The notes under the pieces are model-generated. The model was not told where the DNA came from, made no database searches, and saw only the letters and a program-made list of their open reading frames with translations. Of a stretch of DNA of 64,000 nt, positions 1 through 64,000 are shown piece after piece. This DNA is from Devosia sp. 66-22 (lineage in GTDB: Bacteria > Pseudomonadota > Alphaproteobacteria > Rhizobiales > Devosiaceae), in NCBI GenBank assembly GCA_001899065.1, contig MKUZ01000008.1, positions 62,001-126,000 on the forward strand, read 5' to 3'. How positions within the stretch are numbered: position 1 is the first letter of the stretch; each line of letters begins with the position of its first letter. Made by a program: the position numbers and the translations under genes.

Positions 1-315
1 ATCCTGGAAGATCATGCTGATCTCGGCGCCGCGGATGGAGCGCATCGGCTTGCCGTTGCGCTCGAGCTTTTCGATGTGAATGTCGCCGCGCTCGCTGTGA
101 TAGGTGATCGAGCCCTCCTCGATGCGGGAGAGGCGGGGCAGCAGTTGCATGATGGCCGCGGCGGTCACCGACTTGCCGCAACCGCTCTCGCCCACCACGC
201 ACAGTGTCTTGCCCTTCTTGATGTCGAAGGAGACGCCGTTCACCGCCTTGTTGCAGCGCTGGTTGGTGTAGAAGTAGGTCTTGAGGTTGCGGACGCTGAG
301 CGCGACGTCGGACAT
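1..315 (-). CDS. Peptide-type ABC transporter ATP-binding protein (OppD/DppD family), N-terminal part
   Basis: The first 105 residues are present; the gene runs off the left edge. The Walker A motif GESGCGKS is at residues 42-49 and the Q-loop (MIFQD) lies at the cut end. This is the nucleotide-binding subunit that drives import through the permeases encoded just upstream. The ATG at 313-315 follows the permease stop after 3 bp, so translation is probably coupled. A second ATPase (DppF type) is expected outside the window. The family is clear; the substrate cannot be read from this subunit. Confidence 0.92.
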   Translation of the reverse strand, partial: MSDVALSVRNLKTYFYTNQRCNKAVNGVSFDIKKGKTLCVVGESGCGKSVTAAAIMQLLPRLSRIEEGSITYHSERGDIHIEKLERNGKPMRSIRGAEISMIFQD

Positions 316-318
316 GGG

Positions 319-1254
319 TCAGCCCTGCTGGGTCGGGTCGGAGGCGTCGCGCAGACCGTCGCCGATGAAGTTCACGCTGAGCACGAACAGCGAAATGAAG
401 GTGCCGACCGGCAGCCAGAGCCACCAGTTCCGCTGCAGCACGGTGAGGTCCTGCGCGACGTTGAGGATGTTGCCCCAGGTCGGAATGGCCAGCGGCACGC
501 CGAGGCCGAGAAAGCTGAGGCCGGCTTCCTGCAGGATGAAAGCCGCCGTCGACAGAGTGATGTTGACCATCACCGGACCGAGCGCGTTGGGCAGCATGTG
601 CTTGAAGCTGATCAGCGCGCGGTTGAGGCCGAAGCTGCGCAGCGCCTGCACATATTCTTCCTCGCGCAGCGACAGCATCTGGGCGCGCACGAGGCGATAG
701 ATGCCGCACCAGCCGCCCAGGATGAAGATCGCCATGATGTTGAACAGCGACTGCCCGAGGATGGAGACCAGCACGAGCACCAGGATGATCTCGGGGAAGG
801 CCATGATGGCTTCCGAGACACGCATCGCCACCGCATCGACCCAGCCGCCCACATAGCCGGCATAGCAGCCGATGATCACGCCGATCAGGGCCGAGACAAG
901 CGCGCTGCCAAGGCCGACCAGGATCGAGATACGGCCACCATAGAGCACGCGCGCGAACACGTCGCGACCGGTTTTGTCGGTACCGAACCAGTGCTCCCAG
1001 GAGGGCGGCTTGTTGATGGCCCTGAGGTTGATCTCCGTCGGGTTCCACGGGGTCAGCAGCGGCGCCAGGATGGAGGCGAGCAGGATGATCGTAAAGATCA
1101 CAAGACCGACAACCGCGAGACGGTTGTTGAGGAATTTGCGAATGAAGCGACTGCCGGTCGCCGCTTTCAGCTGGCCGGCCTCTTCCATCCGGCGGAGCTG
1201 GTCGAACTGCCGGTCGAGGCGGCTGCGTCGGCTGACGATATCGATGAGGGCCAA
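319..1254 (-). CDS. Peptide-type ABC transporter permease (DppC/OppC family)
   Basis: This inner-membrane permease has 311 residues. It has an N-terminal helix followed by the family's periplasmic segment with HWFGTDKTGRDVF, then several hydrophobic helices and an EAA-type loop (EEYVQALRSFG...), and it ends in the usual GDGLRDASDPT. I chose the TTG at 1252-1254, preceded by GGGGGAGA; the open frame extends further upstream, but that part overlaps dppB and does not look like this family. Only 2 bp separate it from the dppB stop. It should pair with the dppB-type permease to form the channel. Confidence 0.92.
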   Translation of the reverse strand: MALIDIVSRRSRLDRQFDQLRRMEEAGQLKAATGSRFIRKFLNNRLAVVGLVIFTIILLASILAPLLTPWNPTEINLRAINKPPSWEHWFGTDKTGRDVFARVLYGGRISILVGLGSALVSALIGVIIGCYAGYVGGWVDAVAMRVSEAIMAFPEIILVLVLVSILGQSLFNIMAIFILGGWCGIYRLVRAQMLSLREEEYVQALRSFGLNRALISFKHMLPNALGPVMVNITLSTAAFILQEAGLSFLGLGVPLAIPTWGNILNVAQDLTVLQRNWWLWLPVGTFISLFVLSVNFIGDGLRDASDPTQQG

Positions 1255-1256
1255 GG

Positions 1257-2216
1257 CTATTCTCCCCCCAGCCGGACGCGCGGATCGATGATCGCGGTGA
1301 GCACGTCGATGATGAGGCTCACGACGAGCACGAGGATGACCGACAGCAGGGCGATGGTCATCACCGTGGGGAGGTCCTTGTTGCGTACCGAGAGGACGAA
1401 CAGATGGCCGAGCCCCGGCCACTGGAAGACCTGCTCGACGATCACCGAGCCGCCGATGAGGATGGGCAGGCGGAAGCCGATCAGCACGACGACGGGCGTC
1501 AGCGCGACGCGAAAGCCATGCAGAAGGTTGACGCGCCATTCCGGCAGGCCCTTGGAACGGGCTGTCTTGATGAACTCCTTGCTCAGCGTGTCGAGCATGG
1601 CGGAGCGCGCGTAGCGCATCACACCCGCCGTCATCATGATCGACAGCACCAGCGCGGGCATGACGAGATTGGGGATGTGGTCCCAATAGGTCGTGTAGCT
1701 CGGCAGCAGCCGGCCACCGACCGGGAGCCAGCCGAGATTGATGGCGAAGACGAGGATGGCGACGAGACCGAAGAAGAACTCGGGGATGGAGACGCCGATC
1801 ATGCCGGCGACGGTGAGGATATTGTCGGTGGCCGAGCCGCGCTTGAGCGCGCTCACCGTGCCGAGGATCGCGCCGAAAATGCTGGAGAGGACGAGCGCGA
1901 CGACCGAAAGTTCGAGTGTCGCGGGCAGGCGCTCCATGAGGATGCGCGAGATGGGAACGCCGCCCGTCAGGGTGCGGCCGAAATTGCCCTGCAGGACACC
2001 GCTGAACCAGATCCAGTAGCGGACCACCAGCGGCGCATCGAGGCCAAGCGCGCGGCGGAGTTCTTCGATGCGCTCGGGGTCGACCGTCTGCACCGGATTG
2101 AGCATGCGCGTGACCGCGTCACCGGGCGACAGGTCGAGGGCCAGATAGATAAGGAAGCTGATGCCGATCGCCATCGGAACGATAATCAACAGACGTCGGG
2201 CAATGTAGGTCAGCAT
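1257..2216 (-). CDS. Peptide-type ABC transporter permease (DppB/OppB family)
   Basis: At 319 residues this has the normal DppB length. The N-terminal helix and SPGD (LSPGDAV) match the family, helices follow, and the cytoplasmic EAA loop (EFIKTARSKGLPEWRV) is typical. The C-terminus carries the conserved IDPRVRLGGE-like end. It sits 74 bp downstream of the binding-protein gene and is tightly linked to the second permease, giving the order binding protein, B, C, D. The start ATG is at 2214-2216. Confidence 0.93.
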   Translation of the reverse strand: MLTYIARRLLIIVPMAIGISFLIYLALDLSPGDAVTRMLNPVQTVDPERIEELRRALGLDAPLVVRYWIWFSGVLQGNFGRTLTGGVPISRILMERLPATLELSVVALVLSSIFGAILGTVSALKRGSATDNILTVAGMIGVSIPEFFFGLVAILVFAINLGWLPVGGRLLPSYTTYWDHIPNLVMPALVLSIMMTAGVMRYARSAMLDTLSKEFIKTARSKGLPEWRVNLLHGFRVALTPVVVLIGFRLPILIGGSVIVEQVFQWPGLGHLFVLSVRNKDLPTVMTIALLSVILVLVVSLIIDVLTAIIDPRVRLGGE

Positions 2217-2247
2217 CCAGAGGTCCCGACTGCTCGGCGATGGGAGG

Positions 2248-2275
2248 GGGCGCCACAGCCACAGCCGCGGCGCCC
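2248..2275 (-). terminator. Hairpin between binding-protein and permease genes
   Basis: GGGCGCC (2248-2254) and GGCGCCC (2269-2275) form a perfect 7-bp stem with a 14-nt loop in the 74-bp gap between the binding protein and dppB. There is no T-run. Such hairpins commonly stabilise or partly terminate the message so that the binding protein is made in excess over the membrane parts. Confidence 0.45.
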
Positions 2276-2290
2276 GAGGTCACGAGAGGC

Positions 2291-3913
2291 TTACTTGTCG
2301 TACTGGTTGAACCAGACCATGCGTGTGTAGGGGATATCCAACGGCGTCATGCGCATGAAGTCCAGAGCCTTGATGGCCTCGATGTCGCTGACGACCTTGG
2401 TGACCGCGAAGTCGATGCGGTGGGCCGAAGCGTTCTTGACCATGTTCACGTCGCCGTCCGAGCTGGCCCAGGCGATGATCTGGTCGATCTTGGGCTTGCC
2501 TTCGTAGTAGTCGTCGAACGGCACGAAGGACGAGAAGTCGCCGAACTTGGCTTCCTCAACCTTGAACGGGCCAGAGCCGATCGGCTTCTGCCAGAACTCG
2601 GCCTGCTGGACGAGCGTCGGGTCGACACCTTCGAAGTACTTCATGGGGAACGGGCCCCACTGGGTGAAGGCAATCAGCGTGTTGGCGTTCGGCTTGGTGA
2701 ACTTGATCGTCACCTTGTTGCCGTCGGACGTAATGCCCGAGACGGTTTCCGCCGTGCCGGCCACATACTCGGCCGCGCCCTCGATCGAGTTGAACACGCT
2801 AGCGATCACGCCGTGCAGGTTCGGGGTCTTGAGCGAGAAGATCAGGCTCTTGGTCACGTCATCGACGGTGATGGGTTCGCCATCGTGCCACTTGGTGCCG
2901 TCACGCATGGTGAAGGTCAACGTCAGCCCGTCGTCCGACATCTCGTAGCTTTCGGCGAGATCGCCGCCGGTGATGCCATCGAGGAAGGGCTTGGAGCCCA
3001 GCATGTGCGCCCAGATGAACTTGTTGCCGGCCCAAAGGCCCAGGTTCACCCAAGGCTGCTCGAAATAGTCGAGCGGCGCGCCGTTGGTGTACAGGATCGC
3101 CTTGCCATCGGCGTCGGGCGTGACGGTCCAGTTGTGCACGTTCCAGTCATAGTTGAACTGGTCGTTGCCATAGGGCTCGCCGTGCCGATCGAGGCGGTTG
3201 CTCTCAACCGACTGCAGCTGCTGGTAGTAGAGCGGCAGGGTGAGGACGTTGGCGTTAATGTACTCGTCGATCTTCATCAACGTCGCCTTGGCGACTTCCG
3301 GATCGGTAGCGGTGTTGGAGTCGGCGATCAGCGCGTCGAGCTCGGGCGAGCCGGGGAAGCCGTCAGCACTGGCTTTGCCGGTGGCATAGTCGTTGAAGTA
3401 CTCCTGCATCACCATGGCGGCACGCGCGCCATAGGCCATGTCCCAAGTGACGACGGACTTGCCCTTGGGGTCTTCCGGGATGGAGTTGAGCGTCTTGGCG
3501 ACGTCGCCGACGATCAGATTGTAGGTGAGCGTGATGCCCACCTCCGCAAGCTGGGCCTGCAGCACCGCCATCAGGTCGGCGGTGATCTGGTCGTCATAGT
3601 AGTAGACCATGTTGAGCGCGCGGCTCGAATCCCAGCCAGCTTCGGCGAGCAGCGCCTTGGCCTTCTCGGGATCGTAGGCGTATTTGTCGAGGTTCGGACT
3701 CTTGAACGGGCCGTTCGGCAGCAGGCCGTCGGCGGGCACCGCGAAGCCGGCGAACACCGATTCCGTGATCAGGTTGCGGTCGATGGCGTAGGCGATGGCC
3801 TGACGGACGCGGACGTCCGAGAGCGGGTTGCCGTTGAGAGCCTGGGCTTGCACCACACTGCTTATGCCGGTCTGCAGAAGCAGAGCGACTGCTGCGGCCT
3901 TAAAAATCCTCAT
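2291..3913 (-). CDS. Solute-binding protein, SBP_bac_5 type, apparently circularly permuted
   Basis: This is an exported ABC binding protein of 540 residues. A signal peptide covers about 1-25, with likely cleavage after AQA. The order of the two family halves is reversed. Residues 28-265 match the part that normally starts near residue 290 in DppA-like proteins (NPLSDVRVRQAIAYAIDR, then DPEKAKALLAEAGW). Residues 268-540 match the normal mature N-terminal part (YEMSDDGLTLTFTMRDG at 323-339, TKWHDGEP at 340-347, GSGPFKVEE later). The protein ends in WFNQYDK, the segment that normally precedes NPLSDVRVRQ, so the new termini meet exactly. The old ends are joined around TPDADGKAILYTNGAP (265-280). 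The frame is intact, AGGAG precedes the ATG, and the permease genes follow. The family is certain; the permutation is read from motif order. Confidence 0.93.
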   Translation of the reverse strand: MRIFKAAAVALLLQTGISSVVQAQALNGNPLSDVRVRQAIAYAIDRNLITESVFAGFAVPADGLLPNGPFKSPNLDKYAYDPEKAKALLAEAGWDSSRALNMVYYYDDQITADLMAVLQAQLAEVGITLTYNLIVGDVAKTLNSIPEDPKGKSVVTWDMAYGARAAMVMQEYFNDYATGKASADGFPGSPELDALIADSNTATDPEVAKATLMKIDEYINANVLTLPLYYQQLQSVESNRLDRHGEPYGNDQFNYDWNVHNWTVTPDADGKAILYTNGAPLDYFEQPWVNLGLWAGNKFIWAHMLGSKPFLDGITGGDLAESYEMSDDGLTLTFTMRDGTKWHDGEPITVDDVTKSLIFSLKTPNLHGVIASVFNSIEGAAEYVAGTAETVSGITSDGNKVTIKFTKPNANTLIAFTQWGPFPMKYFEGVDPTLVQQAEFWQKPIGSGPFKVEEAKFGDFSSFVPFDDYYEGKPKIDQIIAWASSDGDVNMVKNASAHRIDFAVTKVVSDIEAIKALDFMRMTPLDIPYTRMVWFNQYDK

Positions 3914-4007
3914 TCACGTCTCCTGGGTTGCTAGTGCGCCGATATGGACATGAGAGCTTGTGTCTGGAATCCCCGTTGAGCTTCAGTCCCCTCCACTGCG
4001 ATGACGT

Positions 4008-4044
4008 GGTCCCGTCGGATAGAACTCCTGCTATCCGTCCGACC
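4008..4044 (-). terminator. Long hairpin between rraA-like gene and binding-protein gene
   Basis: CGGATAG (4016-4022) and CTATCCG (4031-4037) pair perfectly around an 8-nt loop. GGTC (4008-4011) and GACC (4041-4044) extend the arms. It lies in the 141-bp gap before the binding protein. There is no U-run, so it may be an attenuator or processing site rather than a full terminator. The transporter unit lacks its own copy of the cluster operator and may depend on read-through from the aldolase gene. Confidence 0.4.
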
Positions 4045-4054
4045 ACCCGCCATG

Positions 4055-4729
4055 TCACAGAATTCCGTGCCGATCGAAGAGGTCGACCAGGCTGTGTCCC
4101 TTGCGGATTTCGTCGCGAACGACGTTCTCCGCTGCAACCTTCTCCAGCGCCTTGCCGAGCGCCTCGCGCATAACCGCCTTGGGCACGATTACCGTGCCAT
4201 CCACGTCGCCGAAAACGAGGTCGCCGCTTTCGACGCGCACGCCGGCGATCTCGCCGGGGACATCGTACAGCATCAACTTGCCGCGATACTTGGTGTCCAT
4301 CGGATTGGTGCCCCCCGAATAGACCGGGAATCTGAGGTCGCGAATGCGGCTGGTGTCGCGCACGCTGCCATCGGTCAGGCAGCCGGCGGCGCCCAGGTAG
4401 CGGGAGCGCTCCGACAGCAGCTCGCCCCAGGGTGAAGTGCGCAGGATACCGTGGCAGCACAGCACCGCGACCTCGTCACGCTTCAGGCTGTCGACGAGCG
4501 CGATCTCGTGTTCGTAGACCTTGGTGTTCTCGTCATCGTGATAGAGCGGCATGTAGATGCCGACGCGGGCGAGCCCGCACAGCACGAGGGCAGGGTCGAC
4601 GCCCTTGATGCCGGGCGCCAGCACCTGATGGTGATAGCCGAAAGTGTCGAGAGAATCCGCAATGGCAGCGGAGTTGAGACGCGCGCGGCATTCCTGCACC
4701 AGAGCTGCGATGTCGGCGTATGCGTCCAA
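4055..4729 (-). CDS. RraA-like aldolase family protein
   Basis: This 224-residue protein has the RraA / HMG-aldolase fold signature: WGELLSERSRYLGAAGCLTD, then DGSVRD (the Arg-Asp pair that binds the pyruvate enolate and metal), FPVYSGGTNP, and GDVDGTVIVP near the C-terminus. Catalytic family members cleave 4-hydroxy-2-oxoacids to pyruvate plus an oxoacid or aldehyde. In a catabolic cluster next to a transporter an aldolase role is likelier than RNase E inhibition. The start is a TTG (4727-4729) preceded by AAGGAA. A cluster operator lies 29 bp upstream. Confidence 0.85.
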   Translation of the reverse strand: MDAYADIAALVQECRARLNSAAIADSLDTFGYHHQVLAPGIKGVDPALVLCGLARVGIYMPLYHDDENTKVYEHEIALVDSLKRDEVAVLCCHGILRTSPWGELLSERSRYLGAAGCLTDGSVRDTSRIRDLRFPVYSGGTNPMDTKYRGKLMLYDVPGEIAGVRVESGDLVFGDVDGTVIVPKAVMREALGKALEKVAAENVVRDEIRKGHSLVDLFDRHGIL

Positions 4730-4757
4730 GTCGTCGTTCCTTCAGGCTAGCTATGTC

Positions 4758-4771
4758 ATTAACATGACAAC
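4758..4771. promoter_or_regulatory. Cluster operator, site A
   Basis: ATTAACATGACAAC matches the consensus GTTA-N-YATR-N-TAAC with two changes. It also lies inside a perfect inverted repeat TGTCAT-TAAC-ATGACA (4754-4769). It sits 29 bp upstream of the RraA-like start codon. See the finding on the six-site regulon. Confidence 0.65.
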
Positions 4772-4884
4772 ATTACTGGTACGAGGTGTCAAGCGTGCAG
4801 TGTAAGGTAATTCCACAGGCTGTAAGTCCCGCAGAACATGGACTTTTTATGGTTCGATTATTGTTCGAACGCCATTCTATAGAG

Positions 4885-4899
4885 GCGGCTGGAAGCCGC
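4885..4899 (-). terminator. Short hairpin downstream of epimerase 1
   Basis: GCGGCT-GGA-AGCCGC is a perfect 6-bp stem located 35 bp past the stop of the minus-strand epimerase. On the minus strand CTCTAT follows. It is a weak terminator candidate. A second inverted repeat, GTTCGA/TCGAAC, lies at 4852-4870. Confidence 0.35.
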
Positions 4900-4933
4900 T
4901 CCATCAGGTCGGTTCAGCGATGCCCTGCTCGCG

Positions 4934-5722
4934 CTAGACGGCGAGGGACTTCGGATCATACCTGTCCGCGGAACCTGTCGGCTTCCAGCCGAGCAGTTCC
5001 TTGGCATGGCTCGTATCGCGCCAGCGGCGCGAGTTCTCCGATATCGCGTCGAAGATATCGAAGCGGATACTGTCGGGCGCCCCAAGGCACTTGTCCACCA
5101 TCTGCACGGCGTCGGCCTGAGCGAGGTAGCCGGGGAAGTGTCGCACCATTTCCGGCTTGTCGCTAGCTAGAACCGCCCCGAGGCGAATACACAATACCGA
5201 CATGCCGTACTTGTCGGAGAACAGGCGGCCGGTGTTCTCGCCGAACAGCTTTCCCACGCCATAGAAGCTGTCGGGGCGCGGCGGATCGAGATAGTCGAGC
5301 ATCTTCGCCCCGGCGGGCAGGCGATCGTACTCATTGGCGGCGAGGGCGCCATAGGGCGATCCCTCGAACCATTCGTAGCCGCACATGGTGCTGCCGGTGC
5401 TCATGAACACCACGCGCTTGACGCCCGCTTCCTGCGCGGCGCGATACATCGCGAGCGTGCCGCCGATGGTGATCTCCATCACACGGTCCCAGTCGTCATA
5501 GTCCTGCGTCTCGGCGGCCAGATGCAACACCATGTCCATGCCCTTGGAGGCACGGCGGAGCGCGTCGATGTCGCTGATGTCGGCCTGGGTGTGGGGGATC
5601 CCTGCCACCGGACGGCGGCTGAGGCCGCTGAACTCGTATCTGTCGGAGAGATCGCGGATCACGAGGCCGCCGATCAAGCCGCTTGCCCCGGTGATCAACA
5701 CCTTTGGTCTCATCGCCGTCAC
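4934..5722 (-). CDS. NAD-dependent epimerase/dehydratase (extended SDR), copy 1
   Basis: Extended SDR of 262 residues. Near the N-terminus is the Rossmann motif TGASGLIGG; LHLAAET follows, then the catalytic YGVGK. It probably acts on a sugar or nucleotide sugar as NAD-linked dehydrogenase or epimerase. I chose GTG at 5720-5722 because its product (MTAMRPKVLITGASG) lines up with the paralogue at 6915-7697 (MTAKPKVLVTGASG); an ATG lies 9 bp inside. The two copies look well over half identical. The gene is divergent from a BNR gene and has its own operator (site B). Confidence 0.9.
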   Translation of the reverse strand: MTAMRPKVLITGASGLIGGLVIRDLSDRYEFSGLSRRPVAGIPHTQADISDIDALRRASKGMDMVLHLAAETQDYDDWDRVMEITIGGTLAMYRAAQEAGVKRVVFMSTGSTMCGYEWFEGSPYGALAANEYDRLPAGAKMLDYLDPPRPDSFYGVGKLFGENTGRLFSDKYGMSVLCIRLGAVLASDKPEMVRHFPGYLAQADAVQMVDKCLGAPDSIRFDIFDAISENSRRWRDTSHAKELLGWKPTGSADRYDPKSLAV

Positions 5723-5757
5723 GTCGCCCCCCCGCTCATTGACAGATAAGATATACG

Positions 5758-5771
5758 ATTAACATAATAAC
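5758..5771. promoter_or_regulatory. Cluster operator, site B
   Basis: ATTAACATAATAAC fits GTTA-N-YATR-N-TAAC with one mismatch. It is in the divergent gap between epimerase 1 (36 bp to its start) and BNR protein 1 (65 bp to its start), so one site can serve both promoters. Confidence 0.7.
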
Positions 5772-5835
5772 ATGCTTGAAAGCGTGTCAAGCTAGGAAAT
5801 GCGGCCGGCTGTCCGGCCAATAGGAGGGGGTTCTA

Positions 5836-6918
5836 GTGAAGCGTCAGTCGTCGTTCGCCTTGTATGCAAACCCGGCGCCGCTGCTGGTGAGCCGGCAGGC
5901 GCTGTTTCCGGGGATCATCCGTCTGGCGGATTGGAGGCTGCTGGCGCTGTTCTCGATCGGCCAGGCGTTTGACGCGGCCGACATGCGCAGCTTCGTGAGC
6001 AGCAGCGACGATGACGGCCGCACCTGGTCGCCGCCGCGGCGGCTGAACGCGCACGAGGCTGTGCCGGAGGAGCAGCAGAGCTTCAAGCCGATCCAGCTGC
6101 GCGATGGGCGACTGCTCGCCACCGGCTACGTGTTCGAGCGGCCCGACGCGCTGCAGCCGATCGTCGATCCGGTGACGTCGGCTTTGCCCCGGCTGGTGCC
6201 CAAGATGTCAGTGTCCGGTGATGGCGGTGCGAGCTGGTCCGTGCCGGAAGCCATCCGGTTCGAGGGGGAGCCGCCGCTGGAAATGTCAGGTCCGGCGACG
6301 CAATTGCCGAGCGGCCGCATCATTGCGGCGACGTCGCCGTTCCATCTCGAGCGAACCGGGCACAGCGGGTGGATCGTCGCCAGCGACGATGGCGGGCGGC
6401 ACTGGTTCAAGCTGTCGGAGTTCTTTTGCGCGCCGGGCGGCGACATCCATGCCTGGGAGTGCCGCCTGGTGGCGTGGGGCGAGGGTAGGGTGGCCGTGCT
6501 CTGGTGGGCCTATGACCATACGCGCGGCGTCAACCTCAACAATCACATTGCCTTCTCCACGGATGGCGGCGAAACGTTCGGGCCGGCCGTGGATACGGGT
6601 GTTCCCGGCCAGTCCTCAAGCCTGATCCATCTCGAGGATGAGGTGCTGCTGACCATCCATGCGCAGCGCGAGCAGGACGCCGGGCTCGTGGTGCGGCGCG
6701 TCGATGTCAGCGGCGGCCGCTTCGCCGTGACCGAAGAGCTGGAACTGTTCGCCGACCGCGCGATGGGCAGCACGACCGCCGACATGAAGCAGCAGTTCGG
6801 CGATCTCAAATTCGGCCAGCCATCGCTGCTCAGGCTCAGCCACACCGAGGTCCTGGCCTATTGCTGGGCTTTCGAGGCCCATCAGTACATCATCAAGGCG
6901 TTCCGGCTGTCGCTCTAG
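5836..6918 (+). CDS. Asp-box (BNR, sialidase-fold) protein 1
   Basis: This 360-residue six-bladed propeller has Asp-box repeats such as SSDDDGRTW, SGDGGASW, ASDDGGRHW and STDGGETF. No signal peptide is visible, so it is predicted cytoplasmic. The first-strand arginine motif of true sialidases (F/Y-R-I-P) is absent; this position reads LFPGIIRL. Hence it may act on a sugar without being a sialidase. AGGAGG lies 8 bp before the GTG start (5836-5838). It is a clear paralogue of the BNR protein at 22267-23343. Its stop codon overlaps that of epimerase 2 in a shared CTAG. Confidence 0.85.
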   Translation: MKRQSSFALYANPAPLLVSRQALFPGIIRLADWRLLALFSIGQAFDAADMRSFVSSSDDDGRTWSPPRRLNAHEAVPEEQQSFKPIQLRDGRLLATGYVFERPDALQPIVDPVTSALPRLVPKMSVSGDGGASWSVPEAIRFEGEPPLEMSGPATQLPSGRIIAATSPFHLERTGHSGWIVASDDGGRHWFKLSEFFCAPGGDIHAWECRLVAWGEGRVAVLWWAYDHTRGVNLNNHIAFSTDGGETFGPAVDTGVPGQSSSLIHLEDEVLLTIHAQREQDAGLVVRRVDVSGGRFAVTEELELFADRAMGSTTADMKQQFGDLKFGQPSLLRLSHTEVLAYCWAFEAHQYIIKAFRLSL

Positions 6919-7697
6919 CCGAGCGTGTCCGGATCGAAGGTATCGGAAGAGTCCATCGGTTCCCAGCCGAGCACGCGGCGCGAGTGGTCGATGTCGCGCC
7001 AGCGCCGCGCGTTGTTCGAGACGGCGTGGAAGATGTCGTAGCGCAGGTGCATCGGCGCGCTCAGCGTCTTGTCGATGATGCTCACGAGGTCGCGGTGCGA
7101 GAGGTAGCCGGGCAATTCGCGCACGATCGTCGGCTTGTCGTCGGGCAGGACCGCGCCGACGCGGATCACGAGGACCGACATGCCGTATCTGTCCGAAAAG
7201 AGCCGGCCGGCATGTTCGCCGAACAGCTTGCCGACGCTGTAGAAATCGGCCGGGCGGGCGGGGTCTGTGTGGAGGATCATGCGCGCTTCGGCCGGCATGC
7301 GCTGCAGCTTGTTGTCGGCCAGTTGCACGTAGACCGACGCCGGATCGAACTGATAGCCCAGCATGGTGCTGCCGGCGCTGGCCAGGACGACGCGCTTGAC
7401 GCCCGCCTCCTGTGCCGCACGGAGCACGTTGAGCGTTCCGCCCATGGTGCTGCCTACAACCTTGTCCCAGTCGTCGTAGTCCTGCGTCTCGGCCGCGAGG
7501 TGCAGCACCATGTCCGTTCCGGCGCAGGCGGCGCGCACAGCATCGGCGTCAGTGATGCTGGCCTGGGTGTAGGGGATGCCGTCGAGCGGCCGGCGGCTCA
7601 GTCCGCTGAACGCATAGCGGTCGCCGAGGCGCGTGATCACGAGCTGACCGATGAGGCCGCTCGCGCCGGTGACAAGAACCTTCGGCTTGGCTGTCAT
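6915..7697 (-). CDS. NAD-dependent epimerase/dehydratase (extended SDR), copy 2
   Basis: This is a 260-residue paralogue of the 4934-5722 protein, with TGASGLIGQ, LHLAAETQDYDDWDKV and YSVGK. The open frame reaches 7844, but the ATG at 7695-7697 aligns with copy 1 and has AAGG upstream. The two copies flank BNR protein 1, which suggests a tandem duplication that kept or gained the gene between them. Each copy has its own operator. Substrates may differ: residues after GSTM diverge (CGYEWFEGSP versus LGYQFDPAS). Confidence 0.9.
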   Translation of the reverse strand: MTAKPKVLVTGASGLIGQLVITRLGDRYAFSGLSRRPLDGIPYTQASITDADAVRAACAGTDMVLHLAAETQDYDDWDKVVGSTMGGTLNVLRAAQEAGVKRVVLASAGSTMLGYQFDPASVYVQLADNKLQRMPAEARMILHTDPARPADFYSVGKLFGEHAGRLFSDRYGMSVLVIRVGAVLPDDKPTIVRELPGYLSHRDLVSIIDKTLSAPMHLRYDIFHAVSNNARRWRDIDHSRRVLGWEPMDSSDTFDPDTLG

Positions 7698-7734
7698 TTG
7701 GCGTAGCCTTGCGATTGACAGGCTTAGATATGCC

Positions 7735-7748
7735 GTTAACATAACAAC
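7735..7748. promoter_or_regulatory. Cluster operator, site C
   Basis: GTTAACATAACAAC matches GTTA-N-YATR-N-TAAC with one mismatch. It lies 38 bp before epimerase 2 and 62 bp before the divergent six-gene plus-strand operon that starts at 7810. Confidence 0.7.
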
Positions 7749-7809
7749 ATAGTCACTTGCGGAGTCAATCGACGTTCCAGTCGCTGTTCCGCTGATGCGG
7801 GGCGGTTGG

Positions 7810-8811
7810 GTGAAGCGGGTTCTCATCGTCGGCAGCGGGGGCATCGGCCGCCGTCACCTTAAGGGATACGGCCTCACCGGCAGAGTCGAACTCGCCATCG
7901 TCGAACCCGATGCGGGGCGGCGCGCCGAGGCCGCCGAATTGTTCGGCATCACCGAGGCTTACACCGACATCGCCGAAGCAAATCTCGCAAGCTTCGACCT
8001 TGCGGTGATCTGCGCGCCGGCGAACTTCCACGTACAGCTGATCCGTCGCTGCGCGGCGGCCAAGCTGTCATTCATGGTCGAAAAGCCGCTAAGCGTCACG
8101 ATGGAGGACGTCGATGTGGCGCTGGCGGAGGTCGCGGCGTCGGGCGTCGAGGCGCGGGTCGGCTATGTGCGCCGCGTCGCCGAGGAGGTCGTGGCGCTAC
8201 GCGAGAAGATCGTCGCCGGCAAGATCGGCCGGCTGCGGCTCGCCTATCTCAACTCGTCGCAGGAATTTCCGAAGTACCGGCCCGACTTCCAGCGGACCTA
8301 CTACGCCCGGCCCGAAATGGGTGGCGGCGCCATTCTCGATGCGGCGAGCCATCTGTTCGACATGCTGATCTGGATCATGGGCAAGCCCACCGATGTGTCC
8401 TGCATATTCGACCGGCTGGTGCTGGAGGGCACCAATGTCGAAGACACCTGCCTCGTCACCATCCGGTTCCAGAGCGGGGCAATGGCGAATGTCACCATCA
8501 ACCAGTTCCAGAAGCCCAACATCTCGACCTTCGAGTTCATCGGCGACGCGGGCAATCTGATGATCGAGCACTCGACGCTGAAATTCGCCGACGACGACAG
8601 CGGAGCGTGGAAGGAACAACGCAACTATATGGACGGGCTGGTGCCGACCGAGGCGCATCAGGCGCGCTTCCGGTTGCAGGCCGACGCGATGCTCGACGCG
8701 ATCGAGGGCAAGCCGTGCTGGCTCGCAACGCTCGATGATGCGCGCGACAATCTTCGCGTGGCGCTCGCTGCGAAACAGTCGTGGACCGAAAAGCGGATCG
8801 TCGCGCTATGA
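7810..8811 (+). CDS. Gfo/Idh/MocA-family oxidoreductase 1
   Basis: NAD(P)-dependent sugar dehydrogenase type, 333 residues. The N-terminal Rossmann motif is GSGGIGRRH, the catalytic-lysine motif is EKPLS, and the C-terminal domain has GGGAILDAASHLFDML, which carries the Asp/His pair. I prefer the GTG at 7810 because the product starts MKRVLIVGSGG and a GGGGCGG-like site precedes it; an in-frame ATG lies at 7795. It is the first gene of a plus-strand operon and overlaps the next gene by ATGA. Confidence 0.9.
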   Translation: MKRVLIVGSGGIGRRHLKGYGLTGRVELAIVEPDAGRRAEAAELFGITEAYTDIAEANLASFDLAVICAPANFHVQLIRRCAAAKLSFMVEKPLSVTMEDVDVALAEVAASGVEARVGYVRRVAEEVVALREKIVAGKIGRLRLAYLNSSQEFPKYRPDFQRTYYARPEMGGGAILDAASHLFDMLIWIMGKPTDVSCIFDRLVLEGTNVEDTCLVTIRFQSGAMANVTINQFQKPNISTFEFIGDAGNLMIEHSTLKFADDDSGAWKEQRNYMDGLVPTEAHQARFRLQADAMLDAIEGKPCWLATLDDARDNLRVALAAKQSWTEKRIVAL

Positions 8812-9587
8812 GTGCAGCGGATTTCAGCGGCCGGACGATCCTCGTGGCCGGCGGCGCCGGCTACCTCGCCCTGCCGGCGGTGGAGCTGATGGCGCAGCAG
8901 GGCGCCAGCATCGTGCTGGCCGACATCAATGCGGAGCGCCTCGCGGCGGCGGAAGCGGCGGCGCTGAAAGCAGGGGCGCCCGACGTGCTGGCGGTGCCGC
9001 TCGACTTCGGCGACGAGGCCTCCATCCTCGCTTGCGTGCGCGCCGCGGCGGCGCTGTCCGGCAGCCTGTGGGGCGTGGTGAACGCGACGTTCGGTTCGAC
9101 CGGCAAGCGCTTCGATGACCTGACGGCGGAGGACTTTGACCGCACCAACCGGCTGAACCTGACCGGCACGTTCGTGCTCGCCCGCGAAGCCGCGAAACAC
9201 ATGCCGCGGGGCGGCAGCATGGTGATGTTCGCCTCGATGTATGGCGTGGTGGCGCCCAAGCCGGACAATTATCCGCCGCCGATGGCGCCCAACCCGATCG
9301 AGTACGGTGCCGGCAAGGCCGGCATTATCCAGATGGTCCGCTACATGGCTGCCCATTTCGGGCCGCAGAACATTCGCGTCAACGCCGTGGCGCCGGGGCC
9401 GTTTCCGCATCAGGCGACGCAGGACGGCTCGGGCGAGTTCATGACCAATCTGTCGCGATCGACCATGCTGGGCCGGATCGGCCGGCGCGACGAGCTGGCG
9501 GGACCGACGGCCTTCCTGCTGAGCGATGCGGCGAGCTATGTGACGGGCCAGTGTCTCAATGTCGATGGTGGCTGGACCGCCTGGTGA
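8808..9587 (+). CDS. SDR-family oxidoreductase, PtmA-like, 1
   Basis: This short-chain dehydrogenase has 259 residues. The nucleotide loop reads AGGAGYLALP rather than TGxxxGxG. The active site YGAGK and the C-terminal LNVDGGW are present. The segment SMYGVVAP...NPIEYGAGKAGIIQ resembles SDRs of the PtmA type, known from flagellin sugar modification; that resemblance is from memory. It overlaps the preceding dehydrogenase gene by 4 bp and is followed by another dehydrogenase and another SDR, so the operon carries two Gfo/Idh-SDR pairs. Confidence 0.88.
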   Translation: MSAADFSGRTILVAGGAGYLALPAVELMAQQGASIVLADINAERLAAAEAAALKAGAPDVLAVPLDFGDEASILACVRAAAALSGSLWGVVNATFGSTGKRFDDLTAEDFDRTNRLNLTGTFVLAREAAKHMPRGGSMVMFASMYGVVAPKPDNYPPPMAPNPIEYGAGKAGIIQMVRYMAAHFGPQNIRVNAVAPGPFPHQATQDGSGEFMTNLSRSTMLGRIGRRDELAGPTAFLLSDAASYVTGQCLNVDGGWTAW

Positions 9588-9597
9588 GGACTTATCG

Positions 9598-10563
9598 ATG
9601 AGCGTTCTACCGCTGGGCGACAAGGAACTGCGGCTTGCCATGCTGGGCATGGTGGAGGGCAACGGCCACCCCTATTCGTGGAGCATCATCTTCAACGGCG
9701 GCTTCGATCGCGCGGCGCTCGACGAGTGTCCGTATCCGGGGATCCGCGACTACATCGTCAAGCAGCCGGCGGCGACGCTTGGTATCGCCGGCGCCAAGAT
9801 CACGCATGTGTGGACCGATAATCCGGCGGACGCCGAAGACGTCGCCCGCGTCGCGCTCGTGCCCAATGTCGCAAGGCGTGCCGAGGACGTGATCGGCCAT
9901 GTCGATGCGGTGCTGGTCGCCACCGACAAGGGCTTCGAGCATGTCGAGCGGGCGAGGCCCTTCATCGAAGCGGGGATCCCGGTCTTCATCGACAAGCCGC
10001 TGTGCGACAATCGCGCCGATCTCGCGACCTTCGATCGCTGGGTGGCGGAGGGCAAGCCCATCCTCTCCTCATCGGCGATGCGCTACGCCAAGGAGTATGT
10101 GCCCTATCACCGCGCGACGCACGCGCTCGGCCAGCTGCGGCACATCGGCGTGACGATGGCCAAGTCGTGGGAAGCCTATGGCATCCACGCCCTGGAATCG
10201 GTCTATCCGATCACTGGGCCGGGCTTCCTGTCGGTGCAGAATCTGGGCGATGCGTCCGGCAACGTCGTGCACCTCAGGCACCGCGACGGCATCGATGTGC
10301 TGGTCCAGGTGACAAAGGACATGCTGGGCGGCTTCGGCATGGTGACGCTGGCGGGCACCTGCGGCGGGCTGCAACTGCGCTTCGCCGACACCTATCACGC
10401 GTTCAGGACGCAGCTGCTCGGCTTCGTCGGTTACCTCCGGACAGGCGAGCCGCCAGTGCCGTGGACAGAAACGCGCGAGCTGATGCAGCTCGTCATCGCC
10501 GGCATCGAGAGCCGCGAGCAGGGCGGACGCAAAATCTACCTGAGCGAACTGGAGGCGGTCTGA
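9598..10563 (+). CDS. Gfo/Idh/MocA-family oxidoreductase 2, divergent
   Basis: The 321-residue protein is a distant family member. The fold is indicated by AVLVATDKGFEHVERARPFIEAGIPVFIDKPLCDN (EKP replaced by DKP) and YGIHALESVYPITGPG in the second domain. The N-terminus (LGMVEGNGHPYSWS) lacks the plain GxGxxG loop and carries a His, so cofactor binding may differ. The ATG at 9598 has GAGGA upstream. The stop overlaps the next start (TGATG). Confidence 0.82.
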   Translation: MSVLPLGDKELRLAMLGMVEGNGHPYSWSIIFNGGFDRAALDECPYPGIRDYIVKQPAATLGIAGAKITHVWTDNPADAEDVARVALVPNVARRAEDVIGHVDAVLVATDKGFEHVERARPFIEAGIPVFIDKPLCDNRADLATFDRWVAEGKPILSSSAMRYAKEYVPYHRATHALGQLRHIGVTMAKSWEAYGIHALESVYPITGPGFLSVQNLGDASGNVVHLRHRDGIDVLVQVTKDMLGGFGMVTLAGTCGGLQLRFADTYHAFRTQLLGFVGYLRTGEPPVPWTETRELMQLVIAGIESREQGGRKIYLSELEAV

Positions 10564-11348
10564 TGCACGTGCTGGAGAGTTTTTCACTCAAGGGCAAGGT
10601 CGCGCTGGTGACGGGCGGTGCCGGTCTCTATGGCCGGCAGATCGTCGAAGCGCTGGCCGAGGCCGGCGCCAGGACCTTCCTCGCGGCGCGCAGCGTCGAC
10701 AAGCTCGAAGCCGTGGCCGCCGAGGAGCGGGCCCGGGGGCATGACGTCACCGCGCTGCATCTCGATCTGAGCTCCGACGCCTCCATCGAGGCGCTGCACA
10801 AGACCATCATCGAGCGGGCCGGGCGCTGCGACGTGCTGGTCAACAACGCGGTGACGCGATCGGCGCTCGATGGGTGGAAGCATGAGCTCGACGATTTCGA
10901 CGCCAGCCTGCGGGTCAACGCCTCGGCGCTGTTCAAGATCACGGAGCTGTTCGGGACCACGATGCGGGCCAACAAGGCCGGCTCGGTCATCAATATCGGC
11001 TCGATGATGGGCGTGGTCGGGCTCGAGCTCGGCAACTATGTCGGCACCGACATGATGCCCAATCCTTCGCCGATCTATCATTACGAGAAGGGCGGCATGA
11101 TCAGCTTCACCCGCTGGGCCGCGAGCATTCTGGGCGTCGACGGCGTGCGGGTGAACTGCCTGTCGCCAGGCGGCTTCTTCAACGGGCAGCCGGCGCCGTT
11201 CGTCAAGAACTACTCCGACCGCACACAGCTCGGCCGGATGGCCAACAGCACCGACATGAAGGGCGCCATCATCTTTCTCGCGTCCGACGCATCGCTCTAC
11301 ATCACCGGGACCAACCTGCCGGTCGATGGCGGCTACACCGCAAAATAG
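10563..11348 (+). CDS. SDR-family oxidoreductase, PtmA-like, 2
   Basis: The SDR is 261 residues long. It has TGGAGLYGR in place of TGxxxGxG, NNAV, an active-site YHYEKGG and VDGGYTAK at the end. Residues around VRVNCLSPGGFFNGQPAPFVKNYSDRTQLGRM closely follow the PtmA / NeuA-associated SDR pattern. It probably oxidises or reduces a sugar-derived hydroxyl. The start overlaps the preceding stop. Confidence 0.88.
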   Translation: MHVLESFSLKGKVALVTGGAGLYGRQIVEALAEAGARTFLAARSVDKLEAVAAEERARGHDVTALHLDLSSDASIEALHKTIIERAGRCDVLVNNAVTRSALDGWKHELDDFDASLRVNASALFKITELFGTTMRANKAGSVINIGSMMGVVGLELGNYVGTDMMPNPSPIYHYEKGGMISFTRWAASILGVDGVRVNCLSPGGFFNGQPAPFVKNYSDRTQLGRMANSTDMKGAIIFLASDASLYITGTNLPVDGGYTAK

Positions 11349-11371
11349 CACTGCCAACAGGAGCACCCAGC

Positions 11372-12193
11372 GTGTCCGACAAGCAACCCTACGCCGCGAG
11401 CCTCAGCGGCTTCAAAATGCGCAGCAGCCGCGTGCTGCGCAGGATCCGCGAGGGCAAGGTCGCGCGGGTGCTAAAACTCAACACCAATGACGCCAAGGCC
11501 GCCGAGATCTTCGCGGCGTCACAGCTCGACGCGATCTGGGTCTGCCAGGAGCATGTCTCGGGCTCGTTCGAAACCATCGAGCATCAGATCCGGGCCGCCA
11601 AGCTGTACGACGTCGATACGATCGTGCGCGTCGCGCGGGGCAGCTACAGCGACTATGTGCGCCCCCTCGAATCCGATGCGACGGCGCTGATGGTGCCGCA
11701 TGTGATGAATGCCGACGACGCGCGAAAGGTGCGCGACATGACCAAGTTCGCGCCGCTCGGCAAGCGGGCGCTCGATGGCGGCAACAATGACGCGCAGTTC
11801 ACGCGCGTTGGACTTGCCGACTACCTCGCGACCGCCAATCGCGAGCGCTTCGTCCTGCACCAGATCGAGGACCCCGAGGCGATGGATCATCTCGAGGCGA
11901 TGGCGGAGATGGATGGCGTCGACTGCCTGTTCTTCGGGCCGGGCGACTATTCGCTGGCACTTGGCGTGCCCGGACAGCTCCAGCATCCCGATATCAAGGC
12001 GGTGCGGAAGCGCATCGCGGAGGTGGCGCGCAAGCACGGGAAGATCGCCGCGACCGTGTGCGGCCGCGACCAGATCAGGGACTATGCCGATCTGGGCTAC
12101 AATTTGCTATCGGTTGGCGCCGATGTCGTCGCGCTGGCGCAGTATGCCGATGCGTCGATGGAGGCGTTCGACAAACAGCTCGGAACAGCCTGA
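11372..12193 (+). CDS. HpcH/HpaI-type aldolase
   Basis: Class II pyruvate aldolase of 273 residues. The barrel signature includes LDAIWVCQEHVSG, VARGSYSDYVRPLESDATALMVPHV (the family Arg), HQIEDPEAM with the metal-binding Glu, and FFGPGDYSLALG with the metal-binding Asp. The expected reaction is retro-aldol cleavage of a 4-hydroxy-2-oxo or 2-keto-3-deoxy acid to pyruvate plus an aldehyde. The GTG start at 11372 has AGGAG upstream. It would form the last carbon-carbon cleavage step of the pathway, alongside the RraA-like protein. Confidence 0.87.
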   Translation: MSDKQPYAASLSGFKMRSSRVLRRIREGKVARVLKLNTNDAKAAEIFAASQLDAIWVCQEHVSGSFETIEHQIRAAKLYDVDTIVRVARGSYSDYVRPLESDATALMVPHVMNADDARKVRDMTKFAPLGKRALDGGNNDAQFTRVGLADYLATANRERFVLHQIEDPEAMDHLEAMAEMDGVDCLFFGPGDYSLALGVPGQLQHPDIKAVRKRIAEVARKHGKIAATVCGRDQIRDYADLGYNLLSVGADVVALAQYADASMEAFDKQLGTA

Positions 12194-13473
12194 TGACACT
12201 CGACGATATCCGCGCCACGATGTTGGACGGCCGGACTAAGGGGATACCCGGCACTACCGCGCCCTTCGCCCTGGCCGACATCGCCGGGAAGGGCTGGAAT
12301 GTGCTGCGCGAAGACATGCCGCTGCCGTTGATGGTGCTGAAGCGCTCGGCGCTCGACCACAACGCGGCGGTGTTCGGCGACTATCTGGTCGAGAGCAATC
12401 TATCGCTTGCGCCGCATGGCAAGACGACGATGAGCCCGCAGATTTTCGCCGAGCAGCTCGGCCATGGCGCCTGGGGGATGAGCGCTGCGACGGCCAGCCA
12501 GGTGCAGGTGATGCACGCCTATGGCGTCAAGCGCGTGGTGATGGCCAACCAGCTGCTGGGCAGGGCCAATGTCGAGGCGATTGCGCAGATGCTCGCCGCG
12601 GACCCGGATTTCGACTTCTACTGCTTCGTCGATTCCGCCGCGCAACTGCAGAATCTGGCGCGGCATCTGGGGCGTCCTGCCCGGCCGATCAAGCTGCTGC
12701 TCGAAGCCGGCGTCGCCGGCGGGCGGACTGGCGTGCGATCGCTGGATGCGGCCCGGCACGTCGCCGATGCCATCGCCGCTGCCGATCCGGCGGCGTTCCG
12801 CTTCGCAGGCGTCGCGGCGTTCGAAGGCGTGGTGCCCGGTCTCGACAAGGGCACTGGGCCGGTGGGCGATTTTGCGCGCTTCGTCGTCGAGGTCGCCCAG
12901 TCGCTGCCGCCGGCGCTCTATGCCGGGCTGGATGAATTCATCCTGTCAGGCGGCGGCTCGAGTTACTTCGACATCGTGGCCGAAGCCTTCAAGTCGCTGA
13001 AGCTGGCGATGCCGGTGCGCGTGCTGCTGCGCTCGGGCTGCTATGTGACGCACGATTCGGGCAGCTACCACGCGGCGCAGGAAGAGGCGAAGACCGATGC
13101 GCATCGGCACGACCACCATCCGGCCGATCTGCAGCCGGCGCTCGAGGCCTGGGCCTATGTGCAGTCGCTGCCCGAGCCGGGGCTCGCCTTTCTGTCGATG
13201 GGCAAGCGCGACATCCCCTACGACGCCGGCCTGCCGGTGCCGCTGAAACTGTACCGGCCGGGCGTCGGCTTCCTGCCGGTCGGCACCGCAACGGTGTTTG
13301 CCACCAACGATCAGCACGCCTATGTGCGGCTGGGCGAGGGAGCGGCGTGGCAGGTGGGCGACCTGGTCGCGTCGGGCGTTTCCCATCCCTGCACCGCCTT
13401 CGACAAATGGCGGTTCATCCCGGTTGTCACCGACCAGTATGACGTCGTCGATGGCGTCCTGACGTTCTTCTAG
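12193..13473 (+). CDS. D-serine dehydratase / D-threonine aldolase-like PLP enzyme
   Basis: A 426-residue fold-type III PLP enzyme. LAPHGKTTMSPQ near residue 75 holds the PLP lysine (the family pattern is PHxKT), and GVSHPCTAFDKW near the C-terminus holds the His-x-Cys zinc pair of eukaryotic-type D-serine dehydratases. The expected reaction is elimination of a beta-hydroxy D-amino acid to an enamine and then an oxoacid. A RidA gene, which clears such enamines, is convergent with it, and the two stops share CTAG (13470-13473). The start overlaps the aldolase stop. Confidence 0.85.
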   Translation: MTLDDIRATMLDGRTKGIPGTTAPFALADIAGKGWNVLREDMPLPLMVLKRSALDHNAAVFGDYLVESNLSLAPHGKTTMSPQIFAEQLGHGAWGMSAATASQVQVMHAYGVKRVVMANQLLGRANVEAIAQMLAADPDFDFYCFVDSAAQLQNLARHLGRPARPIKLLLEAGVAGGRTGVRSLDAARHVADAIAAADPAAFRFAGVAAFEGVVPGLDKGTGPVGDFARFVVEVAQSLPPALYAGLDEFILSGGGSSYFDIVAEAFKSLKLAMPVRVLLRSGCYVTHDSGSYHAAQEEAKTDAHRHDHHPADLQPALEAWAYVQSLPEPGLAFLSMGKRDIPYDAGLPVPLKLYRPGVGFLPVGTATVFATNDQHAYVRLGEGAAWQVGDLVASGVSHPCTAFDKWRFIPVVTDQYDVVDGVLTFF

Positions 13474-13868
13474 CGCGCCTGCTGGCGAGTGGCCGGAACG
13501 TAGGCGACGCAGTCGAGCTCGAATTTGAGCTTGGTGCCGAGCACACCGACAATTGTGCTGCGCGTGGGGGGCGGGGCCGCGAAGTACTCGCGGTAGATGG
13601 CGTTGTAGGCCGCGAGGTCGGCCTCGTCCGCCACATAGGACTTCACGTTGATAACGTGGTCGAGGCTCAGGCCCGCGGCCCTGAGGATCGCCTCGAGATT
13701 AGCGATCGAGCGGCGCACCTCGCCCTCGAAGCTGTCGGTGATGATGACACCCGTCTCGGGATCGACCGAGGCCTGGCCCGACACATGCAGGAAATCGCCG
13801 GCGATGATGCCGGGCGAGAAGGGCAGGTGCGATCGCGCACCCTCATTGATGATCTTGAGGTTGGACAC
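13470..13868 (-). CDS. RidA-family enamine/imine deaminase
   Basis: This 132-residue protein has VSGQASVDPETG, NVKSYVAD, the substrate-binding Arg in PPTRSTIVGV and LKFELDCVAY. RidA proteins hydrolyse reactive enamines released by PLP dehydratases, matching the neighbouring D-serine-dehydratase-like enzyme. The start is a GTG (13866-13868) with only a weak ribosome site; it lies 14 bp after the regulator stop, so it is the last gene of a minus-strand SDR-regulator-RidA operon. Confidence 0.88.
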   Translation of the reverse strand: MSNLKIINEGARSHLPFSPGIIAGDFLHVSGQASVDPETGVIITDSFEGEVRRSIANLEAILRAAGLSLDHVINVKSYVADEADLAAYNAIYREYFAAPPPTRSTIVGVLGTKLKFELDCVAYVPATRQQAR

Positions 13869-13882
13869 GGGGGCTCGCAGGG

Positions 13883-14878
13883 TCAGGGTCGGAAGGTCGC
13901 GGGGAAACTGAGGATCTTGGCCTCGGGCCGGCGCTCCTCGAGATTGGCGTAAATGTCGGACAGGACGTGCTGCATCCATTCCGACGAATTGACGGTGAAG
14001 CTCGCGCGCGTGCCGTCGAGCCCGTAAGGATAGACCTTCGCACCGGTCGCGGTGATCATCGGCAGCCAGCTGTGATGCACGTAGCCGCCGACGACATCGG
14101 GCTTATAGGATTCGAGCACGGATTCGAGCTTGTCGGCATCGCCCGATTCCTGGTTGACCGAGATGACGCGCAGCTCCTGCGGCGTGCTGCACGCGGCGCA
14201 GGCGCGCTTGAAGGCGGCGAGGCGAGCGGCCTGTTCGCTCGAGGGAATGGCCGAGTTCAGGTAGAGATACTTGCCCCTGGTCGTTTCGTTCTTCCGGAAC
14301 ATCGCCTGGAATGCCGGTTCGAAGTTGATCCTGTAGGCGTGGTAGGGCAGGCCCTCCATCACCAGATCCATGATGGCGATCTGGCTCGATGTCTCGCTCA
14401 GCTTCTCGGTCTCGGTCTGCCGGGTAATGCCGGTGAGCACCACGACATCGAGCGCGTCCCACAGATGGATCGGCATCGATTTGTGGGTAAAGCTGCCCAT
14501 GATGAACTCGTGCCCGTCCGACACGACGCCCTTCTCGAAGGCCACGACCAGCTTTGTATAGAAGTCGTTGTTGAAGATGCCGCCGCCGACCACGTCGCGG
14601 TTGTAGAAGAAACCGATGCGATGGTGGGCCTCGGTCCAGGGCGCCTTCACCAAGAAGGAGCCCTTGCCGACCTGGCGGCGAATAACGCCTTCGGCCTCGA
14701 GGTCCTTGAGCGTCTTGATCACAGTAATCAGCGAGAACTCGCAGAACTTCACGATCTCATTCTGCGACTCGATCTTGTCGCCGATCCTGACGCCATTGGT
14801 CTTCCAGCGCCGGAACAACATGTCCCGCAATTGCAGATGCCGTGGCGACAGTTCGATGTTCAAGTCTGGATGTCCCAT
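13883..14878 (-). CDS. GntR-type regulator with LacI-like effector domain
   Basis: A 331-residue regulator. Residues about 10-78 form a GntR winged helix (RDMLFRRWKTNGVRIGDKIESQNEIVKFCEFSLITVIKTLKDLEAEG... read in part, ending RRQVGKGSFLV). Residues from about 85 form a periplasmic-binding-like sensor domain as in LacI or AraR. It is the best candidate for the factor that binds the six GTTA-N-YATR-N-TAAC sites, because it lies inside the cluster and its own operon has site D. The start overlaps the upstream SDR by 19 bp. Confidence 0.87.
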   Translation of the reverse strand: MGHPDLNIELSPRHLQLRDMLFRRWKTNGVRIGDKIESQNEIVKFCEFSLITVIKTLKDLEAEGVIRRQVGKGSFLVKAPWTEAHHRIGFFYNRDVVGGGIFNNDFYTKLVVAFEKGVVSDGHEFIMGSFTHKSMPIHLWDALDVVVLTGITRQTETEKLSETSSQIAIMDLVMEGLPYHAYRINFEPAFQAMFRKNETTRGKYLYLNSAIPSSEQAARLAAFKRACAACSTPQELRVISVNQESGDADKLESVLESYKPDVVGGYVHHSWLPMITATGAKVYPYGLDGTRASFTVNSSEWMQHVLSDIYANLEERRPEAKILSFPATFRP

Positions 14879-15621
14879 GTCATCTGGTTAGCGAGGATTC
14901 CCCCGTCGATATATAGCATCTGGCCGGTGATGTAGCTTGCTTCCGGCGAGGCAAGAAATACTGCCGCCCCCCCGATATCCACAGGCAGCCCGATTCTCCC
15001 CAGCGGAATTTGGGCTGTCAGCGCCTTCTGGACACCTGGCGCCCCCAGGCCTCCGGCGGTGAGGGGGGTGTGAACAATCCCTGGTCCGATGCCGTTCACC
15101 CGGATGCCGCGCGGGGCAAGGGTGACCGCCAGCGAGCGGATCAGCATCAGCACGGCGCCCTTGGATGCGTCGTAGATGACGCTGTTCTTTTCGGCGGCGA
15201 GCGAATTGGTCGACCCGACGCAGACGATGCTGGCATTGGCCTGGCCGGGCTGGATCAGTTCGGCGAAGGTCTGCGCCGCGAACAGATAGCCGCGCACATT
15301 GAGGTTGAAGGTGTCGTCGAAGCGCTTCTGGTCGAGATCGGCGAAATCGGCGTCGCGGAAGCTGCCGGCATTGTTGACCAGTGTATCGAGGCGGCCGAGC
15401 CTGGCCTGCGCCTCACGCACGAAATGCCGTGCACCCTCGACGGTCGACAGGTCCGCCCGAACGAAATGGCATTCTGTAACGGCGGAGAGTTCGCGCGCAG
15501 CCGTGTCGTCGGCGAGGTGCGAATTGATGACGAGGCGCGCCCCTGTTCGCGCAAAGGCGTCGGCGATGCCGCGCCCGATCCCTTGCGTCGAGCCCGTGAT
15601 GCACACGCAGGGATGATCCAT
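14860..15621 (-). CDS. SDR-family oxidoreductase 3
   Basis: Classical SDR of 253 residues: GSTQGIGRG cofactor loop, LVNNAG, active site YDASK, and YIDGGILAN near the end. Unlike the two PtmA-like SDRs upstream it keeps the normal glycine motif. It starts at ATG 15619-15621 with GGAAAG before it, 29 bp from operator D. It leads the operon that also encodes the regulator and RidA. Confidence 0.9.
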   Translation of the reverse strand: MDHPCVCITGSTQGIGRGIADAFARTGARLVINSHLADDTAARELSAVTECHFVRADLSTVEGARHFVREAQARLGRLDTLVNNAGSFRDADFADLDQKRFDDTFNLNVRGYLFAAQTFAELIQPGQANASIVCVGSTNSLAAEKNSVIYDASKGAVLMLIRSLAVTLAPRGIRVNGIGPGIVHTPLTAGGLGAPGVQKALTAQIPLGRIGLPVDIGGAAVFLASPEASYITGQMLYIDGGILANQMTWDIQT

Positions 15622-15649
15622 CTTTCCGCTTGAAATCCTATGTTAGGTG

Positions 15650-15663
15650 GTTATCATGTTAAT
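15650..15663. promoter_or_regulatory. Cluster operator, site D
   Basis: GTTATCATGTTAAT fits GTTA-N-YATR-N-TAAC with one end mismatch. It lies between the SDR-regulator-RidA operon (29 bp) and the divergent NagA-like operon (8-9 bp from its first ATG). This predicts autoregulation of the regulator. Confidence 0.7.
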
Positions 15664-15671
15664 ATACCTTA

Positions 15672-16865
15672 ATGGTACGGGTTCTTCAAGTGAAGCAGAG
15701 ATGGCGGAACGCCACGCTGATCACTCCCCGCGGGGAGGCAGCGCGTGACCTGCTGGTCGAAAACGGTCGGTTTGCGGCCATTGTCGAGCGGGACTCCAGT
15801 ACGTCCGAGGATTGGCAGAGTGTCGATATCGCGGGGAAGATCGTCTTTCCAGGCATTATCGATCTGCTGCAGCATGGCCTCGATATCAACCTCTACAACG
15901 ATACCGTCGACGGCGCCGTAGCACACAGCTCACAACTGCTGCTGGCACGCGGCGCGACGGCGTTCCTGCCCTCGATCTCCTGCCTGCCGCGCGGCACGCT
16001 GGAGCGCACGCTGGAACGGCTTTCTGCCCAGACCGAACAGGCGACCGGCGCGCGCGCTCTTGGCGTCCACAGTGAGGGGCCGTGCTTCGCGTCGCCCGGT
16101 GCGCACAATGTCCAGAACATCGTTCCGCCGAGCGTCGAGCTGGCGCATGCGATGCTGGCTGCGGCCAATGGACGTCTCAGGGCAGTGACCCTGGCGCCGG
16201 AACTGCCCAATGCCGAGGCCTTCATCGGCACGCTGAAGAAGGCGGGAGTGTCCATCCATCTCGGACACTCGAGGGCCAAGGCCGAGCATGTCTCGCGCTA
16301 TGTGAGCTGGGGCATCGACGCCGTCACCCATATGTACAATGTGATGCCCAATGAACCTCCGGGGACGATGGGCCTGCACATCGTCTCGCTGACCGACGCG
16401 CTGCTGGCGGAGCGCGGTCTGGCACTGGGCCTGATCTGCGACGGCATCCATGTCGACCCCACAGTGATGAGGATTCTCGCGCAACTGCCCGAGGACCGCA
16501 CGTTCCTCGAGACCGACGCCAACAAGCATGCCGGCAGCGCCGGGGCGCAGGAGTTTGAGTTTTATCCCGGCTATTGGGTGACCAGCGCGCCGGGCAAGGC
16601 CGTGGTCGATCGCCAGGGCGGGCTTTGCGGCTCGTCGCTGACCCCCGACGAGGCGATGCGCAACTATGTGAACCTTGTCGGGGTCGACTTGACCCGCGCC
16701 GCCCATGCGACCAGTCTCGTACCGGCCCGCGTGCTGGGCCTCGAGAGCGAGATGGGAAGCATCGAGGCGGGCAAGCTCGCCGATTTTGCGGTGCTCGATC
16801 CGGCGACCATGGCGGTCGAACAGACCATCGTGGGCGGCGAGCTGCTCTACAGGCGCGCGGCATGA
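15672..16865 (+). CDS. NagA-like amidohydrolase (N-acetyl amino sugar deacetylase family)
   Basis: The 397-residue amidohydrolase follows the NagA motif order: PGIIDLLQHG, GVHSEGP, VTLAPE, HLGHSRA (metal ligand), VTHMYNVMP, CDGIHV and ETDANKHAG. NagA removes the N-acetyl group of GlcNAc-6-phosphate, so an acetylated amino sugar is a plausible intermediate. Departures from true NagA (for example LLQHGLDINLYND) mean the substrate may differ. ATG 15672 has no ribosome site and is very close to operator D; GTG at 15690 is an alternative. The stop overlaps the next start. Confidence 0.82.
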   Translation: MVRVLQVKQRWRNATLITPRGEAARDLLVENGRFAAIVERDSSTSEDWQSVDIAGKIVFPGIIDLLQHGLDINLYNDTVDGAVAHSSQLLLARGATAFLPSISCLPRGTLERTLERLSAQTEQATGARALGVHSEGPCFASPGAHNVQNIVPPSVELAHAMLAAANGRLRAVTLAPELPNAEAFIGTLKKAGVSIHLGHSRAKAEHVSRYVSWGIDAVTHMYNVMPNEPPGTMGLHIVSLTDALLAERGLALGLICDGIHVDPTVMRILAQLPEDRTFLETDANKHAGSAGAQEFEFYPGYWVTSAPGKAVVDRQGGLCGSSLTPDEAMRNYVNLVGVDLTRAAHATSLVPARVLGLESEMGSIEAGKLADFAVLDPATMAVEQTIVGGELLYRRAA

Positions 16866-17320
16866 GCGACGAGGAGACCCCGATGCGGTACCAGGAGGAC
16901 GGCAACGTCCATATGGACTTTCACGGGGCGGTGAACACCACCATCAATTTCATCGTGGCGCGCTACGGCATCGAGGCGCTGCATGAGATTTTCCGCCGCG
17001 TCGGCACCGATGTGTACCAGGACCTGCGCCGCCATCTGAATGCGGGCGACAGCCACGAACTGGTCAAGCACTGGCGGCATTTCTTCACGCGCGAGGGAGC
17101 GGACTACGACATCAGCGTCGGCGACGACGAGATCGTGCTGACAGTGCGGCGCTGCGCCGCGTGGTTCCACGTGCAGAAGATCCACGGGACAGTGTCGGCG
17201 CAATTCTGCGACCAGACCAGCATCGTCAACACCGCACTGGCGGAAGGAACGCCGTTCCGCATCGATACTATCATCGACGGCCCCGGTGCATGCCGGCAGG
17301 TGATCCGGAGGCGCTCATGA
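16862..17320 (+). CDS. Uncharacterised small protein 1 of a translationally coupled pair
   Basis: I do not recognise this 152-residue protein with certainty. It is soluble, with no signal peptide or membrane segment. Its second half holds conserved-looking cysteines (RRCAAWF, QFCDQTS, PGACRQV), and the N-terminal half is helical (VNTTINFIVARYGIEALHEIFRRVG). It overlaps the NagA-like gene before it and the next gene after it by ATGA, so the three are made together. The layout faintly recalls the L-2-amino-thiazoline-4-carboxylate hydrolase-like family, which I cannot confirm. Confidence 0.6.
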   Translation: MSDEETPMRYQEDGNVHMDFHGAVNTTINFIVARYGIEALHEIFRRVGTDVYQDLRRHLNAGDSHELVKHWRHFFTREGADYDISVGDDEIVLTVRRCAAWFHVQKIHGTVSAQFCDQTSIVNTALAEGTPFRIDTIIDGPGACRQVIRRRS

Positions 17321-17805
17321 TTCCGTCCGACCACTTCACCCGCTTCTACAATGAAGTGTTCAAGTTCATCGAGCAGCAGGGCGAGAGGGAGCTCGACGAC
17401 TATTTCCTCGAGATCAGCAAGAACCAGGAGAACCACATTCTCCACCTCATTCGCGAGAAGGGGTTCGAGGGCATGCTGCAGTATTGGAGCGTGATCCGCG
17501 ACGAGGAGAACTGCGATCTCGACCTCGGCTATGACGAGGACAAGTTCGAGATCAAGATGCATTTGTGTCCCAGCCTCACCAAGGCCAAGGACAACGACGC
17601 CGAACGCTGGGAGCGCTACTGCGACCACTGTGCCGGCTGGATCGGGCCGATCATGGACAAGACCGGCTACCACCTTGTCTACGACGTGATCGACCGCGAC
17701 CAGCCGCAGTGCCATATGCGCGTCTACAAGGATGAGGCCAAGGCGCGTGAGGCCGAGATGGATGTGCGCCTGCTGATGGGATGGCCCGGCCGCAAGCAGA
17801 GCTGA
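17317..17805 (+). CDS. Uncharacterised small Cys-containing protein 2 of the pair
   Basis: This 162-residue soluble protein is not recognised. The helical N-terminus (FTRFYNEVFKFIEQQGERE) is followed by LCPSLTKAK, then YCDHCAGWIGPIMDKTGYHL and QPQCHMRVYK, so a metal site or catalytic thiol is possible. It shares the overall plan (N-terminal helices, C-terminal Cys) with the protein encoded just upstream and may form a complex with it. A Gfo/Idh gene follows 19 bp later. Confidence 0.6.
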   Translation: MIPSDHFTRFYNEVFKFIEQQGERELDDYFLEISKNQENHILHLIREKGFEGMLQYWSVIRDEENCDLDLGYDEDKFEIKMHLCPSLTKAKDNDAERWERYCDHCAGWIGPIMDKTGYHLVYDVIDRDQPQCHMRVYKDEAKAREAEMDVRLLMGWPGRKQS

Positions 17806-17824
17806 GCATTTTTTGGGGGGAACG

Positions 17825-18847
17825 ATGCCCGAGTTGCGCCTGGCAATTCTGGGGTCCGGCTATATGGGGCGGACTCATGCCGAATGCATCACCAAGCATG
17901 TCACGCGCGGGCGCCTCGTCGCGGTCGCCGGCGGCCGCCGCGCGCCGGCGCTGGCCGCCGACTATGGCGCTGCCTATGAGGCGAGCTACGACGCGCTTCT
18001 CGGCCGTGCGGATGTCGATGCGGTGCTGATCGCGACGCCGCATGCCGACCATTGCGCGCAGGTGATCGCGGCGGCTGCCGCCGGCAAGCATGTGCTGGTC
18101 GAAAAGCCGATGGCGACCAGCGTCGCCGACTGCACGAGGATGATCGAAGCCTGCGAGCGGGCAGGGGTGCGGCTCGAGGTGATCCAGACGCAGCGGTTCC
18201 GCGGCGCCGTGTGGCGGACACGCAAGCTCGTGGCCGACGGCGCGATCGGTCGCGTCCGCATGTTCGAGGGACGCTCGCTGTTCACCGACTATGTTGTCGA
18301 CCAGAGCCCCTGGGCCGGCGAAGCCGAGCAGGGCGGCGCCTTTCTCGATACGGGCGTCCACTTCTACGACCTGATGCGCTTCGTGCTGGGTGTCGAGGCG
18401 GAGAGCATCTTCGCCACGGTCAAGACCTTCGGGGACGTGCCCTATCCCGGCCTCAACGCCATGAGCCAGGTCCAGTTCGCGGGTGGCATCACAGCCCAGC
18501 ACTGGATGAGCTACCAGATGCCGTCGCCGAGCCTGCCCAATTCGCAGCATCGCTATATCGTGGTCGGGGAGACGGGCACCATCGATGTCGACGCCTATGG
18601 CAAGGTGCAGCTTGCCAAGGACGGCGAATGGCAAACGGTGTGGGAACAGCCGCCTATCGACTACATCAACCGGCCGCTCGATCCGGTGCGGCTCGAGGCC
18701 TTCTTCAGCCAGACCCAGGCCTTCGTCGACGACGTGCTCGATCACCGGCCCGATACCGTATCGGGCGCCGACGGCCGCGCCGCGGTGGCGCTGGTGCTGG
18801 CTGCCATCGCCTCATCGCGTTCGGGCCTGCCGGTGAAGCTCGCTTAG
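17825..18847 (+). CDS. Gfo/Idh/MocA-family oxidoreductase 3
   Basis: Sugar-type dehydrogenase of 340 residues. LGSGYMGRTH is the Rossmann motif, VEKPMA contains the catalytic Lys, and GGAFLDTGVHFYDLMR carries the Asp/His pair. The ATG at 17825 lies 5 bp after a GGGGGG run, so an upstream in-frame ATG at 17813 is less likely. It belongs to the NagA-small-small-Gfo-BNR operon and is followed by a BNR gene after 11 bp. Confidence 0.9.
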   Translation: MPELRLAILGSGYMGRTHAECITKHVTRGRLVAVAGGRRAPALAADYGAAYEASYDALLGRADVDAVLIATPHADHCAQVIAAAAAGKHVLVEKPMATSVADCTRMIEACERAGVRLEVIQTQRFRGAVWRTRKLVADGAIGRVRMFEGRSLFTDYVVDQSPWAGEAEQGGAFLDTGVHFYDLMRFVLGVEAESIFATVKTFGDVPYPGLNAMSQVQFAGGITAQHWMSYQMPSPSLPNSQHRYIVVGETGTIDVDAYGKVQLAKDGEWQTVWEQPPIDYINRPLDPVRLEAFFSQTQAFVDDVLDHRPDTVSGADGRAAVALVLAAIASSRSGLPVKLA

Positions 18848-18858
18848 GGAGACGACAC

Positions 18859-19974
18859 ATGCGGATCGTTGCGTCCGGCTTTCTGAGCCGGGCCGAGCCG
18901 GGCACCAACCGCGCCAATCTCACCTTCCCGATGGCGCTGAGCCTGAGTGACGGCACACTGATCGCGACGCTGCGTGCGGGCCCGGAGAAGGACACGGCCA
19001 GCGACAGGATCGAGATCTACCGATCCGCCGACGATGGCGCGACATGGACCGGGCCGGACACGCCATTCGTGTCGCCCGCTGTCGAGGGCAAGGGCGGCTC
19101 GCTCAAGATCTGCTACCTCACCGAGCTCGCGCCGGGGCGGCTGATTGCCGCCGCGATGTGGATCGATCGCACGACCTATCCCGGCCTGCCGCTGTTCAAC
19201 GCCGACACCGAGGGCTGCCTGCCGATGGCGATCCTGCTGGCGGATTCCCATGACAATGGCGTGAGCTGGAGCGGCTGGCGGCACGTACCGATGCCGGCCG
19301 AGATCGGCCCCCCGAGCCTCACCAGTCCGCTGCTCAAGCTCGCCGACGGCCGCTTGGCGATGAGCATCGAAACCAACAAGCCGTATCTCGACCGCTCGAA
19401 ATGGCAGCAGCGCGCGGTCTACTTCCATTCTTCGGACCAGGGGCAGACCTGGTCGGCCCCCGTGACGGTCGCCGAGGACCCGACGGGCCGTATCTTCAAC
19501 TGGGATCTCCGCGCGGCGGTAGGGCCGGATGGCCGCATCGCATCCTTCGCCTGGACCTATGACAGCCAGACCAGCACATATCTCGACATCCACCGGCGCG
19601 TCAGCACCGATGGCGGGCTGAGCTGGACGCCGCCGGAGGCGATCGGCGTATCGGATCAAGCCGCGAGACCGGCGATACGTCGCGACGGCAGCGTTGTGCT
19701 GGCCTGGGTCGACCGCTTCGGCACGCAATCGATCCGGGCTCGCTATGCGCCGGCGATCGACGCGCCCTTCAGCCCCGACAGTGAAGTGGTGATCTACACG
19801 CATGGTGCCGGCGAGGCGGCGAGCGCCGACACCGGCGACATGCTGGCCAGCATGGATTTGTGGAGCTTCGGGCTGCCCTTCGCCGAAGTGCTGCCCGGCG
19901 GCGACGTGCTTGTCTTTTACTATGCGGGCGAGCCCAAGGCTCTCGACATCCGCTGGGCGCGGCTCACGGTCTAG
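18859..19974 (+). CDS. Asp-box (BNR, sialidase-fold) protein 2
   Basis: A 371-residue propeller with Asp-boxes YRSADDGATW, DSHDNGVSW, HSSDQGQTW and VSTDGGLSW. It has no signal peptide. The family FRIP position reads NLTFPMAL, so the sialidase arginine is missing here too. It is the most divergent of the four BNR proteins in the cluster. AGGGAG lies before the ATG at 18859. The stop overlaps that of the convergent MFS-HEAT gene in CTAG (19971-19974). Confidence 0.83.
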   Translation: MRIVASGFLSRAEPGTNRANLTFPMALSLSDGTLIATLRAGPEKDTASDRIEIYRSADDGATWTGPDTPFVSPAVEGKGGSLKICYLTELAPGRLIAAAMWIDRTTYPGLPLFNADTEGCLPMAILLADSHDNGVSWSGWRHVPMPAEIGPPSLTSPLLKLADGRLAMSIETNKPYLDRSKWQQRAVYFHSSDQGQTWSAPVTVAEDPTGRIFNWDLRAAVGPDGRIASFAWTYDSQTSTYLDIHRRVSTDGGLSWTPPEAIGVSDQAARPAIRRDGSVVLAWVDRFGTQSIRARYAPAIDAPFSPDSEVVIYTHGAGEAASADTGDMLASMDLWSFGLPFAEVLPGGDVLVFYYAGEPKALDIRWARLTV

Positions 19975-22232
19975 CGGCGCGCCAGCAGCACTTTTCGTAC
20001 TGCCAGCGCCAGCAGCACCAGCAGAGCGCGATGCGGATGCTCGATCTGCCGCGTGCCCTGCAACACCTGCGTGACCAGCGCCGCATCCGGATGGCCGCTG
20101 GTTTCGATGCGGGGCAGCAGCGCCTGCAGCGCGAGGAACGCTTCGGTTGTCTCGCCCGAGCTCGCCCCCAATGCCGTAGCCTTGATCCTGGCGCTGAGCT
20201 CGCCCGATTGCTTGCCCGGCATGCGTCGCACCGTCCACGCCAGCCGCTCGATCAGGCGCGGCAGCCGCTGCCCGAGAATGCGCTCCTCGAGCCGCCAGTC
20301 GCGTGAGAAGCCCTCTTCGAGCCCGAGGATCTTGGCGAGAGCCAGCAGCACCACCTTGCTGCGCGGCTCGTCCGACGCGGTCGTGTCCGCTGCGGCGAGC
20401 TGCGCGTAGATCGCGACGAGGCCGCCGACGCTCGACCTGTCGGCGTACTTTCCCAGGGCCGAGACTGCGGCGAGCCGGCAGTTGATCTCAGGATCGTCGC
20501 GCAGCATTTGGCGGATGCGGGGCAAATAGGTTTCGTCGCGGATTTCGCCGAGCGAGCGGATCGCACGGGCGCGCAGCAGGGCGCTCGAACTGTCGAGGAA
20601 CACCGCGATTGCCGCGCCGCTCTCCCTGGCGCGCAGCCGACCGAGCGAGGTCAGCGCGGCGTATTGCAGTTCCTCCAGCCCTTCGTAGTCCAGCATCGAC
20701 TCGAGTGCCCGGATCACTGCCGGCCCCGGCGGCAGGCGGCCGAGCGACTGGATGGCCTCGTGGCGGACGTCGAAGCTGGGGTCGGAGAGCGCCGCGATCA
20801 GCTCCTCCTTGACGAGGGAACTCCGCGTGCCGCCAAAGCCATAGGTCAGCTCCTGCCGCCGTTCCTCCGAGGTGAGCGCGCCATAGCGCGGAATGGCGAG
20901 CAGGGCGCGGATGGCGCTGCCGCTGCCGAAATTGGCAAAGAAGGCGCGCACGCCGGTGGCACCGCTTTCCTTGAGCCCCGCAAAGGCCAATGCCGAGGTG
21001 ACGACCACCACGGCGCAGGCAACGAACAACGCTTCGTAGCTGTCGACCGTCATGCCCAACAGCGTCGGCCGATGCGCGTCGAGGAGCTGCAGCAGCAGGC
21101 TGGCAATGAAGGTGGCGCCGCCGCCGATGATGCCGTCGCTGGCATAGGCCAGCGTCATGTAGTTCTCCTTATGCGCCGGCGGCACGTAATTGAGCATGTA
21201 GATGCTCCCCACCGCGATGCTGCTCTGGAACAGCAGGCCCATCAGGAAGAAGATCGCCCCGGCGACGATCTCGGGGAAGACGACACCGGGCCGGATCAGC
21301 AGCAGGCTGAGCAGCAGCACCACCTGCCAGCTCTGCAGCGTCACCCGGATGGCGCGCGTACCGTAGCGGTCGACGAACCAGCCGGCGATCAGCCCGCCCA
21401 GCGCACCGCCCACCGGCACCAGCGCGATCAGCAGCACCAGCTGACCGGAACTGATCCCCAGCCGTTCGCGAAAGAACAGCACGAGGAAGAGGTTGACGGC
21501 GGTGTAGGCGAAGTACTGGGTGCCCGACGAATAGAGATAGAGCCAGAAATTGCCGTCGCGCACCGGCGTGCGCATGGCGCGGATCGATGCGAGGCCGCGC
21601 GGCGTGTCGGGCCGCGGATTGCCGCCGCGCAGCCCGATCAGGCTCAGCACGCTGGTGAGCCCGAACAAGGCGCCGATGACGAACACCGGGAAGTAGCGCT
21701 CGATGCCGACGCGGCTGTCGAGCCAGAGCTGGATCAGCACCGATCCGCCCAGCGCCACCGGCAGGATGGCGAGCGAGATGACGCCGCTGATCCGGCCGCG
21801 CACCTGCCGGGGCATGTATTCCTGCGACCAGGGGTAGATGGCGGTTTCGGCGAGGGTGCGGGAGATCGAGAAGGCGGTCATGCAGCCGAACAGCAGCCAG
21901 AACGCCTGTTCGGGCGAGCCGAGAAACGGCGCAGCGATCCAGGGCAAGACGAAGATGTAGCGGCTGGCATAGGCCGCGCCGGTGATGAAGCGCTGGCTAT
22001 AGGCCATCACGATGGGGAGGAAGGCGATGCACAGCACCTGGGCGAACGGCATGATGCCGCCCAGCATGCCGATGCGGCCCTTCTCGATGCCGAGCTCGGC
22101 CGCATAGAGCGCCAGCGGCGAGTTCACCGTGCACACCAGCGCCGCCATGTTGAGCACGTTGAAGGCATAGAGATAAGGAATGCGGCGCAGCTTGTCGTAG
22201 TCCGACTGCTCCGCCGCCACCTGCCTGGTCAT
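19971..22232 (-). CDS. MFS transporter fused to a HEAT-repeat domain
   Basis: A 753-residue protein. Residues about 15-410 are a 12-helix major facilitator (GGIMPFAQVL..., PRQVRGRISG in the middle, GWFVDRYGTRAIR loop). Residues about 450-640 contain four HEAT-like repeats, seen as DPSFDVRHEAIQSLGRL, LQYAALTSLGRL, LLRARAIRSLGEI and CRLAAVSALGKY; the tail is also helical. The C-terminal domain should be cytoplasmic. MFS proteins rarely carry such a module, which may scaffold partner enzymes. It is downstream of BNR protein 3 and AraC on the same strand. Confidence 0.85.
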   Translation of the reverse strand: MTRQVAAEQSDYDKLRRIPYLYAFNVLNMAALVCTVNSPLALYAAELGIEKGRIGMLGGIMPFAQVLCIAFLPIVMAYSQRFITGAAYASRYIFVLPWIAAPFLGSPEQAFWLLFGCMTAFSISRTLAETAIYPWSQEYMPRQVRGRISGVISLAILPVALGGSVLIQLWLDSRVGIERYFPVFVIGALFGLTSVLSLIGLRGGNPRPDTPRGLASIRAMRTPVRDGNFWLYLYSSGTQYFAYTAVNLFLVLFFRERLGISSGQLVLLIALVPVGGALGGLIAGWFVDRYGTRAIRVTLQSWQVVLLLSLLLIRPGVVFPEIVAGAIFFLMGLLFQSSIAVGSIYMLNYVPPAHKENYMTLAYASDGIIGGGATFIASLLLQLLDAHRPTLLGMTVDSYEALFVACAVVVVTSALAFAGLKESGATGVRAFFANFGSGSAIRALLAIPRYGALTSEERRQELTYGFGGTRSSLVKEELIAALSDPSFDVRHEAIQSLGRLPPGPAVIRALESMLDYEGLEELQYAALTSLGRLRARESGAAIAVFLDSSSALLRARAIRSLGEIRDETYLPRIRQMLRDDPEINCRLAAVSALGKYADRSSVGGLVAIYAQLAAADTTASDEPRSKVVLLALAKILGLEEGFSRDWRLEERILGQRLPRLIERLAWTVRRMPGKQSGELSARIKATALGASSGETTEAFLALQALLPRIETSGHPDAALVTQVLQGTRQIEHPHRALLVLLALAVRKVLLARR

Positions 22233-22266
22233 CGTCCCCTCCGCGACAGCGCCTGCCGCCCCTCGG

Positions 22267-23343
22267 CTACAGTTGCAGTCTGTAGCCCTTGATCACGTAT
22301 TGGCTGTTCTCGAAGCTCCAGCAAGCCGCCAGGATGTCGCCGCCGGCAAGCCGCAGCAGCGAGGGCTGGCCGAATTTGAGGCTGGCGAACTGCTTTCGGA
22401 TGTCGGCGGAGTCGCTGGCCATGTCGGTCTTGCCGAGCAGGTCGAGCTCGTCCTCGATGGTAAAGCGGTCGCCGCTCAGGTCGACCCGCCGCACCACGAG
22501 GCCAATCGGCGCCTCGCGATGCGCATGGATCGTCAGCAGCTTGTCGCCGCCAAGCGGCAGCAGGTTCGAGGCCTGGCCGTGGACGCCCGTCTCGATGGTG
22601 CGGAAGCTCTCGCCGCCGTCGTCGGACAGCGCGAGGATGTTGTCGCGATTGGCGGAGGTGGCATTGTCGTAGGCCCAGGCGATCACCGCCACGCGGCCGG
22701 GCGACATCTCGCACAGGCGGCATTCCCAGGTCGCGACGTTGGTCTCAGGCGAGCGGTAGAATTCGGACAGCTTGCGCCAGCTGCGGCCCTTGTCGTCGCT
22801 GGCGATGACCCAGCCGGCATGGCCCTGCTTGTGCAGATGGAACGGCGCGGTGGCGCCGAGCAGGCGGCCGGAGCTCAGTTCGATGCAGGGGCCGGACAGT
22901 TCGAGCGGCTCGCCCTCGACGTCGATGTAGTCCGGCTCGCTCCAGCTGCGGCCGCCATCGGTGGAGAAGCTGACTTTGTTGCGCAGCCGCAGCAGCTCGA
23001 AGGTCGTGGGATCGACCACTGGCGTGAGCGGGGTCGGCCGCACGAACACATAGCCGGTCGCGACCAGTGTGCCGTCGCGCAGCAGCAGCGGCTTGAAGCT
23101 CTCGGATTCCTCGGGGACCAGCTCCCGGCGCGACAGTCGCTCCGGTGGTGTCCAGTTGCGACCCTCGTCGCGGCTGCGGGTCACATAGGCCCGCGTGTCG
23201 GCGGCATCGAAGGCCTGGCCGATGGTGAACAGCGCCACCAACTCGCCGTCGGCCAGTTGCACGATGCCGGGGAAGATCGCCTGTCGGCTCACCAGCAGCG
23301 GCGCGTCATTTTGATAGATCGTGAATTCGTCCAGGCACTTCAT
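22267..23343 (-). CDS. Asp-box (BNR, sialidase-fold) protein 3
   Basis: At 358 residues this is roughly half identical to BNR protein 1 along its whole length (APLLVSRQAIFPG, IGQAFDAADTR, ATGYVF, KFGQPSLLRL are shared). Asp-boxes include FSTDGGRSW, IASDDKGRSW and LSDDGGESF. No signal peptide. The FRIP arginine is replaced (IFPGIVQL). The ATG at 23341-23343 has AGAGGA before it; the frame is open further upstream but overlaps the AraC gene. It is second in an AraC-BNR-MFS operon. Confidence 0.85.
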   Translation of the reverse strand: MKCLDEFTIYQNDAPLLVSRQAIFPGIVQLADGELVALFTIGQAFDAADTRAYVTRSRDEGRNWTPPERLSRRELVPEESESFKPLLLRDGTLVATGYVFVRPTPLTPVVDPTTFELLRLRNKVSFSTDGGRSWSEPDYIDVEGEPLELSGPCIELSSGRLLGATAPFHLHKQGHAGWVIASDDKGRSWRKLSEFYRSPETNVATWECRLCEMSPGRVAVIAWAYDNATSANRDNILALSDDGGESFRTIETGVHGQASNLLPLGGDKLLTIHAHREAPIGLVVRRVDLSGDRFTIEDELDLLGKTDMASDSADIRKQFASLKFGQPSLLRLAGGDILAACWSFENSQYVIKGYRLQL

Positions 23344-23353
23344 GGGATGTCCT

Positions 23354-24160
23354 CTAGGCGAAGGGGTTGGACCAGCGGCGATACTCGCCCGGCGTTTTGC
23401 CGCGGCGGGCGCGGAAGGCAGCGCTGAGCGTGGCGGCATGGCGGTAGCCCACCGCCTCGGCGATCTCGGCCAGCGTCTTGTCGGTGCTGACGATTAGCTC
23501 CTCGGCGCGGGTCAGGCGCAGTTCGCGCAGGTGCTCGCCGGCCGACATGTGCCAGGCGTCGCGATGCAGCGCGCGCAGGGCGCTTTCGGAAATACCCAGC
23601 AGCGCCGCCACGTCGGCCAGCGTTCGCATGCGGTGGAGATTCTGCGCGGCCTGCCGCCACGCCGTGGCGAGGCGACCATCGAGCGTTGCGCTGGCCGCCG
23701 GCGCCGCGGGTGCGAAGCCGTCGAGCAGCGTGAGCAGGAGTCGCTTGCGCCGGGCGACTTCGTCCGGCCGGTCGCGACGTGCGAGCTCCATGGCGAGCTT
23801 GATCATGTTCTGCAGGTGCAGGGCTTCGCCGCCACGCGGCAACAGCCAGCCTGGACGCTCGTCATCGCTGGCCAGTTCGAAGTGGCAGATGGAGGCCGTG
23901 GCGAAGGCGCCCACGGTCGCGCCGCGGAACAGCGTGCCGGGCAGGATCAGCACACCCGCGGGCGCTACGAGGTCGAGGGTCGCATTCTGCTCCGGAAAGT
24001 AAATCCGTGCCGTTCCTTCGTGCAGCCAGAACAGATCGTAGAACGGCCATCGCACGGGTCCGATCGGCATGCGGCGGTTCACGCGGCCGAAGCGGTGATC
24101 GCCGAGGGTGATGTCGTCTTCCTGTGTGCTAAGCGGCATGGCGCGCGCAAGGCCCCGCAT
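23354..24160 (-). CDS. AraC-family transcriptional regulator
   Basis: A 268-residue regulator with an N-terminal cupin-like sensor (LFWLHEGTARIYFPE...) and a C-terminal double helix-turn-helix: LADVAALLGISESALRALHRD, then LAEIAEAVGYRHAATLSAAFRARRGKTPGEYRR. It lies 10 bp upstream of BNR protein 3 and divergent from the PhyH dioxygenase, and neither this gene nor that one has the cluster operator, so it probably governs this sub-block. The start is uncertain: ATG 24158-24160 or the internal ATG at 24137-24139; neither has a good ribosome site. Confidence 0.88.
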   Translation of the reverse strand: MRGLARAMPLSTQEDDITLGDHRFGRVNRRMPIGPVRWPFYDLFWLHEGTARIYFPEQNATLDLVAPAGVLILPGTLFRGATVGAFATASICHFELASDDERPGWLLPRGGEALHLQNMIKLAMELARRDRPDEVARRKRLLLTLLDGFAPAAPAASATLDGRLATAWRQAAQNLHRMRTLADVAALLGISESALRALHRDAWHMSAGEHLRELRLTRAEELIVSTDKTLAEIAEAVGYRHAATLSAAFRARRGKTPGEYRRWSNPFA

Positions 24161-24272
24161 ACCCGCGACAATCGGAATTCCTAATCGGCCGCCGTTCAGC
24201 GATGGTGACGCCGATGCGACGATGGCGTCTCATGGCGGCCGACCAGAGCGGTCTGCCAAAGGGGAGTGTCCG

Positions 24273-25055
24273 ATGAGCCTTGCCATGAGCGCGCCGAGCG
24301 ATGCCTCGACGCTGAAACAGGATTTCGACCGCGACGGCTATATCGCCATCCGGCCGTTGTTCGATGCGGCCAAGATGGCCGAGATCAATCGCGAGCTCGA
24401 TCGCTATCTGCGCGATGCCGTACCCAAGATGAAGGACACAGAGGTCTACTACGAGGACAGGGCCGACCGTACCTCGGTCAAGCAGATGATGTACCTCGAG
24501 AAGTACGACGACTATTTCGCCGAACTGCTGCAGTCGGGCGTCGTCTACGACCTCGCCGAGACGGTGCTGGGTGAACGCGCCATTCCGCAGAACATGGAGT
24601 ACTTCAACAAGCCGCCGGGCATCGGCAAGCAGACCCCGCCGCACCAGGACGGCTACTATTTCAAGATCGCGCCGCCGCAGGCGGTCACCGGCTGGCTGGC
24701 GCTGGAGCCGGTCGACGATGAGAATGGTTGCCTCAACTATGTGCGCGGCTCGCATCTGGGCGACGGCTGGCGCCCGCATGGCCGCTCCGAAATCCTCGGC
24801 TTTTCGCAAGGCGTGACGAATTTCGGCACGCCGGACGATGTCGCCAACACCGTCACCATGCCGGGTGGTGCGGGGATGATGCTGATGCACCACTGCAAGA
24901 CGGTGCATTGGGCCAGCCCCAACCGCTCGCCGACGCGTTCGCGCCGGGCCTTGGGCTTCGTGTTCTTTGGCGAAAGCGCCCGGCCGGACGAAGAGGCCAA
25001 GCGTGCCTATCAGGCCAAGCTCGACGCCGAGCTGGCGGCGGCCGGCAAGATCTAG
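24273..25055 (+). CDS. Phytanoyl-CoA dioxygenase (PhyH) family protein
   Basis: This 260-residue Fe(II)/2-oxoglutarate-dependent oxygenase has HQD in PPHQDGYYFK as the HxD iron pair, a distal His in MLMHHCKTVHWASPN, and the 2-oxoglutarate Arg in SPTRSRRALGF. Such enzymes hydroxylate small organic substrates. GGGGAG lies 8 bp before the ATG at 24273. The gene is divergent from AraC and is probably co-regulated with the BNR-MFS block. Confidence 0.87.
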   Translation: MSLAMSAPSDASTLKQDFDRDGYIAIRPLFDAAKMAEINRELDRYLRDAVPKMKDTEVYYEDRADRTSVKQMMYLEKYDDYFAELLQSGVVYDLAETVLGERAIPQNMEYFNKPPGIGKQTPPHQDGYYFKIAPPQAVTGWLALEPVDDENGCLNYVRGSHLGDGWRPHGRSEILGFSQGVTNFGTPDDVANTVTMPGGAGMMLMHHCKTVHWASPNRSPTRSRRALGFVFFGESARPDEEAKRAYQAKLDAELAAAGKI

Positions 25056-25077
25056 AGTCGTCGCACTCATATGAAAG

Positions 25078-25105
25078 CGGCGGCGCCTCGGGAGTGGCGC
25101 CGCCG
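25078..25105. terminator. Shared terminator of convergent PhyH and MlrC-like genes
   Basis: CGGCGGCGCC (25078-25087) and GGCGCCGCCG (25096-25105) form a perfect 10-bp stem with an 8-nt loop. On the minus strand it is followed by CTTTCAT, so it best fits termination of the MlrC-like gene. It fills the 70-bp gap between the two stops. Confidence 0.6.
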
Positions 25106-25125
25106 TGATGCGTGCCGCTGCAGGG

Positions 25126-26622
25126 TCAGGGCAACGCAAGGATTTTCCCCTTGAGCTTGCGGTAGGGCAGGCGGGGGAGATTGCTGGTGCAGAGGCCGGC
25201 GCTGTCCACATTGAAGCTGGCGCGCGCGATCGGCCCATAGGCATCGCGGTGCGAGACGGCGGCCTTCACCACGACATAGGTGGCGTCCTCGGGACGAATG
25301 CCCTGCGAATGGAGCTGCCCCAGGTCCATCGGCGGCATCTTGCGGCTAGACAGCAGGATTGTCGCCTGGTCGTTCTCGATCACCGCGCAGGGCCCCATTT
25401 CGGCGTGCGTCCCCAGCATCGAGGCGAGATGCGATGTTTTCAGCTCCAGCTCGAAACCGCCGTCCGTGAGGTTGGCGACGCGGCCGGTGAAATGGATGGG
25501 CGCGCCGTGATGCGCGTCGGTCTTCCCGCCGATCAGCAGCGAGACGGTGGCGCCCAGGCCCGCCGTCGCACATTGCGCGACCGCCTGAGGGTCGGCGAGG
25601 GCGGCGACGATGCCGCGGCGGCCGGTGGCGAGCAGCGGCCCGAGGAGGTCAGTGGCATCGCCGGGCGTGCCGCCGCCAATATTGTCGGCGGGCTCGACCA
25701 GCAGGACCGGACCCTTGCCGGGGGGCAGGCGATCGATGGCGGCCAGCACCTCCTCGAGCGCGGCGTCACGCGGATAGCCCTTCGCAACGTGCTGCTCCAG
25801 CACGCCGGCGAGCGTTTGCAGATGCGCCATTGCCCGGCCCGACTCGCCGCGCGTCGAGGCGCTGAGGCTGAAGCCGCAATCGGGCACGTCGGCATAGGAA
25901 TAGCCGGCCATCACGTTGATGTTGATGATCTCCGGATCGGTCGCCTCGATGGCGCGGGCGGCCGCGAGCACGGCGCGCATCGGATCGTCGGCCGAGCCGA
26001 CGCCGGTGGGCGGCAGGACGTAGCGCGTCGGCAGGTGCACTTGCGCCACGCCCGGCCGGTCCATCAGCTCGCCCAGAATGCGCGCGGCCCGCACCGCCGC
26101 ATCGTGCGCGTCGCGATGCGGGTTTTCGCGATAGGCGACGGCGACGCTTGAATTGTCGATCAGTTTCCGTGGGATGTTGGCGTGGAGGTCGAGAACGCAG
26201 ACCACCGGGGTGTCGAGCTTCCGCGCCACCAGCTCCGAGCGGATGTCGGCCAGGATATCGGCTTCCGGGTGGTTGGAGGTCTCGCCGACCATGGCGCCGT
26301 GGAGCACGAGGAAGATGCCGTCCAGTCTCCCCGCCTCAGCCTCGAGCACCGGAAAGAAGTGGCGACGGAACAGCGCGATCGCCGTGTCCTCGACGATGCC
26401 GCCGGGCATCGCCGCCATCTGGATGGTCGGAACGATATCCCATCCGGCGGTCTCAGCCACGCCGATGAAGCCGGCACTGGGCGAACCATTGCCGCGGTTG
26501 CGGGTGATGGCGTCGGCGCCCCTATGCAGGGCCATCGCCTCGAAATCGGCAAGAGCGGTGCGCTGGCTCAGGAAAGTGTGCGTCTCGTGGAACAAACCGC
26601 CGAACAGCACACGTTTCGTCAT
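25126..26622 (-). CDS. M81 (MlrC/microcystinase C) family metallohydrolase
   Basis: A 498-residue protein with the M81 motifs FHETHTF near the N-terminus, FLVLHGAM, VCVLDLHANI (Asp-x-His), ENPHRDAHD, and the long C-terminal domain with GGKTDAHHG. These supply the zinc ligands. Known members hydrolyse linear peptides, but many are uncharacterised amidohydrolases in catabolic clusters, so a role on an amide-bearing sugar or amino acid is possible. ATG 26620-26622 follows GGTGGAG; operator E lies 21 bp upstream. No signal peptide. Confidence 0.87.
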   Translation of the reverse strand: MTKRVLFGGLFHETHTFLSQRTALADFEAMALHRGADAITRNRGNGSPSAGFIGVAETAGWDIVPTIQMAAMPGGIVEDTAIALFRRHFFPVLEAEAGRLDGIFLVLHGAMVGETSNHPEADILADIRSELVARKLDTPVVCVLDLHANIPRKLIDNSSVAVAYRENPHRDAHDAAVRAARILGELMDRPGVAQVHLPTRYVLPPTGVGSADDPMRAVLAAARAIEATDPEIININVMAGYSYADVPDCGFSLSASTRGESGRAMAHLQTLAGVLEQHVAKGYPRDAALEEVLAAIDRLPPGKGPVLLVEPADNIGGGTPGDATDLLGPLLATGRRGIVAALADPQAVAQCATAGLGATVSLLIGGKTDAHHGAPIHFTGRVANLTDGGFELELKTSHLASMLGTHAEMGPCAVIENDQATILLSSRKMPPMDLGQLHSQGIRPEDATYVVVKAAVSHRDAYGPIARASFNVDSAGLCTSNLPRLPYRKLKGKILALP

Positions 26623-26642
26623 CTCGATCTCCACCCTGTCAT

Positions 26643-26656
26643 GTTACTATGATAAC
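26643..26656. promoter_or_regulatory. Cluster operator, site E
   Basis: GTTACTATGATAAC is a full match to GTTA-N-YATR-N-TAAC and lies in an inverted repeat TGTTA-N6-TAACA. It is 21 bp before the MlrC-like start codon. Confidence 0.72.
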
Positions 26657-26677
26657 AGGATGCGAAGGTCAAACCGC

Positions 26678-27826
26678 TCACGCGTCGGTGGCGATCTCCA
26701 GCCGGTTCCAGGCGATGTAGCGCGCACCGTCCGGCCGGCAGCTGTAAAAGAAGACGAGCCACGTCCCGTCGCCTGCCGGAGCGAAGGCTGGATAGCCGCA
26801 CTGGTATTCGCCGGTCAGCTTGGTTGCAAAGGGATCGACCAGTGCCACCGGCTCGCTCCACGCACGGCCACCTGCCGCGCCGACGCGAACCTCGACGCCC
26901 GGCTCGATGCTCTTATCGGCGACGAAGCGGCGCGAGCCGAGCAGCAGGTGCCCGCCGGCGGTCCGGACCACGGCCGGCGACATGCCGGAGAAACCCAGCC
27001 GCTCGTAGGCGGTCCAGGTCGCGCCGATGTCGGTCGAATAGGCCGCGAACAGCGCCAGTTCCTGGTCGCCATCGACGCCCTGTTGCCGCAGGATCGCCAG
27101 CAGCCGCCCGTCGGCCAGTTGGACGACCGACGTCTCGTTGAATCCGTCGGTCGCGTTGTGCGGCCGGAAGTCCGGGTCGTCATGGCGCGAGAAATCGGCG
27201 ACGCCGTTGTCGGTCCGCCCGGTATCGCCCTCATCCACATACGTCCCGGTGAGGCGCGCGTTCGGATCGAAGGCGATGGTGCTCTTCACCGTCCAGCTAC
27301 GGCCGCGATCGCGCGAGGCGAGCAGGGCGGACCGCCAGCGCTCGCCGCTGCGATATTGCCCCCAGACCGGCCAGAGCAGTTCGCCATCCGACAGGTCGAG
27401 CATGTCGCCATAGACGGCCGGCCGGTGGAAATCGATCGCCACCGGCATCGGCGCCGACCACGTGCGACCGTCGTCGGCCGATTCGATCAGGCGGAGCGTC
27501 AGAATGCAGCCCTCGACGCCCTGGCCGGGCTGCCAGGTGACAGCATTGTAGGGCAGCAGCAGCCTGCCATCGTGCAGGCGCGTCAGGCCCAGGGCTCCCA
27601 GCGCCGCATCCTCGCCCGGAGCGGCGCGGGCCACGATCTGCGCCTCGTCCCAGCTTCTTGCTCCGTCGGCCGAGCGGCGCACGCCCACCGTTCCGCCGGG
27701 CCAGCCGTCCGGCACGGTCGAATAGGCGATCACGATACCCGACGGCGTCACCACGCTGCCGGGGAACATCGACGGCGCGTCCATCGCAACGCCCGAGCCG
27801 ATGACTCGCAGGGCTGGTCGATTCAT
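26678..27826 (-). CDS. Asp-box (BNR, sialidase-fold) protein 4
   Basis: A 382-residue propeller with Asp-boxes VRRSADGARSW, IESADDGRTW, LASRDRGRSW and YSTDIGATW. There is no signal peptide. The first strand reads SMFPGSVVTPSG, again with FPG and no FRIP arginine. The ATG at 27824-27826 follows AGGGAG; a TTG further out (27845-27847) is less likely. It lies downstream of operator F (31 bp) and at the right edge of the island. Confidence 0.84.
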   Translation of the reverse strand: MNRPALRVIGSGVAMDAPSMFPGSVVTPSGIVIAYSTVPDGWPGGTVGVRRSADGARSWDEAQIVARAAPGEDAALGALGLTRLHDGRLLLPYNAVTWQPGQGVEGCILTLRLIESADDGRTWSAPMPVAIDFHRPAVYGDMLDLSDGELLWPVWGQYRSGERWRSALLASRDRGRSWTVKSTIAFDPNARLTGTYVDEGDTGRTDNGVADFSRHDDPDFRPHNATDGFNETSVVQLADGRLLAILRQQGVDGDQELALFAAYSTDIGATWTAYERLGFSGMSPAVVRTAGGHLLLGSRRFVADKSIEPGVEVRVGAAGGRAWSEPVALVDPFATKLTGEYQCGYPAFAPAGDGTWLVFFYSCRPDGARYIAWNRLEIATDA

Positions 27827-27848
27827 CGGTAGCGCTCCCTTGGTCAAT

Positions 27849-27870
27849 GTTATCTTGTTATGAGCATAAC
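27849..27870. promoter_or_regulatory. Cluster operator, site F (two overlapping half-matches)
   Basis: GTTATGAGCATAAC (27857-27870) has 6-bp arms and fits GTTA-N4+2-TAAC. An overlapping GTTATCTTGTTATG (27849-27862) repeats the left half. It lies 31 bp before the BNR protein 4 start. Confidence 0.65.
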
Positions 27871-27951
27871 AATCTATCTGTCAACGAAGCGAGGTCGTGC
27901 GTTAGCGGGCGCGACGCGGCCGACACTGAAGGGCTTGGACTTTGGGGAGGT

Positions 27952-27963
27952 GATTGGCGCGCC
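27952..27963 (+). repeat. 12-bp copy of the tRNA-Glu 3' end (possible att remnant)
   Basis: GATTGGCGCGCC here is identical to 28877-28888, where it covers the CCA end and acceptor 3' strand of tRNA-Glu. The two copies bracket the recombinase fragment as direct repeats. This is what integration at a tRNA end would leave, although 12 bp of GC-rich sequence could recur by chance. Confidence 0.4.
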
Positions 27964-28919
27964 TGGACGTAGAAACCTCGAACCAGTTGTTCGAGGTTCT
28001 CGGCCAGTGGAGCGTCACTCTCGAAGAGAATAGTAGGCGATCTGACGGTGGTGGGCCATGCCCAAAACCGTACGCGGGATATGTGGAGTCTCCCGGCCTC
28101 GGGGTTTCCCGGCGCGAGGGACAACATCAGGCAATCGTTTCATACGCCGATTTCCAGCGCGTTCAGGATCGCCTCGATGGCAAACTTCACACGCCGTATC
28201 GGAAAAACATCAACGACGATTTCGCACTACTTGGATTCGTCGTCTGCGCCGAATGCCAGGCACCTCTGCGTTCGTGTTGGTCCACCGGACGCCACGGCAA
28301 GCGGCATCCCTACTACCTCTGTCAGACAGGTGCTTGTGCGAGCTACGGCAAATCCATCAAACGCGATGTGATTGAGGGTGAGTTCGAAACGCTGCTGTCC
28401 ACGCTAGCGCCAAGCGAGGCGTTGCTCCGAGCGGCTCGCCTCATGCTGAAGGACCTATGGGACCATCGCCTGTCGATCTTTGCGGCACAGACGAAAGCCC
28501 TCAGGGCTCGCCTCGCGGACATCGAAAAGGATGTGTCCCAATATCTTGAACGCATCCTCGATGCATCGCTACCGTCAGTGGTGCAGGCGATCGAAGCCCG
28601 GATCGGAAAACTGGAAAAGGAGAAGGTTGAGGTAAAGGAAATGATGTCCGTTTCGTCGATGCCTGCTAGCAGCTTCGACGATGTAGCTAGAACCGCTCTG
28701 CAATTTCTCGCAAACCCCTTGAATCTCTGGCGTTCTGAGAGATTGGAAGACCGCCGAACGGTCCTGAAACTGGCGTTTCTGGACCGTTTGGAGTACATGC
28801 GCGGTGAAGGGTATAGAACCGCTAGTTTGTCTTTGCCCTTCAAGGTCTTAGGTGACCTTAAGAAGGGTAAAAGCGGATTGGCGCGCCCTAGGGGAGTCGA
28901 ACCCCTCTCTGCACCGTGA
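27954..28919 (+). pseudogene. Truncated large serine recombinase, C-terminal part
   Basis: From about 28070 the frame reads as the end of a recombinase domain and beyond: YAGYVE, GQHQAIVSYADFQRVQDRL, a zinc ribbon (C98, C101, C123, C128 of the open frame), then a long coiled coil (RLADIEKDVSQYLE..., KLEKEKVEVKEM). The N-terminal catalytic resolvase domain is missing and no candidate lies upstream. The first roughly 38 codons resemble nothing. The last codons run antisense into tRNA-Glu (LARPRGVEPLSAP), as in many integrase genes that end at a tRNA. Base composition looks less GC-rich than the neighbours. It is probably a dead remnant of a mobile element. Confidence 0.8.
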
Positions 28920-28953
28920 AAGGGTGCCGTCCTAACCGATAGACGAAGGGCGC
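28880..28953 (-). tRNA. tRNA-Glu (UUC)
   Basis: On the minus strand the 5' acceptor GCGCCCT (28953 down) pairs with AGGGCGC. The anticodon stem GCACC/GGTGC encloses CTTTCAC, so the anticodon is TTC. The T arm is AGGGG-TTCGACT-CCCCT. Discriminator G is at 28883, and CCA is encoded at 28880-28882. The recombinase remnant abuts its 3' end. Confidence 0.93.
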
Positions 28954-29010
28954 GTCGGGGCCGGTCTATAGAGTCCGAACCACGGGGGTGCAAGCCATAA
29001 TTCTGGTTTC

Positions 29011-29457
29011 TCAGCAGCCCGAGAAGGTCACCGGCTTCTTCCAGCCGCGCGGCCGGTCGCGCACGTCGATATGGATGAATGTCCGGCCCGGATAACAGCC
29101 GAGGCCGCCCACCAGGCCCTCGCGGTAGGCCGCGGCGATCAGGCTGCGCTTGCTGACGCCGGGGATGAAGATGTCCGCCGCCATGCACTTGGTGTGATAG
29201 CTGTTGTCGGCGCCGCCGACGTCGTCATTGTACCAGGGGTCGCGGAAGCCCGAGCTCACCACGACCTGCCGCCCGAATTTCCGCTCGATGGCCGATATGG
29301 CAAAGCGCAGCTTGGGGCTGAGGCAGATGGTGTTCACCTTGGAATGCGCCACATACATGCCGAAGCTGGTCTTGTAGGGCGCATAGAGGTTGCGCGGTGC
29401 GGTAGCGCAGCCGGCCAACACCGCTACGCAGGCGAGCGCCATCACAAAAAGTCGCAT
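29011..29457 (-). CDS. YcbK/M15-type peptidase-like lipoprotein (DUF882)
   Basis: The 148-residue protein starts with a lipoprotein signal (MRLFVMALACVAVLAGC, lipobox LAGC, Cys17). The peptidase_M15_3 core follows: SSGFRDPWYND, SYHTKCMAADIFIPG (His and Asp ligands) and TFIHIDVRDRPRGW (His ligand). These proteins trim or bind peptidoglycan in the periplasm. I chose ATG 29455-29457 over an earlier frame start because it gives a proper signal peptide. Confidence 0.85.
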   Translation of the reverse strand: MRLFVMALACVAVLAGCATAPRNLYAPYKTSFGMYVAHSKVNTICLSPKLRFAISAIERKFGRQVVVSSGFRDPWYNDDVGGADNSYHTKCMAADIFIPGVSKRSLIAAAYREGLVGGLGCYPGRTFIHIDVRDRPRGWKKPVTFSGC

Positions 29458-29537
29458 CGATCGCGCTCCGAGGGATTTGCCTCGAAAGCTAATCAAATGC
29501 GGTGAAGCGGAGCCTAAGCGGCGTGGTTAGCGGGCCG

Positions 29538-30518
29538 TTACCGGGTTGCGATCACGGCCTCGATCTCCGCCATGACGGCTGCCGGCAGCGGGCCTTTGTC
29601 GAGCGCGCCCAGATTGTCCGTCACCTGCTCGGGCGTGGTGAAGCCGGGGACGGGGAGGGCGATCGGGGCCGCGGCGAGGATCCACCCCAATGCCCCCTGC
29701 GCCAGCGTGCGTCCACCAGTCTGCAGGAGGTCGCGTATGGCATCGAGCTGCGCGAGATAGTCGGGGTTGGGCACACCGTGCCTGAAGAAGGTCAGCCAGT
29801 CCTCGTCGCTGCCCCGGACATCGTCGCTGCGGATCGCCTGGCCGGGTCGATACTTGCCGGTGAGAAGCCCCATGGCGAGCGGCAGGCGGCTCAGTGACAC
29901 CAGGCCCTCGCGCTCCGCGATCGCCATCAGTTCGCGCGCCGGTGTGAACACGTTGTAGTCGTTCTCGACCGCCACGAAGCCGGCGCGCCCTGCATGGCGC
30001 GCGAGACGCTCCGGATGATCCGTGCTCCAGCCGAAGCCGCCGATCTTGCCCTCGCTGCGCAGCGCCGCCAGCGTGTCGAACACCTCGCTCGCCGCCTCGA
30101 CCGGATGCTCGTTGATGTGGAGCAGCACGATGTCGAGCTGGTCGCGCTCGAGGCGCCGCAGCGATCCTTCCACCGTCGTGCGGATGGCGGCGGGGGACGC
30201 ATCCTCGGGAGCCGAGCGGCGAGTGACGGGGTCGCCGAAATAGCCCACCTTGGTGACGATGACGGCATCGTGCTTGCCGCGCAGCGCGCGGCCGAGGATC
30301 AGTTCGGCATTGCCGGCACCGTAAGCGGGCGCGGTGTCGAAGACGCGGCAGCCCATCTCGTGGGCCATGCGGAGCGCGGCCTCCGAGCGCGCGTCGTCGA
30401 CCTCGCCATAGATGGTTGGACTACCGCCCCAGTACACTGCGCCACCCGCCGCCCAGGTCCCGATACCAATGCGGGGCAGCGTTCGTCCGTTCCAGAGCGT
30501 GATGGTTGGTTGCGCCAT
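29538..30518 (-). CDS. Aldo/keto reductase
   Basis: A 326-residue NADPH-dependent reductase. The catalytic set is visible as VFDTAPAYG (Asp, Tyr), VTKVGY (Lys) and LLHINEH (His); the barrel ends with LAQGALGWILAAAP and PVPGFTTPEQV, which binds the cofactor phosphate. Substrate unknown, probably a small aldehyde or keto-sugar. It is preceded by a strong GGAGGAGG ribosome site that lies partly within a hairpin (30529-30544). Downstream is the lipoprotein gene on the same strand. Confidence 0.9.
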   Translation of the reverse strand: MAQPTITLWNGRTLPRIGIGTWAAGGAVYWGGSPTIYGEVDDARSEAALRMAHEMGCRVFDTAPAYGAGNAELILGRALRGKHDAVIVTKVGYFGDPVTRRSAPEDASPAAIRTTVEGSLRRLERDQLDIVLLHINEHPVEAASEVFDTLAALRSEGKIGGFGWSTDHPERLARHAGRAGFVAVENDYNVFTPARELMAIAEREGLVSLSRLPLAMGLLTGKYRPGQAIRSDDVRGSDEDWLTFFRHGVPNPDYLAQLDAIRDLLQTGGRTLAQGALGWILAAAPIALPVPGFTTPEQVTDNLGALDKGPLPAAVMAEIEAVIATR

Positions 30519-30528
30519 GCGTGGGCCT

Positions 30529-30544
30529 CCTCCCTGGCGGGAGG
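30529..30544 (-). promoter_or_regulatory. Hairpin overlapping the aldo/keto reductase ribosome site
   Basis: CCTCCC-TGGC-GGGAGG forms a 6-bp perfect stem. On the minus strand its 3' arm is the first part of GGGAGGAGG, the ribosome site before the ATG at 30518. It could limit initiation when folded. Confidence 0.35.
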
Positions 30545-30615
30545 ACCCTGCCGTGCCGCTTCGCTCGCCCGCTACGGCGTTGTTCGCAACGCGCGTTGCA
30601 GAATTGAAACGGGGG

Positions 30616-31032
30616 CTACCACTTGCCCGTATTGGGCATGGAGAGCCACGGCTCCCTCGGCTCGAGCGTACCGTCCTGGATCAGCTCGACGGAGATTTCG
30701 TCCGGTGAACGCACGAAGGCCATGTGGCCGTCGCGTGGTGGACGGTTGATCGTGTAGCCCATGTCCAACAGGTGCTGGCAGAGCGCGTAGATGTCGTCGG
30801 TGCGATAGGCGAGGTGGCCGAAGTTGCGTCCACCGGCATAGACCTCGGGGTCCCAGTTGTAGGTGAGTTCGATCTGCGCGTTCTCGTCGCCCGGTGCGGC
30901 GAGGAAGACGAGCGTGAAGCGTCCCTTCTCGTTCTCGCTGCGGCGCACCTCCTTGAGGCCGAGGCCATCACAGTAGAAGCGCTTGCTCTGCTCGATGTCG
31001 GTGACGCGCACCATGGTGTGGAGATACTTCAT
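30616..31032 (-). CDS. gloA: Lactoylglutathione lyase (glyoxalase I)
   Basis: At 138 residues it matches GloA. The four metal ligands are visible: His5 (MKYLHTMVRV), Glu in QIELTYNWD, His in NFGHLAYRTDD and Glu in SVELIQDG. It converts the methylglyoxal-glutathione hemithioacetal to S-lactoylglutathione in the cytoplasm. ATG 31030-31032 has AGAGGA upstream. It lies 97 bp before the aldo/keto reductase gene; both could serve aldehyde detoxification. Confidence 0.93.
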   Translation of the reverse strand: MKYLHTMVRVTDIEQSKRFYCDGLGLKEVRRSENEKGRFTLVFLAAPGDENAQIELTYNWDPEVYAGGRNFGHLAYRTDDIYALCQHLLDMGYTINRPPRDGHMAFVRSPDEISVELIQDGTLEPREPWLSMPNTGKW

Positions 31033-31221
31033 CGCCTGGTCCTCTCGCGGGCTCTCGCAATGCGCTGCGCCATCGGCGCAACAGTGCTGTGAATTGGCGC
31101 GCAAGGCACCCAATAATTTCGCAACGACTCCTTAACTTTTGCAACTGAATCGGCCAAGGTGAGTCCATTGACTGCGTACCCGGATTTGCGACCGGGCAAT
31201 GTTCGAAGAGGCGTTGGGGGC

Positions 31222-31821
31222 ATGGCGGCTAAACTTCCGGCCGAAGGGGACAAGCCCGGTGTTCGTCCGCTCGATGGGGTGGACCTGGATTCGACTCCCG
31301 CTCTAGATGTCATTGAGATCGCCGGTTCCATCAAGTGGTTCGACGTCGCCAAGGGCTTTGGCTTCATCGTTCCCGACGATGGTCGTTCCGACGTGCTGCT
31401 GCATGTCACCTGCCTCCGCCGCGACGGCTACCAGACCGCCTATGAGGGCGCCCGCATCGTCGTCGAGGCGCTCAACCGGCCGGGTGGGCTGCAGGCGTTC
31501 CGCATCCTATCGATGGATGAATCGACGGCGCGTCATCCGGCGCAGATGCCCGCCCCGCGCACCCATGTCACGGTCGAGCCGACCAGCAAGCTCGAGCGTC
31601 TCGAAGTGAAGTGGTTCAACCGCATCCGCGGCTTTGGCTTCCTGTCGGCGGGCGAGGGCGCGCCCGACATTTTCGTGCACATGGAGACGTTGCGCCGCTT
31701 CGGCATCACCGAGCTGCGGCCGGGCCAGTATGTGCTCGTCCGCTACGGCAACGGCCCCAAGGGCCTGATGGTCGCCGAGATCCGCCCCGATGGTTGGGGC
31801 GAGGCGCCGTCCTCCCACTAA
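31222..31821 (+). CDS. Double cold-shock-domain protein
   Basis: This 199-residue protein holds two CSDs. The first (about residues 30-95) has SIKWFDVAKGFGFIVPDDG and DVLLHV; the second (about 125-190) has EVKWFNRIRGFGFLSAGEG and DIFVHM. Both keep the RNP1 and RNP2 aromatic positions that bind single-stranded nucleic acid. Double-CSD proteins of this size are common in Hyphomicrobiales. ATG 31222 after GGGGG is preferred to a GTG at 31159. A lipoprotein gene follows after 13 bp. Confidence 0.9.
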   Translation: MAAKLPAEGDKPGVRPLDGVDLDSTPALDVIEIAGSIKWFDVAKGFGFIVPDDGRSDVLLHVTCLRRDGYQTAYEGARIVVEALNRPGGLQAFRILSMDESTARHPAQMPAPRTHVTVEPTSKLERLEVKWFNRIRGFGFLSAGEGAPDIFVHMETLRRFGITELRPGQYVLVRYGNGPKGLMVAEIRPDGWGEAPSSH

Positions 31822-31834
31822 GCCGCTCATTTCC

Positions 31835-32311
31835 ATGCGCTTTTCTGCCATTACGAGATCGGCCTTCCTGGCCGTCCGACTGGGCTTTTGCGCCCTCGCC
31901 CTGGTGCTTCTCACCGCCTGCTCGCATGCCGAGAGCCGTCTCGTGCTGCACACCGCCAAGGGCGACTTCGCCTTCACCGTCGAGATCGCTGACGACGGGG
32001 CTGAGCGGGCGCAGGGGCTGATGTTCCGCGACCACCTCGCGCCTGACGCTGGAATGCTGTTCGACTACGGCACCGAGCAACTTGCCTCCTTCTGGATGCA
32101 GAACACGCTGATCCCGCTCGACATGATCTTCATCGGCGCCGACGGGGTGGTGAAGAACATCCATGTCAATGCGCGGCCGCTCGACACCACCTCGATCCCG
32201 TCGGGTGTTCCCATCCGCTTCGTGCTCGAGATTCCAGGCGGCCGGTCCACCGAGATCGGCCTCAAGGTCGGCGACACGATGGAGCATCCGCGGGTCGGGC
32301 AGGGCAGCTAG
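31835..32311 (+). CDS. DUF192-family lipoprotein
   Basis: The 158-residue protein has an N-terminal hydrophobic helix ending in the lipobox LTAC, then the DUF192 core: ERAQGLMFRDHLAPDAGMLFDY, ASFWMQNTLIPLDMIFIGADG and VLEIPGG. The family function is unknown; it is a small periplasmic beta-fold protein, often next to cold-shock genes in alphaproteobacteria. ATG at 31835. Confidence 0.88.
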   Translation: MRFSAITRSAFLAVRLGFCALALVLLTACSHAESRLVLHTAKGDFAFTVEIADDGAERAQGLMFRDHLAPDAGMLFDYGTEQLASFWMQNTLIPLDMIFIGADGVVKNIHVNARPLDTTSIPSGVPIRFVLEIPGGRSTEIGLKVGDTMEHPRVGQGS

Positions 32312-32351
32312 GCAGCGGGGCCGCCGCCTCCCATTTCGGAGATGCGCGGGC

Positions 32352-33035
32352 CTAGAGGCGGTCGAGCACCATCACGTGGAAGACTGCCCACAGGTGGCAG
32401 ATGGATCCGGCGACCACGAACACGTGCCACAGCACGTTCTGGAACTTGAGCCGGTCCCACAGGTGGAAGACGATGCCTACCGAGTAGGTGATGCCGCCGG
32501 CAATCACCAGCCAGAAGCTGGGGGGCGGCAGCACGGTCGCCAGCGTCTGGAACACGAGAACGCCACTCCAGCCAATCGCAAGGTAAAGGATGATCGCGAG
32601 GCGACCGAACCGCTCGGGGACGATCAGCTTGAGCGCCACGCCGACAAGGGCGGCGCTCCACACCAGCACGGTGAGCAGATTGGCCGCCGGGGTTCCGCCC
32701 AGGACGGCGAGGAAGGGCGTGTAGGTGCCGGCGATGAACAGGAAGATTGCCGCCTGGTCGAGCCGCGCCATCAGCTTCTTGAAGCCTGAGATCGGCGCGA
32801 GGTTGAAGGCGAGCGACACGCCAAGCACCGTCAGCAGCGTCACCAGATAGACGATGATTGCCGGCAGTTCGGGCCGCGCCGTGCCGATTGCCGCGAACAC
32901 AATCATCACCGTGCCCAGCCCGAGCGCGAAGAGGATGCCGACGCCGTGCACGACGCCATCGGCGATCAGTTCGGCGAGGGAGAAGCGGCGGCTCGGGTGC
33001 CACCAGGCGCGGACGGTGCTGACGAGTGTTTCCAT
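32352..33035 (-). CDS. Hemolysin III-like (YqfA/PAQR) membrane protein
   Basis: A 227-residue integral membrane protein with about seven helices. Family signatures are IADGVVHGVGILFALG, LFIAGTYTPF, and IVFHLWDRLKFQNVLWHVFVVAGSICHLWAVF, with the His residues thought to bind metal. Function in bacteria is uncertain despite the hemolysin name. The ATG at 33033-33035 follows GGGGAGG; the upstream extension of the frame runs into the ArsR operator region and is not used. Confidence 0.88.
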   Translation of the reverse strand: METLVSTVRAWWHPSRRFSLAELIADGVVHGVGILFALGLGTVMIVFAAIGTARPELPAIIVYLVTLLTVLGVSLAFNLAPISGFKKLMARLDQAAIFLFIAGTYTPFLAVLGGTPAANLLTVLVWSAALVGVALKLIVPERFGRLAIILYLAIGWSGVLVFQTLATVLPPPSFWLVIAGGITYSVGIVFHLWDRLKFQNVLWHVFVVAGSICHLWAVFHVMVLDRL

Positions 33036-33111
33036 GGTGCCTCCCCTTAGCACGATAGACCCGACCGATTGATGGCGCCTGAATCGCCGCAGCGTCCGGA
33101 CAGCTTGACGC

Positions 33112-33152
33112 GTAACCGATTTGTTACGAGTATGTGTAACCGATTTGTTACG
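33112..33152. promoter_or_regulatory. Tandem operator upstream of arsR-type gene
   Basis: The 17-mer GTAACCGATTTGTTACG occurs twice, at 33112-33128 and 33136-33152, exactly 24 bp apart. Each copy is an inverted repeat GTAAC-N6-GTTAC. It lies directly before the ArsR GTG and between it and the divergent hemolysin III-like gene, so it probably controls both. Confidence 0.75.
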
Positions 33153-33162
33153 GATTAGTCCC

Positions 33163-33477
33163 GTGCTGCCGTCCGACCAGTTTGCCGCCCTTGCCGACGA
33201 GACGCGCTGCGCGTTGATCGACCTGTTGCGCGAGCGGCCGCGCGCCGTGCACGAGCTTGCGGCGGCGTTCGCCATCAGTCGGCCGGCCATTTCGCGGCAC
33301 CTGAGGGTGCTCAAGGAGGCGGGGCTGATCGGCGAGGAGCGCGATGGGCGCGAGAACGTCTATTCCCTCAAGCGCCACCGCCTGCGGCAGCTCAGCACGT
33401 GGCTCGAGCAGTTCGGGCCGGCGAGGAAGGTGACCGAGAAGCCGCCGGAGGAGGCCCAGGCCGAGTTCGACCTGTGA
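33163..33477 (+). CDS. ArsR-family transcriptional regulator
   Basis: A 104-residue winged helix: FAALADETRCALIDLLRERP, VHELAAAFAISRPAISRHLRVLKEAGLI and ERDGRENVYSL. The metal-sensing ELCVCD motif is absent; the only cysteine is in TRCAL, so it is probably not an arsenic sensor. The start is GTG 33163, 10 bp after the second operator copy, hence strong autoregulation is likely. It is not followed by the SRPBCC gene that often accompanies this subtype. Confidence 0.85.
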   Translation: MLPSDQFAALADETRCALIDLLRERPRAVHELAAAFAISRPAISRHLRVLKEAGLIGEERDGRENVYSLKRHRLRQLSTWLEQFGPARKVTEKPPEEAQAEFDL

Positions 33478-33484
33478 GGCGGGG

Positions 33485-33991
33485 CTATATGGCGGCGGGC
33501 CGCAGGTCCAGCCGCCACACATTGTGCGGCGACCACACGCCCGCAGGATACTCCGTGTCCTCGACGCCCAGCAACTCGAAGCCGAGCTTGCGGCAGATGC
33601 CGTTGGAGCCTGGATTGTCGGGCGTGGGGAAGGCAAAGACGTAGCGGTGCCGCGCCAGCGGCCGCAGGCGGTCGAGCAGCGCCCGCGCCGCCGCGACACC
33701 GAGCCCGCGCCCATGATGTGCCGGCAGCACCTCCCAGCCCGTTTCGTAGGCCGGAGCCCCGTCGCGCTCCGTCTCCCAGTAGCAGATCGAGCCGACGATC
33801 TCGCCGTCCGCCGCGATCCGCAGCATCTCGGTCTCGCCCGGCCGGTGATAGGTCAGGTAGCGGCCCTGTCGCTCGGCGAGCTTGGCCTCCGTCTCCACGC
33901 CACCCAGATGCTGCTTCTGTTCCGGCGTATTCATCGCCCGGAGCAGGCCGAGGCCGGCGTCGTCCCAGGGGAGGAGGGTGAGTATCGGAAT
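33485..33991 (-). CDS. GNAT-family N-acetyltransferase (start uncertain)
   Basis: A GNAT fold of about 168 residues: ETGWEVLPAHHGRGLGVAAARALL holds the acetyl-CoA loop (Q/RxxGxG/A), and TPDNPGSNGICRKLGFELLG is the family C-terminal motif. The first in-frame ATG (33932-33934) would drop the first beta strand (PILTLLPWDD), but no ATG, GTG or TTG lies between that strand and tRNA-Arg. An ATT at 33989-33991 with GAGAG before it is a possible start. Substrate unknown; it resembles small-molecule or protein acetylases. Confidence 0.75.
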   Translation of the reverse strand: MPILTLLPWDDAGLGLLRAMNTPEQKQHLGGVETEAKLAERQGRYLTYHRPGETEMLRIAADGEIVGSICYWETERDGAPAYETGWEVLPAHHGRGLGVAAARALLDRLRPLARHRYVFAFPTPDNPGSNGICRKLGFELLGVEDTEYPAGVWSPHNVWRLDLRPAAI

Positions 33992-34008
33992 GGCAGGTCT
34001 CTCGAATT

Positions 34009-34084
34009 TGGCGACCCCGGCAGGAATCGAACCTGCAACCAACAGCTTAGAAGGCTGCTGCTCTATCCATTGAGCTACGGGGCC
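34009..34084 (-). tRNA. tRNA-Arg (UCU)
   Basis: On the minus strand it starts GGCCCCG at 34084 and closes with CGGGGTC. The anticodon stem GCAGC/GCTGT encloses CTTCTAA, giving anticodon TCT. The T loop is GTTCGAT. CCA is encoded at 34009-34011. Confidence 0.93.
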
Positions 34085-34119
34085 GTGGTCCCTGCATGTA
34101 GCCGATGACGCGGCCCGTG

Positions 34120-35154
34120 TCAGCCTCGGCCGGGCGCCGCCGTGCTTTCGCGCACCACCAGTTCGGACTGGAGCAGCACGCGGATCGGTTCGGACGAGGG
34201 CACTGTCCGCTCGAGGATATTGATCAGCGTTTCCACCGCGATCCGGCCGATTTCCTCGCGCGGCTGGCGCATGGTGGTGAGGGCAGGGGAGTAGTTCTCG
34301 GAGATCGAGATGTCGTCAAAGCCGATCACCGAGATGTCGCGCGGGCATTCGATTCCGGCCTTTCGGAGGGCGGCGATCAGCCCGATCCCCATCTCGTCAT
34401 TGCCGGCGAAGACCGCTGTCGGCATCTCCTTGAGGTTCCTGAAATATCCGGCGGCGGCGCGCCCGCCCGCCATGGTGTAGTCGCCGGCAAAGATCCAGTC
34501 CTCGCGGGTTTCCAGGCGCTGCTCGAACATGGCCTTGCGGAAACCCACGAGCCGCTCGTTGGGGAAGGTGTTGCGCGACGGGCCGCTGATATGGCCGATC
34601 CGGCGGTGGCCGAGGGCGTGCAGGTGCGCCACGGCCCGCTCGGCCGCCTGCAGATTGTCGGTGATCACCGAATTGATCTGCGGGTCGGGCAGTTCGTCAT
34701 AGGCCGCCACCAGTGGCATCTGCGTGTTGGCCCCCGTGATCGCGTGAAGCTTGCGGGTGTCGAGGAAGCCATCGAACAGCAGCAGACCGTCGGCGCGGTT
34801 GGACTGGTAGTAGTCCGAGAGCCACTTCGCCGGATCGTCGCCGAGCCGCCCGGTGACCAGCACGCCATAACCGCGCGAGGCCGCCGTGGTCACGACCGCA
34901 TCGAGGATGGTGGAGTAGAACGGATTGCCGATCCCGGGCATCGCGGTCAGGATCGTCTTGGCCCGCTGCATGCGCAGCGTCCGCGCCGCCTGGTTGATCG
35001 TGTAGCCGGTGTCGCGCACCGCCTTGGTGACGCGGTCGCGTGTCGATTCCGATACCCTTTCGGGCGAACTCAAAACGCGGCTGACCGTGGCGGCGGATAC
35101 CTGGGCGTGACGCGCGACGTCCTGGATGGTGGGGGGTTTCTTGGGTGCGTCCAT
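34120..35154 (-). CDS. LacI-family transcriptional regulator
   Basis: A 344-residue LacI protein. The helix-turn-helix is TIQDVARHAQVSAATVSRVL with the hinge after NQAARTLRMQRA; the sensor domain has GIGNPFYSTIL, FAGNDEMGIGLIAALR, DISVIGFDDISISEN and TTMRQPREEIGR. It is divergent from the orphan sugar-binding-protein gene, with the likely operator TGTAATCGATTGCA between them. It should repress the sugar locus until a sugar binds. Confidence 0.92.
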   Translation of the reverse strand: MDAPKKPPTIQDVARHAQVSAATVSRVLSSPERVSESTRDRVTKAVRDTGYTINQAARTLRMQRAKTILTAMPGIGNPFYSTILDAVVTTAASRGYGVLVTGRLGDDPAKWLSDYYQSNRADGLLLFDGFLDTRKLHAITGANTQMPLVAAYDELPDPQINSVITDNLQAAERAVAHLHALGHRRIGHISGPSRNTFPNERLVGFRKAMFEQRLETREDWIFAGDYTMAGGRAAAGYFRNLKEMPTAVFAGNDEMGIGLIAALRKAGIECPRDISVIGFDDISISENYSPALTTMRQPREEIGRIAVETLINILERTVPSSEPIRVLLQSELVVRESTAAPGRG

Positions 35155-35237
35155 ACCGGACAGCGGCCCTCTTCGCTGCCTCTGTGCTGCTTAGGTAATT
35201 GGAACTTGACAGCGGTGCAAGAAGTGTCTGGGAGTGT

Positions 35238-35258
35238 TGTAATCGATTGCACCGGTGC
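35238..35258. promoter_or_regulatory. LacI-type operator
   Basis: TGTAATCGATTGCA (35238-35251) is a near-perfect 14-bp palindrome with the central CG typical of LacI operators. GCACCGGTGC (35249-35258), a perfect 10-bp palindrome, overlaps its right end and may be a second half-site. It lies 84 bp upstream of the LacI start and about 70 bp upstream of the binding-protein start. Confidence 0.7.
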
Positions 35259-35328
35259 GTAGGAGCGCCCGTGCAAGCGCTGTTGCGTCGCCTCCTGGTC
35301 GGCGCCCGGGGAGTAGAGGGGCCACACC

Positions 35329-36564
35329 ATGATCAAGTCTTCGGTCGCCGCCGGCGTCGCGGTCGCGCTGATGCTGGGTGTGCCGGCTCATGCCGCTGAC
35401 ATCGATGTCACGCACTGGTGGGGGGCGGGCAGCGACAAGGCGGCCGTGGCCGAGCTCGCCCGGGCGTTCGATGCCACCGGCAATCGCTGGGTCGACGACG
35501 CTGTCGGCGCATCCTTCGGCGAAGCGTATGGCGTCATTCTCTCGCGCATCCTCAGCGGCAAACCGATGGGCGCGACGCTGTTCGTGTCGGGCAAGGATGC
35601 CGGCGACCTCGTGGCCGCCGGGCTGATGCTCGATCTCACCGAGCTTGCCGCGCAGGAGGACTGGCGCGCGAGCGTCAACCCGCAACTGCTCGATCCATGC
35701 ACCTTCGGCGGCAAGGTCTTTTGCCTGCCGGTCAGCCTGCATACGCGCGATTGGATGTGGATCAACCGCCACGTCTACGAGAGCAACGGCCTCGCCGTGC
35801 CGGCGAACTGGAACGAGTTCCTCGCCACCGCGCCGCAGCTCCAGGCCAAAGGGATCGCCCCCCTGGCGATGGCCAGCGGCTGGCCCACCGCGTCTGCTCT
35901 CGGTGCGATCGAACTTGCCGTGCTTGGCCGCGAAACTTACGTCAGGATACGCAAGGACCGCGACATCGCCCTTGCCGCCGGTCCCGAGGGGCGTCGGGCG
36001 TGGGAAGCGCTGGACGCCGCCCGCAAGCTCGTCGATCTGGCCGGCAGCGCTCCGCAGTGGCAGGATGCTGTGGCGCAGGTCGCACGCGGCGAGGCCGCCG
36101 CGAGCATCATGGGTGATGTGGCTGGTGGCGAGCTTGTCGCGGCCGGCCTCGCGCCCGGCAGCGATTTCGACTGCCTGCCTGGCCTCGGCCTCGCGCCGGT
36201 GCTCGAGACAGGCGGCGACTTCTTCTTCTTTCCCTCGAACGTCGATCCGGAAGTCACCAAGGCCCAGCTCGTTCTCGCCTCGACCCTGCTCAAGGCCGAG
36301 ACGCAGCTCGCCTTCAACCTCAAGCGGGGTGCGCTGCCGGTCCGCTCGGACGTCGATGTCGCCGCGGCAAATGACTGCGTGAAGCAGGGGCTCGACATCC
36401 TCGGGGCGGGGGCTCCGCTGCCGCCTGCGTCGCAGATGCTCGACGCGGACTCGCTCGCCCTGATCGCCGATTTGCAGGGCGCTTTCTTCGCCGATTCCAC
36501 CATCACGATCGAACAGGCCCAGGCCCGTTTCGTCGAGATCATCAAGAACGCTCCACCACTCTGA
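35329..36564 (+). CDS. Sugar ABC transporter solute-binding protein (orphan)
   Basis: An exported binding protein of 411 residues. The signal peptide MIKSSVAAGVAVALMLGVPA-HA is followed by IDVTHWWGAGSDKAAVAELARAF, the usual cluster B (carbohydrate) opening, and GEAAASIMGDVAGGELVAAG in the middle. Cys residues near FGGKVFCLP and DFDCLPG may form a disulfide. No permease or ATPase is adjacent, which is unusual; it may feed a transporter encoded elsewhere. It is divergent from LacI and upstream of sugar-enzyme genes. Confidence 0.88.
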   Translation: MIKSSVAAGVAVALMLGVPAHAADIDVTHWWGAGSDKAAVAELARAFDATGNRWVDDAVGASFGEAYGVILSRILSGKPMGATLFVSGKDAGDLVAAGLMLDLTELAAQEDWRASVNPQLLDPCTFGGKVFCLPVSLHTRDWMWINRHVYESNGLAVPANWNEFLATAPQLQAKGIAPLAMASGWPTASALGAIELAVLGRETYVRIRKDRDIALAAGPEGRRAWEALDAARKLVDLAGSAPQWQDAVAQVARGEAAASIMGDVAGGELVAAGLAPGSDFDCLPGLGLAPVLETGGDFFFFPSNVDPEVTKAQLVLASTLLKAETQLAFNLKRGALPVRSDVDVAAANDCVKQGLDILGAGAPLPPASQMLDADSLALIADLQGAFFADSTITIEQAQARFVEIIKNAPPL

Positions 36565-36677
36565 CACCTGGGGGTGTGCGTCACCGGTTCCCTTTAATCC
36601 TGCGGCAATCCCATCGATAACTCCGCGACCCGCCCGGCCGTAGGCCTGGCGAGCGCACATCCTAGAAAGAGACCTCA

Positions 36678-37421
36678 ATGGACTATTCCTACCAGCTCTA
36701 CAGCGCGCGTAACGAGAAGTCGCTCGACGACACGCTGAAGACCCTGAAGCAGCTTGGCTATGCCCAGGTTGAAGGCTGGGGCGGCCAGTTCGCCGATCCC
36801 GCCGCGCTTGCCCGGAGCCTCAAGGACGCCGGCCTTGTCATGCCGACCGCGCATATGGGCTATCAGCAGCTCGAGGACACCGATGCTGCGCTCAAAATCG
36901 TCGATACCGTCGGCATCCAGACCGTCTACTGCCCGGCACCGCCTTCGTCCGACTACCGCGAAGGCACGGGCAACTGGCAGGAGCTGGCCGATGGTCTCGC
37001 CCGGATCGGTGCGGCGTTCAAGAGGGCCGGCAAGGGCTTCGGCTACCACAATCACCACTGGGAGTTCGGCAAGCTGGACAGCGGCAAGACCCCGATCGAG
37101 CTCATCATCGCGTCGCCCGACGTGCAGTGGGAAATGGACCTCGCCTGGGTGGTGAAGGCCGGCGAAGATCCGATCGCCTGGATGGACCGCTACGGCAGCC
37201 GCATCACAGCAATCCACGTCAAGGATATCGCGCCCGCGGGCCAGAAGGCCGACGAGGACGGCTGGGCCGATGTCGGCACCGGCACGCTCGACTGGAAGCA
37301 GCTCATCGCCGACGCCAAGGCCAAGACGAAGGCTGCCTATTTCGTGATGGAGCACGACAAGCCGAGCGATGCGATCCGCTTCGCGCGCACCTCCATCAGC
37401 ACCGTCAAGCAGTGGGGCTGA
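36678..37421 (+). CDS. Sugar phosphate isomerase/epimerase-type TIM barrel 1
   Basis: A 247-residue AP-endonuclease-2-type barrel. Metal ligands are visible in GFGYHNHHWEF, EMDLAWVVKAG, ITAIHVKDIAP and FVMEHDKPSD. The family isomerises ketoses or acts on 3-keto-glycosides. The next gene, a Gfo/Idh dehydrogenase, starts 2 bp after its stop, the partner arrangement known for glycoside 3-oxidation followed by barrel-catalysed cleavage. No signal peptide. Confidence 0.88.
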   Translation: MDYSYQLYSARNEKSLDDTLKTLKQLGYAQVEGWGGQFADPAALARSLKDAGLVMPTAHMGYQQLEDTDAALKIVDTVGIQTVYCPAPPSSDYREGTGNWQELADGLARIGAAFKRAGKGFGYHNHHWEFGKLDSGKTPIELIIASPDVQWEMDLAWVVKAGEDPIAWMDRYGSRITAIHVKDIAPAGQKADEDGWADVGTGTLDWKQLIADAKAKTKAAYFVMEHDKPSDAIRFARTSISTVKQWG

Positions 37422-37423
37422 TC

Positions 37424-38566
37424 ATGGCAAAGACCTATGGCGTCGGCATCATGGGTGCCGGCAACATCTCCTCGGCCTATCTGCGCCTGGCGCCGCTGTT
37501 CAAAGGCATCGAGGTCCGCGGTGTCGCAGATATCGTGCCGGCGGCGGCCAGGGCGCGGGGCGCCGAGTTCGGCGTTGCGGCCATGACGCCCGACGAGATG
37601 CTCAAGAGCTCCGAGATCGATGTCGTGGTGAACCTGACGGTTCCCGCGACGCATTATCGGGTGTCGATGGACGCGGTCTCGGCCGGCAAGCACGCCTATT
37701 CCGAAAAGCCGTTCGTGCTGTCGGTCAAGGAGGGCAAGGCGCTCAAGCGGGAAGCCGACAAGCGCGGCCTCTATGTCGGCTCGGCGCCCGATACGTTCCT
37801 GGGCGGCGCCCACCAGCAGGTCCGCGACATCATCGACAGCAAGCAGCTCGGCAAGGTCACGCATGGCACGACCCATGTGATGAGCCGCGGCATGGAGCAC
37901 TGGCACCCCAATCCGGACTTCTTCTTTCAGCCCGGCGGCGGTCCGATCCTCGACCTCGGTCCGTACTACATCTCGGACCTCGTCCATCTGCTCGGCCCGG
38001 TGGCGCGGGTCACCGCGTTCACCAACAGCGCCAAATCCCACCGCACAGTGACGACGCCGAACGTCGCGATGACCGGCAAGAAGATCAAGGTGGGCACTCC
38101 CACCACGATCCACGGCATCCTCGAGTTCGAGTCCGGCGCCATCATCACGGTGGGCGCGAGCTGGGACGTGTTCAGCCACGGACACCACAATATCGAGCTT
38201 TACGGCACCGACGGCTCGGTCTTCGTGCCCGATCCGAACTTCTTCGGCGGCGACGTGTTCGTCACCGACCAGACCGGCTCGCGCAACAAAGTGGAGCCGT
38301 GGGACCACCCGTTCGGCAAGGCCAACCAGACCGGCGGCGACGGCGTGCCGCGCGCCAATTACCGTACGGCGGGCCTCGCCGACATGATCCAGTCGATCGA
38401 CAAGAAGCGGGCCGCCCGCTGCGGCCTCGACCTGGCGCTGCATGTCGTCGAAGTGATGACGAGCCTGCTCAAGGCCGGTGAAACCGGCAAGGTCGTCACC
38501 CTCACCACCACCTGCGAACGTCCCAAGGCGCTGAAGCCCAAGGACGCGCTGGCGCTGCTAAAGTAG
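37424..38566 (+). CDS. Gfo/Idh/MocA-family oxidoreductase 4
   Basis: At 380 residues it is longer than the cluster 1 members. IMGAGNISSAY is the Rossmann loop; SEKPFVLS holds the catalytic Lys; GGGPILDLGPYYISDLVHLLG is the C-domain motif with Tyr in place of the usual His. It probably oxidises a sugar or glycoside hydroxyl. It is coupled to the barrel gene upstream. Confidence 0.9.
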   Translation: MAKTYGVGIMGAGNISSAYLRLAPLFKGIEVRGVADIVPAAARARGAEFGVAAMTPDEMLKSSEIDVVVNLTVPATHYRVSMDAVSAGKHAYSEKPFVLSVKEGKALKREADKRGLYVGSAPDTFLGGAHQQVRDIIDSKQLGKVTHGTTHVMSRGMEHWHPNPDFFFQPGGGPILDLGPYYISDLVHLLGPVARVTAFTNSAKSHRTVTTPNVAMTGKKIKVGTPTTIHGILEFESGAIITVGASWDVFSHGHHNIELYGTDGSVFVPDPNFFGGDVFVTDQTGSRNKVEPWDHPFGKANQTGGDGVPRANYRTAGLADMIQSIDKKRAARCGLDLALHVVEVMTSLLKAGETGKVVTLTTTCERPKALKPKDALALLK

Positions 38567-38641
38567 CGCCACAGCCGAAACGGGAAGGGAGCATCCCCGC
38601 TCTCTTCCTGTTCCGGACCGACGAGCGGCTCCGTCCATCGC

Positions 38642-38671
38642 TTGACGATAAATAGGAATCCTATTTATTAT
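38642..38671 (+). promoter_or_regulatory. Promoter with embedded 21-bp palindrome before marR-type gene
   Basis: The -35 TTGACG (38642-38647) and -10 TATTAT (38666-38671) are 18 bp apart. Between and over them lies a perfect palindrome at 38648-38668 with arms ATAAATAGGA / TCCTATTTAT around a central A. The start codon is only 7 bp beyond the -10, so the transcript is predicted to begin at or next to the ATG (leaderless). Binding by the encoded MarR would block RNA polymerase. Confidence 0.78.
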
Positions 38672-38678
38672 CCCGGGC

Positions 38679-39347
38679 ATGGAAACGCCTACGTCGCCGA
38701 CACCGCTTCCCGACCGCCTGCGCGAAGGGCTCGCGCGCATCGCCGCGGTGATGCGGTCGGATGACTGGCGCCGGGCGCAGGAGCTCGGTGTGAACCCAAC
38801 GCAGCTGGCGGTCCTGCAGTGCCTCGAGGGGCGCCGCGACGGCATGCGCGTCGGCGATATCGCATCGGTGCTCGGCGTATCGCAGCCGACCGCCACCGAC
38901 TCCATCGCCACGCTTGTGGCAAAGCAGCTCGTCGAAAAGCGAATCGACAGTGGCGACGGCCGGTCCGTACGCGTCTTTCTCACGCCCACAGGGCAGGCAG
39001 CCACGCAGGCGCCGAGCGCCACTCCGGGCGCGGCTGAGGCGGTGCTGCAGGCGCTGCCCGGCGACGACCAGGAGCAGATGCTTGACCTGCTGGTCGATCT
39101 GATCCGGCGCCTCCAGGAACGTGGTGCCATCCCCATTCAGCGCATGTGCGCCAGTTGCCGGCACTTCCGGCCCTGTGCCCATGCCGATGCGGCCCGTCCG
39201 CATCACTGTGCCTTCGTCGACGCGGCCTTTGGTCAGCAGGATTTGCGCATCGAATGCCGCGATCACGAAGCCGCCGATCCGGCAACCCGGACTGCCATCT
39301 GGGCTGCCTTTGACAGGGATCGGCCTCCCATCCTCCAGGCACCCTAG
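38679..39347 (+). CDS. MarR-family regulator with Cys-rich C-terminal tail
   Basis: A 222-residue protein. Residues about 15-135 are a MarR winged helix (NPTQLAVLQCLEGRRDG, VGDIASVLGVSQPTATDSIATLVAKQLVEKRID, wing DGRSVRVFLT). The tail from about 150 reads MCASCRHFRPC, then PHHCAFVD and LRIECRDHE, five spaced cysteines plus histidines, which could bind zinc or an Fe-S cluster. A sensor role is likely. No Shine-Dalgarno site is seen before the ATG, in keeping with a leaderless message. The exported protein gene follows after 16 bp. Confidence 0.87.
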   Translation: METPTSPTPLPDRLREGLARIAAVMRSDDWRRAQELGVNPTQLAVLQCLEGRRDGMRVGDIASVLGVSQPTATDSIATLVAKQLVEKRIDSGDGRSVRVFLTPTGQAATQAPSATPGAAEAVLQALPGDDQEQMLDLLVDLIRRLQERGAIPIQRMCASCRHFRPCAHADAARPHHCAFVDAAFGQQDLRIECRDHEAADPATRTAIWAAFDRDRPPILQAP

Positions 39348-39363
39348 AAAGGAAGAAACCTCC

Positions 39364-40077
39364 ATGCCCAGACCTGTTCTGCCTGCCGCGATCGCGATCG
39401 CGGCCATGATGCTTGTCGTCCCGGCGTCGGCGCATTCCATAACCGCCGCGCCCAGTGACGCCATCCACGCCTCGTTCGACATCATCGAGACCAACATCGT
39501 CAGCAAAGGCGACACCGCCATCTTCACCACCCGCGTACGTGGCGAGGCCGGAGCGGAGAAGCCGGCTGCCACCGGCAAGTTCGAGGGCGCCGGGGTCTAC
39601 GCCTATGTCTGGCCGACGAGCCTCGACAGCGGCGATATCGGGTTCGAGGCGAAGCAGGGGATCGTCGCCCTCGCGGTCACCTTCCATCCCGATTTCGACG
39701 ACGCCGCCAATGGCGGCGCGAACCGGGACGTCTGGCATCCGCACTGGGTCGTCCTCAGCGAGGACGCCGCGTGCCCCGGCGGTCTCAAGGTGAACGACAT
39801 CCCCGAGGGGACGACGCCCAAGGTGCCGCCGACCTGGCCCGGCGTGCCGCTCCTGATCGACAGCCCGGACTATCCGACGGCGCTCAGCGGAGACACCGTC
39901 GAGGTGTCGATCCCGATCAAGTTCATCGGCGCCATTGCCGATGCATCGTTCGACGGCGTCACCGCCGGCCTCAGGATCAACGCCAACCTGCACGCGCCGC
40001 TGCTGTGCGTCGACAACGTCTTCAAGGTGGCGTCGGGCGATCTGAGCCTGCCGGGTAAAGTCGCGCCGGCCCAGTAA
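39364..40077 (+). CDS. Exported protein of unknown function
   Basis: A 237-residue protein with a clear signal peptide (MPRPVLPAAIAIAAMMLVVPASA, cleavage before HSI). The mature part is acidic and beta-rich (FDIIETNIVSKGDTAIFTTRVRG, DVWHPHWVVLSEDAACPGGL, LHAPLLCVDNVF) with two cysteines that may pair. I do not recognise the family. It follows the MarR gene in an operon, with AAGGAAG before the ATG, so the regulator probably controls it. A 13-bp-stem hairpin follows its stop. Confidence 0.7.
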   Translation: MPRPVLPAAIAIAAMMLVVPASAHSITAAPSDAIHASFDIIETNIVSKGDTAIFTTRVRGEAGAEKPAATGKFEGAGVYAYVWPTSLDSGDIGFEAKQGIVALAVTFHPDFDDAANGGANRDVWHPHWVVLSEDAACPGGLKVNDIPEGTTPKVPPTWPGVPLLIDSPDYPTALSGDTVEVSIPIKFIGAIADASFDGVTAGLRINANLHAPLLCVDNVFKVASGDLSLPGKVAPAQ

Positions 40078-40089
40078 CACGGTCAGGCT

Positions 40090-40121
40090 GCCGGTTCGTC
40101 GACTGCCATCGACGAACCGGC
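40090..40121 (+). terminator. Strong hairpin after the MarR-exported protein operon
   Basis: GCCGGTTCGTCGA (40090-40102) and TCGACGAACCGGC (40109-40121) form a perfect 13-bp stem with a 6-nt loop, 13 bp after the stop codon. There is no U-run, but the stem is by far the strongest in the region. Positions 40122-40359 hold no convincing gene, only a possible promoter. Confidence 0.6.
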
Positions 40122-40264
40122 GGTTCCAACCCTCCAGGCAAGTGAAGAGAAGAAACGCCGCAGAAATACCCCTGCCGGCGTCCGCAGCGCAACCGCCCGG
40201 CATAAAGCCGCGCGCCACCTGCCGCCGGACCGGGATAGAACATGGTTCTCCCGGCGACGCGCGC

Positions 40265-40293
40265 TTGACAGTTCTGCCTCGTCTGGCAAGTGT
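40265..40293 (+). promoter_or_regulatory. Possible promoter of the second isomerase-dehydrogenase pair
   Basis: TTGACA (40265-40270) is followed after 17 bp by AAGTGT (40288-40293), a good -35 and a weak -10. It lies 67 bp before the ATG at 40360. Confidence 0.35.
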
Positions 40294-40359
40294 CGCCCCG
40301 AAAACGTTCACGTGCATCAGGAACCGGCGGTAACCCCGGCGGCCAACGGAGTAGCATCA

Positions 40360-41412
40360 ATGCGCACATTGAAGGGGCCGGCGATCTTCCTCGCCCAGTT
40401 CGCGGGCGACAAAGCGCCGTTCGACACCCTCGACAACATCTGCGAATGGGCGGCGGGGCTGGGCTACAAGGGTATCCAGATCCCCACCTGGGTGTCGTCC
40501 TTCATCGACCTCGAGAAGGCCGCCAAGTCCAAGACCTATGCCGATGAGCTCAAGGGCCGCGTCGCCGCGCATGGGCTTGAGATCACCGAACTGTCGACGC
40601 ATCTGCAGGGCCAGCTCGTCGCCGTCCATCCGGCCTATGACAAGCAGTTCGACGGCTTCGCGCCCAAGGAAGTGCACGGCAATCCCAAGGCCCGCCAGAA
40701 ATGGGCGGTGCAGACCCTCAAGAACGCCGCCAAGGCGTCAAAGAACCTCGGCCTCAAGGCTCATGCGACCTTTTCGGGCGCGCTGGCCTGGCCCTATCTC
40801 TATCCGTGGCCGCAGCGTCCTGCCGGTCTTGTCGAGGAGGCTTTCGACGAGTTGGCCAAGCGCTGGCTGCCCATTCTCGACGAGTTCGACAAGGCCGGCG
40901 TCGATGTCGCCTACGAGATCCATCCGGGCGAGGATCTGCACGACGGCGAGACGTTCGAGATGTTCCTCGAGCGGGTGAACAACCATCCGCGCGCCAACAT
41001 TCTCTACGATCCCAGCCACTTCGTGCTGCAGCAGCTCAACTATCTCGACTACATCGACATCTACCATGAGCGCATCAAGGCCTTCCACGTGAAGGACGCC
41101 GAGTTCAATCCCACCGGCAAGCAGGGCGTCTATGGCGGATACCAGGGCTGGACCAAGCGGGCAGGGCGCTTCCGCTCCACGGGCGACGGCCAGGTCGACT
41201 TCCCGTCGATCTTCGCCAAGCTCGCCCAGTACGATTTCGAGGGCTGGGCGGTGCTGGAATGGGAATGCGCGCTCAAGCATCCCGAGCAGGGGGCGGCCGA
41301 AGGCGCACCGCTCATCGACAGCTACATCATCCGCGTGACCGAGAAGGCGTTCGACGATTTCGCCGCCGCCGGCACCGATCGCGCAGCCAATCGCAAGATG
41401 CTCGGGCTCTAG
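40360..41412 (+). CDS. Sugar phosphate isomerase/epimerase-type TIM barrel 2
   Basis: A 350-residue barrel, about 100 residues longer than the first. Metal ligands are in VAYEIHPGED, NILYDPSHFVLQ, IKAFHVKDAEFNP and AVLEWECALKHP. Long AP2-like barrels of this type are known next to Gfo/Idh dehydrogenases in glycoside and inositol metabolism. The dehydrogenase gene follows after 9 bp. Confidence 0.88.
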   Translation: MRTLKGPAIFLAQFAGDKAPFDTLDNICEWAAGLGYKGIQIPTWVSSFIDLEKAAKSKTYADELKGRVAAHGLEITELSTHLQGQLVAVHPAYDKQFDGFAPKEVHGNPKARQKWAVQTLKNAAKASKNLGLKAHATFSGALAWPYLYPWPQRPAGLVEEAFDELAKRWLPILDEFDKAGVDVAYEIHPGEDLHDGETFEMFLERVNNHPRANILYDPSHFVLQQLNYLDYIDIYHERIKAFHVKDAEFNPTGKQGVYGGYQGWTKRAGRFRSTGDGQVDFPSIFAKLAQYDFEGWAVLEWECALKHPEQGAAEGAPLIDSYIIRVTEKAFDDFAAAGTDRAANRKMLGL

Positions 41413-41421
41413 GAGGCGGAC

Positions 41422-42573
41422 ATGGCGGAGAACGGCGCACGGCGCATTCGTTTGGGTATGGTTGGCGGCGGCACCGGCGCCTTTATCGGCTATGTGCACC
41501 GCGTCGCGGCGCGCCTCGACGGGGACTATGAGCTCGTCGCCGGCGCGCTGTCCTCGCGGCCGGAGGTCGCCCGGGAGTCGGGCAAGAACCTCGGTCTCGC
41601 GCCCGACCGCGTCTACACCTCCTACGAGGAGATGGCCAAGAAAGAGGCGGCGCGGCCGGACGGCATCGAGGCCGTCTCGATCGTCACGCCCAACAACGTC
41701 CATTACGGCCCCGCCAAGGCCTTCCTCGAAGCCGGCATCCACGTCATCTGCGACAAGCCGCTGACCGCGACGCTCGAGGACGCCCGCAAGCTCGCCGCGA
41801 TCAAGCCGGCCAAGGGCGCCAAGTTCCTCCTCACCCACAATTACACCGGCTATCCGCTCGTGCGTCAGGCGCGTGAGCTGGTGAAGTCGGGGGCGCTGGG
41901 CAAGATCCGCGTCGTCCAGGTCGAGTATCCGCAGGACTGGCTGTCGGCTCCCGCCGACCCCGGCAACAAGCAGGCCGCCTGGCGCACCGATCCCAAGCGC
42001 TCGGGGGCCGGCGGCGCCATCGGCGACATCGGCACGCATGCCTACAACCTCGCCCGCTTCGTCACCGGCCTCAAGACCGACGCCGTCAGCGCGGACCTCC
42101 AGTCCTTCGTCAAGGGCCGCAAGGTCGACGACAACGTCCATATCCTGCTCCGCTTCGTCGGCGGCGCGCGCGGCATGCTGTGGGCCAGCCAGGTGGCGCC
42201 CGGCAATGAGAACGGCCTCCAGCTGCGTGTCTATGGCGAGAAGGCGGGCCTCAACTGGCGCCAGGACAACCCCAACCAGATGTGGTTCACCGAGCTGGGA
42301 AAGCCGGCGCAGCTGCTGACCCGCGGCGGCGCCATCAGCCAGCCGCCGGCTGCGTCGATGAACGTGCGCATCCCGGGCGGCCACCCCGAGGGCTACCTCG
42401 AGGCCTTCGCCACGCTCTACAGTCAGTTCGCCGAGGTCATCCGCGGCACCGGCAAGGCCTATGTGCCGCTGCTGCCGTCCCTGGCGGACGGGGTCGAAGG
42501 CGTCGAGTTCATCACCGCCTCGATCAAGTCGAGCAAGGCCGACGGGAAATGGACCAAGCTCAGCGAGGTCTAG
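41422..42573 (+). CDS. Gfo/Idh/MocA-family oxidoreductase 5
   Basis: A 383-residue dehydrogenase: [15 protein letters not shown] loop, [11 protein letters not shown] (DKP variant of the catalytic Lys motif), [18 protein letters not shown] with Asp and His, and [19 protein letters not shown] near the C-terminus. The GGGTGAFIG opening is typical of members that act on glycosides or scyllo-inositol-like substrates. Its stop shares CTAG with the small convergent gene. Confidence 0.9.
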
Positions 42574-42752
42574 GCCAGCCGCCCCGCCAGCTCGTCCAGC
42601 TTCTGGATCAGCCCCTGCATTTCCGCTTTCAGCTTCCGCTTGTCGGTGGCTGAAAGCGGCGCCTTGGCGCGCGGCCCGGTGTTGACCGTGATCTCCTCCT
42701 CGAGCGAAGCGATATCGCGGTGGAGGCGCGTGAGTTCGGAAGCAACGGACAT
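42570..42752 (-). CDS. Small coiled-coil protein
   Basis: A 60-residue protein, mostly helical with heptad-like spacing (LTRLHRDIASLEEEI, then LKAEMQGLIQKLDELAGRL) and a short basic middle. Function unknown. The ATG at 42750-42752 has AGG upstream, and it sits 12 bp upstream of the next minus-strand reading frame's end region. The overlap of its stop with the dehydrogenase stop (CTAG) matches other real convergent pairs here. Confidence 0.55.
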   Translation of the reverse strand: MSVASELTRLHRDIASLEEEITVNTGPRAKAPLSATDKRKLKAEMQGLIQKLDELAGRLA

Positions 42753-42764
42753 TGACGGCCTGAC

Positions 42765-43634
42765 CTACTGGATGCGGGTCACCGTGTAGCCCGCCTGTTC
42801 GAGCAGGTCGAGAACGCTTCCGTCTCCCACGAGGTGCGCCGCACCCACCACGATCAGGTTCTCGCGATTCTCGGCAAGCAGCCGCTCGATCGCGGGCATC
42901 CAGTTGCGGTTGCGCTGATAGAGCAGCGCCTCGATGGCGGCCTGCTCCGCCTCGCTCTTTGGCGCGATCAGTGCCTCGATGCCGGCGACGTCGCCGCTGG
43001 TCCAGGCCGCGATCATCTCGTCGAGCCCCGCGGCATTGCTGACCTCGTCGAGCAGCGAAAACAGCCCCTCGATCTGCTCATCAAGCGTGCCGGAGGCGAG
43101 CAGGTCGAACTGCTCGCCCGGCGTCTCGAAGAACGCCTTGTGGTCGGGATCGAGGTCCCATTGCAGGTTCCACTCGACGCCGGTGTCGAATTGATAGTCG
43201 CCGGCGCCCGAATCTCCGCCGGACAGTTGCAGTCCGGCAAGCTGCATGGACAGCAGCCACGGCGGCATCACCGTTGCCTGCTCGAGCGTCATCCCCAGCG
43301 GTTCGATCGCCACCCGGAGCCGCTCGCGCTGTTCGGCCGTGAGCAGGTCGAGCCAGGGCGCCGCCGCCGTCTGGAACATCGCGAAGGTCATCTTGACGGT
43401 CAGCGCGAGCATGCCGCGCGGGCCGACGTCGGTCTCGAAGTAGACCTGCTCGGATTTGGCCACGGCCGCATCGAGCGCCGGCGTGCGCCATTCGAGCGCC
43501 CGCGGCAGCACATGGACCGAGCCGAACAGCACGACGCGGCTGTCGGCGTCGCGCGCCTCCCACATCGCGGGGTCGGCGTGAACCGGCGCCGTGAGTGCGA
43601 GCAGGGCAAGGAGCGGTGCGAGAAGGGCCTTCAT
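42765..43634 (-). CDS. TraB/GumN-family protein
   Basis: A 289-residue secreted protein with signal peptide MKALLAPLLALLALTAPVHA. VLFGSVHVLP (the family GxxH), VYFETDV, and at the end NLIVVGAAHLVGDGSVLDLL (GxxH again) form the paired His motif of the TIKI/TraB fold, a metal-dependent protease-like family. Cellular target unknown in bacteria. Confidence 0.88.
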   Translation of the reverse strand: MKALLAPLLALLALTAPVHADPAMWEARDADSRVVLFGSVHVLPRALEWRTPALDAAVAKSEQVYFETDVGPRGMLALTVKMTFAMFQTAAAPWLDLLTAEQRERLRVAIEPLGMTLEQATVMPPWLLSMQLAGLQLSGGDSGAGDYQFDTGVEWNLQWDLDPDHKAFFETPGEQFDLLASGTLDEQIEGLFSLLDEVSNAAGLDEMIAAWTSGDVAGIEALIAPKSEAEQAAIEALLYQRNRNWMPAIERLLAENRENLIVVGAAHLVGDGSVLDLLEQAGYTVTRIQ

Positions 43635-43674
43635 GCGGCGAAGGCTAGTCCGGCCAGAATGAACGGATTGTGAC

Positions 43675-43980
43675 TCAGTGCGTCCAGGGCGTCTTGCGAT
43701 CGAAGCGGAAATTGTCCGGATAGCTGGAGCGCTTGGGCGTCGAGGAATGAGGCGGCTGCACGGAGTAGGGGATGCCGTTGGTGCGGGCGTAGCTCTCGGC
43801 TTCGTCCAGCGTATCGAAGCTCAGCCGCACCTGGACCTGGGTGTCGGTGGTCGCCGTGTAGCCCATCAGCGGTTCGATCTGCTTGGCCGTGGCCTGCTCG
43901 TGCGCCAGCACCCATTTTTTCGATTTGCCGCGGCCCGACTGCATGGCGTTGGGGGCGGGGCGGTAAATGCGTGCAGTCAT
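43675..43980 (-). CDS. NDUFS4-like (ETC complex I, 18 kDa-type) protein
   Basis: The 101-residue protein matches the alphaproteobacterial homologue of complex I subunit NDUFS4: ARIYRPAPNAMQSGRGKSKKWVLAHE opens it and ESYARTNGIPYSVQ plus SYPDNFRFDRKTPWTH close it. It is an accessory subunit on the cytoplasmic arm of NADH dehydrogenase. It lies just downstream of tRNA-Pro on the same strand. Confidence 0.9.
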   Translation of the reverse strand: MTARIYRPAPNAMQSGRGKSKKWVLAHEQATAKQIEPLMGYTATTDTQVQVRLSFDTLDEAESYARTNGIPYSVQPPHSSTPKRSSYPDNFRFDRKTPWTH

Positions 43981-43997
43981 CGAGTGGCCTCTGAAAG

Positions 43998-44074
43998 TGG
44001 TCGGGGCAAAGTGATTCGAACACTCGACCCCCGGTTCCCAAAACCGGTGCTCTACCAGGCTGAGCTATACCCCG
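43998..44074 (-). tRNA. tRNA-Pro (UGG)
   Basis: On the minus strand it starts CGGGGTA at 44074 and closes with TGCCCCG. The anticodon stem CCGGT/ACCGG encloses TTTGGGA, giving anticodon TGG. The T loop is GTTCGAA. CCA is encoded at 43998-44000. Confidence 0.93.
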
Positions 44075-44118
44075 AATTCCGCCTTGATCCGTTACCGGAG
44101 CGGGCCCAAAAGGGCAAT

Positions 44119-44892
44119 ATGGTCGATCTCTCAAGACGCTGGCCGCTGGGGCTCGGCGAGAAACGCTGGTGGCTCGCGCCCGTTGCGATGCTGGCCGGGC
44201 TCGCCGCTGTCGTCGCCTTCGATCGTCCGCTCTCGCTGTGGGCGCACGGCTGGCCCGAAGGCGTGCGCAGCGTCCTGGAGCAGTTCACCCGCTACGGCGA
44301 ATCGGACTGGATCCTGATCCCGGCGGCCATCCTGTTTGTGCTGACGGCGGTCGTTGCATTCTTCGTCCGCTGGCCGCTGATGCGGACGCTGCTGTGGCAG
44401 TTCACGACGATCTACGGCTTCATCTTCGCCGGCGTGGGGCTGCCGAGCCTCGTTGCGACGCTGGCGAAACGGGCCATCGGCCGCGGGCGACCCATGCATT
44501 TCGACCAGCACGGCACTCTGAGCTTTTCGCCCAACTGGCTCGACTGGACATTCCAGAGCTTTCCCTCCGGACATGCCACCACCGCCTTCGCGCTTGCCGC
44601 GGTGATCGGCTTCATCTCGCCGCGCTGGTTCTATCCCGGGCTGGTCTTCGCGGTCGCCATCGGCGTCTCGCGCGTGGCGCTCGGCGTGCACTATCCGAGC
44701 GACGTCGTCGGCGGAGCGATCCTCGGCGTGCTCGGTGCCTATCTCGTCAGGCTGCTCTTTGCGGCTCGCCGCTGGGGCTTCGAGAGCACCCCGACCGGGG
44801 CCATCCAGGGCCGCGCCTTCTCGTCACTGCGCCGCTACCTTGTGCTCAAGCGGCGCGATATCGCTCCAGCGCCGCAGCCAGGTCGCCCTTGA
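44119..44892 (+). CDS. PAP2-family phosphatase
   Basis: A 257-residue membrane phosphatase. The three signature motifs are KRAIGRGRP, PSGHATT and SRVALGVHYPSDVVGG, with six or so helices. It dephosphorylates a lipid phosphate such as undecaprenyl pyrophosphate or phosphatidic acid, with the active site facing the periplasm. ATG 44119 follows AGGG. The last 47 bp overlap the convergent metC gene. Confidence 0.9.
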   Translation: MVDLSRRWPLGLGEKRWWLAPVAMLAGLAAVVAFDRPLSLWAHGWPEGVRSVLEQFTRYGESDWILIPAAILFVLTAVVAFFVRWPLMRTLLWQFTTIYGFIFAGVGLPSLVATLAKRAIGRGRPMHFDQHGTLSFSPNWLDWTFQSFPSGHATTAFALAAVIGFISPRWFYPGLVFAVAIGVSRVALGVHYPSDVVGGAILGVLGAYLVRLLFAARRWGFESTPTGAIQGRAFSSLRRYLVLKRRDIAPAPQPGRP

Positions 44893-46027
44893 GGTCATCG
44901 GGTCCTTCGAGGCCGGTATGGATGCGCAGCATCGGTCCGGGCTCATCCCATGCAACAGCGCTGCGCGCCTTGCCTGGAGTGATGGGCAGGCACAGGCTCT
45001 CATAGCCGCCCCAAGACCAGCCCATGCCGAACAGCTCGAAGCCATCCACCATGGCGGCCAGCGCGGCACGCGGCTTGGGCTCGAGCAGGATCGAGAATAC
45101 GCTGCCCGCTCCGCGGAAGTCGCGTTTGAACAGCGCATGGTCCGGATGGCTGGGCAGGGCGGGATGGATCACTCGACGCACGCCGGGCTGTCCCTCGAGC
45201 CAGGCCGCCAGCTCCGTCGAGCGTGCGCTGTGCTCGCGCATGCGGAGCGCGAGGGTACGGAGTCCCCGAGCAGCGAGGAAGCAATCGTCGGGCGAGGCGC
45301 ACAGGCCAAGCCGCAGATGGGTGTCCTTGAGCTGCCTGAACCATTTCTCGTTCGCCGAGGCCGTGCCGAACATCGTGTCGGAGTGGCCCACGAACATCTT
45401 GGTGCCGGCGTGGACGACAATGTCGGCGCCCAGCGCCAGCGGATTGTGGAAGATCGGCGTTGCCCAAGAATTGTCGACGATGACCGCAATGCCGCGCGCC
45501 TCAGCGAGGGCGACGATCGCCGCCAAGTCTTGTATTTCGAAGGTCAGAGAGCCCGGGCTCTCGACAAAGATCGCGCGCGTCTTGTCGGTGAGCAGTCTCT
45601 CCAGTGACGCGCCGGCGCGCGGGTCGAAGTATCGCACGCTGATTCCCATCCGCGTCAGAACGCCGTCCGAGACGCGGCGCGTGGGCTGGTAGGCGCTGTC
45701 GGTGATGAGGACGTCGTCGCCGCTGCCCAGCACGGTCATCAGTGCCAGGGAAATCGCCGCGAGGCCCGACGGCGCCAGCACCGTACCGGCCGCTCCTTCG
45801 AGCTCGCTGATGCACTCTTCGACGGCGGCGGATGAGGGGTTGCCAGTGCGGCCGTAGTCGAAGCGGGGTTCGGTGCTCTCGAGTGAATCGAGCGTGGGGA
45901 ATACAATCGTCGAGCCCCGGTAGACGGGCGTGTTAACGTAACCCCAATGCTTCTCCGGATGGCGGCCAGTGTGCGTGACGATTGTCTCGAGGCTTTGCGC
46001 CTTCTTGTTGCTGTTTGTTTCAGCCAT
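44846..46027 (-). CDS. metC: Cystathionine beta-lyase
   Basis: A 393-residue Cys/Met-metabolism PLP enzyme. VHAGTKMFVGHSD holds the PLP Lys; FDYGRTGNPSSAAVEE and the C-terminal SWGGYESLCLP are typical of MetC rather than MetB. It cleaves cystathionine to homocysteine. ATG 46025-46027 is chosen over a GTG 12 bp further out. It is divergent from the aap transporter operon. Confidence 0.9.
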   Translation of the reverse strand: MAETNSNKKAQSLETIVTHTGRHPEKHWGYVNTPVYRGSTIVFPTLDSLESTEPRFDYGRTGNPSSAAVEECISELEGAAGTVLAPSGLAAISLALMTVLGSGDDVLITDSAYQPTRRVSDGVLTRMGISVRYFDPRAGASLERLLTDKTRAIFVESPGSLTFEIQDLAAIVALAEARGIAVIVDNSWATPIFHNPLALGADIVVHAGTKMFVGHSDTMFGTASANEKWFRQLKDTHLRLGLCASPDDCFLAARGLRTLALRMREHSARSTELAAWLEGQPGVRRVIHPALPSHPDHALFKRDFRGAGSVFSILLEPKPRAALAAMVDGFELFGMGWSWGGYESLCLPITPGKARSAVAWDEPGPMLRIHTGLEGPDDLKGDLAAALERYRAA

Positions 46028-46116
46028 ACCCGTATGCACCCTGCCTAAGAAATCCGCAGAACCGTCGATCTGATCGAAAGACCGTCAGCGTTACTGCCAC
46101 AATCCCGTCACAACGC

Positions 46117-46145
46117 TTGACGCAATCGTCAATTGCCGCTTCGAT
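46117..46145 (+). promoter_or_regulatory. Possible aap promoter
   Basis: TTGACG (46117-46122) is followed after 17 bp by TTCGAT (46140-46145), a plausible -35/-10 pair about 95 bp before aapJ. Confidence 0.35.
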
Positions 46146-46157
46146 GACTACCAGCAT

Positions 46158-46180
46158 CACTGCCTGCACGAAAGGCAGTG
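46158..46180 (+). promoter_or_regulatory. Leader hairpin before aapJ
   Basis: CACTGCCT (46158-46165) and AGGCAGTG (46173-46180) make a perfect 8-bp stem with a 7-nt loop in the untranslated leader, 60 bp before the aapJ ATG. It may stabilise the message or bind a small RNA. Confidence 0.4.
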
Positions 46181-46240
46181 GTTCCGCCGGCGCCTCGGGA
46201 GACGTTGCCGGCCAACAGGGTCAGGAAACAAGGGCAAACC

Positions 46241-47272
46241 ATGTCAAAGAAACTTCTAACTGTACTCCTCGCCGCAGGTCTGGGGCTTGCGTCGGGTGCG
46301 GCGCTTGCACAAACGGCTGCCTCGCCCACGCTCGATGCGATCAAAGCCAAGGGCTTTGTGCAGTGCGGCGTGACCGGCGGCGTGCCGGGCTTCTCGGCGC
46401 CGGACGCCAACAACGTCTGGACCGGTATCGAAGTCGATTTCTGCCGTGCTCTTGCCTCGGCAATCTTCAATGATCCCACCGCTGTTCGTTACACCTCGCT
46501 CACCAGCCAGGAGCGCTTCACCGCGCTGAGCGCCGGTGAGATCGATGTTCTCTCGCGTACCACCACCTGGACCATGAGCCGCGATACCCAGCTGGGCATC
46601 AGCTTCGTGGGCACCATGTTCTATGACGGCCAGGGCTTCATGGTCCGCAAGGCCGACGGCATCAACTCTGCGACCGAGCTGTCGGGCGCGGCGATCTGCA
46701 TCGAGTCCGGTACCACCACCGAGCTCAATGCGGCCGACTACTTCGCCGCCAACAACATGGAGTTCAACACCGTCGTGTTCGTCGACCAGGACGAAGTCGT
46801 GAAGGCCTACGAAGACGGCCGTTGCGACGTGTACACCACGGACTCCTCGGCGCTCGCCGCCGAGCGCAGCAAGTTCGCCGTGCCCGCCGACCACATCATC
46901 CTGCCCGAGATCATCTCCAAGGAGCCTCTCGGCCCGGTGGTGCGCGCTGGCGATACCGGCTGGTTCAACATTGCCCGCTGGACTTACTTCGCCCTGCTCG
47001 AAGCTGAAGAGCTCGGCGTGACCAGCGCCAATGTCGACGAAATGCTCGGCTCCGACAACCCGGCCATCAAGCGCCTGCTCGGCGTTGAAGGCGAGTTCGG
47101 CGCTCCGCTCGGCCTCACCAACGACTGGGCTTACCGGATCGTCAAGCACGTGGGCAACTACGCCGAGACCTACGAGCGCAACGTCGGCCCGAACACGCCG
47201 ATCGGCCTCGCTCGCGGCCTGAACGCGCTGTGGAGGGATGGCGGCATCCAGTACGCACCGCCGATCCGCTAA
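46241..47272 (+). CDS. aapJ: General L-amino acid ABC transporter, binding protein AapJ
   Basis: A 343-residue binding protein with signal peptide MSKKLLTVLLAAGLGLASGAALA. TLDAIKAKGFVQCGVTGG, DVLSRTTTWTMSRDT, CIESGTTTELN and DVYTTDSSALAAERS are the AapJ family landmarks, including the ligand-contacting Arg and Thr residues. It delivers many L-amino acids to AapQMP. AAGGG precedes the ATG. Confidence 0.95.
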   Translation: MSKKLLTVLLAAGLGLASGAALAQTAASPTLDAIKAKGFVQCGVTGGVPGFSAPDANNVWTGIEVDFCRALASAIFNDPTAVRYTSLTSQERFTALSAGEIDVLSRTTTWTMSRDTQLGISFVGTMFYDGQGFMVRKADGINSATELSGAAICIESGTTTELNAADYFAANNMEFNTVVFVDQDEVVKAYEDGRCDVYTTDSSALAAERSKFAVPADHIILPEIISKEPLGPVVRAGDTGWFNIARWTYFALLEAEELGVTSANVDEMLGSDNPAIKRLLGVEGEFGAPLGLTNDWAYRIVKHVGNYAETYERNVGPNTPIGLARGLNALWRDGGIQYAPPIR

Positions 47273-47282
47273 GACCAACATC

Positions 47283-47306
47283 GCCCGGCGCCGCACGGCG
47301 CCGGGC
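47283..47306 (+). terminator. Hairpin between aapJ and aapQ
   Basis: GCCCGGCGCC-GCAC-GGCGCCGGGC is a perfect 10-bp stem followed by ATTCCTTTT. It fits a partial terminator that keeps binding protein in excess over the permeases. Confidence 0.7.
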
Positions 47307-47370
47307 ATTCCTTTTGGGCCGTCAGCAGGGCTGTCGGCTCGGTGCAAGGGACCGGGCAGGGGACCTATCA

Positions 47371-48561
47371 ATGGCTGCAGTGGATACGGCCCGTTCGGAG
47401 CCGTCCCGCGGATTCTTTCTCAACGATCCCGTCGTTCGTGGCGTCATCTATCAGATCGTCACCGCGGTTCTCGTTGTCGGCTTCGCTATCTGGATCATCG
47501 GCAACACGGCGGGCAATCTCGCCGCGCAGAACAAGACGACTGGTTTCGACTTCCTCTGGCGTACGGCCGGGTTCGACATCAGCTTCTCGCTTCTGCCGTG
47601 GAGCCGCTCGTCCTACTATTGGGAAGCCTTCCTCGTCGGCATCACCAACACGCTGCTGGTGGCCTTCATCGGCATCGTGCTCGCCACGATCCTCGGCTTT
47701 ACGCTGGGCATCGCGCGCCTGTCGTCGAACTTCATCATTTCGCGGCTCGCGACGATCTATATCGAGACGATCCGCAACATCCCGCTGCTGCTGCAGCTCT
47801 TCTTCTGGTACTTCGCCGTCCTCAAGGCGATGCCGGCCGTGCGCGAATCGATCGCGCTGCCCTTCGACATGTTCATCAACCAGCGCGGCATCTTCGTGCC
47901 GCGGCCGATCGTCGATGAACAGTTCGGCTTTGTGTGGATCGGCGTGGCCCTGGCCATTGCCGCGGTCGTCGTGATGCGCACCTGGGCCAAGCGTCGGCTC
48001 GAGCAGACCGGCAAGCGCTTTCCCGTCTTCCTCGCGTCAGTCGGCCTGCTGCTCGCCATCGTCGCGGTCACGTGGCTGGTCAGCGGCGCCAGCATGGTCT
48101 TCGAGCCGCCGGTGCTCGAGCGCTTCAACTTCAAGGGCGGGCTGCAACTGCCGCCCGAATTCGTGGCGCTGCTGTTCGGCCTCACCATCTACACCGGCGC
48201 CTTCATCGCCGAGACGGTCCGCGGCGGCATCCAGGCCGTTAGCAAGGGCCAGACGGAAGCCGCGCAGTCGCTCGGCATCCGCGAGGGCGACCGGCTGCGG
48301 CTCGTCATCATCCCGCAGGCCATGCGGGTGATCGTGCCACCGCTCACCAGCCAGTATCTCAACCTCACCAAGAACTCGTCGCTGGGCGCCGCCATCGGGT
48401 ATCCCGAACTGGTGAACGTGTTTGCCGGCACGAGCCTCAACCAGACCGGACGCGCGATCGAGTGCATCGCGCTCACCATGCTGGTCTACCTGACGTTCTC
48501 GCTGCTCACTTCGCTCATCATGAACTGGTACAACGCACGCGTTAAGCTGGTGGAGCGCTGA
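47371..48561 (+). CDS. aapQ: General L-amino acid ABC transporter permease AapQ
   Basis: A 396-residue permease. IETIRNIPLLLQLFFWYF and the loop QSLGIREGDRLRLVIIPQAMR (EAA motif) are characteristic, and there are about eight helices. It partners with AapM. ATG 47371 follows GGGGA. Confidence 0.95.
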   Translation: MAAVDTARSEPSRGFFLNDPVVRGVIYQIVTAVLVVGFAIWIIGNTAGNLAAQNKTTGFDFLWRTAGFDISFSLLPWSRSSYYWEAFLVGITNTLLVAFIGIVLATILGFTLGIARLSSNFIISRLATIYIETIRNIPLLLQLFFWYFAVLKAMPAVRESIALPFDMFINQRGIFVPRPIVDEQFGFVWIGVALAIAAVVVMRTWAKRRLEQTGKRFPVFLASVGLLLAIVAVTWLVSGASMVFEPPVLERFNFKGGLQLPPEFVALLFGLTIYTGAFIAETVRGGIQAVSKGQTEAAQSLGIREGDRLRLVIIPQAMRVIVPPLTSQYLNLTKNSSLGAAIGYPELVNVFAGTSLNQTGRAIECIALTMLVYLTFSLLTSLIMNWYNARVKLVER

Positions 48562-48562
48562 G

Positions 48563-49780
48563 ATGACCATCGACACCGCTTACGTCCGTACCGAAATGGT
48601 CTCTGCCCAGCCGGCCCCGCGCCGGACCTCGGGCACCTGGGCCTGGATGCGCAAGAACCTGTTCGCGACGCCCACCGACACCGTCCTGACGGCGCTCGGG
48701 GTGATCTTCCTGTTCTGGGTGATCCCGCCGCTCTACAATTTCTTCGTCGGCCACGCCGTGTTCCCGGGCGGGACCGTCGAGGATTGTCGCGCCTCGCCGG
48801 ACGGCGCCTGCTGGGCCTATATCGGCAGCGAGATCGAGTTCTTCATCTACGGCTTCTATCCGATGGCCGAGTACTGGCGGCCGAACATCGTGTTCGCGCT
48901 GCTGGCGGCCCTCATCATCCCGCTGCTGGCGCCGCGGGTGCCGTTCAAGCGCACCAATGCCGTGCTGTTCTTCGTCGTCTTCCCGATCGTGAGCTTCATC
49001 CTGCTCAACGGCCTCGATATCCGCGTAACCGAGGACTCGCCACTGTTCGGCCTGCTGAGCGGCATGGGCCTGCTCTCGACGCGCTTTGGCCTGCCCGAGG
49101 GCACGTGGCTGTTCATGCAGTATGTGCCCACCGAGCAGTGGGGCGGCCTGCTGGTCACGCTGATCATCTCGGTGGTGGGCATCTCACTGTCGCTGCCGAT
49201 GGGCATCCTGCTGGCGCTGGGGCGGCAGTCGAAACTGCCCATCATCAAGACGCTCTGCATCGCGTTCATCGAACTGGTGCGCGCGGTGCCGCTGATCACG
49301 GTGCTGTTCATGGCCTCGATCATGCTGCCGCTGTTCCTGCCGGTGGGCATGTCGATCGACAAGTTCCTGCGCGCCATCGTGGGCGTCACGCTCTTCACCT
49401 CCGCCTACATGGCCGAAGTCGTACGCGGCGGCCTCCAGGCGATCGGGCGCGGGCAGTATGAGGCGGCGTCCTCGCTGGGCCTCAACTACTGGAAGAGCAT
49501 GTTCTTCATCGTGCTGCCGCAGGCGCTCAAGCACGTGATCCCGGGGATCGTGAACAACTTCATCTCGCTCTTCAAGGACACCTCGCTCGTCTACATTGTG
49601 GGCATGAAGGACCTGCTCGAAGCGGTGAAGACCAAGAACGACGCGCTCGAATGGGCGTCCGCAAGCCAGTCGATCACCGGCTATGCCTTCGCCGCGATCG
49701 TGTTCTGGACATTCTGTTTCTCCATGTCGCGTTACTCCATGTGGGTGGAGCGACGACTCGACACTGGGTACAAGAGGTAG
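48563..49780 (+). CDS. aapM: General L-amino acid ABC transporter permease AapM
   Basis: A 405-residue permease that starts 1 bp after the aapQ stop. It contains [13 protein letters not shown] in a periplasmic loop, [19 protein letters not shown], and the EAA loop [22 protein letters not shown]. The long N-terminal part before the permease core is normal for AapM. Confidence 0.95.
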
Positions 49781-49782
49781 CG

Positions 49783-50574
<792 letters not shown>

Positions 50575-50645
50575 GCCCGCGTCCCTGGGGCCGCTTGACC
50601 CCCGGCATCCGCTCGTGAAGATGGCGGCGCAGGAAGGATCGGTCA

Positions 50646-51680
50646 TTGAGTTTTGCCAGCCGAATTGCCGCGACGCTCCTGGCGCTCGTGCTGCTGACCG
50701 CTCCGGGTGCCGCGCAGACGCTTGCGCCTGACGGACCGACGCTCGCCGCCGTGCGTGCGCGCGGCCACCTCGTCTGCGCCAGCGCCGATCCGATTGCCGG
50801 TTTCGCGCAACTCAATGCCGAGGGCAGGTGGGTGGGCTTCGACGTCGATGTGTGTCGCGCCATCGCCGCCGCCGTGCTCGGCAATCCGGACGCGCTCGAG
50901 TTCCGGCCGTTGCCCGGTACCGCCCGCTTCGCCGACCTCCAGACCGGCCAGGTCGACGTGGTGGCGCGCGACGCGCCCTGGACCCTCGGGCGCGACACGC
51001 GCTACGGCGCCACCTATGCGGCATCGATCTTCTACGACGGCCAGGCGTTTCTCGTCCCCGAGGCGCTGAACGCGGTGTCGGCCTATCAGCTCGACAATCT
51101 GCGGGTGTGCGTCCTCGACGGCGATCAGTTGCAGCGGCTCCAGGAGTTCGCCTTCTCGATCCAGGCCAACTTCACCGAGGTTGTCTACGAGGATCGCGAG
51201 GATCTCGGCGTCGCCTATGGGCAGGGCCTGTGCGATGCGGTTTCGGCGCCCGCAAGCTGGCTCGTGGCGCTGCGCCGCAGCGCGCCCGACCCTTCGACGC
51301 AGAGCATCCTGCCCGAGCGCATCAGCAAATCGGTGTTCGGTCCCGCCGTGCGGGCCGACGACACGCAATGGCTCAAGATCGTGCAGTGGACGCTGTTTGC
51401 CCTGATCAACGCCGAGGAAGCGGGTGTGACCTCGCTCAACATCGAGTCGCTGTCGGCCGCCAAGACGCACCGCATCCGCCGGCTGCTCGGCCTCGAGGGC
51501 AGCTTCGGCCCCTCGATCGGCCTCCAGCCCGATTTCATGAAGAAGGTCATCGCGGCCGTGGGCAATTACGGCGAGATCTTCGACCGCAATTTCGGTGTCG
51601 GCACCGGCGCCGGCGTCTCCCGCGGCCAGAACGCGCTCTGGCTCAATGGCGGCCTGATCTACGCGCCCAATATCGAGTAG
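50646..51680 (+). CDS. AapJ-like second binding protein, divergent
   Basis: The 344-residue protein shares AapJ's length and frame (VRARGHLVCASADPIAGF, GFDVDVCRAIAAAVLG, SIFYDGQAFLV, NALWLNGGLIYAPNIE). The ligand-contact stretches differ: VARDAPWTLGRDT replaces LSRTTTWTMSRDT, and CVLDGDQLQRLQ replaces CIESGTTTELN. It may bind another ligand or none. Signal peptide about 1-23. TTG start at 50646 follows AGGAAGGA. It lies 71 bp after aapP and is probably co-transcribed. Confidence 0.85.
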   Translation: MSFASRIAATLLALVLLTAPGAAQTLAPDGPTLAAVRARGHLVCASADPIAGFAQLNAEGRWVGFDVDVCRAIAAAVLGNPDALEFRPLPGTARFADLQTGQVDVVARDAPWTLGRDTRYGATYAASIFYDGQAFLVPEALNAVSAYQLDNLRVCVLDGDQLQRLQEFAFSIQANFTEVVYEDREDLGVAYGQGLCDAVSAPASWLVALRRSAPDPSTQSILPERISKSVFGPAVRADDTQWLKIVQWTLFALINAEEAGVTSLNIESLSAAKTHRIRRLLGLEGSFGPSIGLQPDFMKKVIAAVGNYGEIFDRNFGVGTGAGVSRGQNALWLNGGLIYAPNIE

Positions 51681-51681
51681 C

Positions 51682-52392
51682 TCAGGCGAACAGCAGCGCC
51701 ACGCGGCGGTTCTGCGCGCCCTTCTTCTCGATCTTGCCCAGCTTGAGCGGTCCGATCTCGGAGGTGTTGGCGACGTGCGTGCCGCCGCAGGGCTGAAGAT
51801 CGACATCGCCGATCCGGACCAGGCGCACGCGGCCCTGACCCATCGGCGGCTTCACCTTCATGGTCTTGATGAGCCCGGGATTGGCGGCCATCTGTTCGTC
51901 CGTAATCCACTCGGAGGCCACCGCGTGGTTGCCCGCCACCATCGCGTTGAGCCGCACTTCGAGTTCGTCGAGGTTCCCGGGCACATCGGGCATGTCGAAA
52001 TCGAGCCGCCCCTTGTCCTCGCCCACCGAGCCGCCCGTCACCGGGAACGGGAACACGACCGAGAGGAGGTGCAGCGCCGTGTGCATCCGCATCAGCCGAT
52101 AACGCCGCTCCCAGTCGAGTTCGAGGGTCACCGCATCGCCCACCGACAGGGTCGGGCCGCCGTCTGCCGGCAGGTGCACGATCCGCGTCTTGTCGCCCTC
52201 CGGGTGGACGACGTTGACGATCGGCAGCGTGCCGGCTGCCGACACGATCCGCCCGGTGTCGTTGGGCTGCCCGCCCGATGCCGCGTAGAAGATCGTTCTG
52301 TCGAGCACGATCCCGCCCTCTGGCGTGACGTCGGTCACCTGGGCGCCGAGCGATTTCAGATAGCTGTCGGTGCGGAAGACGAAGTCGGTCAT
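51682..52392 (-). CDS. AlaX-type alanyl-tRNA editing protein
   Basis: A 236-residue stand-alone editing domain. The zinc site is HTALH (MRMHTALHLLS) plus PCGGTHVA near the C-terminus; FYAASGGQPNDTG is the family N-terminal motif. It hydrolyses Ser or Gly mischarged on tRNA-Ala. It lies 7 bp after the cardiolipin synthase stop, in a cysK-cls-alaX operon, and is convergent with the AapJ-like gene (1 bp between stops). Confidence 0.9.
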   Translation of the reverse strand: MTDFVFRTDSYLKSLGAQVTDVTPEGGIVLDRTIFYAASGGQPNDTGRIVSAAGTLPIVNVVHPEGDKTRIVHLPADGGPTLSVGDAVTLELDWERRYRLMRMHTALHLLSVVFPFPVTGGSVGEDKGRLDFDMPDVPGNLDELEVRLNAMVAGNHAVASEWITDEQMAANPGLIKTMKVKPPMGQGRVRLVRIGDVDLQPCGGTHVANTSEIGPLKLGKIEKKGAQNRRVALLFA

Positions 52393-52399
52393 GGCTGTC

Positions 52400-53854
52400 C
52401 TACAGGATCGGCGAGAGCAGACGCGCCGCGTTGCTGGCGAAGCGCATCAGCACCGAGCCGCGCGCGCCGCGCTTTTCGAGATCGACTTTCCGCGCCGCCG
52501 CGAAGTCCTTGCGCAGCATCTTCTCGACATCCTTGACCATCCGCTCATGCGTGAACCACAGCGTGATCTCGAAATTGATGCGGAAGGAGCGGTTGTCGAA
52601 GTTCACCGTGCCGACGCCCGCGATGCGGTCGTCGACCAGGATCACCTTCTCGTGCAGGAAGCCGCCCGGATAACGGTAGACATTGATGCCGTGCTCGACC
52701 ATGCCGAAAGCGTGCGCGATGCTCGCGAGCCACACGATCAGATGATCCGGCTTCTCGGGGATGAGGATGCGCACATCGACCCCGCGCAGCGCCGCCGCGT
52801 AGAGCGCCGTTTCCATCGACGTGTCGGGCACGAAATAGGGGCTTACGATCCAGAGCCGCTCCTTGGACTGGCCGATCACATCGTCGAAGGCGATGGCGCA
52901 GCTTTCGAGCTTGTCGGCGGGCCCCGTCGGCATGATCAGCACCGACTGTTCGCCGGCGACGTCGGTCGAGGCCGGAAGGCCCTTCAACTCCTCGCCGGTC
53001 GCCCACTGCCAGTCCTCGCGGAAGCTCAGATCGGCCGCCAGGACCGCTGGTCCCTTGATCCGCACATGCGTGTCGCGCCACGGGCCGAACTTCTTGCTGC
53101 GGCCCATATACTCGTCACCGACATTGAGCCCGCCGATCCAGGCTTCCTTGCCGTCGGCCACCACGATCTTGCGGTGGTTCCGGTACTGGATGCGTGTCGG
53201 TCCCAGGAACCGCAGGATGCGATGGCGGTGGTTGAAGCCATGCATCCTTATGCCGGCGTCGCGCAGCCGGTTCTTGTAGGCGCGCGGCAGCCAGAAGCAG
53301 CCCACATCGTCATAGAGCAGGTAGACCTTCACACCAGCATTGGCGCGCTCGATCAGCCGCGTCGCCAGCTCGCGGCCGAGCTCGTCGTCGTGGATGATAT
53401 AGAACTGCACGAGCAGGGATTCCTGCGCCCGCGAGATCCCCGCGAAGATGGAATCGAACGTCGCCTCGCCATCGATCAGCAGTTCGACGTCGTTGCCCTT
53501 GAGGAACGGGATCTGCGAGACATTGACCAGCACCGGCCATTCCTCGCTCGAGGGCTGGTCGAGAATCTTGGTCTTGGCCGAGCGCACCTTGCGCAGCACG
53601 CGGCCCGAGTGCGTCTGCAGCGCCGCGTAGTCGTCGAACAGCTTGAGCCCGAACACCGCGTAAAAGAAGGTCATCGGGAAGGGCAGGGTCAGCAGCGACA
53701 GGATCCAGGCGATCGAGCCCTGCGACGTGCGCGAGTGGACGATCTCGCTGACAACAAAGCCGAGCGCGAGCAGGTAGTTCGCAAAAAAGAGCCAGTAAAC
53801 GATCCCGCGATCCGGGATCAGGCTCGACAGCCAGGCATCAAGGGCGAGAAGCAA
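52400..53854 (-). CDS. cls: Cardiolipin synthase (phospholipase D family)
   Basis: A 484-residue membrane enzyme. Two N-terminal helices precede two HKD motifs: YRNHRKIVVADGKEAWIGGLN and FLHEKVILVDDRIAGVGTVNFDNRS. It joins two phosphatidylglycerols to form cardiolipin. The TTG start (53852-53854) directly abuts the cysK stop (TGATTG). Confidence 0.9.
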   Translation of the reverse strand: MLLALDAWLSSLIPDRGIVYWLFFANYLLALGFVVSEIVHSRTSQGSIAWILSLLTLPFPMTFFYAVFGLKLFDDYAALQTHSGRVLRKVRSAKTKILDQPSSEEWPVLVNVSQIPFLKGNDVELLIDGEATFDSIFAGISRAQESLLVQFYIIHDDELGRELATRLIERANAGVKVYLLYDDVGCFWLPRAYKNRLRDAGIRMHGFNHRHRILRFLGPTRIQYRNHRKIVVADGKEAWIGGLNVGDEYMGRSKKFGPWRDTHVRIKGPAVLAADLSFREDWQWATGEELKGLPASTDVAGEQSVLIMPTGPADKLESCAIAFDDVIGQSKERLWIVSPYFVPDTSMETALYAAALRGVDVRILIPEKPDHLIVWLASIAHAFGMVEHGINVYRYPGGFLHEKVILVDDRIAGVGTVNFDNRSFRINFEITLWFTHERMVKDVEKMLRKDFAAARKVDLEKRGARGSVLMRFASNAARLLSPIL

Positions 53855-54904
53855 TCAGACCGGTTCGGGTTCCACTACAGCGTGCCAGTCTACGGCAGGC
53901 TGCTCCTCTAGCCAATGCGGTACCGGCAGCCCCTTGGAGGTGAGGAAGGCTGAGTTGAACAGCTTGCTCTGGTACCGGTTGCCATAGTCGCAGAGCATTG
54001 TGACGATGGTCTTGCCCGGTCCAAGATCCCTGGCCAGCCGGACGGCGCCGGCGATGTTGATGGCCGATGAGCCGCCCAGGCACAGCCCCTCATGCTCGAG
54101 CAGGTCGAAGAGATAGGGCAGGGCTTCCGCGTCGGAAATCCTGTACGGACGATCGACCTCGATCCCCTCGAGGTTGGCGGTGATGCGGCCCTGGCCGATG
54201 CCCTCGGTGATCGAGTTGCCCTCGGATTTGAGCTCGCCATTGGCGTAGTAGTTGAACAGCGCCGCGCCCTCGGGATCGGCGAGGCCGATCTGGATGTCCT
54301 TGTTCCTGGCCTTGAGTGCCATCGAGACGCCGCCCAACGTGCCGCCTGAACCGACGGCGCAGATGAAGCCGTCGATCCTGCCGCCCGTCTGTTCCCAGAT
54401 CTCTGGGCCCGTGCCCTCGAGATGTGCGCGGCGGTTGGCCGTGTTGTCGAACTGGTTGGCCCAGATGGCGCCGTTGGGCAGCTCGGCGTTGAGCTTCTGC
54501 GCCAGCCGGCCGGAAATCTTGATGTAGTTGTTGGGGTTCTTGTAGGGCTTTGCCGGCACCTGGATCAGCGTCGCGCCCAGCAGCGTCAGCGCGTCCTTCT
54601 TCTCCTGGCTCTGCGTCTCGGGGATGACGATCACGGTCTTGAACCCAAGCGCATTGGCGACGACTGCAAGCCCGATCCCGGTGTTGCCCGCCGTGCCTTC
54701 GACGATCGTTCCGCCGGGCTTGAGCTGGCCGTTGGCGATGGCGCCGCGAATGATGAACAGCGCCGCGCGGTCCTTTACCGACTGGCCGGGATTGAGGAAC
54801 TCCGCCTTGCCCCAGATCTCGCAGCCAGTCTCCTCCGATGCGCGGTTGAGGCGGATCAGGGGGGTGTTGCCGATGGCCGAGGTGATGTCGCGATGGTTGC
54901 TCAT
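53855..54904 (-). CDS. cysK: Cysteine synthase (O-acetylserine sulfhydrylase)
   Basis: A 349-residue PLP enzyme. NPGQSVKDRAA holds the PLP Lys; EGTAGNTGIGLA is the substrate loop; CAVGSGGTLGGVSMALK and CLGGSSAINI bind the phosphate and sulfur side. It is about 30-40 residues longer at the C-terminus than E. coli CysK, as in other alphaproteobacteria. With cysD-cysNC 1.6 kb away it supports a sulfur-assimilation neighbourhood. ATG at 54902-54904. Confidence 0.9.
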   Translation of the reverse strand: MSNHRDITSAIGNTPLIRLNRASEETGCEIWGKAEFLNPGQSVKDRAALFIIRGAIANGQLKPGGTIVEGTAGNTGIGLAVVANALGFKTVIVIPETQSQEKKDALTLLGATLIQVPAKPYKNPNNYIKISGRLAQKLNAELPNGAIWANQFDNTANRRAHLEGTGPEIWEQTGGRIDGFICAVGSGGTLGGVSMALKARNKDIQIGLADPEGAALFNYYANGELKSEGNSITEGIGQGRITANLEGIEVDRPYRISDAEALPYLFDLLEHEGLCLGGSSAINIAGAVRLARDLGPGKTIVTMLCDYGNRYQSKLFNSAFLTSKGLPVPHWLEEQPAVDWHAVVEPEPV

Positions 54905-55038
54905 GGCCGCCTTTCTATGGAGCGGTCCCGTGGCGAACAAGCGACAAACCCCGAAACGGTAAGGGATTTCTGCCTGGCGCGCCGGCCCGCAAAGGACTCC
55001 TTCAAACTCCCGACGCGACGCGTATTAGCTTGCCCGGC

Positions 55039-56340
55039 TCAGAGCGCCCTGAACGCGGCGAGCGCCCGTTCGCGCGACGATTTAAGATCGACGATCGGCT
55101 TTCGCGGTGTCGGCGCCCAGCGCTGCACGTATGCACCGTCCGGGTCGAACTTCTGCGCCTGCGTGTCCGGGTTGAAGATGCGGAAATAAGGTGCCGCATC
55201 GTTGCCGCAGCCTGCGACCCACTGCCAGTTACCCGGATTGTTCGCGGTGTCGGCATCCACGAGGCAGTCCCAGAACCACTGCTCGCCCAGCCGCCAGTCG
55301 AGCAGCAGGTTCTTGGCAAGCAGCGACGCCGTCAACATGCGCACCCGGTTCTGCATGAAGCCTGTCTCCCACAGCTCGCGCATCCCCGCATCGACGATCG
55401 CTATCCCCGTTTCGCCGCGCCGCCAGGCCCGCAGGTCGCCGTCGGACTGCCGCCATTTGAGGGAGCGGAACTTGGCTTGCATGGGGACGGTCGCAATGTC
55501 TGCCCGGTGGTAGAGCTGGTGGATGTTGAAGTCGCGCCACGCCAGCTCCATCAGGAACTTCCCGACCGCTCCGGCGCGTGACGGCTCGCGCTCAGCCAGC
55601 GCCCATGCAGCGTGCCAGACCTGTCGCGCGCTGATCTCGCCGAACGCCAGATGCGGCGACAGCTTCGATGTTGCCTCGAGGGCAGGGTAGTCGCGGCCCT
55701 CCGGATAGCCGGCGACCCGGTCGAGGAAGTCGCGCAACCGGTCCTTCGCGGCGGTCTCGCCGATCCTCCAATATCGAGTCAGCTTCTCCGTCCAAGCCTC
55801 TGGCCGATAACCGGTATCGACCGCCGGGGCGCGGATTGGCGCGCCCTGTTTGTCCGCGGCCCGCCGCGGCGCCGGGATGTCGTGCTGCCGCAGCGCATTC
55901 CAGAAGGGCGTGTAGACCGCGTAGGGCCCGCCGCTCTTGGTCGCAATATCGAACGGCTCCACCAGCGCGTTGCCCGGGAACTCCTCCACCTCGATCCCTG
56001 CTGCCCTGAGCCCGGCGGCGATCTCGGCGTCGACCTCGCGTTCACCCGGCGCATAGCGCCTGTTCCAGAGTACCGCCCCGGCGCCATGATCCGCCGCGGC
56101 GTCGAGGATCGAGCCGCTGATTGTCTCCAGCCGGACGCCGATCGCGGCCAGCTCGTCGGCCAGTGCGTTGAGGCTGCCATTGAGCCACCAGCGCGAGGCC
56201 GCGCCACGCTGCCGCACCCGCCTGTCGGCCTCCTCGACATGGACGGCGACCACACGGCCGCGCCTCATCCCGGCCGCGAGAGCCGGGTTGTCGCCGATCC
56301 GCAGGTCGTTCCGCAGCCAGACGAGCGTTGTATCCGCCAT
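55039..56340 (-). CDS. phrB: Deoxyribodipyrimidine photolyase
   Basis: A 433-residue class I photolyase. [16 protein letters not shown] opens the antenna domain; the FAD domain has [41 protein letters not shown] and [15 protein letters not shown]. The tryptophans needed for electron transfer appear to be present. It is slightly shorter than E. coli PhrB. It repairs UV pyrimidine dimers using blue light. Confidence 0.92.
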
Positions 56341-56452
56341 GAAATGCTTTTTCCTTTTGGAGACCTTATGCTCCCTGCCGTTCCGGTAGCGCAGGGTTCG
56401 TCACAAGCGGCATGCTGCCCGGAGCAGATACGAGCAAAGTCCCGGAATAGTT

Positions 56453-56464
56453 CACCTTTTGGTG
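56453..56464. promoter_or_regulatory. Palindrome upstream of cysD
   Basis: CACCTTTTGGTG is a 12-bp inverted repeat 72 bp before the cysD ATG, in the divergent gap with phrB. It may be an operator for sulfur control; nothing confirms this. Confidence 0.3.
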
Positions 56465-56535
56465 GTCTATTGCGACTTGCCGGGGCACCCCCGAAAGCGT
56501 ATTTCGGCGCCGCAATTGCCAGGTCCTTCGAACGC

Positions 56536-57447
56536 ATGACAGACGCCAAGAGCCTCAGCCATCTCAAGGCCCTCGAATCCGAGAGCATCGAGATTTTCCG
56601 CGAGGTGGCGGCCAGCTTCGAGCGGCCGGTGATGATGTACTCGATCGGCAAGGATTCCTCTGTCCTGCTGCATCTGGCGCGGAAGGCCTTCTATCCCAGC
56701 CGCGTGCCGTTCCCGATCCTCCACATCGACACCACCTGGAAGTTCCGGGAGATGATCGCGTTCCGCGATCGCATGGCGCGCCAGCACGACCTCAACCTGA
56801 TCGTCCACATCAACCCCGACGGCCTCAAGGCCGGCATCAATCCGTTCGATCACGGCTCTGCCGTCCACACCGACGTGATGAAGACGCAGGCCCTGCGGCA
56901 GGCGCTCAACGCCGGCAGGTACGATGCGGCGATCGGCGGCGCCCGCCGCGACGAGGAGAAATCGCGCGCCAAGGAGCGCATTTTCTCGCACCGCAACGCG
57001 CAGCATGCCTGGGATCCCAAGAACCAGCGTCCCGAGCTCTGGCGCATCTTCAATACGCGCCTTGCGCCCGGTGAGAGCATGCGGGTGTTCCCCATCTCCA
57101 ACTGGACCGAGCTCGACGTGTGGACCTACATCTACGCCGAGGGCATCGAGATCCCGGACCTCTATTTTGCGCGCAAGCGGCCGGTGGTCGAACGCTCGGG
57201 CACACTGATCATGGTCGATGACGACCGCTTCCGCTTCGAACCGGGCGAGACCGCTCGCGAGGAGATGGTGCGGTTCCGCACACTCGGCTGCTATCCGCTT
57301 TCGGGCGGCATCCGTTCCACAGCCGCCGATCTGCCCTCGATCATCATGGAGATGCAGGCCTCGCGCACGTCCGAGCGCGAGGGCCGGCTGATCGATTCCG
57401 ACAGTGTTGGGTCGATGGAGAAGAAGAAGCAGGAGGGGTATTTCTGA
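56536..57447 (+). CDS. cysD: Sulfate adenylyltransferase subunit 2
   Basis: A 303-residue ATP sulfurylase small subunit with the PP-loop [40 protein letters not shown] and the C-terminal [10 protein letters not shown] that is almost invariant. It forms adenosine 5'-phosphosulfate with CysN. Its TGA overlaps the cysNC ATG. Confidence 0.95.
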
Positions 57448-59360
57448 TGAACGCCTCCGCGCCCATCCGCAGTGCCGACACCGACCTCGATCTCTGGCTT
57501 GCCCAGCAGACCGGCAAGGGACTGCTGCGCTTCCTCACCTGCGGCAGCGTCGACGACGGCAAGTCGACGCTCATCGGTCGGCTGCTCTATGACAGCCAGC
57601 TCATCCTCGATGACCAGCTCGCCTCGCTGCGCAAGGAGAGCAAGAACCGCACCGTGGGCGATGAGGGCATCGATTTCTCGCTGCTGGTCGACGGCCTCGC
57701 CGCCGAGCGCGAGCAGGGCATCACCATCGATGTCGCATACCGCTTCTTTTCCACCGACAAGCGCAAATTCATCGTCGCCGACACGCCAGGCCACGAACAG
57801 TACACGCGCAACATGGCGACCGGCGCTTCCAATGCCGATCTCGCCATCGTCCTGATCGACGCGCGCAAGGGCGTCCTCACCCAGACCCGCCGCCACAGCT
57901 TCATCCTGTCGCTCATCGGCGTGAAGCATGTCGTGCTCGCGGTGAACAAGATCGATCTCGTCGGCTATGACGAGGCGGTGTTCGCAGGTATCGAGACGGA
58001 GTACCGCGCCTTCGCCAGGGACCTCGGCTTCGAGACTCTCGCAGCGATCCCGGTGTCGGCGCTCAAGGGCGACAACATCCTCGCGCCGTCGGCGCAGATG
58101 CCCTGGTACACCGGACCGCAACTGGTCCCCTATCTTGAGACCATCGAGGTCGCCTCAGACCGCACCAGCCAGCCGCTCCGCTTTCCGGTGCAGTGGGTCA
58201 ACCGTCCCAACCTCGACTTCCGGGGCTTCTCCGGTACGGTGGCATCGGGCGTCGTCAAGGTCGGCGACGAGGTGCTCATCGCGGCCTCGCGCAAGCCCGC
58301 GGTAGTGACGCGCATCGTCACAATGGACGGCGATCTCGAGGCTGCGATCGCGGGGCAGGCGGTGACGCTGGTGCTCGACCGCGAGGTCGACATCTCGCGC
58401 GGCGACGTGCTCAGCCATCCCGGCCAGACGCCCGAATATTCCAACCAGTTCCAGGCCCGCATGGTCTGGATGAGCGACGAGTCGGCGTTCCCCGGCCGCT
58501 CCTATCTGCTCAAGACCGGCAGCCAGCTCGTCCCCGCGACGATCACCGACCTCAAATTCCGCACCAACGTCAACACGCTGGAGCAATCGCCGGCCAAGAC
58601 GCTCGAGCTCAACGAGGTGGGCACGCTCACCATCGCTACCGACAAGCCGATCGCCTTCGACGCTTATGCGAGCAACGGCCTCACCGGCGCGTTCATCCTC
58701 ATCGACCGGATCTCGAACGCCACTCTAGGCGCTGGCGTTATCGATTTCGGCCTGCGCCGCGCGCAGAATCTGAGCTGGCAGTCCTTCGACGTGAACCGCG
58801 ACGTGCGCGCCCGGATGAAGGGGCAGAAGCCGGCGATCGTCTGGTTCACCGGCCTCTCCGGCTCGGGCAAGTCGACCGTCGCCAACCTTATCGAGAAGCG
58901 CCTCGCCGCCGAAGGGCGGCACGCCTACATCCTCGACGGCGACAATGTCCGGCACGGCCTCAACAAGGATCTCGGCTTCACCGAGGACGCGCGCGTTGAG
59001 AACATCCGCCGCGTCGCCGAAGTGGCTCGGCTGATGGCCGATGCGGGCCTTATCGTCATCGTCTCGTTCATCTCGCCCTTCCGCAACGAGCGCCGCCTCG
59101 CCCGCGAGGTCGCTGGCGACGTGACCTTCGCCGAGGTCTATGTCGACACCCCGCTCGCGGTGTGCGAGGCCCGCGACCCCAAGGGCCTCTACGCCCGCGC
59201 CCGCCGCGGCGAGATCAAGAACTTCACCGGCATCGACAGCCCCTTCGAAGCTCCCGAACACCCCGAGATCGTCCTCCACGGCGCCACCGAAACCCCCGAA
59301 CAGATGGCCGAACGCCTCTACTCGCAAATGTTCGGCTGGGGCTTGGGCTATTCGATCTAG
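57447..59360 (+). CDS. cysNC: Bifunctional sulfate adenylyltransferase subunit 1 / adenylylsulfate kinase
   Basis: A 637-residue fusion. The N-terminal GTPase (about 25-440) has GSVDDGKST, DTPGHEQY and NKID; the C-terminal kinase (about 465-637) has GLSGSGKST and DGDNVRHGL. It uses GTP to drive sulfurylation and then forms PAPS. AGGAGGGG precedes the ATG. The fusion is usual in rhizobia and relatives (NodQ-like). Confidence 0.95.
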   Translation: MNASAPIRSADTDLDLWLAQQTGKGLLRFLTCGSVDDGKSTLIGRLLYDSQLILDDQLASLRKESKNRTVGDEGIDFSLLVDGLAAEREQGITIDVAYRFFSTDKRKFIVADTPGHEQYTRNMATGASNADLAIVLIDARKGVLTQTRRHSFILSLIGVKHVVLAVNKIDLVGYDEAVFAGIETEYRAFARDLGFETLAAIPVSALKGDNILAPSAQMPWYTGPQLVPYLETIEVASDRTSQPLRFPVQWVNRPNLDFRGFSGTVASGVVKVGDEVLIAASRKPAVVTRIVTMDGDLEAAIAGQAVTLVLDREVDISRGDVLSHPGQTPEYSNQFQARMVWMSDESAFPGRSYLLKTGSQLVPATITDLKFRTNVNTLEQSPAKTLELNEVGTLTIATDKPIAFDAYASNGLTGAFILIDRISNATLGAGVIDFGLRRAQNLSWQSFDVNRDVRARMKGQKPAIVWFTGLSGSGKSTVANLIEKRLAAEGRHAYILDGDNVRHGLNKDLGFTEDARVENIRRVAEVARLMADAGLIVIVSFISPFRNERRLAREVAGDVTFAEVYVDTPLAVCEARDPKGLYARARRGEIKNFTGIDSPFEAPEHPEIVLHGATETPEQMAERLYSQMFGWGLGYSI

Positions 59361-59481
59361 CCGACCGGCCAGTCGAGTGACGTATCTTGCCGCGAGTGCC
59401 GCAAGTATTCGGGCCGATTAGCGGATTGTTATTCGAATCTGAAGTATAGACGCCGAGTTCTCTCGTTGATTTGGGGTAACG

Positions 59482-60864
59482 GTGAACAGGCGTCAAGTAT
59501 TCTCGGGTGTCGCGGCGGCCGCGACGGGTACTGCGACGGGCGCTTTCCTGTTGTCGCGGCAGGCCGCGAAGCGACCCAATTTTCTTATCGTCATCGCTGA
59601 TGATCTGCGATGGGACTCGGTCGGAGCCCTTGGGAACCGGGCCGCCCAGACGCCGGTGCTCGACGGCCTCGCTTATCGAGGGCGGGTGTTTTCCAATGCG
59701 TTCGTCACAACCTCGATCTGCCCCACCAGCAGGGCGAGCATCCTGACCGGGCAGTACGGACGCCGCCACGGGGTCTGGAGCTTCGACAAGGCACTGACAG
59801 CGGCACAGATGCAGCAGGCCTATCCGTCGTTGTTGAGGGCCAATGGCTATCAAACCGGGTTCGTCGGCAAATGGGGGATCGGCAATGAGCTGCCGACCGA
59901 CGCGTTCGATTTCTTCCGTGGTATTCTCGGACAGGGGTCCTACTACGATGCCGCCAACGGTGGCCGGCATCTGGGGGACGTGTTTCGAGAGCAGGCCCTG
60001 GAAGGACTATCCGGCTTCAAGGCGGGTGATCCGTTCTGCCTGATCCTCTGCTCCAAGGAAGTTCACGAGCAGGACGAGGACACCGCCAATCCCTATCAGC
60101 CGATGGCGAAGTTCAGCCATCTGTACGAGAATGTGACCTTTCCGTCCCCCGCCACGGCAAACGTGCGCTCCTTCGAAAAGCTGCCGCCATTCGTGCGGAC
60201 GTCACTCGGGCGTACGCGCTGGGAGCCGCGCTTCTCGACTGAACAGCTCTTTCAGACGTCGATGAGAGCCTACCACCAGCTCCTGACCGGGCTCGACGAC
60301 ATCTGCGGCGACATCGTGAAGATGCTCGAGCAGAAGGGCGTGCTCGACGACACGGTCATCATCGTCACATCGGACAATGGCAACATGCTGGGCGATCATG
60401 GCCTGGCGGCAAAGTGGTTCATGTTCGAGGAGTCGATCCGGGTTCCGCTTATCGTCAGCGCGCCGGAACGCTTCGGCTTCGGAGCGGGCTCCGTCGATCG
60501 ATCCGTCGCGCTGAACGTGGATATCGCGCCCACGATACTTGCTCTGGCCGGTATTCCCGTTCCCGCTGGAATGCAGGGCCGTCCGTTGCTCGAGCCTGCG
60601 GAGAGCCGACCATCGCCCGGCGTCGCGCGGGAGTTCCTCTACGAGCACCTGCTCGAAATCCCGAACCTGCCCAAGTCCGAGGGCGTGCGCACCTCCCGCT
60701 TCAAGTACGTCAAATACCTGGTCGAAGGAGGGGACTATGAGAGCCTGTTCGACCTTACCAATGATCCCTTCGAGGAGACGGACCTGGCACGGACCGAGAC
60801 CGGGCAGCAATTGCTGCCCGATATGCGACTGAAGCTAAGCAGCCTCGTTGCCGAGGCCGCCTAG
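59482..60864 (+). CDS. Sulfatase, predicted Tat-exported
   Basis: A 460-residue sulfatase. ADDLRWD supplies metal-binding Asp residues; SICPTSRASILTGQYGRRHG is the active-site region, where the formylglycine Cys sits in CPTSR rather than CxPSR; GKWGIG replaces the usual GKWHLG; TSDNGNMLGDHG supplies Asp/Asn. The N-terminus (NRRQVFSGVAAAATGTATGAF) looks like a Tat signal. The GTG start follows GGGG. It lies 121 bp after cysNC, so it may release sulfate for assimilation. Confidence 0.87.
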   Translation: MNRRQVFSGVAAAATGTATGAFLLSRQAAKRPNFLIVIADDLRWDSVGALGNRAAQTPVLDGLAYRGRVFSNAFVTTSICPTSRASILTGQYGRRHGVWSFDKALTAAQMQQAYPSLLRANGYQTGFVGKWGIGNELPTDAFDFFRGILGQGSYYDAANGGRHLGDVFREQALEGLSGFKAGDPFCLILCSKEVHEQDEDTANPYQPMAKFSHLYENVTFPSPATANVRSFEKLPPFVRTSLGRTRWEPRFSTEQLFQTSMRAYHQLLTGLDDICGDIVKMLEQKGVLDDTVIIVTSDNGNMLGDHGLAAKWFMFEESIRVPLIVSAPERFGFGAGSVDRSVALNVDIAPTILALAGIPVPAGMQGRPLLEPAESRPSPGVAREFLYEHLLEIPNLPKSEGVRTSRFKYVKYLVEGGDYESLFDLTNDPFEETDLARTETGQQLLPDMRLKLSSLVAEAA

Positions 60865-60933
60865 AAGCCCCGTTATCGAGATGAGAACATCGCTCTTGGG
60901 CATTGCTCGTCGATGCAACTCAACTTCGTCGCT

Positions 60934-61914
60934 CTAGCGGCTGACGAACTGCCCTGCCTGCGGCTCGCCGCGGGCGACGACGACGCCGTCGGCGAAGTAG
61001 CCGATGAACTGCGCGGGCAGGCCCTCGCCGGTGGCCAGATCGGTCGTCGTCTGCAGGTGCATGTGGAGGTGCGGCTCCGACGTGTTGCCGCTGTTGCCGC
61101 ATCGGCCGAGCTCGTCGCCGACCGCGACCGTGTCGCCCGCCGCCACCGCAACGCTGCCCTGCCGCATGTGGCCGAGGAAGGCGAACTCGCTGTTGCCCAG
61201 GTCGATCACCACGTGATTGCCGGCGGGGTTGCGCGGGTCCGTCTCGCCGATCTGGTTGTCGGGCAGGTCGTTCACCGCCGTCACCACCGTGCCCGCGCCC
61301 GGCGACAGGATCGGCTGGTCCCAGCAGTAATAGCTCTCGAGCTTGCCCGCATCGCCGCTATGGGTGACGCCGTCGCGGAAGATCAGCATGTCGGTGGCAA
61401 AGCGCTGCGCGCGGTCGGCGGCGTGATAGTTCTGCTCGAGCGTGCGGCCGCCCCACACGACGAACCACTCGCCGGTGACGGGGAGCTGCAGCTCGGCCTT
61501 GGTCTGGTATTCGAGGAAGCGGCTGTCGGCGAGGGTGGCGACCGGCTGGACGAGGAAGCCCACGATCTTGAACTGGGTGTCGAACGCCCATTGCATGAGA
61601 ATCGGCGCCTCGATGGCGGACCATTTGGAGGTCCTGACATAGAGCTCGACGCCGGGGCCGCCGGGCTGCACCGCCTCGCTCACCACCTCGACTTCGGTGC
61701 CGAAGTCGCGTTCCAGCGCCGCGCCGAAGCTCTTGAGCCCTTCGATCGTGCCGAAGGCCTGCTGCATCTGGGGCGTCATGTCTTCCCACACGCCCTCGAA
61801 ATTGCCCGCGAGCAGGGCTTCGGACTGTTCACGCCCGGCGCTCTGCGTGTCGGCGGCCAGCGCCGGCAGGACCGAGGCGGCGAGCGTGAAGGCGATGGCG
61901 GCAAGCAGGCGCAT
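60934..61914 (-). CDS. M23-family peptidase-like secreted protein
   Basis: A 326-residue protein with signal peptide MRLLAAIAFTLAASVLPALA. The N-terminal half (REQSEALLAGNFEGVWEDMTPQMQQAFGT) resembles DUF3887. The C-terminal half is LytM-like: GNHVVIDLGN (expected HxxxD region), FLGHMRQGS, GNSGNTSEPHLHMHLQ (HxH). The His of the first ligand motif is GNH, so zinc binding is probably intact. It would cut peptidoglycan cross-links. ATG 61912-61914 follows GGGAGA. Confidence 0.85.
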   Translation of the reverse strand: MRLLAAIAFTLAASVLPALAADTQSAGREQSEALLAGNFEGVWEDMTPQMQQAFGTIEGLKSFGAALERDFGTEVEVVSEAVQPGGPGVELYVRTSKWSAIEAPILMQWAFDTQFKIVGFLVQPVATLADSRFLEYQTKAELQLPVTGEWFVVWGGRTLEQNYHAADRAQRFATDMLIFRDGVTHSGDAGKLESYYCWDQPILSPGAGTVVTAVNDLPDNQIGETDPRNPAGNHVVIDLGNSEFAFLGHMRQGSVAVAAGDTVAVGDELGRCGNSGNTSEPHLHMHLQTTTDLATGEGLPAQFIGYFADGVVVARGEPQAGQFVSR

Positions 61915-61977
61915 GGGGCATCTCCCTGGGAAACAGGAGTGCCCCATGTGGGGGCGGAAAGCGGCGACGACAAGGCG

Positions 61978-62085
61978 TCAGCCCTTGAGGATCAGCCTTA
62001 TCGCATAGGCGACGATGCCCAGGGTCACGATGCTGGCCGCCCAGATTCCGGCGAACCACAAGACGCGGCTCAGGCGCTCGCTCAT
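61978..62085 (-). CDS. cydX: Small bd-oxidase-associated protein (CydX/DUF2474 type)
   Basis: A 35-residue single-helix protein (SRVLWFAGIWAASIVTLGIVAYAIRLIL) with a basic tail. It overlaps the end of cydB (TGATG), the classic position for the third bd-oxidase subunit. DUF2474 members go with the cyanide-insensitive CioAB type. Too short for many gene finders. Confidence 0.82.
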   Translation of the reverse strand: MSERLSRVLWFAGIWAASIVTLGIVAYAIRLILKG

Positions 62086-63086
62086 CAGTGATAGCCCTCT
62101 TCGGGGTCCACCTTGCCGCGGAACACCCAGTAGGCGTAGCCGGTATAGGCAAGGATGATGGGGATCAGCACCACCGCACCCACCAGCAGGAAGGCGAGCG
62201 AGCTGTCGGGCGCCGCCGCCTCGGCAATCGTCAGCGCGCCGGGCACGATGTAGGGGTAGAAGCTGATTCCAAGTCCGGCAAAGCTCAGCACGAACAGACC
62301 CAGCGCCGACAGGAAGGGCTGGAGGTGCTTGTTGGCCGTCAGCCCCTGCCACAGGCCGAAAGCGCACACCGCCAGCAGCAGCGGCACGAAGGCCGAGAAG
62401 AAGGCGGTCGGCCACTGGAACCAGCGCTCGAAATAGACCGGCTCGAGGAACGGCGTCCACAGGCTCACCACGCCGATCAGCGCGAGCGTGCCGATGCCGG
62501 CATAGATCGCGAGCTGCCGCGCCCGCGCCTGCAGGTCGCCCGTCGTCTTGAGGTTGAGCCAGGTCGCGCCCAGCAGGCCATAGCCCACCACCACGGCAAT
62601 GCCGGTGACGATCGAGAACGGCGTCAGCCAGTCCCACCAGCCGCCGGCATATTGCCGGTTCGCGATGGCGATGCCCTGCACCAGCGCGCCCAGCGCGATG
62701 CCCTGCATCAGTGCCGCGGTCATCGAACCGAGCGCGAAGCCCCAGTCCCACACGCCGCGCCAGCGCTGCGTGCGGAAGCGGAACTCGAATGCCACGCCGC
62801 GGAAAATCAGGCCCAGCACCATGAGGATGATGGGGATGTAGAGCGCAGGCAGCACCGTGGCGTAGGCGAGGGGGAACACCGCCATCAGTCCGCCGCCGCC
62901 CAGCACCAGCCAGGTCTCGTTGCCGTCCCATACCGGGGCGATCGAGTTGGTCATGACGTTGCGGTCGCGCTGCTCGGGGAAGAAGGGGAACAGGATGCCC
63001 ACGCCCAGGTCGAAGCCGTCGAGCACGACATAGGCAAGCACCGCGAAGGCGATCAGGGCGGCCCAGATGAAGCTCAGCTCAAACAT
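62085..63086 (-). CDS. cydB: Cytochrome bd-type quinol oxidase subunit II
   Basis: A 333-residue membrane protein with about eight helices. YVVLDGFDLGVGILFPF, PVWDGNETWLVLGGGGLMAVFP and the C-terminal AYTGYAYWVFRGKV are signature features. ATG 63084-63086 overlaps the cydA end by 8 bp. It pairs with CydA to reduce oxygen with quinol. Confidence 0.94.
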   Translation of the reverse strand: MFELSFIWAALIAFAVLAYVVLDGFDLGVGILFPFFPEQRDRNVMTNSIAPVWDGNETWLVLGGGGLMAVFPLAYATVLPALYIPIILMVLGLIFRGVAFEFRFRTQRWRGVWDWGFALGSMTAALMQGIALGALVQGIAIANRQYAGGWWDWLTPFSIVTGIAVVVGYGLLGATWLNLKTTGDLQARARQLAIYAGIGTLALIGVVSLWTPFLEPVYFERWFQWPTAFFSAFVPLLLAVCAFGLWQGLTANKHLQPFLSALGLFVLSFAGLGISFYPYIVPGALTIAEAAAPDSSLAFLLVGAVVLIPIILAYTGYAYWVFRGKVDPEEGYH

Positions 63087-64000
63087 TGGCCTTGCCCTCC
63101 GCTTCGAGCTGCTGCACCGGCGTGATGCCGGCGGCGCGGGTCGGTCCCTCGTGCAACTCTTCCTCCTCGCCCTCGGGGGTCTTGGAGACGGTGCGCAGGA
63201 TATAGAACACGCCGGCGCCGAACACGATGAAGTACACCACGATGAAGGCCAGCAGCGACGCGCCGATCGCCTCGGCATCGACATTGGAGAGGCTGTCCGA
63301 GGTGCGCAGCAGGCCATAGACGGTGTAGGGCTGCCGTCCGACCTCCGTCGTGTACCAGCCGGCGAGCACGGCGACGAAACCCGATGGCCCCATCGGCAGC
63401 GCGGCGCGATGCAGCCAGGTGCTGGTGTAGAGCGTCTTGCGGAACCTCGCCCAGAGCGACCACAGCCCCACCACCAGCATCAGCATGCCGAGCCCCACCA
63501 TGATGCGGAACGTCCAGAAGGGCAGGAAGGCGGGTGGCCGCTCGTCGGGCGGGAACGCCTTCAGCCCCTTGATCTCGGCGTCCCAGGAATGGCCAAGGAT
63601 CAGCGAGCCGAGCTTGGGGATTTCGAGCGCGAAGTGCGTCTTCTCCGCCTTGTCGTCGGGGATGCCGAACAGGATCAGCGGCGCGCCCTGGTGGGTCTCG
63701 TAGTGCCCCTCCATGGCGGCGATCTTGGCCGGCTGGTGCTCGAGCGTGTTGAGCCCGTGCTGGTCGCCTACGAAGATCTGCACCGGGGTCACCAGCGCCG
63801 CCATCCACATGGCCATCGAGAACATCGTTCTGGCCTGTCGGTTGCTGCTGTCGCGCAGCAGGTGGTAGGCGCCCACCGCCCCCACCGCGAAGGCGGTGGT
63901 GAGGAACGCCGCCAGCACCGTGTGCACCAGCCGGTAGGGGAAGCTGGGATTGAAGACGATCGCCCACCAATCGACGGGCACGAACTGACCCGCCTCGTTG
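63079..64000 (-). CDS. cydA: Cytochrome bd-type quinol oxidase subunit I, C-terminal part
   Basis: About 306 residues are present; the N-terminus lies beyond the right edge. The segment AGQFVPVDWWAIVFNPSFPYRLVHTVLAAFLT... includes a haem-ligand His, and GRQPYTVYGLLRTSDSLSNV is the family landmark. The periplasmic Q-loop (around AFPPDERPP) is short, which fits the cyanide-insensitive (CioA) group rather than E. coli CydA. The three genes form a cydA-cydB-cydX operon. Confidence 0.93.
   Translation of the reverse strand, partial: NEAGQFVPVDWWAIVFNPSFPYRLVHTVLAAFLTTAFAVGAVGAYHLLRDSSNRQARTMFSMAMWMAALVTPVQIFVGDQHGLNTLEHQPAKIAAMEGHYETHQGAPLILFGIPDDKAEKTHFALEIPKLGSLILGHSWDAEIKGLKAFPPDERPPAFLPFWTFRIMVGLGMLMLVVGLWSLWARFRKTLYTSTWLHRAALPMGPSGFVAVLAGWYTTEVGRQPYTVYGLLRTSDSLSNVDAEAIGASLLAFIVVYFIVFGAGVFYILRTVSKTPEGEEEELHEGPTRAAGITPVQQLEAEGKANV

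Follow-up and report, generated by a model that had tools for sequence, protein, structure and literature searches.

A conserved family of alphaproteobacterial cluster C solute-binding proteins with circularly permuted lobe order

The gene at positions 2291–3913 on the minus strand of the window (the whole stretch of 64,000 nucleotides from Devosia sp. 66-22 that was analysed) encodes, as judged from sequence comparison, a solute-binding protein (SBP) of the SBP_bac_5 family (cluster C) in which a real circular permutation has swapped the two halves, so that the old C-terminal half (residues 29–265) precedes the old N-terminal half (residues 266–540). The protein represents an established, conserved family and not a single odd gene. 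It is explained best, and with good confidence, as the binding protein of a Dpp-type ABC importer whose lobes were swapped by one old permutation and whose ligand is likely a sialic acid or another nonulosonic acid. The original prediction, in which the strand of the gene was absent, had proposed the permutation and missed both that the family is established and that it is probably tied to sialate-type uptake.

Layout of the gene and evidence for the permutation

The open reading frame, defined by its translation, its Pfam match and the rotated alignment, starts with ATG and comprises 540 codons plus a stop codon. An AGGAG motif resembling a ribosome-binding site is found at 3920–3924, six bases before the ATG, and residues 1–26 (3836–3913), ending in QAQA, look by eye like a signal peptide. 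The intact frame, the signal peptide, the ribosome site and the permease genes that follow had all been predicted, and each was found, the last as DppB-type and DppC-type permeases downstream of the SBP. These features and all segments described below lie on the minus strand.

The mature part opens with the old C-terminal lobe (residues 29–228; 3230–3829), which begins with NPLSDVRVRQAIAYAIDR and was delimited by alignments with an approximate boundary near residue 228. It is followed by the old C-terminal tail (residues 229–262; 3128–3229), the counterpart of which, according to the joint alignment with linear SBPs, presumably returns to the N-lobe in ordinary members. The decapeptide TVTPDADGKA (residues 263–272; 3098–3127) joins the old C-terminus to the old mature N-terminus; no second signal peptide is left at this joint in the joint alignment, and its length is variable, being about five residues shorter at locus L045. 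The remainder is the old N-terminal half (residues 273–540; 2294–3097), placed by rotated and PDB alignments and closed by a C-terminal strand with the conserved motif (D/N)I(P/R)YTR (residues 526–540; 2294–2338 in the alignments). In ordinary members the equivalent of this strand continues into the NPLxDVRVRQ helix. The segments on which the permutation had originally been recognized were correctly positioned, PLSDVRVRQAIAYAIDRNLI occupying residues 30–49, DDGLTLTFTMRDGTKWHDG residues 327–345 and WFNQYDK the C-terminal end.

SBP_bac_5 (PF00496) was the sole Pfam family above its cut-off (4.6e-64; 217.3 bits against 32.4), and it matched in two stretches, the best of which covers residues 317–537 and corresponds to the start of the profile (positions 4–208 of 368). 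In a search of PDB chains, residues 318–529 matched DppA (1dpe) at 49–266 and residues 14–102 matched it at 259–348. Misalignment is a risk with such proteins, which appear to sequence tools as two partial matches. For a test across the family, an alignment was built of 18 permuted proteins picked for spread from the 34 loci read; it includes one of the 24 small-genome loci, leaves out the split or partial genes L042, L043 and L044, and contains L037 in trimmed form. A profile of these 18 proteins matched linear SBPs in the permuted register in all 24 distinct cases, with the weakest of the linear proteins found only as short scattered pieces.

The reverse test used a profile of the 24 linear SBPs (the set after two duplicate loci had been dropped), which was run on the permuted proteins both in their native order and rotated at residue 266. 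The best single-stretch score rose on rotation in every one of the 18 proteins, about twofold, from a mean of 121.9 to 238.2 bits; for the window protein it rose from 123.6 to 241.8 bits, with model positions 87–516 of 526 covered. Once rotated, 16 of the 18 were matched as one stretch, and the other two (L030 and L034) as a main stretch and a small one. The 24 linear SBPs used as a control, which are the same proteins that trained the model, lost on rotation (mean 570.6 to 291.3). A collinear alignment to an ordinary SBP family, named at the outset as evidence that would speak against a permutation, is ruled out by these scores. The protein does not follow the canonical order of N-half and C-half and is a permuted variant rather than an ordinary SBP_bac_5 member; the two-stretch matches to Pfam and DppA, together with the gain of the rotated order over linear homologues, uphold the original proposal. 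In the joint alignment the seam relative to linear relatives closes without lost residues, ...IPYTRMVWFNQYDK being followed directly by NGNPLSDVRVRQA...

Distribution and origin of the family

Matches to the permuted SBP beyond 1e-60 were obtained in nine of 19 genomes of the genus and in 26 of 136 genomes of the family, 24 of the latter being near-full-length and in one frame; the other two are a partial match (G029) and one split over two contig ends (G025). Near-full-length copies in the permuted order were also found in 24 of 110 genomes of a small-genome family (about 1–1.6 Mb per genome) and in four of 295 genomes of the Thalassovita family (genome G520). In the class, two of 385 genomes gave matches, that of Devosia sp. 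66-22 included, and this was the only one of 398 recovered by a phylum scan at 1e-70. Ten named contigs, of which four belong to genomes already counted, carry the permuted SBP under titles referring to Devosia, Hyphomicrobiales/Rhizobiales, Paracoccaceae, Rhodobacteraceae, Thalassovita autumnalis and one unclassified bacterium. The total amounts to 58 distinct genomes with the permuted order, 56 of them near-full-length, from large searches that scored the best few candidates per genome and may have missed some. No plasmid match was obtained at 1e-20, and none of 58 pattern matches in viral contigs proved to be a relative.

In a few genomes the genes are irregular: the permuted SBP of G029 (L095:9550–10933) lies in two overlapping frames, that of G057 (L096:9484–11061) has no signal peptide in frame, and G057 also has its NanR-like gene in two frames, all of which may reflect assembly indels or decay.

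The 18 aligned permuted proteins are 42–93% identical. In a tree with the 24 linear SBPs they all lie on one side of a 100/100 branch with a long stem (2.17; midpoint root, with several long linear branches), and this grouping fits one origin of the permutation. Selection on the gene is seen in dN/dS values of 0.098, 0.095, 0.187 and 0.226 against four relatives. The identities of the SBP over 15 loci are correlated more closely with those of the permease (r 0.89) than with those of the aldolase (r 0.64); L095 was left out of this comparison by choice, and L089, L103 and L104 because the automatic call did not include one of the genes required.

Two other origins of the unusual order have to be weighed. 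The misjoining of two pieces of ordinary SBP genes by faulty assembly or annotation has a negligible probability: nothing at this locus was seen to speak for it, the same order recurs at 42–93% identity in independent genomes, including the closed, single-contig genomes G004 and G117, and so many independent assemblies exclude the local error that the original prediction had considered at the junctions. That the halves were fused from two different SBP genes, instead of descending from one rearranged parent, is unlikely, although the scores of the N-lobe and the C-lobe against the 24 linear SBPs are uncorrelated (Spearman 0.08, p 0.71), as they are against the 19 linear SBPs that were not picked by similarity to the N-half (0.16, p 0.50). 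This test is without power, however, since distant linear proteins reach a mean of only 0.13 with themselves, against 0.07 for the permuted ones, and a seam that closes without missing residues is simply explained by one parent.

The descent from one parent could have proceeded by tandem duplication followed by loss of the outer halves. No duplication–deletion intermediate was found, and no linear sister of the permuted family among 289 genomes of the class, where the best linear N-half is 38% identical. In 289 genomes the next closest permease is 40% identical and lies beside an ordinary linear SBP, and in 231 plasmid records with permeases all identities are under 60%, the best among the matches listed being about 40%.

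Operon context and probable ligand

The permuted SBP heads an operon of SBP, permease, permease, ATPase and ATPase, with an aldolase of the DHDPS/NanA-like type nearby, in 19 of 21 loci, the remaining two being cut by contig ends; it is thus linked to Dpp-type permeases and ATPases as for cluster C. A NanR-like regulator gene is present in 14 of the 21. The window contains a DppB-type permease (BPD_transp_1; 1257–2216, minus strand), identified by its reading frame, domain match and locus comparison, a DppC-type permease (319–1239, minus strand), the start of which is not fixed since the longest reading frame extends to 1686 and homology ends near 1239, and the first DppD/F-type ATPase (1–315, minus strand), which continues to the left of the window (G000:C8 61311–62315). 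Directly upstream of the SBP lies an RraA-like gene (4055–4729, minus strand), one cluster of which is represented in six of 19 loci compared. The enzymes around the Devosia-side operon comprise, besides RraA-like proteins, an FMN dehydrogenase, a BNR-repeat protein, a Gfo/Idh-like protein and an SDR.

Several further genes were noted at these loci. A related pair of NAD-epimerase-like genes (4934–5722 and 6915–7844, minus strand) flanks the BNR-repeat, sialidase-like gene (5836–6918, plus strand). A 300-residue protein without any Pfam or NCBIfam match (L089:8435–9334; G000:C8 58435–59334) represents an unnamed family clustered in seven of 19 operon loci. At L097:14642–15814 a NanM-type mutarotase adjoins the permuted SBP and also matches, below the cut-off, TIGR03548, a cyclically-permuted mutarotase. 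On a Paracoccaceae contig (L102:14750–17613) two sulfatase-like genes, both below cut-offs, follow the operon and are perhaps meant for sulfated glycans.

Genes of sialate catabolism are found at the permuted-SBP loci of the Thalassovita side and of the small-genome family, and weakly on the Devosia side. The NCBIfam cut-off for NanA (281) was exceeded by six of nine aldolases tested, namely those from Thalassovita, Paracoccaceae, Rhodobacteraceae, two contigs titled Hyphomicrobiales and the small-genome G296; the Devosia-side aldolases scored 252, 264 and 258, and the stricter TIGR00683 (382) was reached by none of the aldolases tested. NanE (3/3) and NanM (2/2) were above their cut-offs, NanK-like (4/4) and NanR-like (3/3) proteins below theirs. 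Somewhere in the genome, NanE was found in ten of 13 searched genomes with the permuted gene and in three there was none; Devosia sp. 66-22 carries it on another contig (C24).

The permuted SBP of the Thalassovita side is probably a sialate binder, since it stands beside NanE, NanK-like and NanM genes. By the same kind of gene-neighbourhood evidence, sialate-type uptake appears likely for the Thalassovita side and plausible for the Devosia side, where the substrate is less certain, since the aldolase is the only nan-type gene left there and its score does not reach the NanA cut-off. A different ligand on the Devosia side, such as another sugar acid or an opine-like compound handled by the surrounding Gfo/Idh, SDR, HpaI-like and DHDPS-family enzymes, with the link to nan genes confined to the Thalassovita side, is a serious possibility if a somewhat doubtful one: it would suit Devosia-side clusters that carry other enzymes and have no adjacent NanE, NanK or NanM, as well as the low score of their aldolase, but both sides share the operon core with the DHDPS/NanA-like aldolase, the window holds the sialidase-like BNR gene (5836–6918), and NanE is encoded elsewhere in the same genome. 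Overall, the most likely ligand would be sialic acid or one of the related nonulosonic acids.

Predicted hinge topology and relation to known binding proteins

According to the alignments, the break in the chain would lie directly behind the strand crossing from the N-lobe to the C-lobe, at about K274/P275 of DppA, and the old termini would be joined by the short linker at residues 263–272. With a cut after the first crossing, the C-lobe (residues 29–228) and the N-lobe (residues 229–540), the latter in two parts in ordinary members, would each form an uninterrupted segment, and free ends would take the place of one of the two covalent hinge crossings. The conserved (D/N)I(P/R)YTR strand at the C-terminus would then sit at the hinge, and the protein has probably kept both the Venus-flytrap motion and the hand-over of its ligand to the permeases. 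The AlphaFold model, which bears on the three-domain flytrap fold of cluster C, was weak (pLDDT 68.5, pTM 0.61) and became worse without the signal peptide (pLDDT 61.1, pTM 0.46). With this weak model, the 50 PDB matches listed by Foldseek were all cluster C-type binding proteins by title, aligned over 187–257 columns each with low TM-scores (0.17–0.33); about half of the chain was aligned at a time, as would be expected of a permuted chain.

DppA and other cluster C proteins share with the permuted SBP the Pfam family, homology of both halves and Dpp-type permeases and ATPases; the permuted SBP differs in its swapped lobe order, its apparently continuous N-lobe and its chain ends, which would lie at the hinge. 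Binding proteins with a natural permutation were known before. TpMglB-2 (Tp0684), a glucose-binding protein that belongs to cluster B and has relatives among treponemes and Gram-positive bacteria, is described as a natural, functional and conserved circular permutation for which a 'Type Ic / Cluster Bc' was proposed (PMC4990184). It belongs to another fold class, and there three strands of the N-lobe were relocated to the end, with the gain of a fourth crossing (PMC4990184), whereas the permuted SBP appears to be cut between the lobes, with one crossing lost. Membership in Cluster Bc was considered and rejected, PF00496 being the only family above the Pfam cut-off. SatA from Haemophilus ducreyi (PDB 5z99, 5yyb), for which the two-stranded hinge between the lobes of ordinary cluster C proteins is described, is like the permuted SBP a protein of the SBP_bac_5 type with a probable sialate role (PMC11364026). 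The permuted-family profile matches SatA at 2.4e-17; SatA is, however, not permuted, and by sequence it is not the nearest protein, standing near the end among the 60 chains listed. In the literature searched, largely without subscription papers, no natural circular permutation in cluster C was found, as originally supposed, and no permuted sialate SBP. With a natural permutation known from cluster B and none found in cluster C in these sources, the permuted SBP appears to be new as a cluster C case.

That the (D/N)I(P/R)YTR strand takes part in ligand binding, or acts as a latch, is speculative. It is a tentative and rather doubtful idea that an ancient permutation un-interleaved the flytrap into two continuous lobes with a single crossing and ends at the hinge, the YTR strand serving as a free latch for opening, capture and release, and that several alphaproteobacterial groups have retained this single-hinge design for uptake of the sialate type.

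Binding proteins are two-lobed machines whose opening and closing are thought to be shaped by how many crossings link the lobes. With a natural and conserved family whose lobes are swapped, the importance of hinge topology could be tested; the family also provides a case for studying how circular permutation becomes fixed in evolution and a ready scaffold for sensors with both ends at what would be the moving hinge. It is, in addition, a lead to what is probably a sialate importer of alphaproteobacteria from soil and marine habitats.
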